Source: Chloroflexi bacterium HGW-Chloroflexi-2 (lineage in GTDB: Bacteria; Chloroflexota; Anaerolineae; Anaerolineales; Anaerolineaceae). From it: a stretch of DNA of 64,000 bases. The stretch is from NCBI GenBank assembly GCA_002840735.1, contig PHBY01000005.1, positions 124,001 to 188,000 of the forward strand. Reading direction: 5' to 3'. A program made the translations under genes and the position numbers. Of the stretch, positions 1 to 64,000 are shown in pieces. Position 1 is the first letter of the stretch. Each line of letters opens with the position of its first letter. The notes under the pieces are model-generated. The model made no database searches. It saw nothing but the letters and a program-made list of their open reading frames with translations, and was not told where the DNA came from.

Positions 1-54
1 CATTCACGAATTATAGTAGATTTTGGTTACATTCCAAAGGAGAAGTAGAATTTA

Positions 55-87
55 GCTGATGGCTGATGGCTGATGGCTGATGGCTGG
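55..87. repeat. 7-bp tandem repeat
   Basis: Four exact head-to-tail copies of GCTGATG (55-82) are followed by a partial fifth copy. The array sits just beyond the pheT terminator in a stretch with no convincing gene. It looks like a simple-sequence array prone to slippage. No function is assigned. Confidence 0.85.
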
Positions 88-128
88 TAGCCAAAGGTAA
101 TGTTCAAAACGAATTGAAGAGTAAACAA

Positions 129-168
129 TAAAAAAGACCCAGAGGGGGAATTTTTACCTCTGGGTCTT
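129..168 (-). terminator. Intrinsic terminator of pheST
   Basis: A 12-bp perfect inverted repeat (134-145 with 157-168, AAGACCCAGAGG on the plus strand) is followed on the minus strand by a run of U. It lies about 20 bp past the pheT stop codon, the expected place for the end of the pheS-pheT transcript. Confidence 0.88.
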
Positions 169-186
169 GATAAAACATAACAGTGC

Positions 187-2724
187 CTAATTATCGCGTA
201 GGACGGCACCGATTTCACGTTCTAAACGCCGCACGATTTTATTGCGTAAGGCGGTGGATTCAGCTGATTCGATGGTGTGATTAAGCGCCTGGTAGGTCAG
301 GCTGTAGGCCAGGCTTTTCTTGCCAGCACCTATTCTGTCACCACGATATACATCAAAGAGCCTTACATCGGCCAGCAGTTTTCCACCCGTCTGTCGGATG
401 AGTGCTTCCACCTTATCGGCTGGGATTGTCTCTTCCACGATTAAGGCGATGTCCTCTAATACTGGTGGGAAAACCGAAACAGGGGAAGTTTCAAAGCGTA
501 AGGGAATTAATGGTAACAACGCTTCCAGGTCAATTTCTGCAATGTAAACCGCCGGGGTAAGGAAGTCATAATTCTGTTTGACGCGTGGGTGAATCTCACC
601 AAACACCCCGATCATGGTATTATTGACTGAGATTTGTGCACATTTGCCTGGGTGTAGCGAGGGGTGTTTGGCCGGTTGGAAGCTCACATCCTGTAAGTGA
701 ATTTTCTGTAGCATGGCATCCAGCACACCTTTAAGATCAAAGAAATCCAAATTTCCTGATGTTTGTAAATCCCAGCTAGGATTGCTGCGTTTTCCACTCA
801 TTCCTATTACCAGTTTGCGAGGTTCCATGGGAAGGCTGTTCTTTTGTTCATAAATGAACTCCGCGCCAATCTCAAAGAAAGCCAGGTGTTCACGAATACG
901 AGCATTTTTTTCGAGAATTTCTAAAACCGAAGCCAAAAGACTTTGACGCATGACGGATCGTTCCGGGGCAATGGGATTGAGTAAGCGTACGTAGTTTTCG
1001 GGGTCAAGAGATTGACCCTGAAGATAGGCGCGTGTTTCCCTTTCAATGGATGTCAGACGGTAGGTGATGACCTCCTGCAGTCCCAGACCAGCCAGGATGT
1101 CCTTGATTTTCTCTTCATTGGCCAACTCAAGGTTGTTACGTTGCGGGGGTAATTCATCTGCCAGATTGGTCTCCGGGATGTTGTTGTAGCTGTATATACG
1201 CGCGATTTCTTCCATCAGGTCGGCTTTGCCAATCACACCTTCACCAATATCCAGGCGATGGGGAGGGGTTTGTGCCTGAACTATATCACCATCGACCTTG
1301 CAAACGAATTCAAGCCGGGTCAGGATCACGGCGATTTGTTGCGCCGGGATGGTTACACCCAATTTTCGTTCAACATCCTGTACACTGATGCTTACCAATG
1401 GATCAAACGGTGGTTGTGGATAATTATCGACCAATTCCTGAGCGATGGTTCCGCCACTCCAGGCAGCCATGCGTTCCAGACCCAGATCAACAGCCCAGGA
1501 GGCTAAAGCCGGGTGGACGCCGCGACCAAAGCGGTAACCCGCTTCAGAGTTGAGGTGCAGCCTGGATGATGTACGGCGAACATTGATAAAATTCCAGCTG
1601 GCGCCTTCCAGTAACACATTTCGGGTAGTCTCGGTGACTTCGCTCTCTAAACCGCCCATAATCCCTGCCAGTGAAAGAGGACCTGCGGTATCACATACCA
1701 GAATGGTATGCTGATCCAATGATCGTTCCACATCATCGAGGGTGGTCAGGGTTTCACCAGGGTCAGCAGCACGGGTGATAATGGTGGGGGCTTTTCCACC
1801 AGCCCGTTGGACGAGCACATCGTAATCGAAGGCATGCAAAGGTTCACCGGTCTCGAGCATAACATAATTGGTCGCATCCACGATCGAATTAATCGGTCGC
1901 ATCCCCGCCAGACGTAAGCGTCTTTGCACCCAATAGGGACTGGGTTTTGGCTCTAAACCCTGCACCAAACCTAAAACAAAGCGAGGATTGAGATTGGGGT
2001 CATTAATTTCAATAGCCGCCAGATCATCAATCCTGGGACCGGTTGAGGTGGCTTTACGACTGGGAATTTTCAAAGGCTTTCCTGTTACCGCTGAAAGCTC
2101 ACGGGCAACTCCGACCATGCTGGCATCGCGGATCATATTGGGCAGGATGGACACCTCAAAGACTGCATCACCCATGTAATCAACCAATGCGGTGCCGGTC
2201 GGGGCATCCGGATCCAGGATGATAACTCCTTCGTGCTCATCCGAAATGCCCAGTTCTTTTTCAGAACAAACCATGGAGAATGATTCCACCCCACGGATTT
2301 TGGTGCGTTTTAATTTGGACAGTTCATAACCGGGCTTGTGACCATCATACAGGATGGCCCCTTCGCGCGCATAAGCCACTTTGAGGGGCTGTTCCAGTGT
2401 GCCCATTCCTTTATAAGGGAAGAGATTCGGTGCTCCGGTGAGGACGACCCATTCCTGAGATCCATCATACAGGCGGCACAGCGTCAGGCGGTCTGCATCC
2501 GGGTGAGGCATGACCTCGTTGATTTGGGCAACAATAAATTTCTCAGGATCCCAGGCGAGTCCTGTGAACTTGAATTCCTGACGGCCGGAGTTTTCGGGAA
2601 GGGGTAAACCAATCACGCTGATCTCTTCGACCTCAAGACCCACCATAGTCAATGTGCGCGCTAATTCCTCCAGAGAGAGGTCAATATCAATATAGTCTTT
2701 AAGCCACGAAAGAGGGATTTTCAT
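187..2724 (-). CDS. pheT: Phenylalanine--tRNA ligase beta subunit
   Basis: This is the beta subunit of the cytoplasmic (alpha-beta)2 phenylalanyl-tRNA synthetase, which charges tRNA-Phe. The 845-residue protein starts MKIPLSWLKDYI, the usual PheT opening. A tRNA-binding EMAP/OB domain follows at about residues 65-170 (VAQINEVMPHPDADRL). The B3/B4 editing domain, the B5 domain, the catalytic-like core and a C-terminal FDX-ACB anticodon-binding domain (about 750-843) complete it. Length is slightly above the usual 790-810 because of a longer N-terminal part. It lies 51 bp downstream of pheS on the same strand, so both should be controlled by the upstream T-box leader. An AGGAGGATAACATC segment provides the ribosome-binding site. 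Confidence 0.97.
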   Translation of the reverse strand: MKIPLSWLKDYIDIDLSLEELARTLTMVGLEVEEISVIGLPLPENSGRQEFKFTGLAWDPEKFIVAQINEVMPHPDADRLTLCRLYDGSQEWVVLTGAPNLFPYKGMGTLEQPLKVAYAREGAILYDGHKPGYELSKLKRTKIRGVESFSMVCSEKELGISDEHEGVIILDPDAPTGTALVDYMGDAVFEVSILPNMIRDASMVGVARELSAVTGKPLKIPSRKATSTGPRIDDLAAIEINDPNLNPRFVLGLVQGLEPKPSPYWVQRRLRLAGMRPINSIVDATNYVMLETGEPLHAFDYDVLVQRAGGKAPTIITRAADPGETLTTLDDVERSLDQHTILVCDTAGPLSLAGIMGGLESEVTETTRNVLLEGASWNFINVRRTSSRLHLNSEAGYRFGRGVHPALASWAVDLGLERMAAWSGGTIAQELVDNYPQPPFDPLVSISVQDVERKLGVTIPAQQIAVILTRLEFVCKVDGDIVQAQTPPHRLDIGEGVIGKADLMEEIARIYSYNNIPETNLADELPPQRNNLELANEEKIKDILAGLGLQEVITYRLTSIERETRAYLQGQSLDPENYVRLLNPIAPERSVMRQSLLASVLEILEKNARIREHLAFFEIGAEFIYEQKNSLPMEPRKLVIGMSGKRSNPSWDLQTSGNLDFFDLKGVLDAMLQKIHLQDVSFQPAKHPSLHPGKCAQISVNNTMIGVFGEIHPRVKQNYDFLTPAVYIAEIDLEALLPLIPLRFETSPVSVFPPVLEDIALIVEETIPADKVEALIRQTGGKLLADVRLFDVYRGDRIGAGKKSLAYSLTYQALNHTIESAESTALRNKIVRRLEREIGAVLRDN

Positions 2725-2775
2725 TGATGTTATCCTCCTTGATTTTTTCTTGTTTCGATAATAGTGTTTTCATGG

Positions 2776-3819
2776 TTAGAACTGCTCCAGGAACCGGGCA
2801 TCATTACCCCAGAAATAGCGGATGTCTTCAATTTTATGCAGCAGCATGCTGATACGTTCGGGTCCCATGCCAGCCGCAAAACCGGAATAGGCCTCGGGAT
2901 CATAACCACCATTCTTCAGTACAGTTGGGTGCACGATGCCACAACCCATGATTTCCAGCCAGCCACTGCCCTTACAAACCGAACAACCTTTACCGCCACA
3001 CACGAAACATTCCACATCCATCTCAGCGCTGGGCTCGGTGAAGGGGAAATAGGAAGGGCGTAAGCGGGTACGCACATCGGCGTTGAACAGGCGTCGCACA
3101 AATCCGTTCAGGGTGCCTTTCATATCGCCAAAGGTGATATTCTTGCCAACCGCCAACACTTCCACCTGATTGAACTGAATTTCTGAGCGGGAACTGATCT
3201 GCTCATAACGGTAACACATACCGGGTAGAATGACCCGAATGGGGTTGGGTGCCTGCTCACGCATGACCCGAATCTGACCGGGTGAAGTGTGCGTGCGCAG
3301 AACCACACCTGGCTGGTCAATGTGGAATGTATCCCACATATCGCGGGCGGGGTGATGCGCCGGGATATTCAGTAATTCAAAATTGTATTCATCGCTTTCG
3401 ACATCTCGCGAACGGTAAACCTGAAAACCCATCTCGGCAAATATGGCGAAAATCCGGCGCAAAACTAACGTTTGGGGATGCAATCCACCAGTTAATGGTT
3501 GCCTGCCGGGTAAGGTGACATCCACTCGGTCATCGGCGATTTTGCGGGTGAGGGCAGCTTCGGTGACGATTCTGGCACGATCTTCCAGGGCGGCTTCTAA
3601 AGCCTGTTTGACCTGATTGGCAACCTGACCAACCAATGGCCGGAATTCTTTGGGTTGTTGGCCAATGCTGCTGAACGCCGACATGACGGAGGATGATTTA
3701 CCCAGATATTCACGCTTCCAGGCTTGTAAAGGTTCTTCATCCTGGATTTCTGCCAGCAAGGCTAACGCTTTTTGCTGTGTGTGTTCCAGTTCTGCAAGGA
3801 TTGTTGGTTTTTCTGACAT
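2776..3819 (-). CDS. pheS: Phenylalanine--tRNA ligase alpha subunit
   Basis: This is the catalytic alpha subunit of phenylalanyl-tRNA synthetase, 347 residues, the normal length. The N-terminal coiled-coil tRNA-binding arm (about 1-90) is followed by the class II aminoacylation core. HPARDMWDTF, RTHTSPGQIR, RYEQIS and the C-terminal FAAGMGPERISML motif 3 are visible. Cysteines in the segment CFVCGGKGCSVCKGSGW (about 270-287) match the Cys-rich loop seen in many bacterial PheS proteins. An AGGAGGTTAA ribosome-binding site precedes the ATG. It is first in the pheS-pheT operon, just behind the T-box terminator. Confidence 0.97.
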   Translation of the reverse strand: MSEKPTILAELEHTQQKALALLAEIQDEEPLQAWKREYLGKSSSVMSAFSSIGQQPKEFRPLVGQVANQVKQALEAALEDRARIVTEAALTRKIADDRVDVTLPGRQPLTGGLHPQTLVLRRIFAIFAEMGFQVYRSRDVESDEYNFELLNIPAHHPARDMWDTFHIDQPGVVLRTHTSPGQIRVMREQAPNPIRVILPGMCYRYEQISSRSEIQFNQVEVLAVGKNITFGDMKGTLNGFVRRLFNADVRTRLRPSYFPFTEPSAEMDVECFVCGGKGCSVCKGSGWLEIMGCGIVHPTVLKNGGYDPEAYSGFAAGMGPERISMLLHKIEDIRYFWGNDARFLEQF

Positions 3820-3831
3820 TTAACCTCCTGT

Positions 3832-4115
3832 AAAAAATAAACCCGCCCCTGATTAAGGGACGGGTGAAATCTACCCGTGGTACCACCCACATTCACCATT
3901 TCTGGTGCACTCTTCCCCGACGGCTACAATTGTGATCGTGCGATCAGGTTGCCTGTTAACGGTGGCTGTCCGGCTCTGACTAATGGTTCATTTGAACGTT
4001 CACCTGAGCAGCTCGGGAGGGAACTTCCTGCGGTTTCCATTGAGCGAGGGTCTCAGTCTATGCCCTGGCTTTCCTGTCAACTTTCACCGTATTACTTTCC
4101 TCCGTCATGGCTGAT
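3832..4115 (-). promoter_or_regulatory. T-box riboswitch leader of pheST
   Basis: On the minus strand the segment 3874-3888 reads GGGTGGTACCACGGG, the hallmark T-box sequence that pairs with the uncharged tRNA acceptor end. It is followed by a GC-rich hairpin (3841-3865) and a U-rich tail (3832-3840), the competing terminator. Upstream, GGAGG near 4100 can pair with CCTCC near 4017, making the long stem I. A UUC triplet (minus strand, 4023-4021) lies near the base of its 3' side and is the candidate Phe specifier. T-box leaders raise transcription when the cognate tRNA is uncharged. Identity as a T-box is very secure; the exact specifier position is an inference. Confidence 0.93.
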
Positions 4116-4140
4116 AACGGGTTTTTCACTTGTACACATA

Positions 4141-4168
4141 ATTATGCCCAAAAGAAAAGGCTTGTCAA
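4141..4168 (-). promoter_or_regulatory. Sigma-70-type promoter for the T-box/pheST transcript
   Basis: On the minus strand, TTGACA (4168-4163) and CATAAT (4146-4141) are separated by 16 bp. The element sits about 25-35 bp ahead of the start of T-box stem I. The -35 box is perfect and the -10 box matches at five of six positions. Confidence 0.8.
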
Positions 4169-4213
4169 GACCCAATTCAAATTGAGAATGAGGTTCCTGA
4201 CTCTAAAAGAAAA

Positions 4214-4951
4214 TTAATCCAGAATCAAACGGGTGCGCTGAAAGCGCTTTATTGCCAACCAGATAAGACCAATATTTACCACAAGGAGCAGGACAATTCC
4301 AATGGTTGCCAGTTGACTCAAATTGACGCTACTGAGAAATTGATTTATCTGCATCTTAAAACCTTCCGGCGCTAAATTGATGATAAACATGGGGACAAAC
4401 CAGAAGGCTAACATCACCAGACTTAGTTTCTGATAAGCTGATCGGGCAGTGGGGGCATTCAATGACACTAAAACACCGAGACTGCTCATCAGGGTACCCA
4501 AAACGAGCGGTAGGAGCAATAAAATCAAGAACAGACTGAGTGTGTAAAATTGGAATCCTCCTGAGGGATCAGATACGTTCACGGTTACTACAGCCAGCAG
4601 GTTGCTGATCACCGATATAGACCATCCATAAATGACTGCCGCAGCAATTTTGCCAAACAGTATGGAGCGATCTGATAAGCGGCTTGCTAACAAAGTTTCC
4701 AATGTGTTTCGTTCGCGTTCTCCCGCGATGGAATCGGTTACCATACTGATCATCAAAAACACCGGAAACCAGGACCACACCAATGGAACAATGGGTTCTG
4801 AAAGCCAAAGACGGCCGGATTGCATGGGCATAAACACCCCAATTAACCCAACGACGATTCCGAGATATATCAGGCTCGATTTGCGACTACCACGAGCTGT
4901 TAAAATTTCTCTTAAATCCTTTTGTATGATGGTGATAATGTCACTGAACAT
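4214..4951 (-). CDS. ABC-2 type transporter permease
   Basis: This is a 245-residue integral membrane subunit of an ABC exporter. After a short cytoplasmic N-terminus (IIQKDLREILTARGSRKS) about six hydrophobic segments follow. The conserved ABC-2 element SIAGERERNTLETLLASRLSDRSI occurs at about residues 72-95, typical of permeases paired with daunorubicin/Nat-type ATPases. Its start overlaps the end of the upstream ATPase gene by 11 bp, so translation is probably coupled and the two should form one complex. The substrate cannot be told from sequence. It is the last gene of a four-gene operon. Confidence 0.88.
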   Translation of the reverse strand: MFSDIITIIQKDLREILTARGSRKSSLIYLGIVVGLIGVFMPMQSGRLWLSEPIVPLVWSWFPVFLMISMVTDSIAGERERNTLETLLASRLSDRSILFGKIAAAVIYGWSISVISNLLAVVTVNVSDPSGGFQFYTLSLFLILLLLPLVLGTLMSSLGVLVSLNAPTARSAYQKLSLVMLAFWFVPMFIINLAPEGFKMQINQFLSSVNLSQLATIGIVLLLVVNIGLIWLAIKRFQRTRLILD

Positions 4952-5876
4952 TTTCTTCCTCCATTAAAGTCAAGAACACATCTTCAAGGCTTGATTTGCC
5001 TTTGCGAATTTCTTCTATATGGATGCTATGCTCAACCAGCAACGGTATTAAAGAACTTGAGTCAACACCAGTCTCAAATTGAATGCGGACATGCTGATCC
5101 TGTTGGCGGACGGATGTGATTTTTGGATGTTGTTCCAACTTCCTCATCACTTCTGGGCTAAAGCCGCTGCCCACCACATCAATATAACCATTACCATTAC
5201 GCAGGCGCAACTCATCCGGCGAACCGATCACTAATAATTTTCCTTCACGAATGACGCCAACTCGATCACATAATTTTTCGGCTTCATTCAGGTTGTGGGT
5301 GGTTAAAAAGACGGTGACTCCGGATTGACGCACCAGATTCTGCAAATCTTCACGGAAGGCACTGGCTGCTACGGGGTCCAATCCCGCGGTGGGCTCGTCC
5401 AGAAAAATAACCTTTGGTCGATGCAGCATGGCGCGCGCTACAGCTAATTTTTGCTTCATGCCGCGGCTCCAGCCTTTGACGGTCTCATTTTTGCGATCCC
5501 AGAGACCCATATTGGAAAGCAATTCTTTGATGCGTGTATTGCGCTCGGAAGATGATAAACGAAAAACGCGGGCATAAAATTCCAGATTTTCAGCGGCTGT
5601 CAGTCTTTCATATAAACCGGTATGTTCCAATAAAGCACCGCAGTTTTGACGAACCAGATCGCCCTGAGAAATAGGGTCATATCCCAACACAGATGATTTT
5701 CCCTGGGTAGGTTCTAATAATCCCAACAACAGGCGAATGGTGGTGGTTTTGCCGGATCCATTGGGTCCTAAAAAGCCAAATAATGATCCGCTTTCTACCT
5801 CGAATGTGATTTGATCGACAGCGCGCACTGTTCCGAAATCTCGGATTAAGTGGGTGGTTTGAATGGCGATACTCAT
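4941..5876 (-). CDS. ABC transporter ATP-binding protein (ABC-2 exporter)
   Basis: This is a 311-residue ATPase with Walker A GPNGSGKTTT (about 39-48), ABC signature WSRGMKQKLAVARAM (about 137-151) and Walker B KVIFLDEPTAGLDP (about 156-169). The H-loop follows in LTTHNLNEAEKL. The last 80 residues form the extra domain common in ABC-2 drug/lantibiotic-type exporters. An AAGGAG ribosome-binding site precedes the ATG. It lies between a winged-helix regulator gene and the permease gene, which it overlaps. It would energise export through that permease; the substrate is unknown. Confidence 0.93.
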   Translation of the reverse strand: MSIAIQTTHLIRDFGTVRAVDQITFEVESGSLFGFLGPNGSGKTTTIRLLLGLLEPTQGKSSVLGYDPISQGDLVRQNCGALLEHTGLYERLTAAENLEFYARVFRLSSSERNTRIKELLSNMGLWDRKNETVKGWSRGMKQKLAVARAMLHRPKVIFLDEPTAGLDPVAASAFREDLQNLVRQSGVTVFLTTHNLNEAEKLCDRVGVIREGKLLVIGSPDELRLRNGNGYIDVVGSGFSPEVMRKLEQHPKITSVRQQDQHVRIQFETGVDSSSLIPLLVEHSIHIEEIRKGKSSLEDVFLTLMEEENVQ

Positions 5877-5912
5877 ACTGATAAACTCCTTATTTGAGTG
5901 AAATGACTTGAT

Positions 5913-6215
5913 TTATGTTCGTTTGAGAAATTGATTAATTTGTTTGCGGTATTTTTCAAATGCCTCCTGGCCGGATGGTGTTAATGAACATAATGTTTGG
6001 GGTATTTTTCCGCGAAACGATTTTTCTATATTCACATAACCAGCTGCTTCCAATTTAGTGAGGTGGGTGGATAAATTTCCGCGGGTCAATCCGGTCTCAT
6101 TTAATAGAAACAGGAAATCTGCTTTTTCTGCCGTGTATAAAATGGTAACAATCAGGAGGCGAGCAGGTTCATGGATGATGCGGTCAACCTCCAGAATCGG
6201 TTGATTGTCTTTCAT
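5913..6215 (-). CDS. Winged-helix transcriptional regulator (MarR/ArsR-like fold)
   Basis: This is a 100-residue DNA-binding protein. The start is ATG at 6215 because it overlaps the preceding stop as ATGA and has GGAGG just upstream; a longer reading upstream is not needed. The helix-turn-helix lies in LLNETGLTRGNLSTHLTKLEAAGYV (about residues 31-55), with a wing at YVNIEKSFRGKIPQTLCSLTPSG. This pattern is typical of small regulators encoded with ABC-2 exporters. It probably controls its own operon, perhaps through the palindromes at 6859-6887. The ligand is unknown. Confidence 0.85.
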   Translation of the reverse strand: MKDNQPILEVDRIIHEPARLLIVTILYTAEKADFLFLLNETGLTRGNLSTHLTKLEAAGYVNIEKSFRGKIPQTLCSLTPSGQEAFEKYRKQINQFLKRT

Positions 6216-6847
6216 AATTCCTCCACAAGAGGTTGAGTTTTGCGCAGGTACAGGATCAACGTGATGATGCCAGATATGATCCAGATCAGGCCCGTTCCAC
6301 TGAATAATAAAGTGTAGGGGAGTGGACCCGAGAAATTCAAATAGGATAGGAAAGCACCGCAGCCCAACATGACCAGTCCAATCCAATAAAAACGTTGCAC
6401 TGCGGTATGGTACCCGATATAAATGGAGACCATTGCCAAAAAAATACTGGAAAGAAAGGGCAGGAAGCGCTCTGATAAAGCGCTGGATATAATTGTTACA
6501 AGCGCACCTACGACAGCTGCAATCAAACCAACGTAGAGGATTCGATGAAAACGTCGCTTTTTTACAGGTTTGCGAAATACAAGATAACCAGTGCGAGGAT
6601 AGGTAACTCGATCTTTAATCCTTGGTAGTATCTTACGGGCTAACCATGATCCGACAATCATTACAACTGGCTGTGCCAGGGTTAATAAAACTAACTTATA
6701 AGCCGTGTTTTCCATTTGCGCCACGAACCAATAGGTTAGGCCGGCAAAGAATATGATCAATCCGACTGCAATTTCTGACAATCCATCTACATACCAATAT
6801 TTTCTGGTGTTACGAATAATGTTTTCAATTTTAATTTCTTCAGACAT
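6212..6847 (-). CDS. Multi-pass membrane protein of unknown function, first gene of ABC operon
   Basis: This is a 211-residue protein that I cannot place in a named family. About four to six hydrophobic helices are visible (residues about 24-42, 48-70, 105-125, 130-148 and 170-200), separated by a basic cytoplasmic loop containing RTGYLVFRKPVKKRR. It is the first gene of the operon, with AAGGAG just before the ATG, and its stop overlaps the regulator start by 4 bp. Translational coupling suggests a joint role, for example as a membrane sensor or accessory subunit for the exporter. That role is inferred from position only. Confidence 0.7.
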   Translation of the reverse strand: MSEEIKIENIIRNTRKYWYVDGLSEIAVGLIIFFAGLTYWFVAQMENTAYKLVLLTLAQPVVMIVGSWLARKILPRIKDRVTYPRTGYLVFRKPVKKRRFHRILYVGLIAAVVGALVTIISSALSERFLPFLSSIFLAMVSIYIGYHTAVQRFYWIGLVMLGCGAFLSYLNFSGPLPYTLLFSGTGLIWIISGIITLILYLRKTQPLVEEL

Positions 6848-6858
6848 TTGATCTCCTT

Positions 6859-6887
6859 ACAAACCGGTTTGTAATACAAACTTGTTT
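6859..6887 (-). promoter_or_regulatory. Tandem palindromic operator candidate upstream of ABC operon
   Basis: A perfect 14-bp palindrome ACAAACCGGTTTGT (6859-6872) is followed 17 bp later by a related, less perfect copy ACAAACTTGTTT (6876-6887). The pair lies between the probable promoter region and the ribosome-binding site of the first operon gene. That is the expected place for a repressor to bind. The winged-helix protein encoded as the second gene is the natural candidate. Confidence 0.6.
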
Positions 6888-6973
6888 ATGAATATTTTAC
6901 ATCTAATCCAGCAACTGTCAAGAGGAAATTCGATCCATTAATCCAAAAACTGGTCATTTGGACAGGGAAATCA

Positions 6974-7003
6974 ATAAAAAAACCTACTGGTAAAAGTAGG
7001 TTC
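6974..7003 (-). terminator. Intrinsic terminator of the SNF2/SWIM operon
   Basis: AACCTACT...AGTAGGTT (6981-7002) forms a hairpin. On the minus strand it is followed by a run of U (6974-6980). It lies about 40 bp beyond the stop codon of the SWIM protein gene. Some U also follow on the plus strand, but no plus-strand gene precedes it. Confidence 0.82.
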
Positions 7004-7040
7004 TTTTTAAGTTCAAAGAAAGATGAGATTCAATTTTATC

Positions 7041-8159
7041 CTAGTCCCCATCACCATTGCCGTTGGTGGGTGTTCCGGACGTATCAGCATACGCAATCAT
7101 GATGGCGAATTGACTGATCAGGTCATAAGATTCTTCCAGCTGACCTTGCAGGGTTAACTGAGAAGAAAATTCCGGTTCTCCCAGACGTTTGAGCAATGGT
7201 TGTGGAATGTTGGGCATGCGCACCTGGACGTTGACCTGGGTCAGATCCTGTTGAACTTCCCAGAAGCGTTCGAGTGTCTCCGGAAAACGGGGTGCTTCAG
7301 GGGTGGTGACCCTTGTAAGCGGTTCGTTATAGTCTATAGAAAGATCTGCTTCGGCGCCACGACGCTGTCTCAATGCTTCCAGAATTTGATCCTGGGTGCG
7401 ACCACGCATACGGAAAATCAGGAATGGATCTTCATCAAAACGGTCCCCGAGAATGTAATACGTAGCAGCAACATGCTTGCAAGGTGTGATTTTATCCGGG
7501 CAGGTGCAGCGGGTCTGCAAATCCATGGCATGTTCAGGGAAAAGGCTGACACCTGCCTGATTGAACACCGATTCAATATCATTTGGCATCTCACCAATCA
7601 GCAACTTTGCCATATAAATCGATTTTTCAGACAAAAGGTCCAGCACTTTTTCCCATTGTTTATTATTGAAGGGATTGAGCTGAATGGTGACACGATAAGG
7701 TTTGGGACGTGATCCCTGAACCCGTGCCAGCATACCACCCTTGATTTCTTCCAGCGAAACAATTTGCCCCAGACGGGCATAATATTGTCCTCGGGAGAGA
7801 CGAACCCCTTGCATCAGACGTTCCAGTGCTTCCAACCAGCGGCGTGCCCACCAATTTTTCGCAAATTCACCACGCTGACTGCGGGTTTGAATCCCGGTTT
7901 GGGTTGGCAATGGGTTCATGCCCCAGGGTGCGCTATTGTTGTTGTCGCGTTGATTAGGTTGATAGGGTTGATTGCGTTTGTTGTTATCTGGGCGTTTATT
8001 GGTCCTGGATTCTCCATTATTAGACTGTGCTGCCTGATTAGCATTTCGATTTTGATTTTGTTGATTTTTCGAATTGCGTTGATTGGGTCTTCGTCGCCGT
8101 TGTGATTGATTTCGATTTTGGGGTCGATTGTTATTTTGTTTGTTGTCTAATTCGTCCAT
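7041..8159 (-). CDS. SWIM zinc-finger protein with Asn/Gln/Arg-rich N-terminus
   Basis: This 372-residue protein carries a SWIM-type zinc finger, CTCPDKITPCKHVAA (CxCx(n)CxH), at about residues 213-230. SWIM fingers bind DNA or protein and are often encoded next to SNF2 ATPases. Residues 1-85 are strongly enriched in Asn, Gln and Arg (for example NQSQRRRRPNQRNSKNQQNQ) and should be disordered. A helical region WWARRWLEALERLMQ follows (about 102-116), typical of SWIM proteins of this group. The gene starts 9 bp after the SNF2 stop codon, so the two are co-transcribed and probably act together. The function of the pair is not established. Confidence 0.88.
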   Translation of the reverse strand: MDELDNKQNNNRPQNRNQSQRRRRPNQRNSKNQQNQNRNANQAAQSNNGESRTNKRPDNNKRNQPYQPNQRDNNNSAPWGMNPLPTQTGIQTRSQRGEFAKNWWARRWLEALERLMQGVRLSRGQYYARLGQIVSLEEIKGGMLARVQGSRPKPYRVTIQLNPFNNKQWEKVLDLLSEKSIYMAKLLIGEMPNDIESVFNQAGVSLFPEHAMDLQTRCTCPDKITPCKHVAATYYILGDRFDEDPFLIFRMRGRTQDQILEALRQRRGAEADLSIDYNEPLTRVTTPEAPRFPETLERFWEVQQDLTQVNVQVRMPNIPQPLLKRLGEPEFSSQLTLQGQLEESYDLISQFAIMIAYADTSGTPTNGNGDGD

Positions 8160-8168
8160 ACCAGGCTC

Positions 8169-11100
8169 CTATTCCTGATAGCGCAGGCGTACCAGATCCT
8201 GCAACTCTTCGGTGGATAGATCCGTGATCCAGGCTTCGCCGGCACCGATGACTGATTCTGCCAATCCTTTTTTGGATTCAATCATTTCATCTATTTTTTC
8301 TTCCAATGTTCCAACACAAACAAATTTATGTACCTGAACATTGCGATTCTGGCCAATACGGAAAGCACGGTCGGTGGCTTGATCTTCCACGGCTGGATTC
8401 CACCAGCGGTCAAAATGGATAACATGGTTGGCGCGCGTGAGGTTAAGTCCGATACCACCCGCTTTCAGGGAGAGAATGAAGATCTGCGGTCCATTTTCAT
8501 CATCCATGAAGCGCTTGATCATTTGGTCACGCATTTTCACCGGTGTATTGCCATACAGGAATATGGTGGGGGTGTTCAGTGTGGTGGATAAGTAACTATT
8601 CAGAATTTTACCCATTTCAGCAAATTGGGTGAAAATCAAAACCCGGTCACCTACAGCGACGATTTCTTCGAGCATTTCCACCAGACGTTTAAGCTTTCCG
8701 GAACGGTTATGTAATTCTCGCGCTGGAGGTACATGACCATTGATTTTTTGCAGGTATTGAGTGGGGTGGTTACAGATCTGTTTAAGTTTGGTTAACATCG
8801 CCAGCACCAGCCCGTGACGTTCAATACCTTCACTTTCATTGATTTTCTTCATAACATCGTTGACCAGATTTTGATACAGGCTGGCTTGTTCTTCGGTGAG
8901 ATTGCAGTAAGCCTTGACTTCAATCTTCTCTGGCAAATCGTTGATCACATTTGGATCCGTTTTGACACGCCTTAAAATGAAGGGCGACACCAATTCTTTA
9001 AGTTGGTGGGTGATTTCCGGATCGTGGAAGCGTTCAATGGGAATCGCAAACTCACGGCGGAAGCGTTCCCGAGAACCCAAATAACCAGGGTTGAGGAATT
9101 GCATGATCGACCACAATTCCATCAGACGGTTTTCCACCGGGGTGCCGGTGAGCGCAAAGCGGAAGCTGGCTTTTAAGGCACGTACGGCTTGTGTCTGTTT
9201 GGCCGCTGGATTTTTGATATTCTGGGCTTCATCGAGTATGACGCCATGCCATTGGATCGATTGTAATTCTTCCAAATCCTGACGGACCAAAGGATAACTG
9301 GTGATGAATAATTCGGTTTCTTTGACCTTTTGAATTAATTCATGATTTCGGAAGCGGGTTGGGCCTTGATGTTTATAAATCTTCAAATCAGGTGCAAATT
9401 TTCTGGTTTCCCGTTGCCAGTTGGTGACAACTGAGGTTGGGCATACCAGTAAAACGGGTCCGGGCAATTTGCCCGCATTGTTTTCTTTTTCATGTGCCAG
9501 CAATGCCAGAGCCTGAATTGTTTTTCCCAGTCCCATATCATCTGCCAGAATAGCCCCCAACCCCCAACGCTGGAAGAATGTGAGCCATGAGAAGCCATAG
9601 GTCTGATAAGGACGCAACTTGCCTCGTAAGGTTTGTGGTTGCGGTAAGACGATCATCTTTTCATGACCATCAAGGCCGTCCAACCATTCCTGCACCCAAC
9701 CTTCTGCATCCACACCATCAATGGGTAACCCTTCAGCTCCTGCCTGGCCACCCAATACATATTGAGCAGCCTGAATCAAACCCATTTGACCGGCTTGACC
9801 TTCAGTATCCCAGAAACGTTTGGCTGCCTGCACCTTTTCGCTGTCCAATTGAACCCATTTACCATTTAATTGCACCAATGGCTCATTGAGCGAGGATAAC
9901 GCATCAAATTCCGCTCTCGAAAGACGGGTGTCACCCAGAGAAAGCTCCCAGCGATAATTAACCAGTGTATTAAAATTGAGTCCACCTGCTTTAACACGCA
10001 CTTGCGAATTGGCTGCCGAGGGTGATAATTGCAGACGTACACCGAGGCGGGCACCGCTCGTATCCCACCAATCTGGCGCTAATATGCCAAATCCAGCCTC
10101 ATCCAAAAGGAGGGCCGTGTTTCTTAAGAATTGATAGGCTTCATGTGTGTTAATTTTTGTGCCCGTTGGATAGCGATTCTGCAAGCTGTCGGCGATAGGC
10201 TCAAAATGGCGGGCTGTATAACCCAGACCCATGAGGAGCTTTTCCTGTGGTAATTCACAGCGTTTTCCGTCCACAATCAATGCGGTGGTGCGTATATTCC
10301 AGATTTGCTCGGCATTAATCAATAGATTGGGGTCATCCCGCGATTGCAATAAATATCGAATTTGCCAGTTGGAATCATCCAATGATGCCACCTGGTCTAC
10401 CGGTGAGATCAATTGAAAAGCAACCCGGAAATAATTATCACCAGCCGCTTGCAGGTTTCGCATCCAGGCACGTACACTGCTAAATAAAGCAGTTGCCTGC
10501 ACGGCAGAAATTTTGATATTGGCATCCGGACTGAATAATGCTTTTACCCAGGCTTCGAATGGGGTTGGATTTTCCGGAATGAGACGAATTGCTTCGGAGC
10601 CCCCTCCCCAGGAGCGAGCCAGGGCATCACAGATTGTGTTTAAGAAACTATCCAGCAAGGCGCGTGCGGGTGGGAGTGAGCCAGGATAAATCCGATCCCC
10701 ATGCAATGATTCTGCACGACAGATGGGCGGCATTGCCTCCACCAATTTTGCCATGCGGGGACCATCATCTTTCCCATCCAGTACCGGTTGCCAGCGGGCA
10801 TGAAAGGTATCTCTGGCGGGGGTTATAGGCACCATGATAGGCATCATTTTTTGTTCTGACAGGATTTCTAATGCCAGGCTACAAACATTTTGCCAGTATA
10901 TGGCGTCCTGCCCTAATATGAAGTCGCTAAAAGGACTCTCTTCCGGTAAATTGATCAATACGCTAAATGCAGTTGTTGCTGGCAGCCATAAACCATCAAT
11001 ACGCCAGGGTGCCAGAAATGGGTCTGTTTCCAGATCTAATTCCCAGACATGGGTCAAAGCTGGCGAAGGGATTGGACCGGTACGTGTGGAGGGCATATGC

Positions 11101-11330
11101 AAAGTAATCAGATTGGGCTTTGCGCTCTCTAGCGGAGTTCCAAGACCAATCCGATCCATGATAAGCTCCGGCATTAACGCATAAGGGTGTTCCTGTGGTT
11201 TTGGAGATTCGGGTATTTCTCCATCCCAATAAGGTGGAGCCGGGCTTTCATCTGTTTCAGCCCAAAATAAGATGCCACCCTGATCGGATGGTTTACGCGG
11301 CGATTGCCAGTGTGTATGGATTACCCACAT
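8169..11330 (-). CDS. SNF2-family ATPase/helicase with DUF3670-type N-terminal region
   Basis: This 1053-residue DNA translocase has its motor in the C-terminal half. Motif I is DDMGLGKT (about 593-600), motif II is DEAQ (about 698-701), motif III is LTGTPVENR, and the second lobe contains LSLKAGGIGLNL and DQATDRAFRIGQ (about 990). SNF2 proteins move along double-stranded DNA and remodel protein-DNA complexes without strand separation. The long N-terminal half matches the layout of bacterial SNF2 proteins with a DUF3670 region. It is followed after 9 bp by a SWIM zinc-finger gene, a common pairing. Its job, perhaps in DNA repair or transcription, is not known. Confidence 0.95.
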   Translation of the reverse strand: MWVIHTHWQSPRKPSDQGGILFWAETDESPAPPYWDGEIPESPKPQEHPYALMPELIMDRIGLGTPLESAKPNLITLHMPSTRTGPIPSPALTHVWELDLETDPFLAPWRIDGLWLPATTAFSVLINLPEESPFSDFILGQDAIYWQNVCSLALEILSEQKMMPIMVPITPARDTFHARWQPVLDGKDDGPRMAKLVEAMPPICRAESLHGDRIYPGSLPPARALLDSFLNTICDALARSWGGGSEAIRLIPENPTPFEAWVKALFSPDANIKISAVQATALFSSVRAWMRNLQAAGDNYFRVAFQLISPVDQVASLDDSNWQIRYLLQSRDDPNLLINAEQIWNIRTTALIVDGKRCELPQEKLLMGLGYTARHFEPIADSLQNRYPTGTKINTHEAYQFLRNTALLLDEAGFGILAPDWWDTSGARLGVRLQLSPSAANSQVRVKAGGLNFNTLVNYRWELSLGDTRLSRAEFDALSSLNEPLVQLNGKWVQLDSEKVQAAKRFWDTEGQAGQMGLIQAAQYVLGGQAGAEGLPIDGVDAEGWVQEWLDGLDGHEKMIVLPQPQTLRGKLRPYQTYGFSWLTFFQRWGLGAILADDMGLGKTIQALALLAHEKENNAGKLPGPVLLVCPTSVVTNWQRETRKFAPDLKIYKHQGPTRFRNHELIQKVKETELFITSYPLVRQDLEELQSIQWHGVILDEAQNIKNPAAKQTQAVRALKASFRFALTGTPVENRLMELWSIMQFLNPGYLGSRERFRREFAIPIERFHDPEITHQLKELVSPFILRRVKTDPNVINDLPEKIEVKAYCNLTEEQASLYQNLVNDVMKKINESEGIERHGLVLAMLTKLKQICNHPTQYLQKINGHVPPARELHNRSGKLKRLVEMLEEIVAVGDRVLIFTQFAEMGKILNSYLSTTLNTPTIFLYGNTPVKMRDQMIKRFMDDENGPQIFILSLKAGGIGLNLTRANHVIHFDRWWNPAVEDQATDRAFRIGQNRNVQVHKFVCVGTLEEKIDEMIESKKGLAESVIGAGEAWITDLSTEELQDLVRLRYQE

Positions 11331-11764
11331 AATATTAGATTAAGAAATCAAGTTCCCTTTCTGAGTGATGATTGCTTTAATAAAAATACGATTTAGCCCC
11401 TTTTTACCTCTAACAAATTTACAACAAGTAAAATTTCGATTCGTATCAATCATCAATTTGAATAATAAAAGCATTTGTTATTAAGCTGCCTGCAAATTTA
11501 TCAATAGAGATCGTTAAAAGTTGAAATTGTTGTAAAGTATGGTGATAATGTTGTTCCTTTTTAATCCCCGCAGTTTTATTGTCGGTTTTGCTAACCAATT
11601 CAGGGGATTTATGACCCTGGGATTTGTTGCTTTCTCTGAAGTAAAAATTGCTTGTGCTCAGGAAATGGGAGCCTGGACACCTAAATTCAGAAAACCTGAT
11701 TAATAAACTGCATTCCAGCCATGCTGATGCTTAATTCTACCATGATTTTATATTTGTCAAGTGA
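11331..11764. other. 434-bp intergenic stretch with a doubtful 51-codon ORF
   Basis: No gene can be called with confidence. On the plus strand there is a possible promoter (TTGAAA at 11521-11526, GATAAT at 11544-11549, 17-bp spacer) and a 51-codon ORF (11548-11703, MLFLFNPRSFIV...). The ORF start overlaps the -10 box and lacks a ribosome-binding site. AATCCCC (about 11570) and GGGGATT (about 11603) could close a stem, so a short non-coding RNA is also possible. No terminator follows. It may equally be decayed sequence. Confidence 0.3.
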
Positions 11765-12058
11765 TCAGACGCGCATATATCGACCGAATACCTTGTACTC
11801 ATTGCGGTATGGGGTTGATCCAGCATTGCAGAACAGGTCTACACAGGTATTGGAAAGCTTCTGCTCATGGGCATTTTTGTAAATCTCTTCGTTTTCCCAG
11901 GTGGTGATGATCTGCCAGAGTTTCGGTTCAGCCTGACACTGGATTAACATGGAGGATAAAATGCCTTTAGGAGCAGTTCGAATAGCCCGTTCATATGATT
12001 TTTCAAGCGTGCGCCAATCTTCTTCGGCGACCCGACCTGTTAAAATAGTGACGAACAT
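11765..12058 (-). CDS. Antibiotic biosynthesis monooxygenase-like (ABM) domain protein
   Basis: This is a 97-residue single-domain protein with the dimeric alpha-beta barrel pattern of the ABM superfamily. A beta strand (MFVTILTGRV) is followed by a helix (EEDWRTLEKSYERAIR), then a hydrophobic strand ILSSMLIQCQAEPKLWQIITTWEN and a final helix plus strand. ABM members include small oxygenases and stress proteins, and many have no known substrate. It stands alone between the SNF2 operon and sdhB, with GGAGGG upstream of the ATG. No substrate is proposed. Confidence 0.65.
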   Translation of the reverse strand: MFVTILTGRVAEEDWRTLEKSYERAIRTAPKGILSSMLIQCQAEPKLWQIITTWENEEIYKNAHEQKLSNTCVDLFCNAGSTPYRNEYKVFGRYMRV

Positions 12059-12166
12059 ATGCCCTCCCTTCTCTAGCCAAATCTCAATATCTCAAAATTC
12101 ATTAAGATTTGTTAACTATATGATACACAGTTTGTCACGTTTTATAAAGTACTAATTATTAATACC

Positions 12167-12877
12167 TTATTCTATTTTCCCACTGTAAATAACCTGTTTT
12201 ACCTCAGCGATTGCTTTGGTGATTTCGATATCACGCGGGCAGGCTTCTGTACAGTTGAATGCAGTTCGACAACGCCAGACGCCGCTATCTTCATTCAGCA
12301 CTTCCAGTCTTTCGGCTGCAGCCGTATCCCGGCTATCGAAAATAAATCGATGTGCATTCACTATGGCAGCGGGTCCCACATATTTTCCATTTGCCCAGAA
12401 AGAAGGGCATGAAGTGGTACAGGCAGCACACAATATGCATTTGGTTGTGTCATCAAAACGATCTCGTTGGGCAGGGCTTTGCAGACGTTCTTTACCATCC
12501 TCAGGGATGGGATCGTCATTCACAAAATAAGGCATCACCGAACGAAAATGATCAAAAAATGGTTCCATATCAACAATCAGGTCTCTCAGGACTTTAAGTC
12601 CCAGAATGGGTTCGACGGTTATTTGTGTGCTATTCAAGTCTTTTACCAATACTTTGCAGGCGAGCATATTGCGCCCATTGATTCGCATGGCATCCGAACC
12701 GCATACACCATGGGCACAGGACCGGCGGTAACCCAGGCTGGGGTCTGAATCTGCCCGAACCTGTTCGAGGACATCCAGAACGCGATCGTTGGGATCCACC
12801 TCCATCTCATAAGTGTCGTAATGCGGTTTTTTGCCCGTGTGGGGAAGATAGCGAAAGACTTTCAATTTGATCTGCAT
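12167..12877 (-). CDS. sdhB: Succinate dehydrogenase/fumarate reductase iron-sulfur subunit
   Basis: This is the electron-transfer subunit of complex II, 236 residues. The start MQIKLKVFRYLP at 12877 is chosen because an AGGAGG site lies just upstream; a longer reading would run into sdhA. [2Fe-2S] ligands appear in SCAHGVCGSDAM with a later CK. The [4Fe-4S] and [3Fe-4S] ligands lie in CILCAACTTSCP and CRTAFNCTEACP. It passes electrons from the SdhA FAD to the quinone site in the membrane anchors. It is the last gene of sdhC-sdhD-sdhA-sdhB. No clear terminator was found after it. Confidence 0.96.
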   Translation of the reverse strand: MQIKLKVFRYLPHTGKKPHYDTYEMEVDPNDRVLDVLEQVRADSDPSLGYRRSCAHGVCGSDAMRINGRNMLACKVLVKDLNSTQITVEPILGLKVLRDLIVDMEPFFDHFRSVMPYFVNDDPIPEDGKERLQSPAQRDRFDDTTKCILCAACTTSCPSFWANGKYVGPAAIVNAHRFIFDSRDTAAAERLEVLNEDSGVWRCRTAFNCTEACPRDIEITKAIAEVKQVIYSGKIE

Positions 12878-12929
12878 AAGGTCCTCCTTAAGGTCTCTTT
12901 GGTGCGCTTTTTGCCTTCTTGTCAGTGAA

Positions 12930-14723
12930 TTAATATTTGCGTTCTTTTGGTTCAAACCGGGTGAATGCCACTGGCTTATATTTCAGGCGAACCTGCTCTT
13001 TATCCAACCATGCCAGGGTATGTTTCATCCATTCCTGATCGTTGCGTTTGGGATAATCTTCGCGGGCATGTGCACCCCGGCTTTCTTTACGAGCCAGAGC
13101 GGATTCTGCGGTAACGAGCGCCAGATCAAGCATGTTGCCTAACTCCCAGGTGTTGAGTAATTCCATATTGTAGATGGTGCTGGAATCCTGGGTACGAACT
13201 TCTTTGAAGCGTTGACGCAATTCTTTGACCTTTTCTACTGCTGTTGCTAATCCTTCTTCGGTACGGAAAACACCAACATGATCCATCATAACCGAACGCA
13301 TCTCCTGACCAATTTGCGCAGGTTTTTCTTTACCACTTCCACTTCGTAGCCGCTCGATCTGCTCGAGGGTGAAACCAGTAACGTCTTCAGGTAATGAAGG
13401 TAGATCGATTCCATTGGCGTACTCGGCTGCTTTGATTCCGGCGTGTTTCCCAAAAACGACTAGATCGACCAGGGAATTGGTCCCCAGGCGATTAGCGCCA
13501 TGGACTGAAACACAGGCACATTCTCCGGCAGCATACAAGCCTGGCAGGGTTGTGCCGTTTTCATCCACCACCACTTCTCCATACTTATTGGTCGGGATCC
13601 CACCCATGGCATAATGGGCGGTGGGTTGTACCGGCATGGGATCTTTGACCGGATCAACGCCTAGATAGGTGCGACAAAAATCGGTGATATCGGGAATTTT
13701 GCTGGTTATTTCGTCCGCGGTTACCCGGTAGGGACTGCCATCCGGACGGGTCTTGCCATCCAACGCGGCAAATTTATTGATGACATCCGGGCGTGCATCC
13801 AGGTGCACATAATCCTTGCCATCGATACCATTGCCTGCTTTTACTTCCAGGTAAACAGCGCGGCTGATCACATCGCGGGATGCCAGATCTTTGATATTGG
13901 GGGCATAGCGTTCCATGAAGCGTTCGCCTTTGCCATTGATCAGGACACCACCTTCCCCGCGCACGGCTTCTGTGATCAAAATGCCTAATTTGATGATCCC
14001 GGTGGGATGGAACTGGAAAAATTCCATATCTTCCATGGGAATCCCACGCCGTGCCAGGACAGCAGCGCCATCACCGGTATAGGCGTAAGCATTGGACGTA
14101 ATTTCCCAGATACGTCCATGTCCACCGGTAGCAAAGATAACTGCCTTGGCATGAAATATGTGCAGTTCGCCGGTTGCCAGTTCTAATGCCACCACACCTG
14201 CCACCTTGCCATCCTGCAAAATCAGATCGAGGACGTGAAATTCGTTATAGAATTTGGTGTCATTCTTTACACATTGTTGAAATAGAGTTTGTAAAATCAT
14301 GTGACCGGTTCGGTCGGCAGCATAACAGGAGCGGCGCACGGACTTCCCCGTCTGGTTGTTGGTATGCCCACCAAAGGGGCGTTGAGCGATGCGACCTTCT
14401 GCAGTACGCGAGAATGGCAACCCGAAATGTTCCAGATCATAAACTGCCTGAACTGCCTGTTCGCACATGAATTCGATGGCATCCTGATCACCGAGGTAAT
14501 CACTGCCTTTGACTGTGTCGTAAGCATGCCATTCCCAATGATCTTCTTCCAGATTACCGAGGGCTGCTCCAATTCCTCCCTGGGCAGCGCCAGTGTGTGA
14601 TCTAACCGGATAGAGTTTGCTGACCACGGCTGTTTTGGTGTTTTGTGAAGCATATAATGCAGCCATTAGCCCGGCTCCACCACCGCCAACAATAACAACA
14701 TCATAGGTATGTGTTTGAGTCAT
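12930..14723 (-). CDS. sdhA: Succinate dehydrogenase/fumarate reductase flavoprotein subunit
   Basis: This is the catalytic subunit of complex II, 597 residues, converting succinate and fumarate. The FAD dinucleotide-binding motif [17 protein letters not shown] is at residues 9-25. The histidine for covalent FAD attachment lies in [10 protein letters not shown] (about 42-51). Substrate-site motifs include QFHPTGI and the later [13 protein letters not shown]-terminal Fum_red/SdhA domain follows (about 455-597). Gene order and length match respiratory complex II. Direction in the cell (oxidase or fumarate reductase) cannot be decided from sequence, and the latter is possible in an anaerobe. Confidence 0.97.
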
Positions 14724-14732
14724 GAACCCTCC

Positions 14733-15116
14733 TCAGGAAATAGGGCGAACGCCGCCAATTAATGCGATGGCACCAATCGCTGTGACGATCAGCCAGAGTA
14801 AAAATAAACCCCAATGCATGATCTTTCTGCCCCGATCTGATTGAATGAAATCGTTCAGCACCTGGCGAATGCCATTCACTCCATGAGCAAAGGCAAAGGC
14901 TAGAAGCAGGGCGTCATAAATGCGCCATCCAATACTGGCCCATCGTATTGCGACATAATCCAGATCAATGCGATGCACCCCAACAATCACATCCTGCAGA
15001 ATCAGGTGTCCAAACACCAATGGAATCAATAAGATTGCACTGTAGCGCATGAACATCCAGGATTTGGTTTCAAAATTGGGTTTTGGTTTTTGTATGGTTC
15101 TTGTGTTTGTGGTCAT
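14733..15116 (-). CDS. sdhD: Succinate dehydrogenase membrane anchor subunit D
   Basis: This 127-residue membrane anchor has three hydrophobic helices (about residues 23-43, 63-84 and 103-123). The HGVNGIR motif at about 77-83 resembles the same motif in the neighbouring SdhC and carries a likely heme or quinone-site histidine. Together with SdhC it anchors SdhAB in the cytoplasmic membrane. It starts 9 bp after sdhC and ends 9 bp before sdhA. Calling it D rather than C rests on gene order. Confidence 0.88.
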   Translation of the reverse strand: MTTNTRTIQKPKPNFETKSWMFMRYSAILLIPLVFGHLILQDVIVGVHRIDLDYVAIRWASIGWRIYDALLLAFAFAHGVNGIRQVLNDFIQSDRGRKIMHWGLFLLWLIVTAIGAIALIGGVRPIS

Positions 15117-15125
15117 AATTCCCTC

Positions 15126-15545
15126 CTAGCCTCCAAACCAGCCAAAATTATGATAGAGCATGTTATACAACATGATCGCTGAAGCTGGAATCCACATCAA
15201 TAAAGTAATCAGCAAGGTGATTTTTGTGGAAAAGCGTTGTTTGGGGACACTCCACAATCTGGGAGCTATCAGATCAAAAAAAGCAACCCTGAGACCATTC
15301 ACCCCATGAAAAAAGACACAAAAGACCAACCCAACCTCTGCGATACCAAAGAGGGTGGAACGATACAGATTGATGGCATGTTGATACAAGTCAGGGAAAA
15401 AGTAGACGAATGAAGTATCCAGGATGTGTATGATCAGAAAAAGCGCTGTTCCCAGACCGGTGATGCGATGCAACAGGAAACTGTAATGCCCTTCCCTTCC
15501 GCGGTAACTGGCATAACCGGTCATCGTGGTTTTTAAATTAGACAT
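15126..15545 (-). CDS. sdhC: Succinate dehydrogenase cytochrome b556 subunit
   Basis: This is the 139-residue first gene of the sdh operon. Three transmembrane helices are visible. The segment HRITGLGTALFLIIHILD (about 27-44) is typical of SdhC, and FFHGVNGLR supplies a likely heme-ligand histidine. It forms the membrane anchor and quinone-reduction site with SdhD. An AAAGGAGGTC ribosome-binding site precedes the ATG. The operon promoter should lie in the 172-bp gap shared with the divergent ABC transporter genes. Confidence 0.92.
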   Translation of the reverse strand: MSNLKTTMTGYASYRGREGHYSFLLHRITGLGTALFLIIHILDTSFVYFFPDLYQHAINLYRSTLFGIAEVGLVFCVFFHGVNGLRVAFFDLIAPRLWSVPKQRFSTKITLLITLLMWIPASAIMLYNMLYHNFGWFGG

Positions 15546-15717
15546 TTTTGACCTCCTTTATTGATTAGGACGATTTTATTTTAGCAATTTTTAAGAAAAA
15601 ACAAAATCATTATAGAGCGTGTAATTTCTGATTTGGTTAGAGGTGCTGTAAGGTATAATAACGATGCAGGGTAGCGGGGTATCCCTGTGAATTATTCAAA
15701 AATGGAGATGACAACAA

Positions 15718-16686
15718 ATGATCAAAAACAGTCGATTTTCACAATGGAGTAAATTTGTTCTGTTATTGTTTGTTTTATCAATATTCCTGACATCCTGTTC
15801 ACCTAAAGCTACTGAAAAAACAACCATTAAATTTGCGGTATTGCCTATTCTTGACTCTTTTCCGATGTATGTGGCGCAACAGGAAGGTCTATTTGAGAAA
15901 TATAACCTGGATGTGCAACTCGTTCCGGTTAGTTCCGGTCCAGAACGGGATCAACTCGTTGCGGCCAATCAAATTGATGGGATGATTAACGAGGTCCTGA
16001 CGACAATTTTGAATAATCGCACCAACAAGAATGTGGTCATTGTGCGTTTTGCCCGTGCTGCTACCGCGGACACTGCTTTATTCAGTATTGTGGCGTCCGC
16101 CAAGAGTGGCATCACCGGTGTTGATCAATTGAAAGGTGTTAAGATTGGCATTTCTGAAGGTACGGTGATTGCCTATCTAACAGACCGCATGCTGCAGGAA
16201 GAAGGTTTCGCTCCGGATGATATTGTCACGGTGGCTGTTCCAAAAATTCCGGATCGGGTCACCTTGCTCAGTAATGGAGAATTAGATGCCGGTACCATGC
16301 CTGAACCCGTTGCCTCATTATTAGCATTGCAAGGCGCAGCCATTGTGTTGGCAGATAATAAATATCCTGAGTATAGTCACAGCACGATTGCATTTCGGAA
16401 CGCTTTTGTTGAAAATAACCCGGATGCTGTCAAAGCATTTTTAGCCGCCATTGAAGAAGCAGTGGAGACAATCAATGCTGATCCAACCAAATGGGAAGCT
16501 ACCCTGGTAGAAAATAACATTCTTCCAGCGCCTTTGCAAGGAAAATTCCAGGTACCTTCGTTTGTCACAGCTGGTGTACCCAGCCCGGAACAATATGCAG
16601 ATGTGCTGGCCTGGGCACAGGAGAAGGAACTGATCTCAGAGGATGTTCCCTATGAACAATGCATCAGTTCTGAATTTTTGCCTTAA
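15718..16686 (+). CDS. ABC transporter substrate-binding lipoprotein, NMT1/THI5-like
   Basis: This 322-residue lipoprotein has signal peptide residues 1-27 ending in the lipobox LTSC (FVLSIFLTSCSPKA). The mature part is a periplasmic-binding fold of the NMT1/TauA/SsuA class: KFAVLPILDSFPMYVAQQEGLFEKY, a first-lobe RDQLVAANQIDGMI, and a second lobe beginning KGVKIGISEGT. It would capture a solute at the cell surface for the ATPase and permease encoded directly downstream. The class includes taurine, sulfonate, nitrate and pyrimidine-precursor binders. No nearby gene identifies the ligand. GGAGATGAC serves as ribosome-binding site, and TATAAT at 15654-15659 is the likely -10 box. Confidence 0.9.
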   Translation: MIKNSRFSQWSKFVLLLFVLSIFLTSCSPKATEKTTIKFAVLPILDSFPMYVAQQEGLFEKYNLDVQLVPVSSGPERDQLVAANQIDGMINEVLTTILNNRTNKNVVIVRFARAATADTALFSIVASAKSGITGVDQLKGVKIGISEGTVIAYLTDRMLQEEGFAPDDIVTVAVPKIPDRVTLLSNGELDAGTMPEPVASLLALQGAAIVLADNKYPEYSHSTIAFRNAFVENNPDAVKAFLAAIEEAVETINADPTKWEATLVENNILPAPLQGKFQVPSFVTAGVPSPEQYADVLAWAQEKELISEDVPYEQCISSEFLP

Positions 16687-16707
16687 TCAGAGAGCGTTAC
16701 CGGAAAA

Positions 16708-17469
16708 ATGATACAAGTTCGGAATCTCACCTTTGAGTATGCCACAGACCAACCCGTCTTCCATAATTTCAATTGGTCAATCAACAAAGGAGAAGCCTGG
16801 ACAATACTGGGTCCATCCGGCTGCGGAAAGAGCACACTTTTATATTTGATTGCCGGATTAAGACAGTCTCTCTTGGGAGAAATTCTGGTGGATGGTGAGC
16901 AGCTCATGCGTCCGAGACCTCAGAGTGGACTGATCATCCAGGATTATGGTTTATTACCGTGGGCAACCGTGCGGGATAATGTCAGGTTGGGATTGGACAT
17001 CAGACGCTTTTATGGCCCGGATGGAAAGCATGCTCCTGTTGAAGCGAAAGTAAGCGATGCTGATGTTAATTTCTGGTTGGGAAAACTGGGTTTACAAGAA
17101 CAGGCAGAAAAATTTCCCGGCCAAATTTCCGGTGGTCAACGCCAACGTTGTGCTATTGCTCGAACGCTGGTATTACAACCAGATCTCTTGTTAATGGACG
17201 AACCATTTTCTTCACTGGATGCACCTACCCGGGAATCATTACAAAATTTGATGATTGAATTATGGCAACAACATAACCTGACCATGATTACGGTTACCCA
17301 TCTGATTGAAGAAGCGGCCATTCTGGGGCAAAAAATTCTGTTACTGAATGAACCCCCCAATTTAACGGCAAATGTGATCGAAAACACCAGCTTTGATAAA
17401 CCAGATATACGCTCAGACCCTGAGTATTTACACCTATGTCAAATCTTGAGGGAGAAAATGTCAAAGTAA
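16708..17469 (+). CDS. ABC transporter ATP-binding protein (nitrate/sulfonate type)
   Basis: This 253-residue ATPase has Walker A GPSGCGKST (about 35-43), a Q-loop near IIQDYGLLPW, signature SGGQRQRCAIART (about 139-151) and Walker B LLLMDEPFSSLDAP. The form matches SsuB/TauB/NrtD-type ATPases that pair with NMT1-class binding proteins. It follows the binding-protein gene after 21 bp and its stop codon overlaps the probable permease start by one base. It powers solute import through that permease. Confidence 0.93.
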   Translation: MIQVRNLTFEYATDQPVFHNFNWSINKGEAWTILGPSGCGKSTLLYLIAGLRQSLLGEILVDGEQLMRPRPQSGLIIQDYGLLPWATVRDNVRLGLDIRRFYGPDGKHAPVEAKVSDADVNFWLGKLGLQEQAEKFPGQISGGQRQRCAIARTLVLQPDLLLMDEPFSSLDAPTRESLQNLMIELWQQHNLTMITVTHLIEEAAILGQKILLLNEPPNLTANVIENTSFDKPDIRSDPEYLHLCQILREKMSK

Positions 17470-18209
17470 TGCGCGCAAAAGCAGTTTTATTGGCATTGGT
17501 TCTTCTTCTCCTATTATGGCAGGTACTGGCATGGATTGTCAATCTGGCGATTTTGCCATCACCCTGGGAAGTAGGGCAAACCCTCATTCGTGAACTGGGG
17601 CGTGATTTGCCCGGGCATTTCCTGGCCAGCTTCTGGCGAGTATTTGCCAGCACTTTATTGGCCATCCTTTTTGCTTCGCCATTAGGACTGATGTTGGGTC
17701 AATCCAAACCTCTGGACCGTTTCTTTGCTCCGGTTATTTATTTGTTATATCCCATACCGAAAGTTGTGCTTTTACCAATTGTGGTGCTTTTCTTAGGGAT
17801 TGGGGATGTTTCTAAAATTTTTATGATCTTTTTAATCCTCTTTTTCCAGATCCTCGTGCTGGTCCGCGATCAGGCAGCTACATTACGCCCTGAATTGATT
17901 CAAAGCGTACGCAGCCTGGGAGCTGGCAGACGGGCATTGTTCCGATATGTGTATTTTCCAGCCAGTATTCCCGCGATTTTGACCGCATTGCGCCAATCGG
18001 TAGGGACGGCAGTCGCAGTCCTGTATGTTGCTGAATTGTTCGCCACCCAGAAAGGGTTGGGGTATTATATTTATCTCAAAGGGTCCAATCTTTTCGACTA
18101 TCCGGCGATGTACGCTGGTGTGGTGGCAATGAGTGTTCTGGGCTTAGGACTGTATTTTGTGGTCGATTGGCTGGAGCGTAAACTTTGTCCATGGCAGTTT
18201 GCGCGCTAG
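17469..18209 (+). CDS. ABC transporter permease (nitrate/sulfonate type)
   Basis: This roughly 246-residue integral membrane protein has about six helices and the EAA loop SVRSLGAGRRALFRYVYFPA (about 148-167), which docks with the ATPase. The ATG at 17469 overlaps the ATPase stop (TAATG). An in-frame ATG at 17436 lies inside the ATPase gene and would add 11 residues, so the exact start is uncertain. It completes a three-gene importer. The substrate is unknown. Confidence 0.9.
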   Translation: MRAKAVLLALVLLLLLWQVLAWIVNLAILPSPWEVGQTLIRELGRDLPGHFLASFWRVFASTLLAILFASPLGLMLGQSKPLDRFFAPVIYLLYPIPKVVLLPIVVLFLGIGDVSKIFMIFLILFFQILVLVRDQAATLRPELIQSVRSLGAGRRALFRYVYFPASIPAILTALRQSVGTAVAVLYVAELFATQKGLGYYIYLKGSNLFDYPAMYAGVVAMSVLGLGLYFVVDWLERKLCPWQFAR

Positions 18210-18300
18210 TAAAAAACACTTATGATATGAAACAGATCTATCGTGCAAAGTTGATGGATCTTTCAAAGAAATAACAGGATGAAAGAAGGATGAAACTTCC

Positions 18301-18663
18301 ATGAATGCTATCAAAATCAAAACCGAACAGGGTGATTACCTCATTTGCCTGCCTGGCAGCGGTTTGATCTCAAACGAGAAGGATATCATGGATGTACTGG
18401 CGTTTGGATTCGAGATGGAACAGAACCGCTTGATCATTCACGCGACTGAACTTCACCCCGACTTTTTTAATTTGAAAACCGGCTTATTAGGAAGTATTTT
18501 TCTGAAATTATCCAATTACCACGTAAAAACAGCCTTTATTGTTGAACTGGATAAGATCGAGAGTGAACGTTTTCATGAATTGATTTACGAACACAAACGC
18601 AGCCGTGAAATCCGATTTTTTGAAGATCTGGCCAGCGCAGAGCTATGGCTCTTTCAAGATTGA
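18301..18663 (+). CDS. DUF4180 domain protein
   Basis: This is a 120-residue cytoplasmic protein resembling the DUF4180 family. Typical features are the central segment ISNEKDIMDVLAFGFEM, ATELHPDFFNLKTGLLG, and the C-terminal SREIRFFEDLASAELWL. No catalytic residues are evident and the family function is unknown. The fold may resemble STAS-like domains. A GAAAGAAGGATG sequence upstream offers a ribosome-binding site. The next gene, a cysteine desulfurase, begins 11 bp after its stop, so they are likely co-transcribed. Confidence 0.72.
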   Translation: MNAIKIKTEQGDYLICLPGSGLISNEKDIMDVLAFGFEMEQNRLIIHATELHPDFFNLKTGLLGSIFLKLSNYHVKTAFIVELDKIESERFHELIYEHKRSREIRFFEDLASAELWLFQD

Positions 18664-18674
18664 ATGAGGTAGAG

Positions 18675-19811
18675 ATGAAACCTATTTACCTGGATTACAA
18701 TGCCACGACACCGATTGCCAAAGAAGTGGCGGATGCCATGTTACCTTATCTTTATGATCATTTTGGTAATCCTTCCAGCAGCCATCAGTCAGGTGTACAG
18801 GCAAAAATGGCAGTGGAATTCGCCCGCAGGCAGGTGGCAGAACTGATTGGCGCCCAACCGGCTGATATCATCTTCACCAGCGGTGGCACCGAAGCCAATA
18901 ATCATGCCATTCGCGGATATTGTGAGTTGCATCAGGATCAGGGCAGACACATCATCACATCTGCGGTGGAGCACCCGGCGGTTCTGGAAGTTTGTCGTGA
19001 TCTTGAACGCGGTGGGTTTGATTTAACGATTCTGGATGTAGATCAATATGGTCGGGTCAACCCTGCTGATCTGGACGCAGCGATTCGTGCTGATACGATT
19101 CTGATCAGCATTATGCATGCCAATAATGAAGTTGGCACCTTACAGCCGATCAAAGAATTGACTTCGATTGCGAAATCTCATGGCATTGTTTTTCACACAG
19201 ATGCAGCACAATCCACGGGAAAAATTTCGGTCAATGTCAATGATCTGGGTGTGGATCTGTTATCGATAGCAGGACATAAGTTGTATGCCCCGAAAGGGGT
19301 AGGGGTATTGTATATTCGAGATGGAATCCAATTGAAAAACCTGATGTATGGGGCAGGACATGAAAATGGGAAGCGACCAGGCACTGAGAATCTTCTGGAG
19401 ATCGTGGGATTGGGAAAAGCCTGTGTGGTTGCTGCGCGCGATCTTTCCGCCAACAAGCAACATCTCATATCCATGCGGGAATTCCTTTATAATGAACTGG
19501 TAAAGGCATTGGGAGTAGAACGCCTGCGTGTGAATGGGCATCCATCACAACGACTGCCGAATACACTCAGCCTGGGTATCCGTGATATTGAGTCGCACCA
19601 ATTATTAAACCGCATCAATGATCGAGTAGCCATATCTGCGGGATCTGCCTGCCATGCAGACTCTGTGACAATCTCAGGGGTTCTGAAAGCCATGCGGGTA
19701 CCGGATGAATGGGCTCAGGGAACACTACGCTTTTCTGTGGGACGGGAAACCACCCCAGAAGAAATCACAGAAGCTGTATCAATTATCAAGTCTGTTGTTC
19801 TGGAAAATTAG
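18675..19811 (+). CDS. Cysteine desulfurase, NifS/IscS type
   Basis: This 378-residue PLP enzyme of class V removes sulfur from cysteine, giving alanine and an enzyme persulfide for Fe-S clusters, thiolation or other sulfur uses. The start MKPIYLDYNATTP follows a GAGG site; a longer reading overlaps the upstream gene. The PLP lysine lies in SIAGHKLYAPKG (about 198-209), HTDAAQ binds the cofactor, and the persulfide cysteine lies in SAGSACHADS (about 326-335). No iscU, nifU or thiI is adjacent, so its sulfur acceptor is not indicated by context. Confidence 0.93.
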   Translation: MKPIYLDYNATTPIAKEVADAMLPYLYDHFGNPSSSHQSGVQAKMAVEFARRQVAELIGAQPADIIFTSGGTEANNHAIRGYCELHQDQGRHIITSAVEHPAVLEVCRDLERGGFDLTILDVDQYGRVNPADLDAAIRADTILISIMHANNEVGTLQPIKELTSIAKSHGIVFHTDAAQSTGKISVNVNDLGVDLLSIAGHKLYAPKGVGVLYIRDGIQLKNLMYGAGHENGKRPGTENLLEIVGLGKACVVAARDLSANKQHLISMREFLYNELVKALGVERLRVNGHPSQRLPNTLSLGIRDIESHQLLNRINDRVAISAGSACHADSVTISGVLKAMRVPDEWAQGTLRFSVGRETTPEEITEAVSIIKSVVLEN

Positions 19812-19833
19812 GTTTACTTGAACAAATTCCCTC

Positions 19834-19876
19834 TTGACAGACTATTATTGTATAAAATTAAATCGATAAGTATCGA
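19834..19876 (+). promoter_or_regulatory. Promoter and inverted-repeat operator candidate of arsR-like gene
   Basis: TTGACA (19834-19839) with a weak TTAAAT -10 (18-bp spacer) lies ahead of the regulator gene. Immediately downstream is a perfect inverted repeat TCGATA-AG-TATCGA (19863-19876). The position suits autoregulation by the ArsR-type protein that follows. Confidence 0.5.
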
Positions 19877-19901
19877 AATAAATGTACAAAGATGATTATA
19901 T

Positions 19902-20474
19902 ATGAATAATGATGAGAAGATACAGGAACTATTGAATTTCTTCAAAGCATTGGCTGATCCCAATCGTTTGAAGATTATTGGATTGTTGGCTCAGCAGGAT
20001 TTGTCAGTGGAGCAAATGGCGGAGATGTTATCCGTAGCGTCTTCAACTGTTTCCCATCACCTGTCACGTTTGAGCAAAGCAGGTCTGGTTTCAGCCCGAG
20101 CGGAGGGCTATTACAACATATATCAACTCAACGCGAAAAAGCTTGAGTTATTATCCAAAGAATTGTTGACACCTGAACAGTTGCCAACATTTGTAAGCGA
20201 GATTGACATGGATGCTTATGATCAAAAAGTGGTCAAGAATTTTACCAACCCGGATGGAACTTTAAAAATCATCCCGGGTCAGAGAAAGAAACTTATTGCA
20301 GTATTACAATACATGTTGCCAGAATTTGAATCTGGAAAACAGTACCAGGAAAAAGAAGTAAATCAAATTTTGGAACGGTTTCACGAAGATTATGCACAAT
20401 TACGGCGTGACATGATTGATACCGGTTTGATGAAACGTGAAAACGGAATTTACTGGAAAGTTGACCATTTATGA
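19902..20474 (+). CDS. ArsR-family regulator with C-terminal DUF2087 domain
   Basis: This 190-residue transcription factor has an N-terminal winged helix (about 8-85): LADPNRLKIIGLLAQQDLSV, MLSVASSTVSHHLSRLSKAGLV as recognition region, and EGYYNIYQL as wing. The C-terminal part (about 120-190) matches DUF2087, with PGQRKKLIAVLQYML and INDTGLMKREN-like spacing ending IYWKVDHL. DUF2087 is often fused to small HTH regulators and its ligand is unknown. No metal-binding cysteine motif of classical ArsR is visible. Its 3' end overlaps the convergent aldo/keto reductase gene by 6 bp. Confidence 0.88.
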   Translation: MNNDEKIQELLNFFKALADPNRLKIIGLLAQQDLSVEQMAEMLSVASSTVSHHLSRLSKAGLVSARAEGYYNIYQLNAKKLELLSKELLTPEQLPTFVSEIDMDAYDQKVVKNFTNPDGTLKIIPGQRKKLIAVLQYMLPEFESGKQYQEKEVNQILERFHEDYAQLRRDMIDTGLMKRENGIYWKVDHL

Positions 20475-21482
20475 AGATAAAATTTCTTCAATTTTTTCAA
20501 GAACATCATTTGAAAGGGCCGGCTGCGCAACCCCAGCCACAATTTCCTCAATTTGGGCGGGTCGTGATGCACCGATAAGTGCAGAAGTAACAGCCCGTTG
20601 GCGTAATGTCCAATTGATGGCTAATTGTGCCAGGCTCAGGTTTAATTCGCCTGCGATCCGATTGAGTTGAGTCACTTTTTCCAGGATCTGTTTCGTGATA
20701 TTATCTGGTTTCAAAAATGTTTCAGGTTTGCCTGCCCTTGAGTCGTCAGGGATGCCATGCAAATATTTGTCTGTCAGCATTCCCTGCGCAAGAGGAGAAA
20801 AAACAATACATCCCACTCCCTCCTCATCGAGGACCGATAACAATTCCTTCTCGATCCAGCGATCGAACAAATTGTAATTGGGTTGATGGATTAAACAGGG
20901 TGTGCCTAATTGTCTCAGCATTTGAATGGCTAAGCGAGCTTCCTTCGGACGATAATTGGAAATACCTGCATAAAGAGCGCGCCCACTACGAACAATATAG
21001 TCCAGCGCACCCATGGTTTCTTCCAATGGGGTGTCGGGATCAGGACGGTGGTGGTAGAAGATATCAACATAATCCAGCCCCATGCGTTTCAGACTCTGAT
21101 CCAGGCTGGATACCAGGTATTTTCGTGACCCCCACTCGCCATAAGGTCCATTCCACATCCAATAACCAGCTTTACTGGAGATGATTAATTCATCCCTGTA
21201 GGGTAGAAAATCTTTGGCTATTATTTTTCCAAATGTTTCTTCTGCACTTCCAGGAGGAGGACCGTAATTGTTAGCCAGATCGAAATGGGTGATACCCAGA
21301 TCAAAAGCGGTGCGCAACATAGCCCGGCAATTCTCGATGGTATCCACACCACCAAAATTGTGCCACAAACCCAAAGAGATCAATGGGAGTTGAATGCCAC
21401 TGCGACCACAACGACGATATTCGATGGATTGATAGCGATCAGGGTCGGGAATGTACGGAGCTGAAACAGGAATGACTGCCAT
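20469..21482 (-). CDS. Aldo/keto reductase, YghZ-like
   Basis: This 337-residue NADPH-dependent oxidoreductase has a TIM-barrel fold. The catalytic tetrad is visible: Asp in FDLANNYG, Tyr in the same motif, Lys in IISSKAGY and His in DIFYHHRPD. The segment MWNGPYGEWGSRKYLVSSLD and the overall length match the Kv-beta/YghZ branch, whose E. coli member reduces L-glyceraldehyde 3-phosphate and methylglyoxal. It may detoxify reactive aldehydes. It is convergent with the ArsR-type regulator gene and lies 15 bp after ppk1 on the same strand, so it could also be part of that transcript. Confidence 0.9.
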   Translation of the reverse strand: MAVIPVSAPYIPDPDRYQSIEYRRCGRSGIQLPLISLGLWHNFGGVDTIENCRAMLRTAFDLGITHFDLANNYGPPPGSAEETFGKIIAKDFLPYRDELIISSKAGYWMWNGPYGEWGSRKYLVSSLDQSLKRMGLDYVDIFYHHRPDPDTPLEETMGALDYIVRSGRALYAGISNYRPKEARLAIQMLRQLGTPCLIHQPNYNLFDRWIEKELLSVLDEEGVGCIVFSPLAQGMLTDKYLHGIPDDSRAGKPETFLKPDNITKQILEKVTQLNRIAGELNLSLAQLAINWTLRQRAVTSALIGASRPAQIEEIVAGVAQPALSNDVLEKIEEILSS

Positions 21483-21497
21483 ATTACCTCTCTTTAA

Positions 21498-23657
21498 TTA
21501 TGAAGAAGTTTGATTTTTACGATTGGCACGTTCGATGAAAATTTGTTGGGCATTTTTTGCGTTGCGTGCAGAGTGTGGTTTGAGACGCGTATAAGTGCCG
21601 TCGGATTTCATATTACGCGCTTTCACATTATCGGATAAATAAAGCTCGAGAATATTTTTGCGAATCTGACGCACCAACACCTTATCCTCAACCGGAAAAA
21701 GGATTTCAACCCGTTGATTAAGGTTACGTGGCATCAGATCAGCACTTCCCAGATAGATCTCTTCTTCGTCATCATTATGGAAGTAATAAACCCGGCTATG
21801 TTCCAGAAAACGGCCGAGAATACTGATCACACGAATATTTTCACTCAAACCTTTAATGCCAGGCTTGAGACTGCAAATGCCACGCGTGATCAAATCTACT
21901 TTAACCCCAACCTGAGATGCCTGGTAGAGCTTCTTAATGATGATTGGATCAACAATCGAATTCATCTTGAAGATCAGGTGGCCATTCTTCTTATTTTTGT
22001 GAATGGCGATTTCGCGATCGATCATTTGCTCAAAGCGTTGACGCAAATTAATCGGAGCGATTAATAATTTTCGATATTCTTTTTTGGCAGAATACCCTGT
22101 TAGATAATTAAAAACATCGCTTGCATCTGCCCCGATATCTGAATCGGCTGTGAAAAGTCCCATATCCTCATATAGATTAGCAGTGACATGATGATAATTG
22201 CCTGTACCCAGGTGAATATAGCGGCGGATATTTTCACCTTCTTTGCGCACTACCAGGGCAATTTTGCAATGGGTTTTCAAGCCTACCAACCCATAAGTCA
22301 CATGTACCCCTTCCTGCTCCAGCATTCTGGCCCAGCCAATATTGCTTTCCTCATCAAAACGAGCTTTCAATTCCACCAGAACGGCAACCTGCTTCCCATA
22401 ATCCCGCCGGGCTTCCAGTAAAGTTTTAACGATAGGTGAGTGCTTCCCAACGCGATAGAGTGTCATTTTTATCGTCAAGACATTAGGATCGTGGGCAGCA
22501 GCGCGCAGAAAATCTACGACAGGTAGAAAAGAATCATACGGATGGTGTAAGAAAATATCGTGAGCACGGATGGTACTAAAAATAGTGTTGCCATCAAAGA
22601 CTTCTTTTTGGCGAAGTCGGTCTGGAAACGACTGAATAAAAGGGCGATATTTTAATTGAGGAAGATCAATGGGATACAGATCGATCAGGCTGTACATATT
22701 CATGGGAGAATCCAATGCATAAATGTCACGATTATCCATATCCAGATTCTGAGCCAATAAATCCTGCATATGCATGGGCATATTTTTATCCACAATCAAG
22801 CGAATCACTTTACCAAATCTGCGATTTCTGACGCTCTCCTCCATTACTTCTAACAAATCCGCTGCTTCCAATTCCTGAATTTCAAAATCAGCATTGCGGG
22901 TTACATGAAATGGATGAACTTCCAGAATCTTCATGCCTGGGAAAAGGAACTGGATATTCTCCTTCACCAGGTGACTGAGCCAGATAAAATAATGATGTCT
23001 GGGGGTGGATCCATCACGGCGATAACCCCCAGAAGATCGTTTGATGGGCACCAATTGGGGTAATGAGGAGGGAACTTTTACCCGGGCAAAATGCTCCTCC
23101 TGTTCTTCATCCTCGATAGAGATGGCCAGATTGAGACTTAGATTGGAAATATGTGGAAAAGGATGACCGGGATCGAAAGCCAGTGGTGTCAAAGTTGGAT
23201 AGACGACCTCTTCAAAATATCCATTCACAAACTCCCGTTGCCGTTCGGTTAGTTGACTGTACGAAAGGATGTGAATACCATTCTTTTCCAACAAAGGTGT
23301 TATGGTGTTATGCCAGTATTCGCGACTTTCCACCATTATTTTATTCGCAATTTTTCTTATTTCAATTAATTGCTGATTGGGAGTGAGACCATCTTTGGTC
23401 GTTGCATAAACGCCTGCATCCCGCTGCATTACCAGTCCACCCACACGCACCATGAAGAATTCATCCAGGTTGGAACCAAGAATCGATAAAAACTTCACCC
23501 GTTCTAGAAGTGGATTGCGTTCATCCATGGCTTCTTCCAGAACGCGACGCTGGAATTCCAACATGCCTAATTCACGATTGATATAATATTTGGGATTGTC
23601 CAGATCATCGATGAGAACTTGTGTTTCCGGTGGTGGGTTTACGATTTCCTCTGTCAT
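21498..23657 (-). CDS. ppk1: Polyphosphate kinase 1
   Basis: This 719-residue enzyme makes polyphosphate from ATP reversibly. Visible features include the N-terminal YINRELGMLEFQRRVLEEA, the middle domain, and C-terminal phospholipase D-like domains. The autophosphorylated histidine is expected in IHLGTGNYH (about 475-483), and a second conserved His lies in SRVYYFHND. LGSADLMPRNLNQRVEILFPV is the typical C-terminal signature. Length is normal. Its start codon overlaps the stop of the CAP-domain gene as ATGA, so the two are translationally coupled. Polyphosphate may serve as phosphate and energy store; a PsiE-like gene lies about 20 kb away. Confidence 0.96.
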   Translation of the reverse strand: MTEEIVNPPPETQVLIDDLDNPKYYINRELGMLEFQRRVLEEAMDERNPLLERVKFLSILGSNLDEFFMVRVGGLVMQRDAGVYATTKDGLTPNQQLIEIRKIANKIMVESREYWHNTITPLLEKNGIHILSYSQLTERQREFVNGYFEEVVYPTLTPLAFDPGHPFPHISNLSLNLAISIEDEEQEEHFARVKVPSSLPQLVPIKRSSGGYRRDGSTPRHHYFIWLSHLVKENIQFLFPGMKILEVHPFHVTRNADFEIQELEAADLLEVMEESVRNRRFGKVIRLIVDKNMPMHMQDLLAQNLDMDNRDIYALDSPMNMYSLIDLYPIDLPQLKYRPFIQSFPDRLRQKEVFDGNTIFSTIRAHDIFLHHPYDSFLPVVDFLRAAAHDPNVLTIKMTLYRVGKHSPIVKTLLEARRDYGKQVAVLVELKARFDEESNIGWARMLEQEGVHVTYGLVGLKTHCKIALVVRKEGENIRRYIHLGTGNYHHVTANLYEDMGLFTADSDIGADASDVFNYLTGYSAKKEYRKLLIAPINLRQRFEQMIDREIAIHKNKKNGHLIFKMNSIVDPIIIKKLYQASQVGVKVDLITRGICSLKPGIKGLSENIRVISILGRFLEHSRVYYFHNDDEEEIYLGSADLMPRNLNQRVEILFPVEDKVLVRQIRKNILELYLSDNVKARNMKSDGTYTRLKPHSARNAKNAQQIFIERANRKNQTSS

Positions 23658-24706
23658 TCATCTTCCCCTTTCTTTTCATCCGGTGGGCTGGGACTTTTAC
23701 CAAAACTTCCGGTAACGATTAACAGAATACCCAGGGCCAATACTGAGATCAGTACCACTCCAATAACCTTGTTCTGGAAAATCCCACTCAAAGCAACATT
23801 CTGATTTTTCAGTGCCTCTGGTGTCGTTGAAGGTGTCACTGCTGCAATTGTATTCGATGGTTTGGGTGTAGCTGTTTTTGTTCTCGTGGGTCTCAAGGTG
23901 ACGGTGGCTGTTGGGGTGACCTGAGAAGGATCAATGGTTGGAGAGATTTTGGTGTTTACCGGTGTGCGAACTGCTTCGAAAACCAATAATTTATCACCCA
24001 CATAAATGGTAGGATCTTCAGGATTCAAATTATTGAGACGAATCAAATCCTCGATTTTTGTATCATATGCAATGGCAATGCTCCATAGCGCTTGCCCTGG
24101 TAACACTTCATGCACGACGGCTCCATTTTCATTCGGGGTAACCGTTTGTACAGGGATAATTAATTGCGAAACGGAGGGTGTCGTTGTGCCAGAATTCAAT
24201 AATTGAGTTGGATTGGGTGTGTATTGAGCGTCATCGCTGGTGTAAGCTGCGTGAACAACATACCAGATACGGTCACCGTAAGGAAAAACACCTGCACCAA
24301 TATGGATATAACTGGGATTCGCAGAGGGATATTGATGAGACTCATCACTCCACCACTCTGCTATGGTTTCAATGGATACAGGACCGATAGCGAAATTTTC
24401 GGTTGCAAAAACTTGAGCGCCACCACCATATCCATAGGAAGCAATGCGTCCACTGACATTTCCTATGTGCATTCTTAATCCATTTATGGCCATATAGACT
24501 GCGGTATCATATGCTGTTGACATAAGAATTGGATCCACAACGAGAGGTTGGTGACCATAACCAACGCGCCAATTGTTGATCAAAGTAATCAATTCATCTG
24601 CTGTTATGGATTGAGATGGTGCTGCCTCTGTGGGAGAAACCTGAGCAACACTAATGAGAAAGATCACCATCAATATAATGATGAAGGATTTTTGTATCTT
24701 GTTCAT
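23654..24706 (-). CDS. Secreted CAP-domain protein with LysM and C-terminal membrane anchor
   Basis: This 350-residue protein has a signal peptide (about 1-28), a CAP/SCP domain (about 38-160: LITLINNWRVGYG, then TENFAIGP and HIGAGVFPY), and a LysM module (about 197-250: HEVLPGQALWSIAIAYDTKI) that binds peptidoglycan. A Thr/Pro-rich linker follows, then a transmembrane helix (about 312-333) and an acidic tail. It should sit at the cell envelope, anchored at its C-terminus. The CAP function is unknown in bacteria. No Shine-Dalgarno sequence precedes the ATG, and a TATAAT box ends 8 bp before it, suggesting a leaderless mRNA. The stop overlaps the ppk1 start. Confidence 0.88.
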   Translation of the reverse strand: MNKIQKSFIIILMVIFLISVAQVSPTEAAPSQSITADELITLINNWRVGYGHQPLVVDPILMSTAYDTAVYMAINGLRMHIGNVSGRIASYGYGGGAQVFATENFAIGPVSIETIAEWWSDESHQYPSANPSYIHIGAGVFPYGDRIWYVVHAAYTSDDAQYTPNPTQLLNSGTTTPSVSQLIIPVQTVTPNENGAVVHEVLPGQALWSIAIAYDTKIEDLIRLNNLNPEDPTIYVGDKLLVFEAVRTPVNTKISPTIDPSQVTPTATVTLRPTRTKTATPKPSNTIAAVTPSTTPEALKNQNVALSGIFQNKVIGVVLISVLALGILLIVTGSFGKSPSPPDEKKGEDE

Positions 24707-24714
24707 AACTAGTT

Positions 24715-24741
24715 ATTATACCGAATCAATCAAAGAGTCAA
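24715..24741 (-). promoter_or_regulatory. Promoter for a leaderless CAP-ppk1 transcript
   Basis: On the minus strand TTGACT (24741-24736) and TATAAT (24720-24715) are separated by 15 bp. Only 8 bp lie between the -10 box and the ATG at 24706, which places the predicted transcription start at or within a few bases of the start codon. Confidence 0.6.
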
Positions 24742-24909
24742 CCCCCGCCTTTTCGTTAAACCGCAAGATTCCAGTGAGATTCATCCATTTTTCAGGATAA
24801 TTTTGATTTGTTAAGTCATTGAAAGTGTGATTTTGTTCTTAACTTGCTCAAAATGATAAAATTATGCATAATAATGATGATCAAATCAATAGAGAATGGG
24901 TAGGTGACT

Positions 24910-27318
24910 ATGTCATCAAAAATGCTTTATGAAGCTATTGCCTTAATTCGGGCGTCAAAATTAGATGAAGCGCGCAAGATGATTTTTGAAATCATCCGAA
25001 ACGAACCCACCAATGAAATGGCCTGGATGTGGTTGGCGGAAACACTTTCATCAGACAGTGACAGAATGAAAGTTCTTTTGGCCTGTCAGATGGAAAATCC
25101 AAACAGCAGAATTACTAAAATAGCCATTGAAAAACTGCAAGAAAAAATAGATCTGGATGCTGAACAGGCTCCCTCAGTGGCTCCTTTTAAGCAAGGTGCT
25201 ACTTTTGATCCTTCCCTTCCAGAGCGGACAGGACATACAGGTGCTATCATTGGTTTTGATGGTTCATTCATAGTTTCCGAAGTTTCGGATTTTGATGAAG
25301 TAATTGATCTACGAAAAAATGAGGAAGAGATTGCTCCTTTTAAAGAAGAGGGTGAAACTGAAGTTATACCCGAATCTTCTCAGGTGTTTGTGGAGGATAA
25401 GATTGAAGAAGGACCGGTTGGTTTTGTTTTTGACGAACAAATGGAGGAAATCCAACCAGCTGAGTTGGAATTTGAACCCGATCTCTCCACCTTATTTCAA
25501 GATGAAAATATAGATCTTCCAGGTGAAAAAGCCTTTGAATTCGATGAGGAATTTGATTTTGGTTTGGAAAAAAGCGAAGGAGAGGACCAATCATTTGACT
25601 TCTTTTCCGATTCAGATGTATCCGGTTTGGAAGATACAAGCGATGCGTTAACAGCCTTTGATTTAGGGTTCACAGAGGACTCATCGACCCTGATCAACGA
25701 ACCAGATGTATCTGAGGAGGATACAGATCGAATTCGAACATTAATGCAGGAAGATGAATTGGTGGAAGATGTTGTCATCAAAAGTGGTGTTGAAGAATTT
25801 GAACGCAGGCGTAAGAAAAAAGACCGCAACATGGTCATTCTGGTTTCAGGATTGTTCATTCTGATTGCAGTTTTATGTTTGGCAGCGGTTTATGTCATTT
25901 TCAACTATTCCAAATTTACAGGAAGAGTTCCATCCATCACGGCCACGCAGATGGTGGTTGTGCAACCAGAAGTCTCCGCAACCGCCACTTTAGCTCCAAC
26001 CGCCACAGCCACACCACAGCCTACCGCGACAGCAACAACAATTCCGACTGCCACACCTCTGGTAGCACTCAGTGACAAAGCCATTAACCCTGAAAATGTT
26101 GGTGGTTTACAAATAAAGCTTCAAAGAGAATTCCAGGATGCCGTAGCCACCTCCCTGGATGGGAACCGGGTGGCATACGCTGATGGCAAGACAGTCACTG
26201 TCTTTAATTCCGCTGATGGCAGTCAATTATTTGAGTTGAGTGGGCATACATCCAATGTTACAGATATGGTTTTTTCAGTTGATGGAAATTACCTGGTAAG
26301 TGCTGCTGATGATTTTACTGTGTATTTGTGGAATTTGAAGATTGGCACACTGGATAAAAGTTTTGTGTTCGATGGGAATACGGTTAATAGAGTTTATGCA
26401 GGCAACAATTTCCCCAGGGATATCTCTGTGGATTATTCCCCGGATGGTAGTACGATCGCTGCTGGTGCGTTTGGATTGATCAGCATTTTTGATATCCCCA
26501 CAGGGCTTTCCCGTGGATACTATGAAATCAATGTCGATGAGTTGAAGGCAATTTTTGCTGAATCAAATTCTCCACAGGGGTTTGAAGTCAAATTCAGTGA
26601 AAATGGCTGGATACTGGCTGCTGGAATGAGTGGAAGTCTGGTAGGTGTGGATACGCTGGATGCAACACCTTTATACCAATTTGAATTGGGTTCCAACGCC
26701 GACATACTTTTCGCCGATGATCGTCTGGTGATGCTCGAAGCTGATACCGGTGGCGTGTCATTACGAAGGCTTGATACAGGTGAAATTTATAATGGGTTTG
26801 GCGGTGTTGACGATAAACCGGATCTTGCAGCTCCTGATTATGGACTTTCGGGTAATTGGGAAGTGATTGGCATCGAAACGGATGCTGAACAAAATGATGT
26901 GCAATTGACCATCTGGAATATCTTACAGGATCAAAAGGTGGTAGATTTCCCAGCAGTTTGTGAGGATGGGAATTGCCGGTTACCAATCTTTGAAATTTCT
27001 CCAGTTGGAGATTGGGTCGCAGTTGAACAAATGATTGACAGTCAGATTATCGTTCAATTGTTTGATTTACAAAGCCAAACAGAAATGCTCCAATTGGATA
27101 AATTTTCATCTGCGGTTCAATCCATCAGCATTTCTCCTAGATCAGAATTGATTGCAGTTTTAGATCAAAATGGTATCTTGCGGGTTTGGGATGTAAAGTT
27201 TGGCGCTCAGCGTGTTTCCCTGAACGCTACAGACCTGGAAATGGTTGAATTTTCCAAAAATGGTCGCTACTTATTTGGATGGAATTTTGAAAAGTTTATT
27301 GTCTGGTCATTACCGTAA
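24910..27318 (+). CDS. Membrane-spanning protein with TPR-like N-terminus and WD40-type propeller
   Basis: This is a roughly 802-residue protein of unknown role. Residues 1-75 form a TPR-like helical domain (AIALIRASKLDEARKMIFEI, EPTNEMAWMWLAETL). Residues 80-290 are highly acidic and probably disordered. A basic stretch (RRRKKKDR) and one transmembrane helix (about 310-333) follow, then a Thr/Ala/Pro linker, and from about 395 a repeat region of WD40 type (LSGHTSNVTDMVFSVDGNYLVSAADDFTVYLWNL). Topology places the propeller outside and the TPR part inside. A GTG at 24904 is an alternative start. It may be a scaffold or sensor; no partner is evident. Confidence 0.82.
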   Translation: MSSKMLYEAIALIRASKLDEARKMIFEIIRNEPTNEMAWMWLAETLSSDSDRMKVLLACQMENPNSRITKIAIEKLQEKIDLDAEQAPSVAPFKQGATFDPSLPERTGHTGAIIGFDGSFIVSEVSDFDEVIDLRKNEEEIAPFKEEGETEVIPESSQVFVEDKIEEGPVGFVFDEQMEEIQPAELEFEPDLSTLFQDENIDLPGEKAFEFDEEFDFGLEKSEGEDQSFDFFSDSDVSGLEDTSDALTAFDLGFTEDSSTLINEPDVSEEDTDRIRTLMQEDELVEDVVIKSGVEEFERRRKKKDRNMVILVSGLFILIAVLCLAAVYVIFNYSKFTGRVPSITATQMVVVQPEVSATATLAPTATATPQPTATATTIPTATPLVALSDKAINPENVGGLQIKLQREFQDAVATSLDGNRVAYADGKTVTVFNSADGSQLFELSGHTSNVTDMVFSVDGNYLVSAADDFTVYLWNLKIGTLDKSFVFDGNTVNRVYAGNNFPRDISVDYSPDGSTIAAGAFGLISIFDIPTGLSRGYYEINVDELKAIFAESNSPQGFEVKFSENGWILAAGMSGSLVGVDTLDATPLYQFELGSNADILFADDRLVMLEADTGGVSLRRLDTGEIYNGFGGVDDKPDLAAPDYGLSGNWEVIGIETDAEQNDVQLTIWNILQDQKVVDFPAVCEDGNCRLPIFEISPVGDWVAVEQMIDSQIIVQLFDLQSQTEMLQLDKFSSAVQSISISPRSELIAVLDQNGILRVWDVKFGAQRVSLNATDLEMVEFSKNGRYLFGWNFEKFIVWSLP

Positions 27319-27336
27319 CAACAATTAATTAGGATG

Positions 27337-27393
27337 AGGGGCTGTTTATGATGAAATATAAAACAGCCCTTATACCAGGTTGACTGCCTGGTA
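27337..27393 (+). other. Two consecutive stem-loops ahead of the isochorismatase-like gene
   Basis: AGGGGCTGTTT (27337-27347) pairs with AAACAGCCCTT (27361-27371), and ACCAGG pairs with CCTGGT (27374-27393). The first could end transcription of the upstream WD40 gene, but no U tract follows it. They may instead form a structured leader. No known riboswitch class is recognised. Confidence 0.55.
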
Positions 27394-27412
27394 GTTCTGT
27401 GTGGAGGTTAAA

Positions 27413-28123
27413 ATGATGTCTTTAGTAAACCAAAAGGAAACGCTCTCGTTTTTGGCTCATCTGGATGACTGGATTCAGAACTTGCCAACGAAGGAACTCA
27501 AAGAACTGGTCGTCAAACCTGAAAAAACCGCTATCATCAGCGTGGATGTCATAAAAGGTTTCTGTTCCATTGGTCCTTTAGCCAGTCCAAGAGTAGCCGG
27601 TATTGTGGACCCGATTGTTGCATTGATGCAACGCACCTGGGATGGCGGGGTTCGGCACATTATCCTGAGTCAGGATACTCATGAACCTGATGCTGAAGAG
27701 TTTGGCGCCTGGCCTCCCCATTGTATTCGTGGGACAGACGAATCCGAAACCGTGGAGGAAATCCGTCGATTGCCCTTTTTTCATCAAATAATGGTTTTGG
27801 AGAAAAATTCAATTGCCAGTGGACTGAATCATGATCTGCAACAATGGGTACTGGATCATCCGGAAGTGGAAAACTATATTGTTGTAGGGGATTGCAGTGA
27901 TTTGTGTACTTATCAGTTAGCCATGTTTTTAAGGTTGGATGCCAACGAAAGACAGGTGAAAAGAAGTGTCATAGTCCCTGAGAATTGTGTGCAGACGTAT
28001 GACATGTCTGTGGAGCAGGCTAAAGAAGTTGGCGCATACGCGCACCCAGGAGATTTGATGCATGTATTTTTCCTGTATCACATGGCGTTGAATGGTATTG
28101 AAGTGATTAAAGCGATCGAATAA
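27413..28123 (+). CDS. Isochorismatase-family cysteine hydrolase (nicotinamidase-like)
   Basis: This 236-residue hydrolase has the isochorismatase fold. The ATG at 27413 is preferred because GGAGG lies 5 bp upstream. The catalytic Asp lies in IISVDVIKGFC (about 35-45) and the nucleophilic Cys in VVGDCSDLCTYQLAMFL (about 160-176). ILSQDTHEPDAEEFGAWPPHC provides the metal/substrate-site region as in nicotinamidases. It could hydrolyse nicotinamide to nicotinate for NAD salvage. Related enzymes act on other amides, so the substrate is not certain. It is followed by a strong bidirectional hairpin. Confidence 0.85.
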   Translation: MMSLVNQKETLSFLAHLDDWIQNLPTKELKELVVKPEKTAIISVDVIKGFCSIGPLASPRVAGIVDPIVALMQRTWDGGVRHIILSQDTHEPDAEEFGAWPPHCIRGTDESETVEEIRRLPFFHQIMVLEKNSIASGLNHDLQQWVLDHPEVENYIVVGDCSDLCTYQLAMFLRLDANERQVKRSVIVPENCVQTYDMSVEQAKEVGAYAHPGDLMHVFFLYHMALNGIEVIKAIE

Positions 28124-28151
28124 AAAAACAGGCGGTCAGCCAGACCGCCTG
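28122..28151 (-). terminator. Intrinsic terminator between convergent genes
   Basis: CAGGCGGTC (28129-28137) pairs with GACCGCCTG (28143-28151). On the minus strand a run of U follows directly (28122-28128), ending the lipoprotein transcript. It lies at the very end of the plus-strand hydrolase gene, which it may also terminate less efficiently. Confidence 0.88.
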
Positions 28152-28171
28152 CCTAATTCTGATTTTTTCAG

Positions 28172-29131
28172 TTATGGAGTAGGATTTTTCCAATAGCTGA
28201 CTTCATCCACCGAGATGGTGAAGTTGGTGGTCTCACGAGCGCCAACAAACAAACCGAAACTTCCTTGGTCGAAAGTTGCATCTTTGACTTCATTGATCAT
28301 GACACCATTGATATAGATGATCATGCGATCGCCCACTGCCATGATGCCGACTTTGTTCATTTTGTTGCTGCCAGCTTGAATGGCATCGGAAGTAGTCCAG
28401 TTTATGTGGGTGGTCATGGTGCCTTTATTGCCCAGGGTGGCATCCCATTCTCGCAGGCTATATTTCCCATCACAGGATACACCCAATAAATAACCTTTGT
28501 TGGCTTCGCGGGCAACCGGTACGCGATACATCAAACCATACCGGTCGCTACCAGCACATGTTCCGGTACTGATGGTTGCTTCCAAATAAAAATTGGCTAA
28601 TTGTTCAGCAGCAGCCAGACGCCAGCCATCGGTGGTGGTTAACCCGGTCAGGCGTAATTGACCATCCTTAAAATCAATTGCTGTGTATTTATCCTCACCA
28701 ATCGGCCAATAGGTATCTTTATCCATATTATCAGTCCAGGTGGGTGAACCCAGTTTGGTGCGGGGATCATCGGCTGGTGGTGTGAAAGCCGGATTGGCTG
28801 TAACAACTACTGTAGTCACCACATCACTGGTGGCAGTCGGTTGTAGTGTGGCGGTTGGTTGATCGGGCTGAGCAGTAGCAGCTTCAGTAGCAGTTTCAAC
28901 GACCTCCTCGGTTAAGGTTGAAGCTGGTTCCGGGGTAATCAGAGGGGGTAGTTCAGCTGTCGGAAGTCCCTGGGTGGGTTGTGGCATCTCCGTCAATATT
29001 TTTGCTACACGGGTTGCCATTTCCTCATCGGATACGGCTGGCGGAGTTGCCTGAGTGAGTGGTAATGTGCAGGCACTTAATACAGATAAGATCAAAATAA
29101 AAAGTACTGTTTGTAAAATTGATTTGCGCAT
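28172..29131 (-). CDS. Lipoprotein with C-terminal concanavalin-like domain
   Basis: This is a 319-residue surface lipoprotein. The start MRKSILQTVLF at 29131 follows an AAGGAGAG site. The signal peptide ends in the lipobox LSAC (VLSACTLPL). A long Thr/Pro/Glu-rich linker (about 30-135) leads to a C-terminal domain (about 140-319). Its beta-strand pattern (GQLRLTGLTTTDGWRLAAAEQLANFYLEATI; DRMIIYINGVMINEVKDATF; GSFGLFVGA) resembles laminin-G/DUF1080-type sandwich domains. Such domains bind or cleave sugars; no catalytic residues can be assigned here. It stands alone on its strand. Confidence 0.8.
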   Translation of the reverse strand: MRKSILQTVLFILILSVLSACTLPLTQATPPAVSDEEMATRVAKILTEMPQPTQGLPTAELPPLITPEPASTLTEEVVETATEAATAQPDQPTATLQPTATSDVVTTVVVTANPAFTPPADDPRTKLGSPTWTDNMDKDTYWPIGEDKYTAIDFKDGQLRLTGLTTTDGWRLAAAEQLANFYLEATISTGTCAGSDRYGLMYRVPVAREANKGYLLGVSCDGKYSLREWDATLGNKGTMTTHINWTTSDAIQAGSNKMNKVGIMAVGDRMIIYINGVMINEVKDATFDQGSFGLFVGARETTNFTISVDEVSYWKNPTP

Positions 29132-29202
29132 TTCTTCTCTCCTTATAATCAAAAGCAAAGATCATTTAAATAGACGAAAAATACAGGTCATTCGTTCCCG
29201 GT

Positions 29203-29688
29203 TTAGAGTTTGTACCCAATTGTTCGCAAGAATCCTTTTCGCCAGGCGATGTCATCCGCACCTTCAACCCCATTTGGACTGGAACCATCGATAACGCCCA
29301 GAATTCCTCGACCGTTCTCCGTTTCTGCCATCACAACTTCGGTGGGATTGGCAGTGGCGCAGAAAAGAGTAACAATCTCTGGTACTTGCTGAAGAGCATG
29401 CAAAACGTTGATGGGAAAGAATCCACGACCTAAGAACAGGATGAAGCTATGACCGGCTCCAATTTTGAGGGCATTCATTTTGGCTAATTCGATCATTTCA
29501 TCATTGGTGCCTGTAAAGCGTATTAAACACTTTCCAGATGCTTCACAAAACGCAAATCCAAACTGAATTCCCGGAACACTGGCGACGAGCGCTTCATGCA
29601 CATCTTCAACAGTTTTTATGAAATGCGATTGTCCTAAAACGAAATTAATCTCCTCAGGTTTTTCCACAGTCACGGATATGATTTCCAT
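29203..29688 (-). CDS. Adenosine-specific kinase family protein
   Basis: This 161-residue single-domain protein matches the archaeal/bacterial family annotated as adenosine-specific kinase (Pfam Adenosine_kin, PF04008). Typical segments are EEINFVLGQSHFIKTVEDVHEAL, FGFAFCEASGKCLIRFTGTND, AGHSFILFLGRGFFPINVL, and CATANPTEVV followed by GRGILGVIDG near the end. Structures in this family show nucleotide binding, but the physiological reaction is poorly established. It is a stand-alone gene with GGAGG before the ATG. Confidence 0.87.
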   Translation of the reverse strand: MEIISVTVEKPEEINFVLGQSHFIKTVEDVHEALVASVPGIQFGFAFCEASGKCLIRFTGTNDEMIELAKMNALKIGAGHSFILFLGRGFFPINVLHALQQVPEIVTLFCATANPTEVVMAETENGRGILGVIDGSSPNGVEGADDIAWRKGFLRTIGYKL

Positions 29689-29923
29689 GATTCCTCCATT
29701 CTTGTCAGGATCTATTCAGGTCGTTCATCCGAACAGAAATATCTACTCTTAATACATATTGTAATGATCTGGCAGCAAATTTCAAACCAATTCGATTCGA
29801 CACATTCTGTCATTATGATTATGTCATAAAATTTGGATTTCGTGTATCAAAACCTGGGAATTAGAGAAAATCAATGAATCCAATGAGATAAGGTAAAATA
29901 GAGACGAAAGAAAGGATCCTCTA

Positions 29924-30844
29924 TTGTTTGAACTTGTTTTTCTAGGAACTTCCGCTTCTGCACCTTCAATAAATCGAAATTTACCATCCGTTTTAGTGAA
30001 ACATGATGAGTTCCGTTTCTTAATTGATTGCGGGGAAGGAACACAGCGACAGATTTTACAGGCGGGAATTGGGTTTAAACGCCTTAACCGCATTTTAATT
30101 ACCCATGGTCATCTGGATCATATTTTGGGATTGGCAGGTTTACTTTCCACTTTATTACGCTGGGAGACCATTGAAACCCTGGAAATATACGGTGGGAATG
30201 CCGCTTTGAGTCGTGTTCATGATTTGATTTATGGTGTGGTTCTGCGTGGTAACCACTCTTCCTTTAATCTGGCATTGGTTCCCATTGAGGAAGGTGTTTT
30301 TATCGAGGAAGATGAATTTAATATCACTGCCATACCTGTTCAACATCGTGGGCCGGATAATTATGGATATTTATTCCAGGAAAAAGGAAGATACCCGTTT
30401 CTCCCGGAAAAAGCCGAGGAATTAGGCATCCCATCCGGGCCGTGGCGCAGAGATCTGGTGAATGGTAAAGCGGTGACATTGCCGGATGGTCGAAAAATCC
30501 AGCCGGAACAGGTATTGGGGGAGTACAAAGCCGGTACCCGTATGGTTGTGCTGGGTGATGTGGCGGAAACAGATTCACTGGTGACTTATTGCGATCAGGC
30601 GGATGCGCTGGTTACCGAAGCTACCTATTTGGAATCAGAAGCCGAGATGGCGCAGCAATTTGGACATATGACAGCCCGTCAAAGCGCGCAGCTGGCAGTA
30701 CACGCCAATGTGAAACAACTCATCCTGACGCACCTTTCACGCCGGTATCGTGAACGGGATATTTTGGCAGAAGCCCAGGCAGTCTTCCCGAATACAATTG
30801 TTGCCAGGGATTTTGATACCTTTACGGTCAAAAAAGACGAATAA
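29924..30844 (+). CDS. rnz: Ribonuclease Z
   Basis: This 306-residue metallo-beta-lactamase-fold endonuclease removes 3' trailers from tRNA precursors. The zinc motif THGHLDHILGL is at about residues 61-71, with later ligands in MVVLGDVAETDSL and LILTHLSRRY. The Pro-Ser/Gly loop PSINRNLPSVLVKHDEF matches the RNase Z N-terminus. The start codon is TTG at 29924, preceded by AAAGGA. It encodes FELVFLGTSASAPS, the conserved family opening, so the unusual start is well supported. It is convergent with the HAD phosphatase gene. Confidence 0.93.
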   Translation: MFELVFLGTSASAPSINRNLPSVLVKHDEFRFLIDCGEGTQRQILQAGIGFKRLNRILITHGHLDHILGLAGLLSTLLRWETIETLEIYGGNAALSRVHDLIYGVVLRGNHSSFNLALVPIEEGVFIEEDEFNITAIPVQHRGPDNYGYLFQEKGRYPFLPEKAEELGIPSGPWRRDLVNGKAVTLPDGRKIQPEQVLGEYKAGTRMVVLGDVAETDSLVTYCDQADALVTEATYLESEAEMAQQFGHMTARQSAQLAVHANVKQLILTHLSRRYRERDILAEAQAVFPNTIVARDFDTFTVKKDE

Positions 30845-30880
30845 AAAATCGTTTCTTCGGTAAAAGCTTATTAGTTGGAT

Positions 30881-31639
30881 TTAAGGGTAGATATCAGCTA
30901 CCGATTCATAGATATGGGTTGGTAAATAGGGGAAATGATCAATATCTTCCCGGCGGGTGATTCCGGATAAGACCAGAATTGTTCCCATGCCACTCTGAAC
31001 ACCGGCAACAATATCCGTATCCATCCTGTCACCAACCATGACAGTATCCTCGGAATGGACTCCCAGGTATTTAATGGCTGTCCGCATCATCAGGGGATTC
31101 GGTTTACCGACATAAAAAGCTTTTTTACCGCTGGCAGATTCAATCATGGCGGCCAGGGCACCTGCACCGGGAACAATTCCCTTCTCGGATGGTCCGCTTG
31201 GATCGGGATTGGTGGCAATGAATCGGGCACCATTGATGATGAGTTGGATGGCTTTCGTGAAAAGATCCTGATTGAGTGTTTCTGTTTCGGCCAGGACAAC
31301 ATAATCGGGATTGTGTTCGGTGATGATGTAACCAACATCGTGCAATGCAGTCGTCATACCGCTTTCACCAATCACAAAGGCCTTGCCATCCGGTCGTTGT
31401 GATTTAAGGAAAAAGGCTGTTGCCAGGGCTGAAGTAAAGATCGATTCTTGTGGTATGTGCAAGCCTGCCATAGATAATCGATAGGAAAGATCTCTAGGCG
31501 TGAAGCGTGAATTGTTGGTCAGTACCAAAAATTTTGCCTCCGCTGCTCTTAATCGTTCCAAAAATTGATCAGCTCCGGGAATCATTGTTCTTCCCCGCAC
31601 CAGGACACCATCCATATCAATCAGATAATTTTTTGTCAT
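30881..31639 (-). CDS. HAD-family hydrolase, NagD-like
   Basis: This 252-residue phosphatase is of HAD class IIA. The nucleophile motif is [12 protein letters not shown] (residues 5-16), motif II is [18 protein letters not shown], and motif IV is [26 protein letters not shown]. The cap domain between motifs II and III matches NagD/p-nitrophenylphosphatase-type enzymes. Those dephosphorylate nucleotides or sugar phosphates; the substrate here is unknown. It is convergent with rnz, and its upstream region is shared with the divergent metK unit. Confidence 0.9.
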
Positions 31640-31783
31640 ATGATTTCCAATTCTGTTGTGAATTCTGAATTAATTATAGTACAGCCTCAGGAGAATAAGG
31701 ATCGTGGTATGGATAAAATTCGAAAGAGAAGATAATTCATTGAATATTATTCAGACAATAATTCTCTTATTAACAAAAAACAT

Positions 31784-31812
31784 TTGACATCAATATTCCA
31801 TTATGATAAACT
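31784..31812 (+). promoter_or_regulatory. Promoter of the SAM-riboswitch/metK transcript
   Basis: TTGACA (31784-31789) and TAAACT (31807-31812) are separated by 17 bp and lie about 32 bp ahead of the riboswitch aptamer. Confidence 0.72.
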
Positions 31813-31844
31813 ATTTCAGTTAGTGTGTAGCCCCACTAGCGGTA

Positions 31845-31952
31845 CTCTTATCCAGAGAGGCGGAGGGAACGGCCCGATGAAGCCTCGGCAACCAGAAGAC
31901 TTAACCGTTTTTTAAGGTGCCAATTCCGACAGAATGATCTGGAAGATGAGAG
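31845..31952 (+). promoter_or_regulatory. SAM-I (S-box) riboswitch upstream of metK
   Basis: The aptamer contains the S-box core: CTCTTATCCAGAGAGG at its 5' end, GGAGGGAACGGCCCGATGAA, GCCTCGGCAACC, then GGTGCCAATTCC and the closing AGATGAGAG. P1 closes between CTCTTATC and GATGAGAG. S-adenosylmethionine binding should favour the downstream terminator (31976-32007) and so reduce expression of the SAM synthetase gene that follows. This is classic feedback control. Confidence 0.95.
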
Positions 31953-31975
31953 GGAATGATATCCGATAACAATGG

Positions 31976-32007
31976 ATTGCCCCTCACCGAACAGAGGGGC
32001 AATTTTT
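31976..32007 (+). terminator. Riboswitch-controlled terminator
   Basis: ATTGCCCCTC (31976-31985) pairs with GAGGGGCAAT (31994-32003), followed by TTTT. It lies between the SAM-I aptamer and the metK ribosome-binding site and is the expression platform. Confidence 0.9.
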
Positions 32008-32030
32008 AATGATGGAGGTTTAACAAGTTA

Positions 32031-33242
32031 ATGAATACATCGTTTATGAATTCGCCGAAGTACCTATTTACTTCCGAATCAGTGACCGAAGGTCACCCTG
32101 ATAAGATCTGTGATCAAATCAGCGATGCCGTCGTGGATGCCTGTCTGACGGACGATCCGCGTTCACGTGTAGCCTGCGAAGTTGCTACCAAAACAGGTTT
32201 CGTGATGTTGTTGGGTGAAATCACTACCAAAACTTTTGTCGATTTTGATAAATTGGTACGCAAAGTGGTGAATGAGATTGGTTATGATGATAGCCGAAAA
32301 GGCTTTGATGGCAATACCTGTGCCGTCCAGGCAGCTATTGCCCAACAATCCGGTGATATCGCTATGGGTGTGGATAAAGCATTGGAAGCCAAAACAGGTG
32401 ATGTGACGGATGAAGAAATCGAACAGATTGGCGCTGGTGACCAGGGTATGATGTTCGGTTTTGCCTGTAATGAAACCGAAGTGCTCATGCCAATGCCTAT
32501 TTACCTGGCACACAAATTAACCCGCCGATTGAGCGAAGTTCGCAAGAATGGCACATTACCGTGGTTACGCCCCGATGGCAAAAGCCAGGTGACAGTGGAA
32601 TATCATTATGGAAGACCTGCCAGAGTGGATACCGTTCTGATCAGTACACAACATGCCCCCGAAATTTCGCAGGAAGAAATTCGTGCAGCCATCATTGAGC
32701 ATGTGATCAATCCGGTTATCCCTGCCGAATTACTGGATGGCAAAGTTAATATCTATGTGAATCCAACCGGTCGTTTTGTGATTGGTGGACCTATGGGGGA
32801 CGCTGGCGTCACCGGTCGAAAGATCATTGTGGATACATACGGTGGTATGGGTCGTCATGGTGGTGGGGCCTTTTCTGGAAAAGACCCGACGAAGGTTGAT
32901 CGTTCCGCTGCGTATGCTGCCCGCTGGGTGGCAAAAAACGTGGTCGCTGCAGGTCTGGCTGAACGCTGTGAAATTCAGGTGGCTTATGCAATTGGTGTGG
33001 CACATCCGCTCAGCATCAATGTGGAGACCTTTGGCACCGGTGTGATTCCGGATGATGATATCGCCAAGGCGATTAAAAAAGTATTCGATTTACGTCCGGG
33101 TGCGATCATCCGCGATCTCGATTTGCGTAGACCGATATACCGGCAGATTGCTGCTTACGGTCATTTTGGCCGTGATGATCTTGATCTGACCTGGGAAAGA
33201 ATCAACAAGGTAGCGGAATTAAAGAAAGCTGTCGAGATTTAG
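32031..33242 (+). CDS. metK: S-adenosylmethionine synthetase
   Basis: This 403-residue enzyme makes SAM from methionine and ATP. Hallmarks include [20 protein letters not shown], the [16 protein letters not shown] signature, [24 protein letters not shown] and the phosphate loop [19 protein letters not shown]. The ATG at 32031 has GGAGG 12 bp upstream, a rather long spacing. A second in-frame ATG at 32046 is possible. It is controlled by the upstream SAM-I riboswitch and followed by its own terminator, so it is monocistronic. Confidence 0.98.
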
Positions 33243-33267
33243 TTCCTGAATAGATCTTAATAAGAAG

Positions 33268-33310
33268 CAGGTTCAAATACCGAATAAGGTGTTTGAGCCT
33301 GTATTTTTTT
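33268..33310 (+). terminator. Intrinsic terminator of metK
   Basis: CAGGTTCAAATAC (33268-33280) pairs with GTGTTTGAGCCTG (33289-33301) through two wobble pairs, followed by a run of eight T (about 33303-33310). Confidence 0.88.
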
Positions 33311-33401
33311 TACCCGGTGCATTGCACTACTGCATTAAGGATATTCATTCTACTTATTTCCATTCCAGGTAAATTGACTCCCCCCAAGTGCAATGCATCT
33401 C

Positions 33402-33430
33402 TTGACACATACTATACCGAACGGTATACT
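33402..33430 (+). promoter_or_regulatory. Promoter with embedded operator, tetR-like gene
   Basis: TTGACA (33402-33407) and TATACT (33425-33430) are separated by 17 bp. A palindrome TATACCG-AA-CGGTATA (33413-33428) fills the spacer and enters the -10 box. A bound repressor would block the polymerase. The same half-sites recur at the amylase promoter (34137-34152). Confidence 0.8.
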
Positions 33431-33437
33431 AACAATT

Positions 33438-34007
33438 ATGAACGATAACCGCCTCATCATCCTGCAAACCGCCTGCCAGCTCTTCTCACAACTGGGATAT
33501 GATGCCGTCGGGGTACAGGAGATCATCGAGCAAGCAGGTTTCACCAAGCCCACCCTTTACCATTATTTTGGCTCAAAACAAGGCTTGCTGGATGCCATTC
33601 TGGAGCATTACCTGATGCCTTTCAATGAACAATTAGCCAGCACATTACACTATCAGGGAGATGTCCAGACCAGCCTGCGTAACATTTTCAATCAATATCT
33701 CGATTTTGCCCATATTAATCCCCGTTTCTTCCGCCTGTGGATGGCAATCCGACTTTCCCCCATTCAGAGTGTCACCTATCAGACCATTCTCCCATACACC
33801 CAAAAACACACATCCGCGCACTTGCATTTCTTTCATCAGGTGTCTCAACAACATGGCAATATGCGCGGTCGAGAACTGATCCTGGCGATCTCCTTCCAGG
33901 GATTGCTCTTCTCATATGTCTCCATGGTCCTGCAGGGCGAGTTGGAAATCGACCAGCAGCGTGTCAATCAGGCTGTTCATCAATTCATGCATGGCATTTT
34001 CTCATAA
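33438..34007 (+). CDS. TetR/AcrR-family transcriptional regulator
   Basis: This 189-residue repressor starts at ATG 33438 (MNDNRLIILQTACQLF). The N-terminal HTH is visible (about 5-50: ACQLFSQLGYDAVGVQEIIEQAGFTKPTLYHYFGSKQGLLDAIL), with the canonical YHYFGSK recognition end. The C-terminal ligand domain is variable. The start codon lies 8 bp after the -10 box and lacks a ribosome-binding site, so the mRNA is probably leaderless. The operator in its own promoter and the related palindrome at the downstream amylase promoter suggest that it controls both. The inducer could be a sugar or related compound; this is inference. Confidence 0.9.
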   Translation: MNDNRLIILQTACQLFSQLGYDAVGVQEIIEQAGFTKPTLYHYFGSKQGLLDAILEHYLMPFNEQLASTLHYQGDVQTSLRNIFNQYLDFAHINPRFFRLWMAIRLSPIQSVTYQTILPYTQKHTSAHLHFFHQVSQQHGNMRGRELILAISFQGLLFSYVSMVLQGELEIDQQRVNQAVHQFMHGIFS

Positions 34008-34025
34008 TCTTAATACATAATTTTT

Positions 34026-34113
34026 GTGTCCTTTCAATAATTAGCGGTCAGAGTGTTTTTGGCGTGTGTCCGCACGCCAAAAACACCCGCTTACCCCGAT
34101 TTATTGAGATGAT
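34026..34113. mobile_element. 88-bp palindromic MITE-like element, copy 1
   Basis: It begins GTGTCCTTTCAATAATTAG and ends TTTATTGAGATGAT. The ends carry TCAATAA/TTATTGA inverted repeats, and the centre is a long hairpin (GTGTTTTTGGCGTG with CACGCCAAAAACAC). Copies 2 and 3 have the same length and ends. The flanking decamers CATAATTTTT and ACTAATTTTA match at 7 of 10 positions, compatible with a decayed target duplication. It lies between the tetR-like gene and the amylase promoter, ending 11 bp before the -35 box. Confidence 0.82.
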
Positions 34114-34124
34114 ACTAATTTTAT

Positions 34125-34154
34125 TTGAAAGGAAACTATACCAATTGGTATATT
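34125..34154 (+). promoter_or_regulatory. Promoter with embedded operator, amylase gene
   Basis: TTGAAA (34125-34130) and TATATT (34149-34154) have an 18-bp spacer. A perfect 16-bp palindrome TATACCAATTGGTATA (34137-34152) occupies the spacer and part of the -10 box. It shares TATACC/GGTATA half-sites with the operator of the tetR-like gene. The ATG at 34160 lies 5 bp past the -10 box. Confidence 0.75.
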
Positions 34155-34159
34155 AAAAT

Positions 34160-35524
34160 ATGAATAACACACCTCATTGGATACCATCCGCATTTATCTA
34201 TCATCTTTACCCACTCGGGCAAACGGCTGCCCCAAGGGAAAACCATTTCAGCCAACCTGCTGAGGACCGGATTTCCCAGCTTTATCCCTGGCTGGATCAC
34301 CTGCAATGGCTGGGTGTCAATACCCTCTTTTTAGGACCCGTCCTGCAATCCAGCTCGCATGGCTATGATCTCGCCGACTATTTCCAGATCGATCGACGGT
34401 TGGGCACGAACCAATCCTTTAAGACCTTTGCCAATGAAGTCCATCGCAGAGGGATTCGTTTGATCCTGGATGCGGTCTTTAATCACAGCGGACGTGATTT
34501 TTTCGCCTTCCATGATCTTCAACAAAATGGAAAGCATTCTGAATACCTGGATTGGTATGAGGGGGTGCGCTTCGACCATCCCAGCCCGATGGGTGATCTC
34601 TTCGACTATTTGACCTGGGCAGGACACTACACATTGCCAAAATTTAACCTGGCAAACCCAGTTGTTCGCGCATATTTGTTCCAGGCCGTAAGCTTCTGGA
34701 TCGAGGAATGGGGTATCGATGGCTTGCGACTGGACGCAGCGGATCATGTTCGTCACGATTTCTGGCAGGAATTGCGTCAGGTCACCACTTCCATGCACCC
34801 CGATTTCTGGTTGATGGGTGAGGTGGTGCATGGGCAATACCAACAATGGGCAAATACCCAGCATCTACACAGCATCACCAACTACGAAGCATACAAAGGA
34901 CTTTACTCCAGCCTGAATGATGCTAATTATTTTGAAATAGCCCATACCCTGCAGCGTCAATTTGCTGAAGATGGCATCTATCGGGATTTGATGCTTTATA
35001 ATTTTGTGGACAATCACGATGTAAACCGGGTGGCCAGTCAGTTAAAAAATCAGCAACATCTCTCTCCGCTGTATGCCTTGTTGTTCAGCATGCCGGGTAT
35101 TCCTTCCATATATTATGGAAGTGAATGGGGCGTCACCGGGCAACGTAGCGCTTACAGTGATCAGGCATTGCGACCGGTGTTAAACCTGCAGCAGTTGATC
35201 CAGCATGCCCCACAAGCAAACCTGCCAGCCACCATTCAAAAACTGGCGCAATTCCGTGCAGATACCCCTGCCCTGCAAACTGGCAGTTACCGCCAGGCCC
35301 ATGTCAGTTCCCAGCAATTCGCCTTCTGGAGGGAGACGGATAAGCAAAAAGTGTTGGTGGTATTGAATTCAGCTTCTGATGTTTTTACCCTATCTGGAAT
35401 TCGAATTCCGAATAATCTCCAATTAAAAAACTTATTCGAAAAACAATCAGATTTTCAACTTGATCGTAACCAATCGGAAGTTTGTATTCCGCCGCATTGG
35501 GTTTCGCTTTTTGTGTTTGAATAA
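34160..35524 (+). CDS. Alpha-amylase family glycoside hydrolase (GH13)
   Basis: This is a 454-residue GH13 enzyme without signal peptide, so cytoplasmic. The conserved regions are DAVFNHSG (region I), GLRLDAADHV with the nucleophile Asp (II), GEVVHG with the acid/base Glu (III) and FVDNHDVNR with the transition-state Asp (IV). WLGVNTLFLGPVLQSSSHGYD near the start is typical of maltogenic/neopullulanase-like members. It should act on imported maltodextrins or related alpha-glucans. No ribosome-binding site precedes the ATG, which sits at the predicted transcription start. The upstream palindrome suggests control by the adjacent TetR-type repressor. Confidence 0.93.
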   Translation: MNNTPHWIPSAFIYHLYPLGQTAAPRENHFSQPAEDRISQLYPWLDHLQWLGVNTLFLGPVLQSSSHGYDLADYFQIDRRLGTNQSFKTFANEVHRRGIRLILDAVFNHSGRDFFAFHDLQQNGKHSEYLDWYEGVRFDHPSPMGDLFDYLTWAGHYTLPKFNLANPVVRAYLFQAVSFWIEEWGIDGLRLDAADHVRHDFWQELRQVTTSMHPDFWLMGEVVHGQYQQWANTQHLHSITNYEAYKGLYSSLNDANYFEIAHTLQRQFAEDGIYRDLMLYNFVDNHDVNRVASQLKNQQHLSPLYALLFSMPGIPSIYYGSEWGVTGQRSAYSDQALRPVLNLQQLIQHAPQANLPATIQKLAQFRADTPALQTGSYRQAHVSSQQFAFWRETDKQKVLVVLNSASDVFTLSGIRIPNNLQLKNLFEKQSDFQLDRNQSEVCIPPHWVSLFVFE

Positions 35525-35535
35525 TATGTAGAAAT

Positions 35536-36120
35536 TTAACCGTAAATCAACATCAGAACAATATATGCAACCACTATGATCAGAAGTAAAGCAAACAGCA
35601 CATAGATCACTTTTAGCAGCTTCTGTTTCTGGTGTGCTTTTCTGACTGCTATCGCATCCTGAATAATTTCTTCAATGGCATATTGGCTTAATTGCATTTC
35701 CTCAGATAACCGTTTTTGCACATAATCAGGAGATTTACCATCAAGAATTAAACTACGCGCCTTTCGGACAGCCTGCGCCCTTAGCGGGTTTGCTGTCGGA
35801 ATGTTAACAGTTGCTCGGGATTCCTGACGATCGACCCCGTTTTGATTGCTCATCATGCGATAATCATGCAGTGCTTTCCCAATTTGAGCTCTCGATAACC
35901 ATAATCCAACCAGATTATTCGGGAAATTGATCGGGGTTTCCACAAACATCAAATGATCACTGCTCGGTGCTGATTTAAATTTCACCCCACACACCGGACA
36001 CATCATAAATTTCTCATTCATTTCAGTTTCATGAACTTGAAGAAACTCAGTCTGACAAATCGGGCAGCGTGAGTTTTTTTTAATTTCGATGCCGGCCTGT
36101 GTTGTGGAAGAATTAATCAT
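35536..36120 (-). CDS. Zinc-ribbon protein with C-terminal transmembrane helix
   Basis: This roughly 194-residue protein is of unknown function. An N-terminal zinc ribbon uses CPICQTEFL and CPVCGVKF (about residues 16-44). A middle helical region contains ARSLILDGKSPDYVQKRLSEEMQLSQYAIEEIIQ (about 125-158), which looks like a small HTH-like or protein-binding helix set. A single transmembrane helix ends the protein (about 172-193). Start 36120 is chosen because AGGG lies 9 bp upstream; an ATG at 36144 overlaps the probable transcription start after TATAAT (minus strand, 36150-36145). It is tail-anchored with the zinc ribbon inside. Confidence 0.72.
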   Translation of the reverse strand: MINSSTTQAGIEIKKNSRCPICQTEFLQVHETEMNEKFMMCPVCGVKFKSAPSSDHLMFVETPINFPNNLVGLWLSRAQIGKALHDYRMMSNQNGVDRQESRATVNIPTANPLRAQAVRKARSLILDGKSPDYVQKRLSEEMQLSQYAIEEIIQDAIAVRKAHQKQKLLKVIYVLFALLLIIVVAYIVLMLIYG

Positions 36121-36235
36121 GTAACTAGCCCTGGGATTAATCATATTATAGAAGAAAATTGTTTATAAAAAATTTAAAAATGGTTATGATTTGGTTACAA
36201 TTTTTTAAAACCAAAACCTAACTTTTTGAACCAGA

Positions 36236-37081
36236 TCAACCGGCCATGTAAGCGATTGAAATGGTTCCTGGTCCCACATGCGCCCCGATCACTGGGCTGA
36301 CATGCGAGAGAATCGCTTCCTCTGCCCCCATGCTTTCCTTCAACTCATTCAACAGGCTTTGGGCTGCTTCATGTTCAAGCGCATGGAATACCGAAATATG
36401 CAGTGGTTTGCGTCCGTTTATCCCTTTTTCCACCAAAGCAACCATCCTCTTTATAGCTTTCTTCTTGGATATGACACTTTCCACCAACTCAATCTTGCCA
36501 TCCCGGATTTCAAGTACTGGTTTGACGTTCAATGCGGTGCCTACCAGACGTTTTGCGCTATTGATCCGCCCACCGGCTGCTAGATATTTCAATGTGTCAA
36601 CGGTGAAATATACCCCAATTTTATGATAAGCTTCTTCAGCAATTTTTTTACACTCCGCCAGACTGGCGCCGGCTTTAGCCGCTCTGGCTGACGCCAGAAC
36701 CTGAAAACCTAATGCCATGGAAACAAGTTTCGTATCCATAACTTCAACCGGTTTTCCCTCAAAAGTCTTCAATGCCTGCATGGCAGAATCGTATGAACTT
36801 GATATGCCATTTGATATACCAAGATTAAGTACTTCATACCCTTCATCCAATAATCGCTGGAACATCTCTTCATATTGGTGAACAGTTACCTGACTGGTTT
36901 TGGGCAAACTCTCGCTTTTAGACAGGCGTACATAAAATTCATCTGGTGAAATATCAATACCATCTCTATATTCTTTCTCTTCCCATATCAGTGTCAGGGG
37001 TAACACCTCAATCGGATACTCTGCCACGATTTCTTTGGGAAGATAAGCGCTGCTATCAGTCACAATGATTACTTTTGCCAT
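36236..37081 (-). CDS. DegV family fatty acid-binding protein
   Basis: This 281-residue protein belongs to the DegV family, which binds a fatty acid and, in Firmicutes, serves as FakB presenting fatty acids to the kinase FakA. Family marks include IIVTDSSAYLPKEI at the start, the DGIDISPDEFYVRL segment, PKTSQVTVHQYEEMFQ, LGISNGISSSYDSA, and HVSPVIGAHVGPGTISIAYM at the end. No fakA-like gene is in the window. It is a single gene, with GGAGGG upstream of the ATG. Confidence 0.94.
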   Translation of the reverse strand: MAKVIIVTDSSAYLPKEIVAEYPIEVLPLTLIWEEKEYRDGIDISPDEFYVRLSKSESLPKTSQVTVHQYEEMFQRLLDEGYEVLNLGISNGISSSYDSAMQALKTFEGKPVEVMDTKLVSMALGFQVLASARAAKAGASLAECKKIAEEAYHKIGVYFTVDTLKYLAAGGRINSAKRLVGTALNVKPVLEIRDGKIELVESVISKKKAIKRMVALVEKGINGRKPLHISVFHALEHEAAQSLLNELKESMGAEEAILSHVSPVIGAHVGPGTISIAYMAG

Positions 37082-37169
37082 TAAAAAGCCCTCCAGGAAT
37101 TATTAAAAAAAGTATAACACAAAAAGATTTGTAACAAATAGATTATTGGTGATTATTTGAGCAGGATTT

Positions 37170-37709
37170 TTATTCAGAATAAAGCTTTGGATTATAAAAA
37201 GGAACAAAAGCTAAAATCACAGCATGCTCATATAATCCACTGCGATCAATCCGGTTATTGGTTAATAATCCAATGGCTCCATTCTTCTGTTTGGAATTTT
37301 GCTGGCCAAAAACAAGATCATCAGCATCTCCTAACTCTCTACCCTCGCGTACCAGTTCTGTGATACCAGGCGGTAAATAAAAACTCCCCGAACGAGCTTT
37401 TCCCAAATGCTGACCATTATCAATCACCACCCAGGCAAAAGCCATCATTTCGTCATGTTCATCGAATTCCACACCACCCTCTATGCCTATCCAATAGTCT
37501 GCATCCGGTATTTTTTCACGGATCGCTTTCACCCGATTGCAAGCCCCCAACCTGGTTTCAGCATCACTCATAGGCTGATTACTGACGCCGGAGGGAACTT
37601 CTACCAGTTGCCACTCAAATGTGGTATCTGGAAGTAATTTGAAAAATGCCTTTTTTGCGGCATTTAGTTTTACAGGGTTTGTAGAAGCTATCATTATCCG
37701 TTTTTTCAT
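37170..37709 (-). CDS. yjjX: Inosine/xanthosine triphosphatase (DUF84, YjjX-like)
   Basis: This 179-residue protein matches the YjjX/DUF84 family of non-canonical purine NTP phosphatases, which remove ITP and XTP from the nucleotide pool. Supporting segments are IMIASTNPVKLNAAKKAFF at the N-terminus, VPSGVSNQPMSDAETRLGACNR, DYWIGIEGGVEFDE, the conserved ARSGSFYLPPGI and NGAIGLLTNNRIDRSGLYEHAV. Length is normal. It is likely monocistronic. The exact substrate is assumed from family knowledge. Confidence 0.9.
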   Translation of the reverse strand: MKKRIMIASTNPVKLNAAKKAFFKLLPDTTFEWQLVEVPSGVSNQPMSDAETRLGACNRVKAIREKIPDADYWIGIEGGVEFDEHDEMMAFAWVVIDNGQHLGKARSGSFYLPPGITELVREGRELGDADDLVFGQQNSKQKNGAIGLLTNNRIDRSGLYEHAVILAFVPFYNPKLYSE

Positions 37710-37909
37710 TCAAAAAATCCTATTAAATCAGTCATTTTCAATTTTATTTATTAGTATCGATTTTTACGCTTGATTCTCATTTTAATTTAATATAAATTTA
37801 TTATGATAAATATTATCTGAATAGTTTGATTTATTTGACTTAATTCTAAAAAAAGATTATAAATAAATTGTACAAAGTTTTTTAGAAAAATAAAAAGACA
37901 AGCTGACTC

Positions 37910-37925
37910 CAGAACTTCGGTTCTG
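37910..37925 (+). other. UUCG-capped hairpin in the leader of the CarH-like gene
   Basis: CAGAAC (37910-37915) and GTTCTG (37920-37925) enclose TTCG, a very stable tetraloop hairpin in RNA. It lies just ahead of the AAGGAGCAG ribosome-binding site. It may stabilise the 5' end of the mRNA. The preceding roughly 170 bp are extremely AT-rich and hold nothing else that I can identify. Confidence 0.55.
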
Positions 37926-37948
37926 ATCAAAATCTGAAGGAGCAGAAA

Positions 37949-38908
37949 ATGACAGCAATAAACGATTTTTCCGACGAACCCCGTTATACCATTAAATCCG
38001 TGAGTGTCCAAACCGGAATTCGACCGGTAACATTACGTGCCTGGGAACGCCGGCATGATTTACTCAGTCCTCACCGTTCGGATAACCGCTATCGCTTATA
38101 TTCAGAACGTGATATCGCCATTCTCCGATGGATAAAATCCCGTGTGGATGAAGGCATCTCCATCAGTAATGCAGTTCTGGAACTTCGCCAGATGACCCGC
38201 AATGGGGTCTGGCCAGATGCTGTTCCTTCCGCACCGACTCGCACATTGATTACTCCCAAAGCAACCCCTGAGACTTACACCCACTGGTTGTACGAAGCCT
38301 TAATCAAACATGATGAAGAACGCTCAACAGAAATCATTCGCGAACTGCAAGCCAGCTTTGATCTGATGACGATCTTCAGCCGTATCATCGCGCCGACACT
38401 GATGGCCATTGGTGAAGCCTGGTACCGCGGTGAAATCCGTATCACAACTGAACATTACGCTTCTAATTTTCTACGCGCCCGCTTGATGTCTCTGTTGCAA
38501 GCGTATCCAATCCGTCGCAATGCGCCTTATGTCCAATTAGGCTGTGCTCCAACAGAACAACATGAATTAGGTAGCTTGATGATGGCAGTATTACTGCGCA
38601 GCGAGGGGTATCGTGTTGAATATTTAGGCCCGGATTTACCTGTAGATGATCTGGTGGATTATGCAAATTATGAATTCCCGGATTTGATCGTTCTGACCGC
38701 ATCCTCAGAACTGGCAGCCTTTGAAATGCGCCGCTTGAAAGAAAAATTGGATCAGATCAACCCAGCACCCGGGCTGGCTTATGCTGGCAGTGCCTTTGAT
38801 AATAATCAGAAGGTCAGAGACATGGTTCCTGGCCATTACATTGGCAGATCTTTTGAAGAGGGATTGGAAACAATCAAAGATCTCCTGAAAGAAAAAGAAC
38901 TCGCCTGA
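37949..38908 (+). CDS. MerR-type regulator with B12-binding domain (CarH/LitR-like)
   Basis: This 319-residue regulator has an N-terminal MerR winged helix (about 10-80: YTIKSVSVQTGIRPVTLRAWERRHDLLSP). A helical cap of the B12-binding-2 type follows (about 105-195), carrying W-x9-EH in WYRGEIRITTEHYAS. That motif marks adenosylcobalamin photoreceptors of the CarH/LitR group. The Rossmann cobalamin-binding domain (about 200-319) contains TEQHELGSLM with an ExH motif supplying the axial His. In known CarH proteins light breaks the Co-C bond and releases DNA. Target genes here are not obvious. AAGGAGCAG precedes the ATG. Confidence 0.9.
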   Translation: MTAINDFSDEPRYTIKSVSVQTGIRPVTLRAWERRHDLLSPHRSDNRYRLYSERDIAILRWIKSRVDEGISISNAVLELRQMTRNGVWPDAVPSAPTRTLITPKATPETYTHWLYEALIKHDEERSTEIIRELQASFDLMTIFSRIIAPTLMAIGEAWYRGEIRITTEHYASNFLRARLMSLLQAYPIRRNAPYVQLGCAPTEQHELGSLMMAVLLRSEGYRVEYLGPDLPVDDLVDYANYEFPDLIVLTASSELAAFEMRRLKEKLDQINPAPGLAYAGSAFDNNQKVRDMVPGHYIGRSFEEGLETIKDLLKEKELA

Positions 38909-38933
38909 TACCTGGCACACTCCTTATAAATAG

Positions 38934-38976
38934 CATAAGGTTTGTCAAAAGAGTAGACAAACCTTGTGCGTTTTTT
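38934..38976 (+). terminator. Intrinsic terminator of the CarH-like gene
   Basis: CATAAGGTTTGTC (38934-38946) pairs with GACAAACCTTGTG (38956-38968) with one wobble, followed by CGTTTTTTG. Confidence 0.88.
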
Positions 38977-39025
38977 GATTAATCCAATATAAATATGTTT
39001 AATTATTTGAATTATTTAAAGGTAG

Positions 39026-39247
39026 GATTTTTCAGCCTGCGCGCTCGTGGAATTTGGGGGCATCCTGGGGTTATCCGCAGCGCTGGAAAGCGCAACCAGG
39101 GTGATTGCTCCAACCCTGGGTGGTTTTCTGCTTCAAACTTTTGGAACTTCCGCCCCAGGTCTTCTGGGAGGTTTAATTTTATTGTGGTTATCAACTTATA
39201 TTTTCAGATTCATACTAATCCTCCAAAAATGGATCATCCCCCCATAA
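39026..39247 (+). pseudogene. Remnant of an MFS transporter (C-terminal end only)
   Basis: Read in the frame of 39047, the segment gives ALVEFGGILGLSAALES, then TRVIAPTLGGFLL and a hydrophobic stretch ending at a stop after 39247. This is the typical loop plus last two helices of a major facilitator transporter, where GGILG and R-x-x-APxxGG are conserved. An in-frame TAG lies at 39023-39025 and no upstream part of the gene is present. It is a broken leftover between the CarH-like gene and the flavoprotein gene, not a working transporter. Confidence 0.78.
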
Positions 39248-39356
39248 ACATTGAACCGTGACCGTTCATATTTTCATTTAATTTCTACAATTACTTTTTT
39301 AAATTGGCGGAACCCCTAAAAAATTCACGGTATCATTATCATAGAGACAAAATCCT

Positions 39357-40607
39357 ATGATTGACAAAATATCTTCATTTTCAAACACCATCGTCATTGG
39401 TGGAGGACCTGCTGGTTTAATGGCAGCTGAACATCTAGCATCACAGGGATTTTCAGTTGAAGTATTTGATGCGAAACCTGCAGTCCTGCGAAAATTCCTG
39501 GTGGCAGGTAAAGGCGGATTAAATCTCTCCCGGGATGAGGATTTTGAAATATTTCTTTCTCGGTATGGAAACCGAGCAAAAGAATTGGGACCATTTTTGC
39601 GCGCATTTGGACCAACCGAATTACGAACCTGGATGCAAAATTTAGGATTTGAGACCTTTGTAGGCAGTTCAGGTAAAATCTTTCCCAACGCTATGCAGTC
39701 TGTTTCCTTACGTCGCACCTGGATTCAGCGTTTGGAACAACAGGGCATCAGGTTTCATTTAAATCAGCGTTGGCTGGGATGGGATCAGGAAAATAACCTG
39801 GTTTTTCAGTCCAAGTTCGATAATGTAATTGCCCGTTCTGATGCAGTAATTCTGGCTCTTGGGGGAGCCAGCTGGCCAACAACTGGCAGCGATGGCACAT
39901 GGGTGGCTATTCTTCAACAACAAGGAATTGATATCTCTCCTTTAAAACCAGCCAATTGCGGCTTTGATGTAAATTGGAGTGATTATTTTCGAGATCGTTT
40001 CCAGGGAACACCTCTCAAATCTGTTGTGATTCATTTTCAACCGACAACAGGAGAACCCGTACAGCGTCTGGGGGAATTTTTAATCACGCATTATGGTGTG
40101 GAAGGAAGTTTGATTTACGCGTTTTCTGCTGCCATTCGAGATGAGATCCTGAAAAATGGACAGGCTATTATTCACCTGGACCTGGCACCTGATTGGTCGA
40201 TCGAACAACTTGCAACCAGGTTATCACGACCTCGTGGATCACGCTCCATGTCATCCCATATTGAAAAAAGTGTAGGCATTCATGGTGTCAAAGCGAATTT
40301 GTTGTGGGAATATCTTCCCCGAGCCGTTTTCAATGACCCCAAACATTTGGCTGCTGCCATCAAGTCGTTAGCTGTTCCTCTAGTTGCTCCTCGCCCCATT
40401 GAAGAGGTGATCAGCACTGCCGGTGGGGTACGCTTCGAGGATCTGGATGATCACCTGATGTTAAAAAAACTACCCGGAGTCTTTTGCGCGGGTGAGATGC
40501 TTGATTGGGAAGCCCCAACGGGAGGGTATTTACTGACTGCTTGTTTTTCCACCGGACTGGCTGCAGCAGTGGGGGTGGTTGATTGGTTACAACAAAAAAA
40601 TTCGTAA
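39357..40607 (+). CDS. NAD(P)/FAD-dependent oxidoreductase, HI0933/TIGR03862-like
   Basis: This is a 416-residue flavoprotein. The FAD-binding GGGPAGLMAAEHLASQG motif lies at about residues 14-30. FLVAGKGGLNLSRDEDFEIFLSRYG (about 49-73) is characteristic of the HI0933-like family. The C-terminal end has GVRFEDLDDHLMLKKLPGVFCAGEMLDWEAPTGGYLL, a signature of the TIGR03862 subgroup. The reaction of this family is not established. It follows an MFS remnant and has no clear operon partner. The ribosome-binding site is weak. Confidence 0.88.
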   Translation: MIDKISSFSNTIVIGGGPAGLMAAEHLASQGFSVEVFDAKPAVLRKFLVAGKGGLNLSRDEDFEIFLSRYGNRAKELGPFLRAFGPTELRTWMQNLGFETFVGSSGKIFPNAMQSVSLRRTWIQRLEQQGIRFHLNQRWLGWDQENNLVFQSKFDNVIARSDAVILALGGASWPTTGSDGTWVAILQQQGIDISPLKPANCGFDVNWSDYFRDRFQGTPLKSVVIHFQPTTGEPVQRLGEFLITHYGVEGSLIYAFSAAIRDEILKNGQAIIHLDLAPDWSIEQLATRLSRPRGSRSMSSHIEKSVGIHGVKANLLWEYLPRAVFNDPKHLAAAIKSLAVPLVAPRPIEEVISTAGGVRFEDLDDHLMLKKLPGVFCAGEMLDWEAPTGGYLLTACFSTGLAAAVGVVDWLQQKNS

Positions 40608-40780
40608 TTGTTTGTTCTGAATCTTAATACCTTTTTATTAAAAATTCCAATTCCAAATTTAGTATAGAATCAAATTGTCTAGTAATACTTTTGTCATGTG
40701 AAAAACTCATTAACGTAGCTGGGAAATAAAGCTGAGATATACGCAGAAATTCTAATTGTTCTTTATTAAAGGAGACTATT

Positions 40781-41212
40781 ATGCTCAAAGAATTCAAAGA
40801 GTTTGCAATGCGTGGAAATGTGATTGATCTCGCTATTGGTGTGATTATTGGAGGCGCGTTTGGAAAAATCGTTTCTTCCTTAGTAGCCGATGTGATCATG
40901 CCATTGATTGGCTTATTGTTGGGAAAAATTAATTTCTCCAATTTATTTATCAATTTAGGTCCTGAAAAATATACCAACCTGGCAGCTGCTCAGGAAGCTG
41001 GTGCGTCCACCCTTAATTATGGTATCTTCATTAATGCAATCGTTGATTTCCTGATTGTTGCTTTTGTGATCTTTCTGGTTATTAAAGGTATCAACAAAAT
41101 GCAGAGACCTGCACCAGAACCAGCACCCACGACCAAAAAATGTCCTTACTGCTTTACTGAAATTCCCATCGAAGCCAAACGCTGCCCAAATTGCACCTCT
41201 CAGCTTGAGTAA
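40781..41212 (+). CDS. mscL: Large-conductance mechanosensitive channel with C-terminal zinc ribbon
   Basis: This 143-residue channel opens under membrane tension to release solutes during osmotic downshock. The opening [35 protein letters not shown] is typical of MscL: S1 amphipathic helix plus first transmembrane helix. The second helix is at about 85-106. Instead of the usual C-terminal helical bundle the tail has a zinc-ribbon motif, [18 protein letters not shown] (about 122-139). AAAGGAGA precedes the ATG. The gene is monocistronic. Confidence 0.94.
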
Positions 41213-41284
41213 TAAGATATTCTGTCAATTTAAAAATAGAACTATTTAATCACCAATTGTAGCTGGATATTAAAAATCCGACTA

Positions 41285-41986
41285 CTATTGGTGTTTTAGA
41301 GTCTCCAGAATTAATGGTAGTTCTGTTATGGAATCGACCTGAAAGTACCCATCAGCATGAGAATTGGTATCTGTAACAACCTCATGAGCCCAGGTAAATC
41401 GGTGTGGAACATACACACCGTGCCCCCCAATCTTAACTACTGGCAATATATCAGAACGCAAAGAATTACCGACCATCAAGAATTCTCGTGGCTCAATCGT
41501 GTGTCGCTTCAAGAGCTTTGCATAGATGTCATCATGTTTATCACTGACAACTTCGTATGCTTCAAAGAAGTCCTCCAGACGTGAATTTGACAGTTTACGT
41601 TCCTGATCTAGCAGATCACCTTTGGTGATTACCATCATTCGATAATCAGTTTGTAGTAGCTGCAATGTTTCTAAAACACCTGGTAAAAGATCCGCAGGTT
41701 GTTCCAACATACTTCGTAAATGTCTTATTAATGCATTAATTTCTGCACTTCCAACTGCACCATTGCTCAGTCGAATGGCTGTCTCAATCATGGATAACCC
41801 AAACGCCTTGATACCATATCCATACCAGGACAGGTTACTGGTTTCGGTCTTCAGTAATTCCTCTTCCACTACTTCTGCAGGTTGATAAGGAGCAAGCAAC
41901 TGTGCCAACAGGGTTTGCCCGTCGTGGTAATATTTTTCATTTTCCCACAGGGTATCATCAGCATCAAAAGCAATCCACCGAATCAT
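41285..41986 (-). CDS. HAD-family hydrolase
   Basis: This 233-residue HAD phosphatase has the nucleophile motif AFDADDTLWENEKYY at residues 5-19. Motif II follows in MMVITKGDLLDQERKL and motif IV is FLMVGNSLRSDILPVVKIGGHGVYVP. A helical cap (about 20-90) places it among YjjG/GPH-like hydrolases. Substrates may be nucleotides or small phosphate esters and cannot be fixed from sequence. It is a single gene on this strand. Confidence 0.87.
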   Translation of the reverse strand: MIRWIAFDADDTLWENEKYYHDGQTLLAQLLAPYQPAEVVEEELLKTETSNLSWYGYGIKAFGLSMIETAIRLSNGAVGSAEINALIRHLRSMLEQPADLLPGVLETLQLLQTDYRMMVITKGDLLDQERKLSNSRLEDFFEAYEVVSDKHDDIYAKLLKRHTIEPREFLMVGNSLRSDILPVVKIGGHGVYVPHRFTWAHEVVTDTNSHADGYFQVDSITELPLILETLKHQ

Positions 41987-42035
41987 TTTTTTTCAATCCT
42001 TCGTGATGGGAATTTTATTCTCTCAATCTTAATAT

Positions 42036-42458
42036 CTAATTTACTAAAGAAGAATGATGTGTATTATCTTTTTGTTTGTAAGATTGAGTTTCAAGGAAGT
42101 AACGCCTTGCGCCTAATAATGCAACAAAAGCAATAATTGCTAACACAATATCAATCGCTTCAATATCTGGTTTTAAGACCTTTCTGGCAGTAACAAAAGC
42201 CAGTAATTCAAGAACTGCTGATAAGTCATGTACGATCAGCATTCTTACCAATTCCAAACCAATTACTATCAGTAATACTCGATAAATCAATTCATAGAAG
42301 GTTTCTGTCAATTTCCAATCCATACCCGCCAGAATTAAGATACTCCCAAAACTGTATAACACAATTCCTACGAGCACTGATATTGCTAATATTCGTTCCA
42401 TCCAAATAACAATATTAATAAATTGTTTAGGTATCCATTTTGAGGTCTTTGAATCCAT
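42036..42458 (-). CDS. PsiE-family membrane protein
   Basis: This 140-residue membrane protein has four hydrophobic helices (about 14-36, 48-72, 76-98 and 106-126). The segment ELVRMLIVHDLSAVLELLAFVTARKVL matches the phosphate-starvation-inducible PsiE family. The start at 42458 follows AAAGGA; a longer reading lacks a site. The function of PsiE is unknown beyond phosphate-starvation expression in E. coli. No Pho box was identified here. Confidence 0.8.
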   Translation of the reverse strand: MDSKTSKWIPKQFINIVIWMERILAISVLVGIVLYSFGSILILAGMDWKLTETFYELIYRVLLIVIGLELVRMLIVHDLSAVLELLAFVTARKVLKPDIEAIDIVLAIIAFVALLGARRYFLETQSYKQKDNTHHSSLVN

Positions 42459-42567
42459 ATTATTTCCTTTGGATGATTTAATTATCAAGAGAATACAAAA
42501 CTGACCAAAAGTTAATTATTGAGTATGACTTATATTATATATTTTAAGTTATGAGATGTAAATTTTC

Positions 42568-44235
42568 TTATCCCTGGCGTTTTAACCTGGCTGGCTTACC
42601 AAAAAATTCAAGTCTTTTTAATTTATTGATGACCTGATCCACATATTGCTCGGATACATCCACAAAGGTTTCGTGTTGTTGAATGGTAATGGCACCAACT
42701 GCCTTACCCGGTATCTTGGCTTCATTGGCAATCGCACCCACAACCATGGTGGGTCGGATTTGTTCAGCTTTTCCTAATCCGAAAGATAAACGCACCATTC
42801 CAGGCTCATGACTGCTGTTACGGCTTCCTTTGGACCGACCTGCATGTTCGAATCTTCGCGATTCTCCACTGTGCGGTTTTGCCCCACGTGCATTTCTTCC
42901 CCCGCGTTGGCCAACTTCTACAATGCCAACCGGCATGATGTGAACATATTTTTTTTGTTCCTTGACCAATTTCAAAGCAGTGGCTGCCACCAACAAAGGA
43001 TCATGGCCTTCTTCTACCAATTTATTGACCAATTCGATTTCGCGGGGTGGTTTTTCGCTATTTAATCGTTCAACAATCAGATTTTCAAATTCTAGTTGAC
43101 GCTTTGTCAAAATGTCTTTTTCAGAAGGCATCTTTTCAACTGACATTGCCTGCTGGGTTACTTTCTCAAATCGTCGAATACGGAACATTTCGTTGCCAGT
43201 GATCAAGGAAATAGCTACCCCTTTAGCTCCAGCCCGACCGGTTCTGCCAATACGGTGAATATATTCTTCTGCTTCGAAAGGAATATCATAATTGAATACA
43301 TGCGAAACACCCTGAATGTCCAAACCACGCGCAGCCACATCGGTTGCCACCAAAACGCGCGTCAACCCCCGGCGGAAGCGATCCAAAGCAATTTCTCTGG
43401 CAGATTGTGCCAGATCGCCATGCAATGCTTCTGCAGCGTAGTGAGCTGCCATGAGCTTGTCACTCAGTTCGGCTGCCCCTACTTTGGTACGGGTAAATAT
43501 GAGGGCATTGGTGATAGGTTCAAATTCCAATAACCGCAACAAAGCGGCAAATTTATCTTTCTCATGCACCAGATACACGCGTTGTTCGGTATTTTCAACG
43601 GTAAGGGTCTTACCGGCAATGATTACTTCTTCAGGATTATTCAGGTAACTATTAGCTAGTTTGCGGATTTCTTTTGGTAATGTAGCCGAAAAAAGTGCTT
43701 TCTGACAATCATAAGGAGCGTAAGCCAGAATCGCCTCCACCTCTTCCAGGAAGCCCATTTTGAGCATTTCATCCGCTTCATCCAGAACCCAAAATCGGAC
43801 TTTCGTAAGATCGAGGGCATTCTTTTTCTGGATTAAATCCATCACACGGCCTGGAGTTCCAACAACAATCTGTACCCCTTCCGACAATTGATGCAACTGT
43901 CGACCATAAGGCGCACCACCATAAACCGGCAGGATTTTTATAGATGTAAATTTAGCAAAGGTTTCAATAGCTTTTGAAACTTGCAATGCCAGTTCTCGTG
44001 TGGGAGTCAGAATAAAGCCCTGTACGGCTTTTAATTTTGGGTCAATCATTTGCAACATGGGTAAGGCAAACGCTGCTGTTTTACCTGTACCTGTTTGTGC
44101 CTGTCCCAACATATCTTTTCCACTCATCAATACCGGGATTGCCTGTTCCTGAATCTCGGTTGGGTTTTCATACTCCAGTTCCTGGATGGCCTGATTGAGC
44201 TCGGGCTTTAAATTTAATGTATCAAACAAACTCAT
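42568..44235 (-). CDS. deaD: DEAD-box RNA helicase, DeaD/CsdA-like
   Basis: This 555-residue ATP-dependent RNA helicase has Q-motif and motif I AQTGTGKTAAF (about 45-55), motif Ia PTRELALQV, motif II DEADEML (about 150-156), motif III SATLP, motif V ARGLDIQGV and motif VI HRIGRTGRAG. The tail has an Arg/Gly/Ser-rich stretch and then a DbpA-type RNA-binding domain (about 477-552: VRLSFGLGKAEQIRP). DeaD/CsdA enzymes act in ribosome assembly and RNA decay, especially in the cold. A terminator-like hairpin in its leader suggests conditional expression. Confidence 0.95.
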   Translation of the reverse strand: MSLFDTLNLKPELNQAIQELEYENPTEIQEQAIPVLMSGKDMLGQAQTGTGKTAAFALPMLQMIDPKLKAVQGFILTPTRELALQVSKAIETFAKFTSIKILPVYGGAPYGRQLHQLSEGVQIVVGTPGRVMDLIQKKNALDLTKVRFWVLDEADEMLKMGFLEEVEAILAYAPYDCQKALFSATLPKEIRKLANSYLNNPEEVIIAGKTLTVENTEQRVYLVHEKDKFAALLRLLEFEPITNALIFTRTKVGAAELSDKLMAAHYAAEALHGDLAQSAREIALDRFRRGLTRVLVATDVAARGLDIQGVSHVFNYDIPFEAEEYIHRIGRTGRAGAKGVAISLITGNEMFRIRRFEKVTQQAMSVEKMPSEKDILTKRQLEFENLIVERLNSEKPPREIELVNKLVEEGHDPLLVAATALKLVKEQKKYVHIMPVGIVEVGQRGGRNARGAKPHSGESRRFEHAGRSKGSRNSSHEPGMVRLSFGLGKAEQIRPTMVVGAIANEAKIPGKAVGAITIQQHETFVDVSEQYVDQVINKLKRLEFFGKPARLKRQG

Positions 44236-44307
44236 TAATTACTTTCACTTTCAGACGTACACGCCCATACTGATTTTAATGGATCAGTTTTTTTGAGCAA
44301 TTTTGAA

Positions 44308-44340
44308 CAAAAAAGGACTTGCTGATCCTGGCAAATCCTT
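44308..44340 (-). terminator. Terminator-like hairpin in the deaD 5' leader (attenuator candidate)
   Basis: On the minus strand AAGGATTTGC (44340-44331) pairs with GCAAGTCCTT (44322-44313) with one wobble, followed by U residues. It lies about 75-105 bp upstream of the deaD start codon. No other minus-strand gene precedes it, so it should be inside the deaD leader. A second small hairpin (ACTGAT/ATCAGT) follows before the start codon. Confidence 0.6.
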
Positions 44341-44440
44341 TCCGAGATGCAAACGATCTTGTCCTACTGATCTGTCGAACAATCAGTAATTGTAGCACAA
44401 TCTGATAAATTTTGGGAATAATCTTCCCTCGAATTCAAGC

Positions 44441-44469
44441 TTGCTCAGGTTCTTAACCCCTGTTAAAAT
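44441..44469 (+). promoter_or_regulatory. Promoter of a leaderless methyltransferase mRNA
   Basis: TTGCTC (44441-44446) and TAAAAT (44464-44469) are separated by 17 bp. The ATG at 44476 lies only 6 bp after the -10 box, and there is no ribosome-binding site. Confidence 0.65.
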
Positions 44470-44475
44470 TCATGA

Positions 44476-45321
44476 ATGCAAAATAAAATCTACTTCGGCG
44501 ACAATCTCGCCATCCTTCAGACTTTACCTTCAGAATCGATTGATCTGATCTACATCGACCCCCCATTTAACACCGGAAAAGCACAAAGCCGCAAGCAAAT
44601 AAAAACCGTAGCGGATGAAAACGGTGATCGCGTTGGCTTTCAGGGTCGTTCATATCGCACGATTGAATTAGGGCAAAAGGCCTATCTGGATCAATTTGAT
44701 GATTATTTGGGCTTTCTGGAACCAAGATTAAGGGAAGCATGTCGATTATTAAAACCACATGGCAGCCTTTACTTCCACATCGATTACCGGGAAGTTCATT
44801 ACTGCAAGATTTTATTGGATCAGATTTTTGGCCGTGATTCATTTTTGAATGAAATCATCTGGGCTTATGACTATGGCGCGCGCACCAAAAAAAAGTGGCC
44901 TCCCAAGCATGATAATATCCTCTGGTATGCAAAAGACCCCTCACAGTACACATTTAATGTGGAGGAAATCGAGCGAATTCCTTATATGGCCCCCGGGTTG
45001 GTTGGAAAAGAAAAAGCTGCACGAGGAAAATTACCTACCGATACCTGGTGGCATACGATTGTGCCCACCAATGGGACGGAAAAAACTGGCTACCCTACCC
45101 AAAAGCCCCTGGGTATCCTGCGAAGGATCATTCAGGCTTCTTCAAAACCAGGTGATGTGGTTCTGGATTTCTTTGGTGGTTCAGGTACCACTGCAGCGGC
45201 CTGTCTGGAATTTGACAGAAATTTTCTCCTGATTGACAATAATCCACAATCCATTGAGATCATGCGCAAGCGTTTTGCTGGTCAACCGATTGAATGGATC
45301 GGTTGTGAAGGGCTGGGATAA
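44476..45321 (+). CDS. Site-specific DNA methyltransferase (N6-adenine or N4-cytosine)
   Basis: This 281-residue SAM-dependent DNA methyltransferase has catalytic motif IV DLIYIDPPFNTGK (about 23-35) before the SAM-binding motif FFGGSGTTAAACLEF (about 231-245), the beta-class order. DPPF allows either N6-adenine or N4-cytosine methylation. The C-terminal ending IGCEGLG is short. No restriction endonuclease, specificity subunit or repair nuclease lies beside it, so it looks like an orphan enzyme. The probable CAT-like gene begins 2 bp after its stop. Recognition sequence is unknown. Confidence 0.92.
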   Translation: MQNKIYFGDNLAILQTLPSESIDLIYIDPPFNTGKAQSRKQIKTVADENGDRVGFQGRSYRTIELGQKAYLDQFDDYLGFLEPRLREACRLLKPHGSLYFHIDYREVHYCKILLDQIFGRDSFLNEIIWAYDYGARTKKKWPPKHDNILWYAKDPSQYTFNVEEIERIPYMAPGLVGKEKAARGKLPTDTWWHTIVPTNGTEKTGYPTQKPLGILRRIIQASSKPGDVVLDFFGGSGTTAAACLEFDRNFLLIDNNPQSIEIMRKRFAGQPIEWIGCEGLG

Positions 45322-45323
45322 TC

Positions 45324-45965
45324 GTGAAAATAATCGACCTTGCAACCTGGAAACGGCGTGATCATTACAATCTTTATAAAAATTTAGAATATCCTTACCT
45401 GAATATCAGCGCCAATGTAAATATTGACAATTTATATAACTGGTCGAAAGAACAAAAAATTTCTCTGTTCTCTTGTATTGCCTATCTGACATCACGTGCT
45501 GCCAATCAAATACCAGAGCTACGAATGCGCATACGTGCTGACCAGGTGGTTGAACATCCGATGGTACATCCTTCTTTTACCGTGCTTACAGATGATGAAA
45601 CCTTTGGATTTGCTACCATTCGATATTCCCCCGATTTTTCCGAATTTCACCAAAACGTAACCGCTGGTATTGAAGCCACCAAAAAGAATCCCACCATTCA
45701 TGATGAGCCCGGGCGAGACGATATGATATTTCTGACGACTATGACCTGGGTATCGTTTACGCAGATTTCACATCCATTACCACTCAACCCGCCTGATTCT
45801 TTTCCACGGATTACCTGGGGTAAATTTTTTGACCAGGGTCAACAAAGGTTGATGCCCCTCTCGCTATTGGCAAATCATGCCCTGGTGGATGGTCTGCATG
45901 TTGGGAAATTCTTTGAATTGGTTCAGGAGTGGATGAACTATCCAGAACAATTACTGAATAATTAA
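45324..45965 (+). CDS. Chloramphenicol acetyltransferase-like protein (CatA type)
   Basis: This 213-residue protein has the CAT fold. The catalytic histidine motif appears as NHALVDGLHVGKFFELVQ (about 187-204), matching HxxxDGxH. The N-terminal LATWKRRDHYNLYKNLEYPYLNISANVNI and the middle FTVLTDDETFGFATIRY segment are typical. The start codon is GTG at 45324, 2 bp after the methyltransferase stop, so the two are co-transcribed. Such chromosomal CAT homologues need not act on chloramphenicol. Resistance cannot be claimed from sequence. MITE copy 2 follows 19 bp after the stop. Confidence 0.88.
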   Translation: MKIIDLATWKRRDHYNLYKNLEYPYLNISANVNIDNLYNWSKEQKISLFSCIAYLTSRAANQIPELRMRIRADQVVEHPMVHPSFTVLTDDETFGFATIRYSPDFSEFHQNVTAGIEATKKNPTIHDEPGRDDMIFLTTMTWVSFTQISHPLPLNPPDSFPRITWGKFFDQGQQRLMPLSLLANHALVDGLHVGKFFELVQEWMNYPEQLLNN

Positions 45966-45984
45966 CGATTTAACACAATTTATC

Positions 45985-46072
45985 GTGTCCTTTCAATAAT
46001 TAGCGGTCAGGGTGTTTTTGGCGTGCGGATGCACGCCAAAAACACCCGCTTGCCCCGATTTATTGAGATGAT
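45985..46072. mobile_element. 88-bp palindromic MITE-like element, copy 2
   Basis: It has the same ends and length as copies 1 and 3. The central hairpin has a perfect 17-bp stem (GGGTGTTTTTGGCGTGC and its complement) around a 4-base loop. It is flanked by an exact direct repeat ACAATTTATC at 45975-45984 and 46073-46082. This is a 10-bp target-site duplication and direct evidence of insertion. It carries no transposase and must be mobilised in trans. Confidence 0.92.
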
Positions 46073-46090
46073 ACAATTTATCAAATTAAA

Positions 46091-46255
46091 AGCGAGAACC
46101 GCCTGCGAAAGAGGAGGCGGTTCTCATTTTGATTGCTGTGGCACTTTCCTATCGAGTGATCAGGAGGTGTGCCACAGCCGTACGTTGACTACTATTAGTC
46201 ATTGACATCACCTCCTCTTTCAAAGATTGGCGAATTAAAGTGATCAAAGATCACT
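46091..46255 (-). ncRNA. Candidate structured small RNA with CCUCC loops
   Basis: A self-contained minus-strand unit follows a good promoter (46261-46288). In RNA order it holds a 7-bp hairpin AGTGATC/GATCACT (46255-46239), a segment AAAGAGGAGGTGATG (46220-46206), a small hairpin TGACTA/TAGTCA (46201-46186), a perfect 10-bp stem GCTGTGGCAC/GTGCCACAGC (46178-46169 with 46144-46135), and a terminator stem of 11 bp (46125-46094) with a U-rich tail. The loop of the 10-bp stem and the terminator both carry CCUCCU, complementary to AGGAGG. It may be a small RNA, a small-protein mRNA, or both. No known family is recognised. Confidence 0.6.
46149..46202 (-). CDS. Possible 17-residue peptide in the structured RNA
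   Basis: The ORF MTNSSQRTAVAHLLITR begins with ATG at 46202. AGGAGG lies 8 bp upstream, a near-ideal ribosome-binding site. It is too short to compare with families. Its coding region overlaps the two middle stem-loops, so translation and folding would compete. It could be a leader peptide, a small protein, or a chance ORF. The strength of the site and the dedicated promoter and terminator are the only support. Confidence 0.35.
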   Translation of the reverse strand: MTNSSQRTAVAHLLITR

Positions 46256-46260
46256 CCTTA

Positions 46261-46288
46261 ATTATGGCACATTTTTTCAACTTGTCAA
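46261..46288 (-). promoter_or_regulatory. Promoter of the structured small RNA
   Basis: On the minus strand TTGACA (46288-46283) and CATAAT (46266-46261) have a 16-bp spacer. The boxes and spacing are the same as in the pheST T-box promoter. The predicted start is near 46254. Confidence 0.72.
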
Positions 46289-46312
46289 ATCAAGTTGAAA
46301 TCTTTACCGAAA

Positions 46313-47527
46313 TTACCATTCAGGAACAAGAGTGAAGCGATAATTCCCATCTGTTTGTTTTTCAGTCTTTCCATTAAGTGTCATCACTTCCACCCAGGTC
46401 TGTCCGGGTTTGAGAGGGAAGACAGAACCATCCGCGTTCAGGAAAGTCAGAACAGATTCTTCATTCGGACGCGACCAGGTCACTTCATATACCTTACCAT
46501 CTCTGGCAATATACGCTTCTCCAGTGCCCAGCAGATTGACATCCAGTACTTCAACCGTTGGACGCGCATCAATATCTTCATGGCGCACAAAAATGACAGC
46601 AATATTTTCGATTTCGATGGGTTTATTGTTTGCCCGATCAATTAATCTTTCATATACTTCATCATCAGGACCAACAGAGTTTTCTACATCCGAAAAACGA
46701 GTATAAGCATGAGAGGTCGGATTATAGTCCCAACGATTGTAAACTGCGCCTGAAAAGCGAACATACACTGATTCTGACGCTTCCCCGCCTACAGGTGCCT
46801 GCATCTGAAAAAACATACCATCCAGGTTCTGTCGTGAATTGTCAATTCCCATCCTCTGAGTGTAATCAGCTACCTTGCTGGTATCGGCTACTTCATAATT
46901 CTTGGTATTTGGCTCAATTCTGTAGATTATCCCTGCTGTGTTTGCACTTTCGATCATTAAACGGTTGGCAAATTCTGAATTAACCAGGCGGTTATAGGTG
47001 TTTTCGTAAGCGCTACCAAAAATAAACATGCCTTTATAAGCACGCACTACATTGAAATCAAATAGGCGGGCTGACCGAATGGGTGCCACCATTTCCGCAT
47101 CTTCACCATAAAATATCGCTGCAAAGCGGGTGGTACCAAATTCAGTGTAATATTCGTATACAATATCAGCATTGGAAAGTCCCCAATGTGGTCGGTCTGC
47201 TCGCGGAAGATTCTGCACTTTGATAATGATAGGTCTGCGATTCAATAAAGCAGGATCTTCTACCTCCAGACCCGTTAACGGATTAACACCTTCTGGAAAA
47301 TTAGTTGGTCCATAGCCTTCTTCAGGGTATTTTGGAGTAGGTGTAGCAATTGGAGGTAAAGGGGTAACAGTGAATGTAGGAGTAGGGGTGGCAGGCTCTG
47401 GTTGGAGAGCTGTAGGTGAGGGTAAAAGCGGGGTTTCTACGACTGTTGGTGTAACATTCGTAGATTGGCAGGCTGCAACCAGGCTGAGAATAATTAAGAA
47501 AATGACTGCAACAAAAATTTTCTTCAT
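46313..47527 (-). CDS. DUF3048 domain lipoprotein
   Basis: This 404-residue lipoprotein has a signal peptide ending in the lipobox VAAC (LSLVAACQST). A Thr/Pro-rich linker (about 25-75) leads into DUF3048 (about 85-400). Supporting segments are NPLTGLEVEDPALLNRRPIIIKVQN, PHWGLSNADIVYEYYTEFGTTRFAAIFYG, and near the end EEVLTFLN-like and KPGQTWVEVMTLNG. The function is unknown; homologues include YerB of Bacillus. It stands alone, convergent with the methyltransferase-CAT unit, with the structured RNA unit beyond its 3' end. Confidence 0.9.
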   Translation of the reverse strand: MKKIFVAVIFLIILSLVAACQSTNVTPTVVETPLLPSPTALQPEPATPTPTFTVTPLPPIATPTPKYPEEGYGPTNFPEGVNPLTGLEVEDPALLNRRPIIIKVQNLPRADRPHWGLSNADIVYEYYTEFGTTRFAAIFYGEDAEMVAPIRSARLFDFNVVRAYKGMFIFGSAYENTYNRLVNSEFANRLMIESANTAGIIYRIEPNTKNYEVADTSKVADYTQRMGIDNSRQNLDGMFFQMQAPVGGEASESVYVRFSGAVYNRWDYNPTSHAYTRFSDVENSVGPDDEVYERLIDRANNKPIEIENIAVIFVRHEDIDARPTVEVLDVNLLGTGEAYIARDGKVYEVTWSRPNEESVLTFLNADGSVFPLKPGQTWVEVMTLNGKTEKQTDGNYRFTLVPEW

Positions 47528-47662
47528 GGATTACTCCAATATTTTTTTCATTATTATAGTATGAATTGAAAATCATACTCGATCTTTGTCAATTTGCCAA
47601 CGCGCGCGCATTGATGAACAAAGTGAAAAGGCAAAACATAGTTTTCTAAGCCGCATTTGCTC

Positions 47663-47691
47663 TTGCCTTGCGTTCTTGATGATCTTATAAT
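47663..47691 (+). promoter_or_regulatory. Promoter of a leaderless DUF2085-DUF4126 mRNA
   Basis: TTGCCT (47663-47668) and TATAAT (47686-47691) are separated by 17 bp. The ATG at 47699 lies 7 bp after the -10 box and has no ribosome-binding site. Confidence 0.68.
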
Positions 47692-47698
47692 CAAAACC

Positions 47699-48508
47699 AT
47701 GAAAATTTTCGGATTCGTGATAACAAAAGGTTTGGTGATTAAATTTTTTCTGGTTGTTTTTACAGCCTTGATCACCTACTTCTGGCTGGATTTTGCTCCC
47801 GATGGTCTTTTAGGAAAGATGGATGCTGTTGGCTATGCGGTCTGTCATCGTATCGATGAGCGCTCTTTTCACCTGGGAGAAAGAGCATTGCCTCTTTGTG
47901 CTCGCTGTTCCGGTATGCAATTGGGTGCCCTCCTGGGATTGGCTTACCAATCAATCTGGGGGCGGCGGGGCAAGTTTCCTCCAATAAAAATTCTGATCCC
48001 TTTGGGAATTCTGGCATTATTCTTTGTAGTGGATGGCGTAAATTCATATCTGAATTTCGTACCGATGATTCCCTCGGTTTATCCATCCCAAAATTGGTTA
48101 CGGTTGATCACTGGAACGGGTTTGGGACTGGGCATGGCTGCAGTAATTTACCCAATCTTTAATCAGACCCTTTGGAAAGATTGGGAAGATGATTATTCAT
48201 TAGGGTATTGGAAGCAATTCCTGGGACTAATCGGATTGGCGATTCTCCTGGACCTGGCAATCTTATCCGAAAATCCGCTGGTTTTGTACCCTTTGGCAAT
48301 TCTTTCGGGATTAGCAGTGCTGGTTGTTTTGAGCATGTGTTATTCATTGTTAATCATTATGATCATCAAAAAAGATAATCATTACACCACCTGGCGTTCT
48401 GTTTGGGCACCTCTCCTGGCGGGATTTACAATTGCAATCACCCAGACGTTTGTTATCGATCTGGTACGCTTTGCGTTTACCCGAACATGGGGTGGTTTTG
48501 ACCTTTAG
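47699..48508 (+). CDS. DUF2085 membrane protein
   Basis: This 269-residue membrane protein starts at ATG 47699; a TTG further upstream would precede the likely transcription start. It has about seven hydrophobic helices. The DUF2085 signature is CHRIDERSFHLGERALPLCARCSGMQLGALLG (about 49-80), with conserved Cys and His that may bind metal or a cofactor. The function is unknown. It is 7 bp upstream of the DUF4126 gene, whose ribosome-binding site overlaps its stop codon, so the two act as one operon. Confidence 0.88.
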   Translation: MKIFGFVITKGLVIKFFLVVFTALITYFWLDFAPDGLLGKMDAVGYAVCHRIDERSFHLGERALPLCARCSGMQLGALLGLAYQSIWGRRGKFPPIKILIPLGILALFFVVDGVNSYLNFVPMIPSVYPSQNWLRLITGTGLGLGMAAVIYPIFNQTLWKDWEDDYSLGYWKQFLGLIGLAILLDLAILSENPLVLYPLAILSGLAVLVVLSMCYSLLIIMIIKKDNHYTTWRSVWAPLLAGFTIAITQTFVIDLVRFAFTRTWGGFDL

Positions 48509-48515
48509 GAGATAA

Positions 48516-49076
48516 ATGGATATTCTTGGAATTTTTTCTGCCTTTGGACTTTCTGCCAGCGCTGGATTAAATGCTTACATTCCTTTATTAGTGGTTGCCT
48601 TGCTAGCCAGATTTACTAACTTAATGAAATTACAGCAACCATGGGATGCTCTTGCCAGCTGGTGGATTATTGGATTGCTGGTGGTGCTTTCATTGATTGA
48701 GTTTTTCGCGGATAAAGTGCCAGCCGTCAATCACATCAATGATATTATTCAATCGTTCATCCGACCTACTGCAGGAGCAATTGTCTTTGCTGCCAGTGCC
48801 AATGTCCTCACTGAGGTATCACCCATATTATCTTTGGCTTGCGGATTATTGGTTGCGGGTAGCGTGCATGCAGTCAAAAGTGCAATGATAAGGCCGGCCG
48901 TGACTGCAACGACTGCAGGTGTAGGCAATGTTCCGGTCAGCGTGCTTGAAGACGTTGTCTCGACGATTGTGTCTGTTCTTTCCGTTCTTGTGCCCATATT
49001 GGTTGTGGTTTTCTTAATTATTTTAATCGCCTGGATAATCTCAAATCGTCAAAAAAGGAAATCGTATCAGCATTAA
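48516..49076 (+). CDS. DUF4126 membrane protein
   Basis: This 186-residue membrane protein has about five hydrophobic segments. The opening FSAFGLSASAGLNAYIPLLVVALLAR and the central FADKVPAVNHINDIIQSFIRPTAGAIVFAA match the DUF4126 family. A glycine/alanine-rich helix pair follows (LACGLLVAGSVHAVKSA). The tail is short and basic. The family role is unknown. It is coupled to the upstream DUF2085 gene by overlap of stop codon and ribosome-binding site. Confidence 0.87.
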   Translation: MDILGIFSAFGLSASAGLNAYIPLLVVALLARFTNLMKLQQPWDALASWWIIGLLVVLSLIEFFADKVPAVNHINDIIQSFIRPTAGAIVFAASANVLTEVSPILSLACGLLVAGSVHAVKSAMIRPAVTATTAGVGNVPVSVLEDVVSTIVSVLSVLVPILVVVFLIILIAWIISNRQKRKSYQH

Positions 49077-49148
49077 ATTTGAACTATGAAATTTATTTTG
49101 TATACTTAGATAATCATTTTTAGTAGTTATTCAGTAAAGGAGAAGCAT

Positions 49149-49568
49149 ATGGGACAGAATGATGATATGACGATTCGAGCACCAGATCCAGGCGATTCAG
49201 ATCGCTTTAAGCAAGTGCCAAACCAGGAACCCGACAGCTCTGGTTTCCAGGAAGCACCAAAATTTGAAACACCACCGGTGTATTCAGAACCGCCCCGACC
49301 TACAGAAGTACCCAGTTTTGGTCAGGTCGTTGAACCACCCAGTCCAACAGAAGTACCAAGTTATGGTGAGGTAGTTGAACCTCCCCGAAAGAAAAACAAT
49401 AAAACCCTCTGGATTATTATAGCAGTGGTTGTCGCTGTTATTTGTTGTTGTTGTATTGTTACCATCGTTGTTGCAAGCAATTTGATGCAGCAAATTAATT
49501 TTGAGGATTTTGAAGACCTGCTGAACGAATTCAGCCAGATCATTAAAATTACACCAGCTTTTGTTTAA
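49149..49568 (+). CDS. Proline-rich single-pass membrane protein of unknown function
   Basis: This 139-residue protein matches no family I recognise. Residues 1-85 are hydrophilic, Pro/Glu-rich, with an internal repeat: PTEVPSFGQVVEPP (about 52-65) followed by PTEVPSYGEVVEPP (about 67-80). A basic RKKNNK stretch and a transmembrane helix (about 87-110) containing four consecutive Cys follow, then a short extracellular tail. AAAGGAGAAGC precedes the ATG. The layout resembles tail-facing membrane adaptors with a disordered cytoplasmic part. The Cys run could be acylated; that is a guess. Confidence 0.7.
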   Translation: MGQNDDMTIRAPDPGDSDRFKQVPNQEPDSSGFQEAPKFETPPVYSEPPRPTEVPSFGQVVEPPSPTEVPSYGEVVEPPRKKNNKTLWIIIAVVVAVICCCCIVTIVVASNLMQQINFEDFEDLLNEFSQIIKITPAFV

Positions 49569-49602
49569 TTTCTGATTTTTCTTATTTAAATAAATCAAAA
49601 TA

Positions 49603-49642
49603 GAATTTTACGCCCTGTTCAAAAAAACAGGGCGTAAAATTC
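49603..49642. terminator. Bidirectional hairpin between convergent genes
   Basis: A perfect 17-bp stem (49603-49619 with 49626-49642, GAATTTTACGCCCTGTT and complement) around a 6-base loop lies between the proline-rich protein gene and the L,D-transpeptidase gene. A- and T-rich arms give a U-rich end in both directions. It probably ends both transcripts. Confidence 0.82.
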
Positions 49643-49649
49643 TTGCAGT

Positions 49650-50819
49650 TTACGCGCCACCAGCTGTATATAGTGCAGGATCAACCGGTGTTTCTCCAGA
49701 TGGATCCCACACATATACCCAGTCACCTACATTCGCCCAATCAAACACAACTTTTGCGTCCCCAATCGACAAATTTACACATCCATGTGATTGTGGATAA
49801 CCGAAATAAGTGCGCCAATAAGCTCCATGAAGAGCTCTGGCTTCATCGTAATACAATGTCCAGGGCACATCTTCTAAGTAATAATAATCTGAACGATCGA
49901 TTTCAAAAGACCCACTCATATTCGTTCGGTCTAATTTTTCATAAATCTGAAATAAACCTGGCCGTGTAAAAAATGGATCAACACCTGATGCGATCAGTGC
50001 AGCAAAAACAAGTCTTCCGTTTTCGTATATGCCTAACGTCTGTTCGTATAAATTGATTTCAATCCAGCGATTATTATCCACACCTTCCGGTGGAGTCGTG
50101 TTAACATGGAACTGACGAACTTTTCTGCGTTCCACCCACTCATCAATGCCAATCATATACCAATCTGCACCATCAATGGTTACGGTGTCATAAATCTGCA
50201 CCACATCTTCTCGATACAATCTCTTGCCAGACAATTCAGATTGGAATCCCGGAGATCTCACAACGTCCACTTGATCCAATACCCACCCAAACGGATTTGA
50301 AGGGTTTTGATAAAACATCAATCCCTGGAACCGTCCAGAACGGATACAACACTCGGTGTTTGCCTCACCGGCATTAACCCACAGCCCATTCATCAACCGG
50401 TAAAAAATTCCATCCTCACGATCCAATCGTTCAGAGACTGCCAGATATTTAAATCCTGCTTCCAAATAACGCGCCGGGTTACCCGCTAACGCATCCTCCA
50501 AACTGGCGTACACAGGAAAAGAATTTTCTCCAACGGTCAAATACGGGACTGGTGCCAGCGTATAATTAATATCTGGCTTGAATGCAGGTAAGGGTTGAAA
50601 CGGTAACGAGACTCCTTTTTTATTCATTGTCGTCAGAAACTCCGATGGTCCCATCACCAAACAATCAATCTGATCATACCCATAAACGCCTGGTAAACAT
50701 AATGGATCGCCATAAAAGGATTCCTGGACTGCTGCCTGAACCGGATCCACAACCAGGCTGGCAGTAAACAGGACTGCTAACAAAAACAGAAAATATTTAA
50801 TATGATTTTTTTTCATCAT
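49650..50819 (-). CDS. L,D-transpeptidase
   Basis: This 389-residue secreted enzyme of the YkuD family cross-links peptidoglycan. The signal peptide covers about 1-29 (FLFLLAVLFTASLVVDPVQA). The catalytic domain lies at about 250-375: RWIEINLYEQTLGIYENGRLV at its start, HGAYWRTYFGYPQSHGCVNLS with the HGCxN nucleophile Cys, and DAKVVFDWANVGDWVYVW. The N-terminal part (30-245) is without a recognised domain and may bind the wall. The gene stands alone, with a weak ribosome-binding site before a double ATG. Confidence 0.92.
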   Translation of the reverse strand: MMKKNHIKYFLFLLAVLFTASLVVDPVQAAVQESFYGDPLCLPGVYGYDQIDCLVMGPSEFLTTMNKKGVSLPFQPLPAFKPDINYTLAPVPYLTVGENSFPVYASLEDALAGNPARYLEAGFKYLAVSERLDREDGIFYRLMNGLWVNAGEANTECCIRSGRFQGLMFYQNPSNPFGWVLDQVDVVRSPGFQSELSGKRLYREDVVQIYDTVTIDGADWYMIGIDEWVERRKVRQFHVNTTPPEGVDNNRWIEINLYEQTLGIYENGRLVFAALIASGVDPFFTRPGLFQIYEKLDRTNMSGSFEIDRSDYYYLEDVPWTLYYDEARALHGAYWRTYFGYPQSHGCVNLSIGDAKVVFDWANVGDWVYVWDPSGETPVDPALYTAGGA

Positions 50820-51060
50820 CGGTTCTTTTTTCCTATTCTTTCAGATTCTAACAGACTTTTTTGATGAAAGTAAATCCACTTGTAAATACTTTCTTAAGAG
50901 TGTCTTTTCTAAATTAAACGGCCAGGGTAAATTTGGGAGGAAAATGATTGCCAATCTCGTATGATAATCCAATTTTTCTGAAATGCTACGTAAAGGGTAT
51001 AAATCGATTTATATCAAGTTGGATTTTCAGCTATACTAAAATTCAAAAAGAGGAAATTAA

Positions 51061-51381
51061 ATGTCAGATCACTTACCCGAAGTATTGAATTTAACAAAAA
51101 TTTTACAGGTTCAAACAGGAGCAGTTGTCAGTAGAACGTTAATTAATCAAAAAACTGGCACAGTTACATTGTTTGCTTTTGATATAAATGAAGGATTAAG
51201 TGAACACACAGCTCCATACGACGCAAGTGTATATATATTAGAAGGATCAATGGAAATAACCATTTCATCAAATCCTTACGAATTAAACTCTGGAGATCTC
51301 ATCATCATGCCAGCCAATCAACCACATGCATTGAGAGCAATTTCTCCTGCGAAAATGTTGTTGGTGATGATTCGTTCTTAA
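51061..51381 (+). CDS. Cupin-domain protein
   Basis: This is a 106-residue small beta-barrel of the cupin superfamily. Motif 1 is reduced ([18 protein letters not shown], about 46-63) and motif 2 is [17 protein letters not shown] (about 77-93), with His residues suited to metal binding. Many such single cupins have no known substrate. AAAGAGGAAATTAA precedes the ATG. The dodecin gene follows 44 bp later and a flavin reductase-like gene after that, which hints at a flavin or redox context without proving it. Confidence 0.85.
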
Positions 51382-51425
51382 TCATTTTCGTTTTTTTCAA
51401 AATATCCAAAAAATGGAGGATCGTA

Positions 51426-51635
51426 ATGTCAGAACATGTTTACAAGAAAATTGAATTAGTTGGCTCTTCTAAAATTAGCATTGAGGATGCAATCCAAACT
51501 GCAATTTCTCAGGCTGGAGCAACATTAGAAAATTTGCGTTGGTTTGAAGTGGTCGAAACACGTGGTCAGATCGAAGAAAATCGGGTTGCTTATTGGCAGG
51601 TTACGATCAAAATAGGATTCACAGTAACAAGATAA
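51426..51635 (+). CDS. Dodecin flavin-binding protein
   Basis: This is a 69-residue protein of the dodecin family, which forms dodecameric shells storing or buffering flavins. The sequence [20 protein letters not shown], the helix [21 protein letters not shown], and [23 protein letters not shown] fit the beta-alpha-beta-beta fold. The conserved Trp in LRWFEV stacks with flavin. AATGGAGG precedes the ATG. It lies between a cupin and a flavin reductase-like gene. Confidence 0.93.
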
Positions 51636-51769
51636 ATCCGGATATCGATTTGATTTGATTTCAACTCAATTTTCGTCAGTAGAAGTAGCAGAATCTTAGA
51701 ATATAACCAGGTTAAACCTCATGGTAAAATTTTTACCAGATAAATGCTCAATTTCATTCTGGAGGTATG

Positions 51770-52297
51770 ATGGTTCGTAAAACGATTGATTTTTATGATT
51801 GGCAAATTAAACCACACAGCCTTTGGGATAGACAATGGTTAGTTCTGACAAGCGGCGATTTTCATGCCGGAAAATTTAATTCCATGATTGTGGGTTGGGG
51901 TGGTTTTGGGACTATGTGGAAGAAACCATTTGCCCTCATCCTGGTGAGACCTCAAAGGTACACATATGAGTACATGGAGAATTTTGACTCTTTTACACTT
52001 TCAGCGCTCCCTGAAAAATATCGCAAAGCATTAGAATTAATTGGCACCAAATCGGGCCGGGATATGAACAAACTCGACTTTACAGGATTGACCCCCATCC
52101 CTTCCAGCCACGTTTCTGCACCCGGATTGGATGAAGCGGAATTAATCATTGAATGCAGAAAATCCTACTATCAAGATCTGGATCCAAAACACTTTTTAAT
52201 CTCATCTATTACCAAACAATACCCACTGCGGGATTATCACAGAGTTTATTATGGCGAGATATTATCCATCTCAGGAACAAAAGATTTCACTGGATAA
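51770..52297 (+). CDS. Flavin reductase-like domain protein
   Basis: This 175-residue protein resembles the FMN-binding flavin reductase-like (split-barrel) family. Supporting segments are WLVLTSGDFHAGKFNSMIVGWGGFGTMWKKPFALILVRPQRYTYEYMENFDSFTLSALPEKY, which fit the FMN-binding core, and a later EAELIIECRKSYYQDL. The start at 51770 has GGAGG four bases upstream; the ATG at 51767 is too close to it. It may reduce or use flavins. Presence beside dodecin supports a flavin-related role. Confidence 0.86.
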   Translation: MVRKTIDFYDWQIKPHSLWDRQWLVLTSGDFHAGKFNSMIVGWGGFGTMWKKPFALILVRPQRYTYEYMENFDSFTLSALPEKYRKALELIGTKSGRDMNKLDFTGLTPIPSSHVSAPGLDEAELIIECRKSYYQDLDPKHFLISSITKQYPLRDYHRVYYGEILSISGTKDFTG

Positions 52298-52412
52298 ATA
52301 ACCTTCTTCATTTAATAATTTGTGAAATATAAAAGAATCATCTATACTTATAATTTCAATTTAAGTTTCCATCTTATTCTTTTTATGCTAATGTTCATGG
52401 TACTGGGGATTA

Positions 52413-55136
52413 ATGAGTTCATTTATATCCAAATTGCGAATTAACTACAAATCAATCCTATTCCTGCTTTTGATATCTCTGGTACCCATTATTGGATTGG
52501 CTATCAGTATTATGTGGATTGATAACAATGAACTTAAAGCCAGTCTGGACACGCCAATCCAATCTTTGACCTGTAATCAATTAGCAAGAATTGATGAAAA
52601 AACGGATTCGATCCACAACTTGCTTAGTCAGGTTTCAGATTCTTTAAAAGCAGAAAATTTTAACAATCTTTCAAGAAACGAGGAATCAAGTAAGCTGCAG
52701 GAGATCGAAAAAATAATTGACCAAAATCAATATGGCTCTCTACTTGGCCTGGACATCATCCCAGAAGGATTGGACCCCATTCATTTTGGGCAATCCAATA
52801 TAAATCTTGAAAATAAATGGGTATCTGAATGGATGCAAATTGCCGAGGAGGGCCAAGTATTCTGGTATTCAGAAGATAATTCAGTTTTTGCAGTAAAAAC
52901 CGTTGAAGAAAAGGAATCCAGAATCCTTCTTGTTGCCAATTTACCCCTGTCCTTTTTTCGGGTCATATTCCAAGATTTACCAGCGAATTTTGGGTACCAA
53001 CTTTTTAATGAACAAAATCAATCTTTAATCCAGTTGTCGTCTCCGATGGGTGATTTCCCACTTCAAAATTATATGGAGCGTCTAGCTTCACAGGGAAAAA
53101 TTGATAGTAACAATTTGCAGGCTACATATTGTACCGATACTGCGAATTGGAGATTAATTATAATTTCTCCTTTGAATTATTCGGTTGCCAATAACAACTT
53201 GCTCTTCAAAATCCTGTTAGTGGTAATTTTAGCGATCGCATTATTCATAATGATTTTTGCCATTTTAATGAACCAGAAATTAATCCGTCCCGTCAATGAT
53301 CTGGCTTTCCGGTTAAAGCAAATAAATCAGAACAAATTGCCTGATTTTGAACGGATACCTGAAAACCCTTACACAGGTGAAGTGGGAGAACTGATTGCTG
53401 AATTTAACCAATTCATCCAAAATCTAAAAATCACGCACGAGCGAAATTCGATCCTTGATGAAAAAAGAGAACGCTTCGAATTGGCATTACAAGGAAGCAA
53501 GATTGGTTTGTGGGATTGGAACCTGATTAATAATCATTGTTATTACTCTCCAACCTGGCGAAATATTCTCGGCCACACCGAAGAATCCATTCATAATCTC
53601 CCCACCGAATGGTTCACCCGTGTTCATCCAGAAGACATTGAAACTTTACGAACAGAGATTAACAATCATATTGCTGGAAAAACACCGATATTTGAAAAAG
53701 AACACAGAATTCGTCACATGAATGATACCTATATCTGGGTCCTTGCCAGAGGACTTGTCCGAAAAGGAGAAGATGGTATTCCATATCGATTTGTGGGCAC
53801 AATTGAGAATATCACCCAACGGAAATCATTGGAAGCCAGGTTATTGATTGAAGCGATGTATGATCCACTTACGGGGTTACCAAATCGAACGTATTTTTCC
53901 GGCATCATTGAACAATCGCTTGGCCGAATTCACCGTCGTGAAGAATACCATTCCGCTGTCCTTTTCATTGATCTGGATCGATTTAAGAATATAAATGATC
54001 AATACAGTTTTTCGATCGGGGATGCATTATTGCTGGAAATCACCCGCCGGCTCAAGTATAGTCTCCGGTCAATGGACACCATTTCTCGTTTTGGGAATGA
54101 TAAATTTGGTGTCCTGCTAGAAGAAATAAACGGGCTACCTGATACAATCAAAATCACACACAGAATCCACAAAGAAATTAATAAACCGTTTAATTTTTCC
54201 GGAGAGATTATCCATCTAACGACAAGTATCGGAATTGTAATGTTATCTCGTGGATACCAGGATTCAAACGAGGTCTTGAGAGATGCCGAATCTGCATTGT
54301 TCCAGGCTAAATCGGATGGTCGTGGTAAATTCGAAATTTACGATAAGGAAGTCTATTCCTACACCCTTTCCCGAATTCGGGTTGAAAATGAATTGAAACA
54401 AGCATTGAAAAATGATGAAATTTCCTTGTGTTACCAACCAATTATTGACACTGAAACAAATCAGGTAATATTTGCAGACGCTATCTCAATCTGGCAACAT
54501 CCGGAAAAAGGTTTTATACCGAAAGAGCACTATCTGTCCGTTGCTGAAGATAGTGGAGAAATAATTCCTTTAAATAACTTTCTCTTACGAAGAGCTTGCA
54601 ATGAAACCTTTGAATGGTTCCAAGAAGAAGACACGAGAACATTGCTTTCCGTTTCAATTTCTCCTAAAATGTTTTTGAAGTCTGATTTTACAGAAACCGT
54701 TCTTTCAGCTTTGGCAGATAGTAATTTGCCCAATGAATTTTTACAACTGGTAATTACTGAAAGCAGTAAAATCTATAATTCAGGCGTTGCTATTCAAGCC
54801 ATGGTCAATTTATCGAGTATTGGAGTCAAATTCTGTCTGGCAAATTATGGGGTAATCCCATCTTCACTCGAACAGCTCAAACGATTACCCATTCATGCGA
54901 TAAGAATTTCTGAAACCCTGATAAAAGATATTCCAATCAACGAAGAGGATGCAGTCATTACAGAGTCGATTATTTCATCGGCAAAAGTCCTGGGATTGCA
55001 GGTTATTGCCACTGGGGTTAATACAAAAGAACAAATGGACTTCTTAACTCAAAAAGGAATTCATTTAATTTCTGGTGATTATGTTTCCCAACCGTTAATG
55101 AAACCAGAATTTATAAACTATTTGAAAAGAATTTAA
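52413..55136 (+). CDS. Membrane sensor with PAS, degenerate GGDEF and degenerate EAL domains
   Basis: This 907-residue protein starts with a transmembrane helix (about 13-32). An extracytoplasmic sensor region, a second helix (about 267-288) and a HAMP-like linker follow. Then come a PAS domain (about 355-470: SKIGLWDWNLINNHCYYSP), a GGDEF domain (about 475-640) and an EAL domain (about 650-900). The GGDEF active-site loop reads FGNDKF and the EAL signature reads ADAIS. The DDFG motif is ANYG. Catalysis by either domain is unlikely. The I-site RSMD remains five residues before the loop, so c-di-GMP binding may persist. GGGG precedes the ATG. Confidence 0.93.
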   Translation: MSSFISKLRINYKSILFLLLISLVPIIGLAISIMWIDNNELKASLDTPIQSLTCNQLARIDEKTDSIHNLLSQVSDSLKAENFNNLSRNEESSKLQEIEKIIDQNQYGSLLGLDIIPEGLDPIHFGQSNINLENKWVSEWMQIAEEGQVFWYSEDNSVFAVKTVEEKESRILLVANLPLSFFRVIFQDLPANFGYQLFNEQNQSLIQLSSPMGDFPLQNYMERLASQGKIDSNNLQATYCTDTANWRLIIISPLNYSVANNNLLFKILLVVILAIALFIMIFAILMNQKLIRPVNDLAFRLKQINQNKLPDFERIPENPYTGEVGELIAEFNQFIQNLKITHERNSILDEKRERFELALQGSKIGLWDWNLINNHCYYSPTWRNILGHTEESIHNLPTEWFTRVHPEDIETLRTEINNHIAGKTPIFEKEHRIRHMNDTYIWVLARGLVRKGEDGIPYRFVGTIENITQRKSLEARLLIEAMYDPLTGLPNRTYFSGIIEQSLGRIHRREEYHSAVLFIDLDRFKNINDQYSFSIGDALLLEITRRLKYSLRSMDTISRFGNDKFGVLLEEINGLPDTIKITHRIHKEINKPFNFSGEIIHLTTSIGIVMLSRGYQDSNEVLRDAESALFQAKSDGRGKFEIYDKEVYSYTLSRIRVENELKQALKNDEISLCYQPIIDTETNQVIFADAISIWQHPEKGFIPKEHYLSVAEDSGEIIPLNNFLLRRACNETFEWFQEEDTRTLLSVSISPKMFLKSDFTETVLSALADSNLPNEFLQLVITESSKIYNSGVAIQAMVNLSSIGVKFCLANYGVIPSSLEQLKRLPIHAIRISETLIKDIPINEEDAVITESIISSAKVLGLQVIATGVNTKEQMDFLTQKGIHLISGDYVSQPLMKPEFINYLKRI

Positions 55137-55226
55137 TGTCCATGATTTTCCAATTTGGATTCTTGAGTTTTTTTCAGAGAAAAATTGTAAAATATATAGA
55201 AACCAAAATCAACATTGGAGGCCATC

Positions 55227-55463
55227 ATGGAAATTAAATTATTGGGTGGCGAATTAATTGTAAACATTTGTTTTGAAAATTCCGATAAGGAATTTGATGA
55301 TAATATTTGTTTAAGTTTTTTTGAACCTTGCCTTGACGACACGCGAATATTTCGCGCTTCAGAAACAAATCTGTACATTACACCTCAGGAAGCCAGAGAA
55401 TTAGCTGGGATTCTGCTAAAAGCTGCAGAGGCAAGTGATTTATCATCGCATGATTCAGTGTAA
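55227..55463 (+). CDS. Small hypothetical protein
   Basis: This 78-residue protein (MEIKLLGGELIVNICFENSD...) is not one I recognise. The start at 55227 has TTGGAGG six bases upstream. Composition is acidic, with three cysteines. Predicted beta strands in the first half are followed by a helix (PQEARELAGILLKAAEAS), a pattern common in small conserved proteins. It lies between the GGDEF-EAL gene and a deazaflavin-type oxidoreductase gene, 36 bp from the latter, and may be co-transcribed with it. Confidence 0.65.
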   Translation: MEIKLLGGELIVNICFENSDKEFDDNICLSFFEPCLDDTRIFRASETNLYITPQEARELAGILLKAAEASDLSSHDSV

Positions 55464-55499
55464 ATAATTGAATTCAAACAGCTTTATTGAGGTAAACAC

Positions 55500-56096
55500 A
55501 TGAACAAACAACTAGAAACAGCTTATCAGTCACTCTTAGAAAGAATAAACAATATCAATTTAAAGACAGTAACTGATAAATTTTATTCTCATGCACCAAT
55601 TTACGCCTGGCGTTTTGGTTTAGGCCCGATTGTTGGTCGTTACATCATGATTATCACCCAGATCAATCATAAAACGGGTAACCCATGCAAGACATCCATA
55701 GAATATTTTGAAATTAATGGGATCAAGTACATAGCCAACTTATTTGGCGTTCAGTCCCAATGGTACCGGAATATCATGTCCAACCCGCGAGTCTCCATAC
55801 AAACCTCTGATGGAACGGAGCAAATGGTAGCGGTACCTGTTTCACAGGATGATGAGTTGATCACCATCATTGAATGGTTATTGAACCGTAATCCAAAATT
55901 TATCACGCGCTATATGGATGAATTTGGCGTACAACCATCCCGGAAAGATATACTCAAGCATAAAAATGATTTAATTTTCTTACGGTTTGATCCTACCAGT
56001 GAACCCACACCAAGAGGATTGGAAGTAGATCTGGCATGGATCTGGCCAATATTATTGTTCTGGACCATGCTCTCAAAACCCAAACGAAGAAAATGA
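55500..56096 (+). CDS. Deazaflavin-dependent nitroreductase-family protein (DDN-like)
   Basis: This 198-residue protein is of the split beta-barrel type related to F420-dependent nitroreductases. The characteristic part is HKTGNPCKTSIEYFEINGIKYIANLFGVQSQWYRNIMSNPRVSIQT (about 58-102). A C-terminal hydrophobic helix IWPILLFWTML with a basic end may contact the membrane. Family members use F420 or another flavin, and the cofactor cannot be settled here. TGAGGTAAACAC precedes the ATG. Confidence 0.82.
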   Translation: MNKQLETAYQSLLERINNINLKTVTDKFYSHAPIYAWRFGLGPIVGRYIMIITQINHKTGNPCKTSIEYFEINGIKYIANLFGVQSQWYRNIMSNPRVSIQTSDGTEQMVAVPVSQDDELITIIEWLLNRNPKFITRYMDEFGVQPSRKDILKHKNDLIFLRFDPTSEPTPRGLEVDLAWIWPILLFWTMLSKPKRRK

Positions 56097-56282
56097 TTCT
56101 ACAGCACAAGAATATAATGGTCGTCAGGTCATTATCGCAATAATTCTGTTTTCGCGCATAATTTTTTTTATTACAATCACCAGCCAGAATTTTGTTTGAT
56201 TAATCCTGGATGATGAATCTTGAATGAATCTTGAATGTTTATAATTTGCAGAATTGCAGTACAATAATGCGCAGGGAGAAAA

Positions 56283-57458
56283 ATGAACATTCAACCCAAC
56301 ATCGAACACGAGAAATTTCAAACAGGCGGTGTTACCATCGTTTCCACTGCGCACACAGTCCATGATACCTATACTGCCTTTTTACCTGCCTTACTTCCCG
56401 TCCTGATTGAAAAATTCACCTTAACAAATACACTGGCCGGATTATTATCTGTTTTCTTAACGATCCCTTCATTACTTCAACCTTTTATCGGCCATTTAGC
56501 CGATCGAGCTAATCTGCGTTTACTCATCATCCTAACCCCTGCGATCACAGGCGCAGCCATGAGTCTGCTCAGTATTGCCCCCACGTATGGATTTTTGATC
56601 TTTTTATTGGTATTAGCAGGTATCAGTTCTGCATCCTTGCACGCCATAGGACCAGTCCTTAGTGGAACATTTGCAGGTAAGAAACTGGGCCGAGGAATGA
56701 GTTTCTGGATGGTTGGTGGAGAGCTTGGCAGAGCGTTAGGCCCATTGATTGTCGTTACAGCTATCGGGTACCTGACCTTAGAAGGCATCCCCTGGTTGAT
56801 GATTGCCGGGGTGTTCACATCCATATTTCTATATGGAAAACTGAAATCCATCACAACCCAACCACGCAACAATGGCAATCACATTCCCTGGAAGTCCGGA
56901 CTAAAAATGATGCGCAAGGTAATGGCACCTATTGCTATTCTGATTTTTACCCGTTCGATGATGGTGGCCACATTAACTACTTTTATGCCAACCTACCTGA
57001 CAACTGAAGGGTCAAGCCTATGGATGGCTGGAGCATCTTTATCCATTTTGGAAACGGCTGGCGTGGTCGGAGCCTTTTTATCAGGATCACTCAGTGACCG
57101 TTTCGGCCGCAGACGGATGCTTGTTATTTCGTTTATTGGAACGCCGATATTCATGTTTCTTTTTATCTTCAGTAAAGGGATATTACAGGTTCCTTTGCTA
57201 ATCTTTATGGGCTTTTTTGGCATTTCAATCACCCCGGTTATTATGGCTATCGTGCTTGAAAACTTCCCTGATAATCGATCCTTCGCAAACGGGATCTATA
57301 TGGCTTTCAACTTTGTTTTAATGGCAACCGCGACTTTATTTGTAGGACAATTAGCAGATCTCGTCAACCTCAGATTTACATTCATCATCAGCGCAGGCTT
57401 AATTCTCTGTGGACTGCCTTTTATTCGACTGTTGCCTAAATCAAACAAAATTCAATAA
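56283..57458 (+). CDS. MFS transporter, fosmidomycin-resistance (Fsr)-like
   Basis: This 391-residue major facilitator has about 12 helices. The opening VSTAHTVHDTYTAFLPALLPVLIEKFTLTNTLAGLL matches the Fsr group. The loop 2-3 motif appears as GHLADRANLR and loop 8-9 as GSLSDRFGRRRML. It should export or import a small molecule with protons. Homology to Fsr does not prove drug resistance. CAGGGAGAAAA precedes the ATG. The gene is monocistronic. Confidence 0.9.
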   Translation: MNIQPNIEHEKFQTGGVTIVSTAHTVHDTYTAFLPALLPVLIEKFTLTNTLAGLLSVFLTIPSLLQPFIGHLADRANLRLLIILTPAITGAAMSLLSIAPTYGFLIFLLVLAGISSASLHAIGPVLSGTFAGKKLGRGMSFWMVGGELGRALGPLIVVTAIGYLTLEGIPWLMIAGVFTSIFLYGKLKSITTQPRNNGNHIPWKSGLKMMRKVMAPIAILIFTRSMMVATLTTFMPTYLTTEGSSLWMAGASLSILETAGVVGAFLSGSLSDRFGRRRMLVISFIGTPIFMFLFIFSKGILQVPLLIFMGFFGISITPVIMAIVLENFPDNRSFANGIYMAFNFVLMATATLFVGQLADLVNLRFTFIISAGLILCGLPFIRLLPKSNKIQ

Positions 57459-57534
57459 ATCAAATAATTTTCATCCTTCATCGGTCGGGAACGTAAATGC
57501 CACAATTGACGTCTTATAGATGAAGGAGTTTAGA

Positions 57535-58050
57535 ATGAAAAACAAGAATATTGTCCTGGTTATTACTGCTGTGCTATTTTTTCTGTTGTGTTGTGTAACA
57601 GTTGTCGTTGTTTCTGTATTGACTTATTTACGAGTAACACCGCAATCCTCTCAATTTTTTAATGATGTGATTGAGCCTGGTAACTCTTTAAACGATTCGC
57701 CTATTCAGGTGTTTCCTGATGGTTCTTATGATAATCAACAAGTTATTTTTGTGGATGGTTTGACTATCAATATGATGGAATCATTTCCGATACAGGTAAG
57801 TGTTACCGTAAACGGAAATTTACCAGACGGCTGCACACGAATTGTTGAAAGCAAAGCTGAAATGATTGATGAATCAACTTTTGAGTTACAAATATTTACT
57901 GAACGTCCTGAAGATATGATGTGTACCATGGCTTTGGTACCATTCGAAAAAACGATAATCCTGGATGTCAAAGGATTATCAGCCGGAACATATATTGTCA
58001 AAGGATTTGGACTTGAAAATTCGTTTACCTTTGATGTGGATAATAAATAA
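57535..58050 (+). CDS. Small membrane-anchored extracellular protein of unknown function
   Basis: This 171-residue protein has an N-terminal transmembrane anchor (about 5-27, with three adjacent hydrophobic/Cys residues) and an extracellular part. The start at 57535 follows AAGGAG; an earlier ATG at 57520 has no site. The C-terminal domain (about 70-171) has a beta-rich pattern with two Cys (DGCTRIVESKAEM and MMCTMALVPFEKTI), possibly a disulfide. It ends GTYIVKGFGLENSFTFDV, typical of secreted Ig-like or inhibitor-like domains. I do not recognise the family. Confidence 0.68.
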   Translation: MKNKNIVLVITAVLFFLLCCVTVVVVSVLTYLRVTPQSSQFFNDVIEPGNSLNDSPIQVFPDGSYDNQQVIFVDGLTINMMESFPIQVSVTVNGNLPDGCTRIVESKAEMIDESTFELQIFTERPEDMMCTMALVPFEKTIILDVKGLSAGTYIVKGFGLENSFTFDVDNK

Positions 58051-58081
58051 TTTTCTGCCAGAAACCCCTTCCTTCTGGGAT

Positions 58082-58113
58082 GACAGCTCACCGAATTTGG
58101 TGAGCTGTTCTTT
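58082..58113 (+). terminator. Intrinsic terminator
   Basis: GACAGCTCACC and GGTGAGCTGTT (58082-58108) form a hairpin followed by CTTT. It lies about 30 bp after the preceding gene's stop codon. Confidence 0.72.
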
Positions 58114-58161
58114 GACCTGGTCATTTCACCTGCGGTACAATAACAAAAAAGAACGGACCAA

Positions 58162-58432
58162 ATGGACATAAGAGCCTACAATTGAGAAGCATGGAATAAA
58201 GAAGTCGAATAAGGCAACCCCTGGACAATACCGGTAAACCATGAGCAGATTCAGCAGGCTCGTGAAGGAAATTGGAGCTTGGTTCTCACGCCAATGATTC
58301 CTGTGCCACTAAATTGGTTTCCGGATTTTACAGAAAAAACAGAGTTATGTCTTGCGAGTGGCGGTGGGCAACAATGACCAATTTATGCCAACTTTTTTTG
58401 CGATGCGAGCAGTAAAACCAGGCAGTTAATGC
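58162..58432 (+). pseudogene. Broken SAM-dependent methyltransferase gene
   Basis: One frame reads MDIRAYN*EAWNKEVE*GN, then PWTIPVNHEQIQQAREGNW, LVLTPMIPVPLNWFPDF and LCLASGGGQQ*P. This matches the N-terminus of a class I methyltransferase group (WNKEVExGNxWTIPV, CLASGGGQQGP). Three in-frame stops interrupt it, and each is one base away from the expected codon (Arg, Lys, Gly). Only about 90 codons remain. The gene is therefore a truncated pseudogene. It fills the gap before the convergent thioredoxin reductase-like gene. Confidence 0.85.
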
Positions 58433-58433
58433 A

Positions 58434-59633
58434 TTATCCTACTTCTTTGAGATAATCACGGATCATCAAAGCCGCGGTAGCACCTTCTCCTGCGGCAGCA
58501 GCTGCCTGCTTGGTGGAACCCGAACGCACATCCCCTGCAGCAAACACTCCTTTGATTTTAGTTTGGAGCGTTTTATCCGTGATGATAAATCCCCGGGAGT
58601 CTAAATCCACTTTGCCTTTCATCAGTTCGCTGTTAGGATCAAGCCCGATAAAAACAAACACCCCATCATAAACCCATTCTTTTAATTCACCGGTGCTTTT
58701 ATCCTTTACAACCACGGATTTCAATCGTTTCCGGTCATTGGCTTTTAATTCTACAACCTCATGGTTGACAGTAACTCGCATATTCGGCATGGAAGCGACC
58801 TTCTCCTGTACGATCTTGCTGGCATTAAGTTCTGGCAGGAACTCAACAATATCCACCCGTTTGGCAAATTTTGTTAAGTAAAGTCCCTCCTCTAAACCAC
58901 TATTGCCACCACCAACAACTAATAGATCTTTCCCAAAATAAAAAGCGCCATCACAGGTCGCGCAAAAATGAACGCTCATACCCACCAGTTTGTCTTCTCC
59001 TGGAACACCCAGGCGGCGATAATGTGCTCCAGTTGCAATAAGCACTACCTTACTACCGTAACTTCTTTTATTTCGGGTATTAACACACATATATCCGCTT
59101 TCTTCCCGTTCCACCTGGGATACATCAGCAGCCTGCAGAATTTCCACACCAAACCTTCTTGCCTGCCTCCCCATTCGATCCGAAAATTCACTTCCAGGAA
59201 TACCCTGATCAAATCCCGGGAAATTTTCCATTGACTGTGTCATGCCTGCCTGACCACCCAACGCACCCCGCTCGATAACCAGTGTTTCAAATCCTTCTCT
59301 AGCGAGATAGATCGCTGCAGTCAATCCAGTTGGCCCACCTCCAATGATGATCACATCATAAAATGATCGTTTCGCTTCTGTTTGTAATCCCAATTTTTCA
59401 GCCAGTTGAGCATTCGAAGGTTCCACCAGAACAGAACCATCCTGAAAAACAATCGTTGGCACACTACGTTTTCCCTCATTTATCTTTTCAACAACTTCCA
59501 TAAATTCAGGATTTTCTTCAACATCGATGTTTATATAAGGAATACGTTGTTCACCAAAAAATTTCTTTGCGCGTTTACAATCAGAACACCAGGTCGTACT
59601 GTAAACAATGATCTGGTCAGATTGATTTTCCAT
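58434..59633 (-). CDS. Glutaredoxin-thioredoxin reductase fusion protein
   Basis: This 399-residue protein has an N-terminal glutaredoxin-like domain (about 1-80, active site WCSDC at 15-19) followed by a thioredoxin reductase-like flavoprotein (about 90-399). FAD motif GGGPTGLTAAIYLAREG, redox site CATC in HFCATCDGAFYFG, and a second nucleotide motif GGGNSGLEEGLYL are visible. The NADPH-specific HRRxxxR element expected after the second motif is absent (VDIVEFLPELNASK), so the electron donor may differ. Start 59633 is chosen for AGGAG spacing; an ATG three bases earlier is possible. A longer reading has no support. Confidence 0.9.
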   Translation of the reverse strand: MENQSDQIIVYSTTWCSDCKRAKKFFGEQRIPYINIDVEENPEFMEVVEKINEGKRSVPTIVFQDGSVLVEPSNAQLAEKLGLQTEAKRSFYDVIIIGGGPTGLTAAIYLAREGFETLVIERGALGGQAGMTQSMENFPGFDQGIPGSEFSDRMGRQARRFGVEILQAADVSQVEREESGYMCVNTRNKRSYGSKVVLIATGAHYRRLGVPGEDKLVGMSVHFCATCDGAFYFGKDLLVVGGGNSGLEEGLYLTKFAKRVDIVEFLPELNASKIVQEKVASMPNMRVTVNHEVVELKANDRKRLKSVVVKDKSTGELKEWVYDGVFVFIGLDPNSELMKGKVDLDSRGFIITDKTLQTKIKGVFAAGDVRSGSTKQAAAAAGEGATAALMIRDYLKEVG

Positions 59634-59740
59634 CATTTCTCCTGTCTCATGTAATAACAATCCTATTTTATTATACAAATCAGGATGGAAAGTATGATTG
59701 TATAAGTCAACTCGTCTATATGTTGAGTTTTTGTGTTTTC

Positions 59741-61087
59741 CTACCCAACCGACCAATTGAGATTCTCATCTCTTTTGTTCACGATTTTCATAACTGGCCG
59801 GCTCCGTACCCATAACCAAATTGTCTGGGTGAAATTTGCAATCGAGAATCCAATTAATCCAACATATAAACCTGTATATTCACCAATCACCACCCCTAAA
59901 CCCAATACGATCAAGACGGTGACCAGAAAAATTGTCATACTCTCAGGGATACCACGTGTATTTCGGCTAAATAAAATGGCCCCCTGATACCAGGATTGCA
60001 GTACACTCAGAATTGGCATTGGTAATCCAAACCAGAATCCAATTCTGGCTAATTCAACCAATGAAGGTGGTAGCCCTGATATATAGCTGAACCATAGTAA
60101 AGCCAAGGGTGTGGCTGCCAGTATAAAGTGAAGACCGACGAGCGAAATCGATAAATTCAATGAAAATTTGCGTAATTCTTTGGATGATCCTGGTTGGTCT
60201 AGAATTGCCACTACAACTTCATTGAATGCCAGTCCAAGACTACGTAACATAAATATCAGGCCACTTACGACTGCCCATACAGCCAGAGAATCAAGCGCTC
60301 TGGGCATACGACTTAACGCGGCACTACCAATCGGTTGCCAGACCAATGAGAGAAATGATGTCAGTGCTAAGGGAATATAAAAAGCGAAAAAAATCTTCCA
60401 GGTTAATTTTTCAGCTTTTTGGGCTGGTTTAAGTTGATATTTTAATATGGGTCTTACACGAATCCCGGAATAAACCGCTTCTGCCAGGGTGCTCAAACCT
60501 TGCGATGTCGCTCCGATAATATACCCAGGAATGGATCCAATCAGCAAGCCGGCGCCTAACACAACCACATCAGTACATAAACGCACAATCGTTCCCACAC
60601 CCACAGCCTGTGAATGGCCAAAGCGGATCATGACACCTTGTTGAAATCGACGATAAGCGATCGACCAGGACCAGGGTAACATGAACCGCAGTCCCATTCT
60701 ACCACTCTCGATGATTTCTTCAGGCACCCCCATTAACTCAACGACCACGAAATCATAGAGTGGGGTAAAAGCTACCAGCAAATGAAGAACTGTTAAAGAC
60801 GCTCCCATGATCATCATGAAACGAAAAATCTTTTGATATGAATCCCAATCCTTGCTTAGTGCAGTAGACGCCGATAACAACATGATGATTGGAGCTTCAA
60901 TAATCAAAGCCAAAGGAAAAACAATCCCTCCATGAGTAGCCAGGCTGATCTCCGGGTTTGCCAGACGTGCCATCACAGCAGAAATGACTGGCATTTCAAC
61001 ACCCATCAACAACCAGGAGGCAGCTAATGGAAACCAGATCTTAATAATCTTTTTTTGCTGTATGCTCGCATTAAATATCTTCATCAT
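59741..61087 (-). CDS. MATE-like multi-pass membrane transporter
   Basis: This 448-residue protein has about 12 helices and two similar halves. WFPLAASWLLMGVEMPVISAVMARLANPEISLATHG at the N-terminus and SFLSLVWQPIGSAALSRMPRALDSLAVWAVVSGL at the second half match the layout of MATE/MOP-type exporters, including distant ANKH-like members. Sequence similarity is loose and the substrate unknown. No ribosome-binding site is clear. A TAGAAT box lies about 10 bp ahead of the ATG (minus strand). MITE copy 3 begins 38 bp upstream of the start. Confidence 0.72.
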   Translation of the reverse strand: MMKIFNASIQQKKIIKIWFPLAASWLLMGVEMPVISAVMARLANPEISLATHGGIVFPLALIIEAPIIMLLSASTALSKDWDSYQKIFRFMMIMGASLTVLHLLVAFTPLYDFVVVELMGVPEEIIESGRMGLRFMLPWSWSIAYRRFQQGVMIRFGHSQAVGVGTIVRLCTDVVVLGAGLLIGSIPGYIIGATSQGLSTLAEAVYSGIRVRPILKYQLKPAQKAEKLTWKIFFAFYIPLALTSFLSLVWQPIGSAALSRMPRALDSLAVWAVVSGLIFMLRSLGLAFNEVVVAILDQPGSSKELRKFSLNLSISLVGLHFILAATPLALLWFSYISGLPPSLVELARIGFWFGLPMPILSVLQSWYQGAILFSRNTRGIPESMTIFLVTVLIVLGLGVVIGEYTGLYVGLIGFSIANFTQTIWLWVRSRPVMKIVNKRDENLNWSVG

Positions 61088-61125
61088 AGGTCGATGTATT
61101 CTAATTCAAAAAGATTATTTGGGTA

Positions 61126-61213
61126 GTGTCCTTTCAATAATTAGCAGTCCAGGTGTTTTTGGCGTGCAGACGCACGCCAAAAACACCCGCTTGCCCCGAT
61201 TTATTGAGATGAT
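61126..61213. mobile_element. 88-bp palindromic MITE-like element, copy 3
   Basis: It has the same length and ends as copies 1 and 2; the central stem is GGTGTTTTTGGCGTGC with its complement. The flanking decamers TATTTGGGTA and GCTTTGAGTA match at 7 of 10 positions, again suggesting an old 10-bp duplication. It lies between the MATE-like gene (start at 61087) and the 3' end of the MFS gene. Confidence 0.84.
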
Positions 61214-61234
61214 GCTTTGAGTATTTACAAATAG

Positions 61235-62455
61235 CTAATTAAATTTTCTGATAGTAGGATGTATCAAATTTATCGTTCCCACTACCAACGTAATAATGAC
61301 CCCACAAATAATTATCGTAAAAGGTGACCCATACATGTCTGCTAACCATCCAACCAGTAACGCACCAATAGGTAAACTTCCCTGGAAAACAAGGATGTAG
61401 ATACTCATTACCCTTCCACGCAGATGGTCAGGAACGTGCGTCTGAATGAGTGAATTGGTTATGTTGATCACAGACATGAGACTCCAACCAAGAACAACCA
61501 ATGTAATCATCGAAACAGGTAAAATGCGAAAACTTCCCAACAAGAAAATTGCAAATGGCATTACCAGACCGCCAAAAGTCCAGATTTTTCCTCTCACCAC
61601 TCGTGAACCAAGATTTGCAATCATCAATGCTGCAACCAATGAACCTACACCACGTGCAGAGAGCAATAGTCCATTGGTAGTTACATCTCCACCAAGTACA
61701 GTATTCGCCCAGTCCGGCATAAGAGTCATCAAACTGAAACTGAATATTGAAACAGCAGCCAGGTTAATGAGAAGGTATCGAATTTCAACGTGCCCAACCG
61801 CAAATCGCAACCCATCATTTAGATCAGAAAAGGGCGATTTTTTAAGAGCGATTATTGGACGTGGTGGCATATTCATCACCAACAATGCACCAATCACACC
61901 CAGGAACGATATTCCATTTATGGTAAAACACCATGCAGGTCCTAACCAGGCATAAATAAGTCCAGCTACGGAAGGACCTACAATTGTACCCAGATTGAAT
62001 ACAGAGCTATTCAATGCAATCGCGTTGGTGAGATCCTCTTTTGGCACCATATCAACAACGAATGATTGTCGGGCTGGGGCATCAAAAGCATTGGCTGTTC
62101 CTAAAAGAAATGCCAGAACAATAATATGCCATGGTTGAACCATACCTGTGAAAGTCAATATTGCTAATATGAAGCCCAACACCATCATTGAAGTTTGGGC
62201 AAATAAAATAACCTTTCGTCGTGAAAATCGATCGGATATTAATCCAGAATATAAAGAGAAAAGCCAGATAGGAACACCACTGGCGAACCCTGCGATACCT
62301 AACATCACAGGTGAACCGGTGAGTTCAAATAAAAGATAACTCTGGGCAGTTGCCTGCATCCAGGTACCAATCAAGGAAACCATCTGACCACTAAACCAGA
62401 GTCTGAAGTTGCGATACTTTAGCGCTGTAAAAGTTTGGGATAATTGTAAGTTCAT
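61235..62455 (-). CDS. MFS transporter, MFS_3/EntS-like
   Basis: This 406-residue major facilitator has about 12 helices. The opening FTALKYRNFRLWFSGQMVSLIGTWMQATAQSYLLFELTGSP is diagnostic of the MFS_3 group, which includes the enterobactin exporter EntS. SGLISDRFSRRKVILFAQ is the loop 2-3 motif and NAFDAPARQSFVVDMVPKEDLTNAIALNS follows helix 4. The substrate is unknown and no siderophore genes are near. It may be read through from its own promoter toward MITE copy 3. Confidence 0.9.
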   Translation of the reverse strand: MNLQLSQTFTALKYRNFRLWFSGQMVSLIGTWMQATAQSYLLFELTGSPVMLGIAGFASGVPIWLFSLYSGLISDRFSRRKVILFAQTSMMVLGFILAILTFTGMVQPWHIIVLAFLLGTANAFDAPARQSFVVDMVPKEDLTNAIALNSSVFNLGTIVGPSVAGLIYAWLGPAWCFTINGISFLGVIGALLVMNMPPRPIIALKKSPFSDLNDGLRFAVGHVEIRYLLINLAAVSIFSFSLMTLMPDWANTVLGGDVTTNGLLLSARGVGSLVAALMIANLGSRVVRGKIWTFGGLVMPFAIFLLGSFRILPVSMITLVVLGWSLMSVINITNSLIQTHVPDHLRGRVMSIYILVFQGSLPIGALLVGWLADMYGSPFTIIICGVIITLVVGTINLIHPTIRKFN

Positions 62456-62714
62456 GTTGGCGCTGCTATGTTGCCTATACCATAATCCTGATTTTTCATT
62501 GATCAGTTCAGAAATGTTTTTCTAATCTACCACGAATTAATAATATCCAAATTCCTCAGAAAGATCAAATGACCTGAAGGTTACACAATCATCTGAGCTG
62601 ACTATATATCTCCATTAAATCATGCTAGAATACATAGGTTATTTATGGCTTTGTCTGACCTGTAAGCAGATGAGTTTCAATCTACCTGAAATCAAAAAAT
62701 TGAAAGGAATATCA

Positions 62715-63227
62715 ATGAGTACAAAATTCTGGAAAACTCCCCCTGAAATGATGATTGACGCAAAAAAACAATATAAAGCAACTTTTAAAACCGATGTTGG
62801 GGATATCGTTGTAAAATTATTCGCTGATAAAACACCAAAAACCGTAAACAATTTCGTATTTCTCGCAAGAGAAGGCTTTTATGATGACACAATCTTTCAC
62901 CGTGTGATTGATGATTTTATGGCCCAGGGTGGAGATCCTACCGGTACGGGTATGGGTGGACCGGGTTATAAATTTGGCGATGAATTTCATTCTTCACTAA
63001 AGCATAGCAAACCTGGAATTCTTTCCATGGCAAATGCAGGACCAAACACAAATGGTTCACAATTTTTCCTAACCCATGTCCCTACACCGTGGCTGGATAA
63101 TAAACATTCTGTGTTTGGTGAGGTTTCCGAAGGTCTGGACGTCTTACTTTCCATTCCTGCACGAGATCCTTCCAGACGGAATTCTCCAGCAGTCAAACTG
63201 CTTACAATTGAAGTATCGGAAGAGTAA
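62715..63227 (+). CDS. Peptidyl-prolyl cis-trans isomerase, cyclophilin type
   Basis: This 170-residue cytoplasmic cyclophilin assists protein folding by isomerising proline bonds. Active-site segments are [21 protein letters not shown] (about 58-78), [54 protein letters not shown] (about 90-143). The start [10 protein letters not shown] at 62715 follows AAAGGAATATCA. An upstream in-frame reading is hydrophobic but has no ribosome-binding site. A terminator follows. Monocistronic. Confidence 0.95.
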
Positions 63228-63240
63228 ATTCTTCTACTCG

Positions 63241-63276
63241 AAAATCCCTCATCGACTTGATTGAGGGATTTTTTAT
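63241..63276 (+). terminator. Intrinsic terminator of the cyclophilin gene
   Basis: AATCCCTCA and TGAGGGATT form a hairpin (63242-63270) followed by TTTTTATT. It lies 14 bp after the stop codon. Confidence 0.9.
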
Positions 63277-63423
63277 TGATGTACTTTCTATTATTATGTT
63301 GTTAGGCATTCTGGTAAATTTCTTGAAATTCATTTTTGCTTGATTACCTAGTCCTGATGATTTTAGGCTACAATAATGTTATTGATTAATTCTTTTTCAC
63401 ATCATTAAATCTGGGGATTTACT

Positions 63424-64000
63424 ATGGAATTATTCTTAACACCTGCTTCAATCAGTTATATCGCACAAACAATTGTATTTCTGGGAATCACCATTTACCT
63501 GATATTAAAAAATAACGGCACCAAAGCAAATTTCTGGCTGAGTGTTGCTTTTTCCATCATGGTCGCAGCAGGTCTGGCTGGGTTTATTGGTGTATCCAGC
63601 CTGCGGTTTCAAGCAGAAGGCATGTTGGTGCATGATACATTATTGGTTTTAGGTTTAGCTTTACTTACCCAATTTGCTTACAACTTTTCAACCATTAAAT
63701 TAGTGGGAGAAAAGCAGGCTAAATTAATACTCTGGGTTAACAATTTGCTAACGATTACTGCTATTGCATTAAGCGTTGTATACCTGTATCCCTTCATTAA
63801 TCACCCATTAATAATTTTCGTTCCTATGATCATTAAGATTTTAATGGTTTTAGAAATTTCCTGGCTGATGATTTTTTTCATTTACATGACAGGCAAATTA
63901 TCTACACTTGAAACAAATAAAAGTTGGTTTTATCGATTTTTGCATCCACAGGGAAGATTGGCAATTGCAGCCCAGGGTTTTGGTTTGTCCTTCATTGTAT
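63424..64000 (+). CDS. Partial gene: multi-pass membrane sensor protein (N-terminus)
   Basis: The reading frame opens with ATG at 63424 (MELFLTPASISYIAQTIVFL) and runs to the window end without a stop, 192 codons. At least five hydrophobic helices are visible (about residues 8-28, 36-58, 68-88, 103-122 and 128-152), with short loops. The pattern resembles the 7TM-type sensor domains at the N-terminus of bacterial histidine kinases or other signalling proteins. The effector part is beyond the window, so no function is assigned. GGGG lies about 8 bp upstream of the ATG. Confidence 0.7.
   Translation, partial: MELFLTPASISYIAQTIVFLGITIYLILKNNGTKANFWLSVAFSIMVAAGLAGFIGVSSLRFQAEGMLVHDTLLVLGLALLTQFAYNFSTIKLVGEKQAKLILWVNNLLTITAIALSVVYLYPFINHPLIIFVPMIIKILMVLEISWLMIFFIYMTGKLSTLETNKSWFYRFLHPQGRLAIAAQGFGLSFIV

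Follow-up and report, generated by a model that had tools for sequence, protein, structure and literature searches.

A candidate self-gating mini-mRNA of Chloroflexota with mutually exclusive helices at its ribosome-binding site

The locus

The element analysed here occupies positions 46088-46288 on the minus strand of the window, by which the whole stretch of 64,000 nucleotides from Chloroflexi bacterium HGW-Chloroflexi-2 (Anaerolineaceae) is meant. It is convergent with an ORF at 45324-45965 (+), which we take to resemble a chloramphenicol acetyltransferase-type protein; this neighbourhood is kept in the congeners L009 and L011. Between the acetyltransferase-like ORF and the element lies a long near-perfect inverted repeat (GGTGTTTTTGGCGTGC...GCACGCCAAAAACACC, 46016-46050) that is probably a bidirectional terminator. 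A comparison of the window with Rfam 15 (4227 families, including Chloroflexi-1, RF01698) gave no match at the gathering cut-off except a SAM riboswitch elsewhere (RF00162, 31845-31952 (+), 93 bits).

A sequence-only reading of this DNA had placed a promoter, hairpins, a strong ribosome-binding site and a terminator on the minus strand. The observation is real, and in the sequence check every one of these parts was found where it had been placed. A 17-codon ORF had been overlooked. The parts are as follows.

46283-46288 (-): -35 box TTGACA (sequence check; promoter scan of the elements)
46261-46266 (-): -10 box CATAAT after a 16-nt spacer, predicted start near 46254 (sequence check; promoter scan)
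46239-46255 (-): 5' hairpin AGTGATC-TTT-GATCACT (fold; sequence differs among lineages)
46219-46231 (-): upstream GCYATYCT-type motif, possible weak partner of the Shine-Dalgarno sequence (motif conserved)
46204-46216 (-): segment A, extended Shine-Dalgarno sequence AGGAGGTGATGTC (nearly invariant)
46149-46202 (-): 17-codon ORF MTNSSQRTAVAHLLITR, ATG start, TAG stop (168 elements preserve the start, the stop and the phase of AGT)
46162-46174 (-): segment B, anti-Shine-Dalgarno sequence TGGCACACCTCCT within the ORF (swap and covariation tests)
46135-46178 (-): hairpin B:C, 10-bp stem with arms 46169-46178 and 46135-46144, the latter being segment C (fold; covariation)
46088-46125 (-): intrinsic terminator, whose 5' half carries the Shine-Dalgarno-complementary CCTCCTCTTT in this genus (fold; genus comparison)

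The window sequence AAAGAGGAGGTGATG carries AGGAGGT at 46210-46216 (-), and within segment A the stretch AGGAGGTGAT is complementary to GGATCACCTCCTTTCT, the 16S tail of the same genome. The ORF begins 8 nt past GGAGG and finishes within the loop of hairpin B:C, so that the ACCTCCT loop of the window is coding; the 5' arm and part of the loop, which holds both ACCTCCT and the stop codon, belong to the ORF. In addition, segments A and B can form a helix of 13 bp with one bulged A (-21.0 kcal/mol). When the best duplex between a Shine-Dalgarno (SD) sequence and the stretch after it was computed for 111 SD-like sites, this site ranked strongest at -21.0 kcal/mol, with the next at -19.7 in the same scan. 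The predicted 178-nt transcript folds at -69.6 kcal/mol, compared with -41.6 (sd 4.4) for shuffled sequences (z -6.4; 0/200 shuffles as good). The compact structured RNA unit proposed from the sequence is borne out.

Occurrence and common layout

A BLAST search of 100 relatives matched all seven congeners clearly and more distant genomes more weakly; at E up to 0.1, 50/101 genomes matched, chance matches included, and the 30 loci inspected share one common layout. With a covariance model built from 28 sequences (R1), matches were obtained in 202/301 genomes of the order (134/174 among those of good quality) and in 186/298 genomes of the class (120/190 of good quality), nearly always as a single copy per genome. 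In a sample of the phylum, R1 matched 70/301 genomes, 40 of these 70 outside the class, with some matches weak and probably due to chance. R2, a model that uses sequence alone and was built from nine sequences, eight from outside the class, matched 66/301 genomes, weak ones again included. Eight R2 loci were inspected, all of which keep the layout with GGGCAUCACCG or a similar sequence as B. Clear forms of the element do occur beyond the class. Genomes are shared among the BLAST, order, class and phylum samples. When 84,980 species genomes were scanned with a pattern, at least 120 stretches were returned; among the 80 matches listed, the titles name Chloroflexi, Chloroflexota, Anaerolineae, Ardenticatenia or Caldilineae and allied groups. 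Four carriers are presumably complete genomes of cultured strains, namely Chloroflexus aurantiacus, C. aggregans, a Roseiflexus and Herpetosiphon aurantiacus. In the genome that we take to be a Herpetosiphon (L124, 1227-1701, -), the element adjoins the 3' end of a 23S rRNA gene.

A search of the element's own genome for a second copy gave only short chance matches, a plasmid search gave no match, and a scan of viral contigs with a Chloroflexia-type pattern gave 0. Among 18 related loci the sole Rfam match was LSU rRNA in L124, and a sub-threshold Rfam scan brought nothing near the cut-off. No description of the element was found in the open-licence PMC literature, of which the coverage was partial. 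It looks, on sequence grounds, like an undescribed kind of translation-controlled RNA.

The element is absent from many genomes of the family and class, among the genomes listed mainly from those of two genera of the same family (g15, g17), and is thus dispensable. Two loci are impaired: in L182 a premature stop precedes B, and in L011, from the same genus, the element (near 1501-1623) is 98% identical over 123 nt to that of the window and is without the 3' arm of the hairpin and the terminator. As judged from this comparison, L011 is a natural partial loss.

For the counts given below, 181 oriented loci were reduced to 168 elements. Repeats (L048, L098, L132, L203), loci whose picked site lacks an ORF (L122, L123, L150), loci that were too weak (L112, L118, L120, L121), the truncated L011 and the prematurely stopped L182 were dropped. 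Outside the 181 are L113 and L119, which have no SD, and the intact-looking L058, L097, L176, L198 and L201, whose variant SDs were missed by the pattern. The 168 elements are related, some nearly identical (e.g. L090-L092), and their counts are not independent events. Covariation was examined in alignment A3 of 58 class sequences, cut from 60 references with L091 and L092 left out.

Across the 168 elements the order of parts is a strong promoter, segment A, an ORF of 14-20 codons with B inside (13-16 codons in the distant loci inspected by eye), the stop, segment C and usually a terminator. A promoter scoring at least 9/12 lies upstream in 159/168 elements as compared with 36/168 shuffled controls, mostly 70-87 nt before the SD, and a terminator-like structure follows 140/168. 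An RNA of roughly 150-190 nt is predicted.

Two helices that share segment B

The helix between B and C is firmly supported by covariation. In the 58 class sequences 564/564 cells are paired and 8/10 pairs show two-sided changes; two-sided cells number 48 as compared with 8.7 in shuffles, and slid controls fail. A first alignment of 28 sequences had given 8/11 two-sided pairs and 97% pairing, a biased count as the ends had been picked by inverted repeat. Native partners pair better than swapped ones in 165/168 elements.

The helix between A and B is supported as well, though with less force, by partner swaps and by covariation weaker than that of B:C. Segment A reads AGGAGGUGAUGYC and B, depending on lineage, GGCAUCCCUCCU, GCAUCACCUCC or GGGCAUCACC, which gives a helix of about 10-13 bp. 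Its mean energy is -23.6 kcal/mol for native partners, -21.2 for swapped partners and -12.4 for shuffled B, the native combination being better than the swapped one in 143/168 elements and better than shuffled B in 168/168. In the 58-sequence alignment 96.5% of cells are paired, and the 19 two-sided cells, as compared with 8.9 in shuffles, were reached in 0/500 of these. Pairs that vary on both sides number only 2, equalled by 185/500 shuffles, and the outermost pair is broken in 21/56 sequences. The positions where A mismatches the 16S tail are informative: G9 faces C in 58/58 sequences and C/U10 faces G in 58/58. Moreover, L198, which lies outside the counts, has an A-U pair turned into U-A, swapped on both sides of A:B. 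That A and B match where A mismatches 16S, together with this two-sided swap, argues for direct pairing of A with B. Since the GGCAUCC or GCA part of B is needed by both helices, A:B and B:C are mutually exclusive. Homologues with compensatory changes, on which the sequence-only reading had staked its claim, are hence present in the form of B:C covariation and partner swaps, and its proposal that the ribosome-binding site can be hidden in mutually exclusive ways is upheld.

Further pairings were considered. The upstream motif was tried as a conserved partner of the SD and rejected, since partner swaps do not support it (native better in 86/168 elements); against shuffles the support is weak (native better in 115/168). 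Pairing of the terminator CCUCC with the SD is real in the prefix folds of the window RNA, where the SD next pairs with the terminator stretch CCTCCTCTTT while the terminator is incomplete. It does not belong to the core, as CCTCCTCTTT follows the element in 7/8 genus members (it is absent from the truncated L011) and CCTCC is found in the stretch matching its position in only 11/161 other elements; by this comparison the terminator CCUCC is a genus-level extra. The alternative pairing of AGTGATC with GATCACT has to be given up as a core part, since it is lineage-specific, with AGTGATC upstream of the element in 5/8 genus members. An antisense promoter in GATAGTAGT, considered by eye, was dropped because this stretch is not kept in distant members.

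Folding of successively longer prefixes of seven RNAs indicates an order of events. The first partner of the SD is the upstream GCYAUCCU stretch; B follows, and once C is present the SD turns back to the upstream stretch. This switch is clear in 4/7 RNAs (L008, L067, L085, L168), while L146, L106 and L107 show only partial pairing of B. Most of the predicted end states leave the SD bound to the upstream motif, and it is hence better described as released from B than as open.

The similarity of B to the 16S tail permits another explanation, namely a trans-acting sRNA in which the anti-Shine-Dalgarno sequence of hairpin B:C (CCUCC or UCACCUC) mimics this tail and covers the SDs of target mRNAs, as in cuckoo/alpha-r14 RNAs, with the ORF being secondary. 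In line with this, when members of the class are folded, CACCU falls on an unpaired side of the hairpin, along with a small inner hairpin, and B includes CCTCC in 112/168 and CACCTC in 61/168 elements. However, B pairs with A also where A departs from 16S complementarity, the loop is variable besides the anti-Shine-Dalgarno sequence and thus provides no specific seed, and a kept frame and stop position would be needless for such an RNA. Such an sRNA function appears unlikely.

The short reading frame

The ORF starts with ATG in 165 and GTG in 3 of the 168 elements and stops with TAA in 81, TAG in 77 and TGA in 10. AGT triplets are distributed over the three phases relative to the ORF as 258 in frame, 4 and 3, and this holds at every SD-start spacing. 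From this bias it follows that the frame is probably translated. The distance from B to the stop is 15-16 nt in 106/168 and 12-19 nt in 147/168 elements. Compared with codon shuffles, stops are in excess in the minus-1 frame (352 vs 276, sd 9) and depleted in the plus-1 frame (83 vs 116, sd 7).

Some further features of the frame were observed. Within codons 2-8, a minus-1-frame UAG or UAA occurs in 165/168 elements, and codons 2-5 mostly end in U. The spacing between SD and start peaks at 8 nt (97/168) and 11 nt (50/168), both of which place the AUG within GGUGAUG in frame with the ORF start.

The encoded peptide is a different matter. In the first half of the ORF the three codon positions have changed 460, 528 and 494 times, i.e. 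equally often, so that selection at the peptide level is weak, and the rise in synonymous changes is slight (0.28 vs 0.17). Translation thus looks conserved and the peptide hardly so. Ser is in excess in the peptides. A serine-sensing role via the AGU codons was considered, but as the first letter of codon 4 varies (NGU in 124/168), it is no more than an idea. The sequence-only reading had left the choice between a CCUCC-loop small RNA and a small-protein switch; with a short ORF kept in frame, the latter was the better guess.

A further candidate is a mini-mRNA with a peptide product, silenced by SD-hiding hairpins until needed, as in type I toxin mRNAs such as that of AapA3, whose anatomy is outlined as a 5' stem-loop, upstream and in-ORF anti-SDs and sequential formation (PMC6733600). 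The Ser excess and the conserved start would fit, as would the hiding of the SD by an in-ORF anti-SD, for which swaps and covariation speak here, while the upstream anti-SD is unsupported by swaps. Yet the peptides show no hydrophobic character (mean GRAVY 0.03; >1 in 6/168), their C-terminal half follows the RNA, with B in a different reading frame in L183 and the Chloroflexia forms, and a broadly conserved element that is nearly always single-copy is unlike typical toxin loci. On balance, a peptide as the main product is considered quite unlikely.

Weak peptide-level selection might also suggest a purely structural RNA, in which the ORF is a by-product of an AG-rich unstructured segment between A and B. 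The phase of AGT relative to ATG regardless of SD-start spacing, the stop at a fixed distance past B and the excess of minus-1-frame stops over codon shuffles all speak against a by-product and render this explanation very improbable.

Genomic context

In 83 loci the longest downstream ORF was found 52 times on the opposite strand and 29 times on the strand of the element, the other 2 loci lying at a contig edge. Neighbour clusters differ among lineages, no downstream gene being consistently attached. In different lineages the neighbours presumably include a DUF3048-type lipoprotein upstream, a facing phosphofructokinase and a photolyase in the same direction. As the downstream genes are inconsistent and mostly on the opposite strand, the element is viewed as a free-standing unit. 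Control of the next gene, by a leader, an attenuator or a riboswitch, was also weighed. A short ORF, alternative helices and a terminator are customary in attenuators, and a photolyase-like gene does follow in the same direction in 8 loci, but with downstream genes that vary and are more often on the other strand, a terminator that generally shares no bases with C and no anti-terminator in the examples inspected, this is highly improbable.

Proposed mechanism

Taken together, the data point to a self-gating mini-mRNA, i.e. a stand-alone, translated RNA, for which the probability is put at roughly 0.6 from the comparison of sequences. The architecture of the gate as such is held with considerably greater confidence. 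In this scheme, the strong promoter would drive an RNA of the predicted length that ends at its own terminator. As B emerges during transcription, helix A:B would close the ribosome site; as C emerges just past the stop, it would pair with the 5' part of B, and B:C would release the site. As 15-16 nt separate the end of B from the stop in the majority of elements, a terminating ribosome would sit between B and C, whereupon B could re-close A behind it. Re-closing behind each ribosome would let ribosomes pass one at a time.

With no consistent downstream gene and a poorly conserved peptide, regulated translation itself seems to be the conserved trait. That the act of translation, with an output in trans, is what selection has maintained is put forward tentatively, at somewhat less than even odds. 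The output could conceivably be a state of the RNA, such as an anti-Shine-Dalgarno sequence shown in a hairpin or the titration of 30S subunits, or a Ser-rich peptide; an action in trans by the RNA itself or through its translation is favoured over a peptide or leader function. More speculatively, and rather doubtful as it stands, the element may be a phylum-wide housekeeping riboregulator that senses the state of the translation machinery. Ribosomes that initiate and terminate would then drive the flip-flop of SD, in-ORF anti-SD and post-stop arm, and the RNA state so reached (free anti-Shine-Dalgarno sequence or captured 30S) would adjust translation at large. If true, this would amount to a free-standing attenuator without an attached gene.

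An RNA gene found, usually as a single copy, in roughly two of every three genomes sampled from the order and the class, and recognisable in other lineages of an ancient phylum, is likely to be of importance to the bacteria that carry it. SD-hiding metastable hairpins and leader ORFs, usually studied apart, are here combined without a downstream gene, which raises the question of whether translating a tiny frame can be a signal in itself.

Comparison with known systems

The Downstream-peptide/yfr6 RNAs of cyanobacteria are outlined as conserved structured RNAs tied to a short ORF without a larger gene (PMC2864571), which the element resembles. It has no Rfam match to this family, and its structure extends into and past the ORF.

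In the Sinorhizobium meliloti attenuator leader that encodes peTrpL, the leader peptide can, according to PMC7298713, act away from its operon. The short leader-type ORF inside alternative RNA helices is common to both, whereas no operon stands behind the terminator of the element; as to an attenuated gene, no single gene or operon lies downstream in the element's orientation throughout the 83 loci.

Cuckoo/alpha-r14 sRNAs have three hairpins with CCUCCUCCC in each, as summarised in PMC10746234. The comparison drawn in the sequence-only reading holds in so far as an anti-Shine-Dalgarno sequence is displayed in a hairpin loop. It fails in that CCUCCUCCC occurs in 2/168 elements and that the primary complement of B is the SD of the element itself. 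The cuckoo motif CCTCCTCCC is found in just 2/168, CCUCCUCCC in unpaired regions is not a feature of the 168 elements, and instead of three hairpins, as described in that source, there is one conserved anti-SD hairpin, B:C, whose sequence is different and which shares its RNA with an ORF and a complementary SD.

Among the systems compared, the mRNA of the type I toxin AapA3 of Helicobacter pylori appears to work most alike. As far as outlined in PMC6733600, it has a 5' stem-loop, a strong SD, one anti-SD before and another inside the ORF, and SD-hiding hairpins that are mutually exclusive and proposed to arise co-transcriptionally; a 5'-3' interaction locks the finished RNA until 3' processing frees it, and the peptide is a toxin controlled by the antisense RNA IsoA3. 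In the element, by contrast, B would be released by C past the stop rather than by 3' processing of a 5'-3' lock, the peptide, as noted above, is not hydrophobic, and the element has no known antitoxin. What the two have in common is a short mRNA whose SD would be hidden by mutually exclusive anti-SD hairpins, one of them within the ORF.
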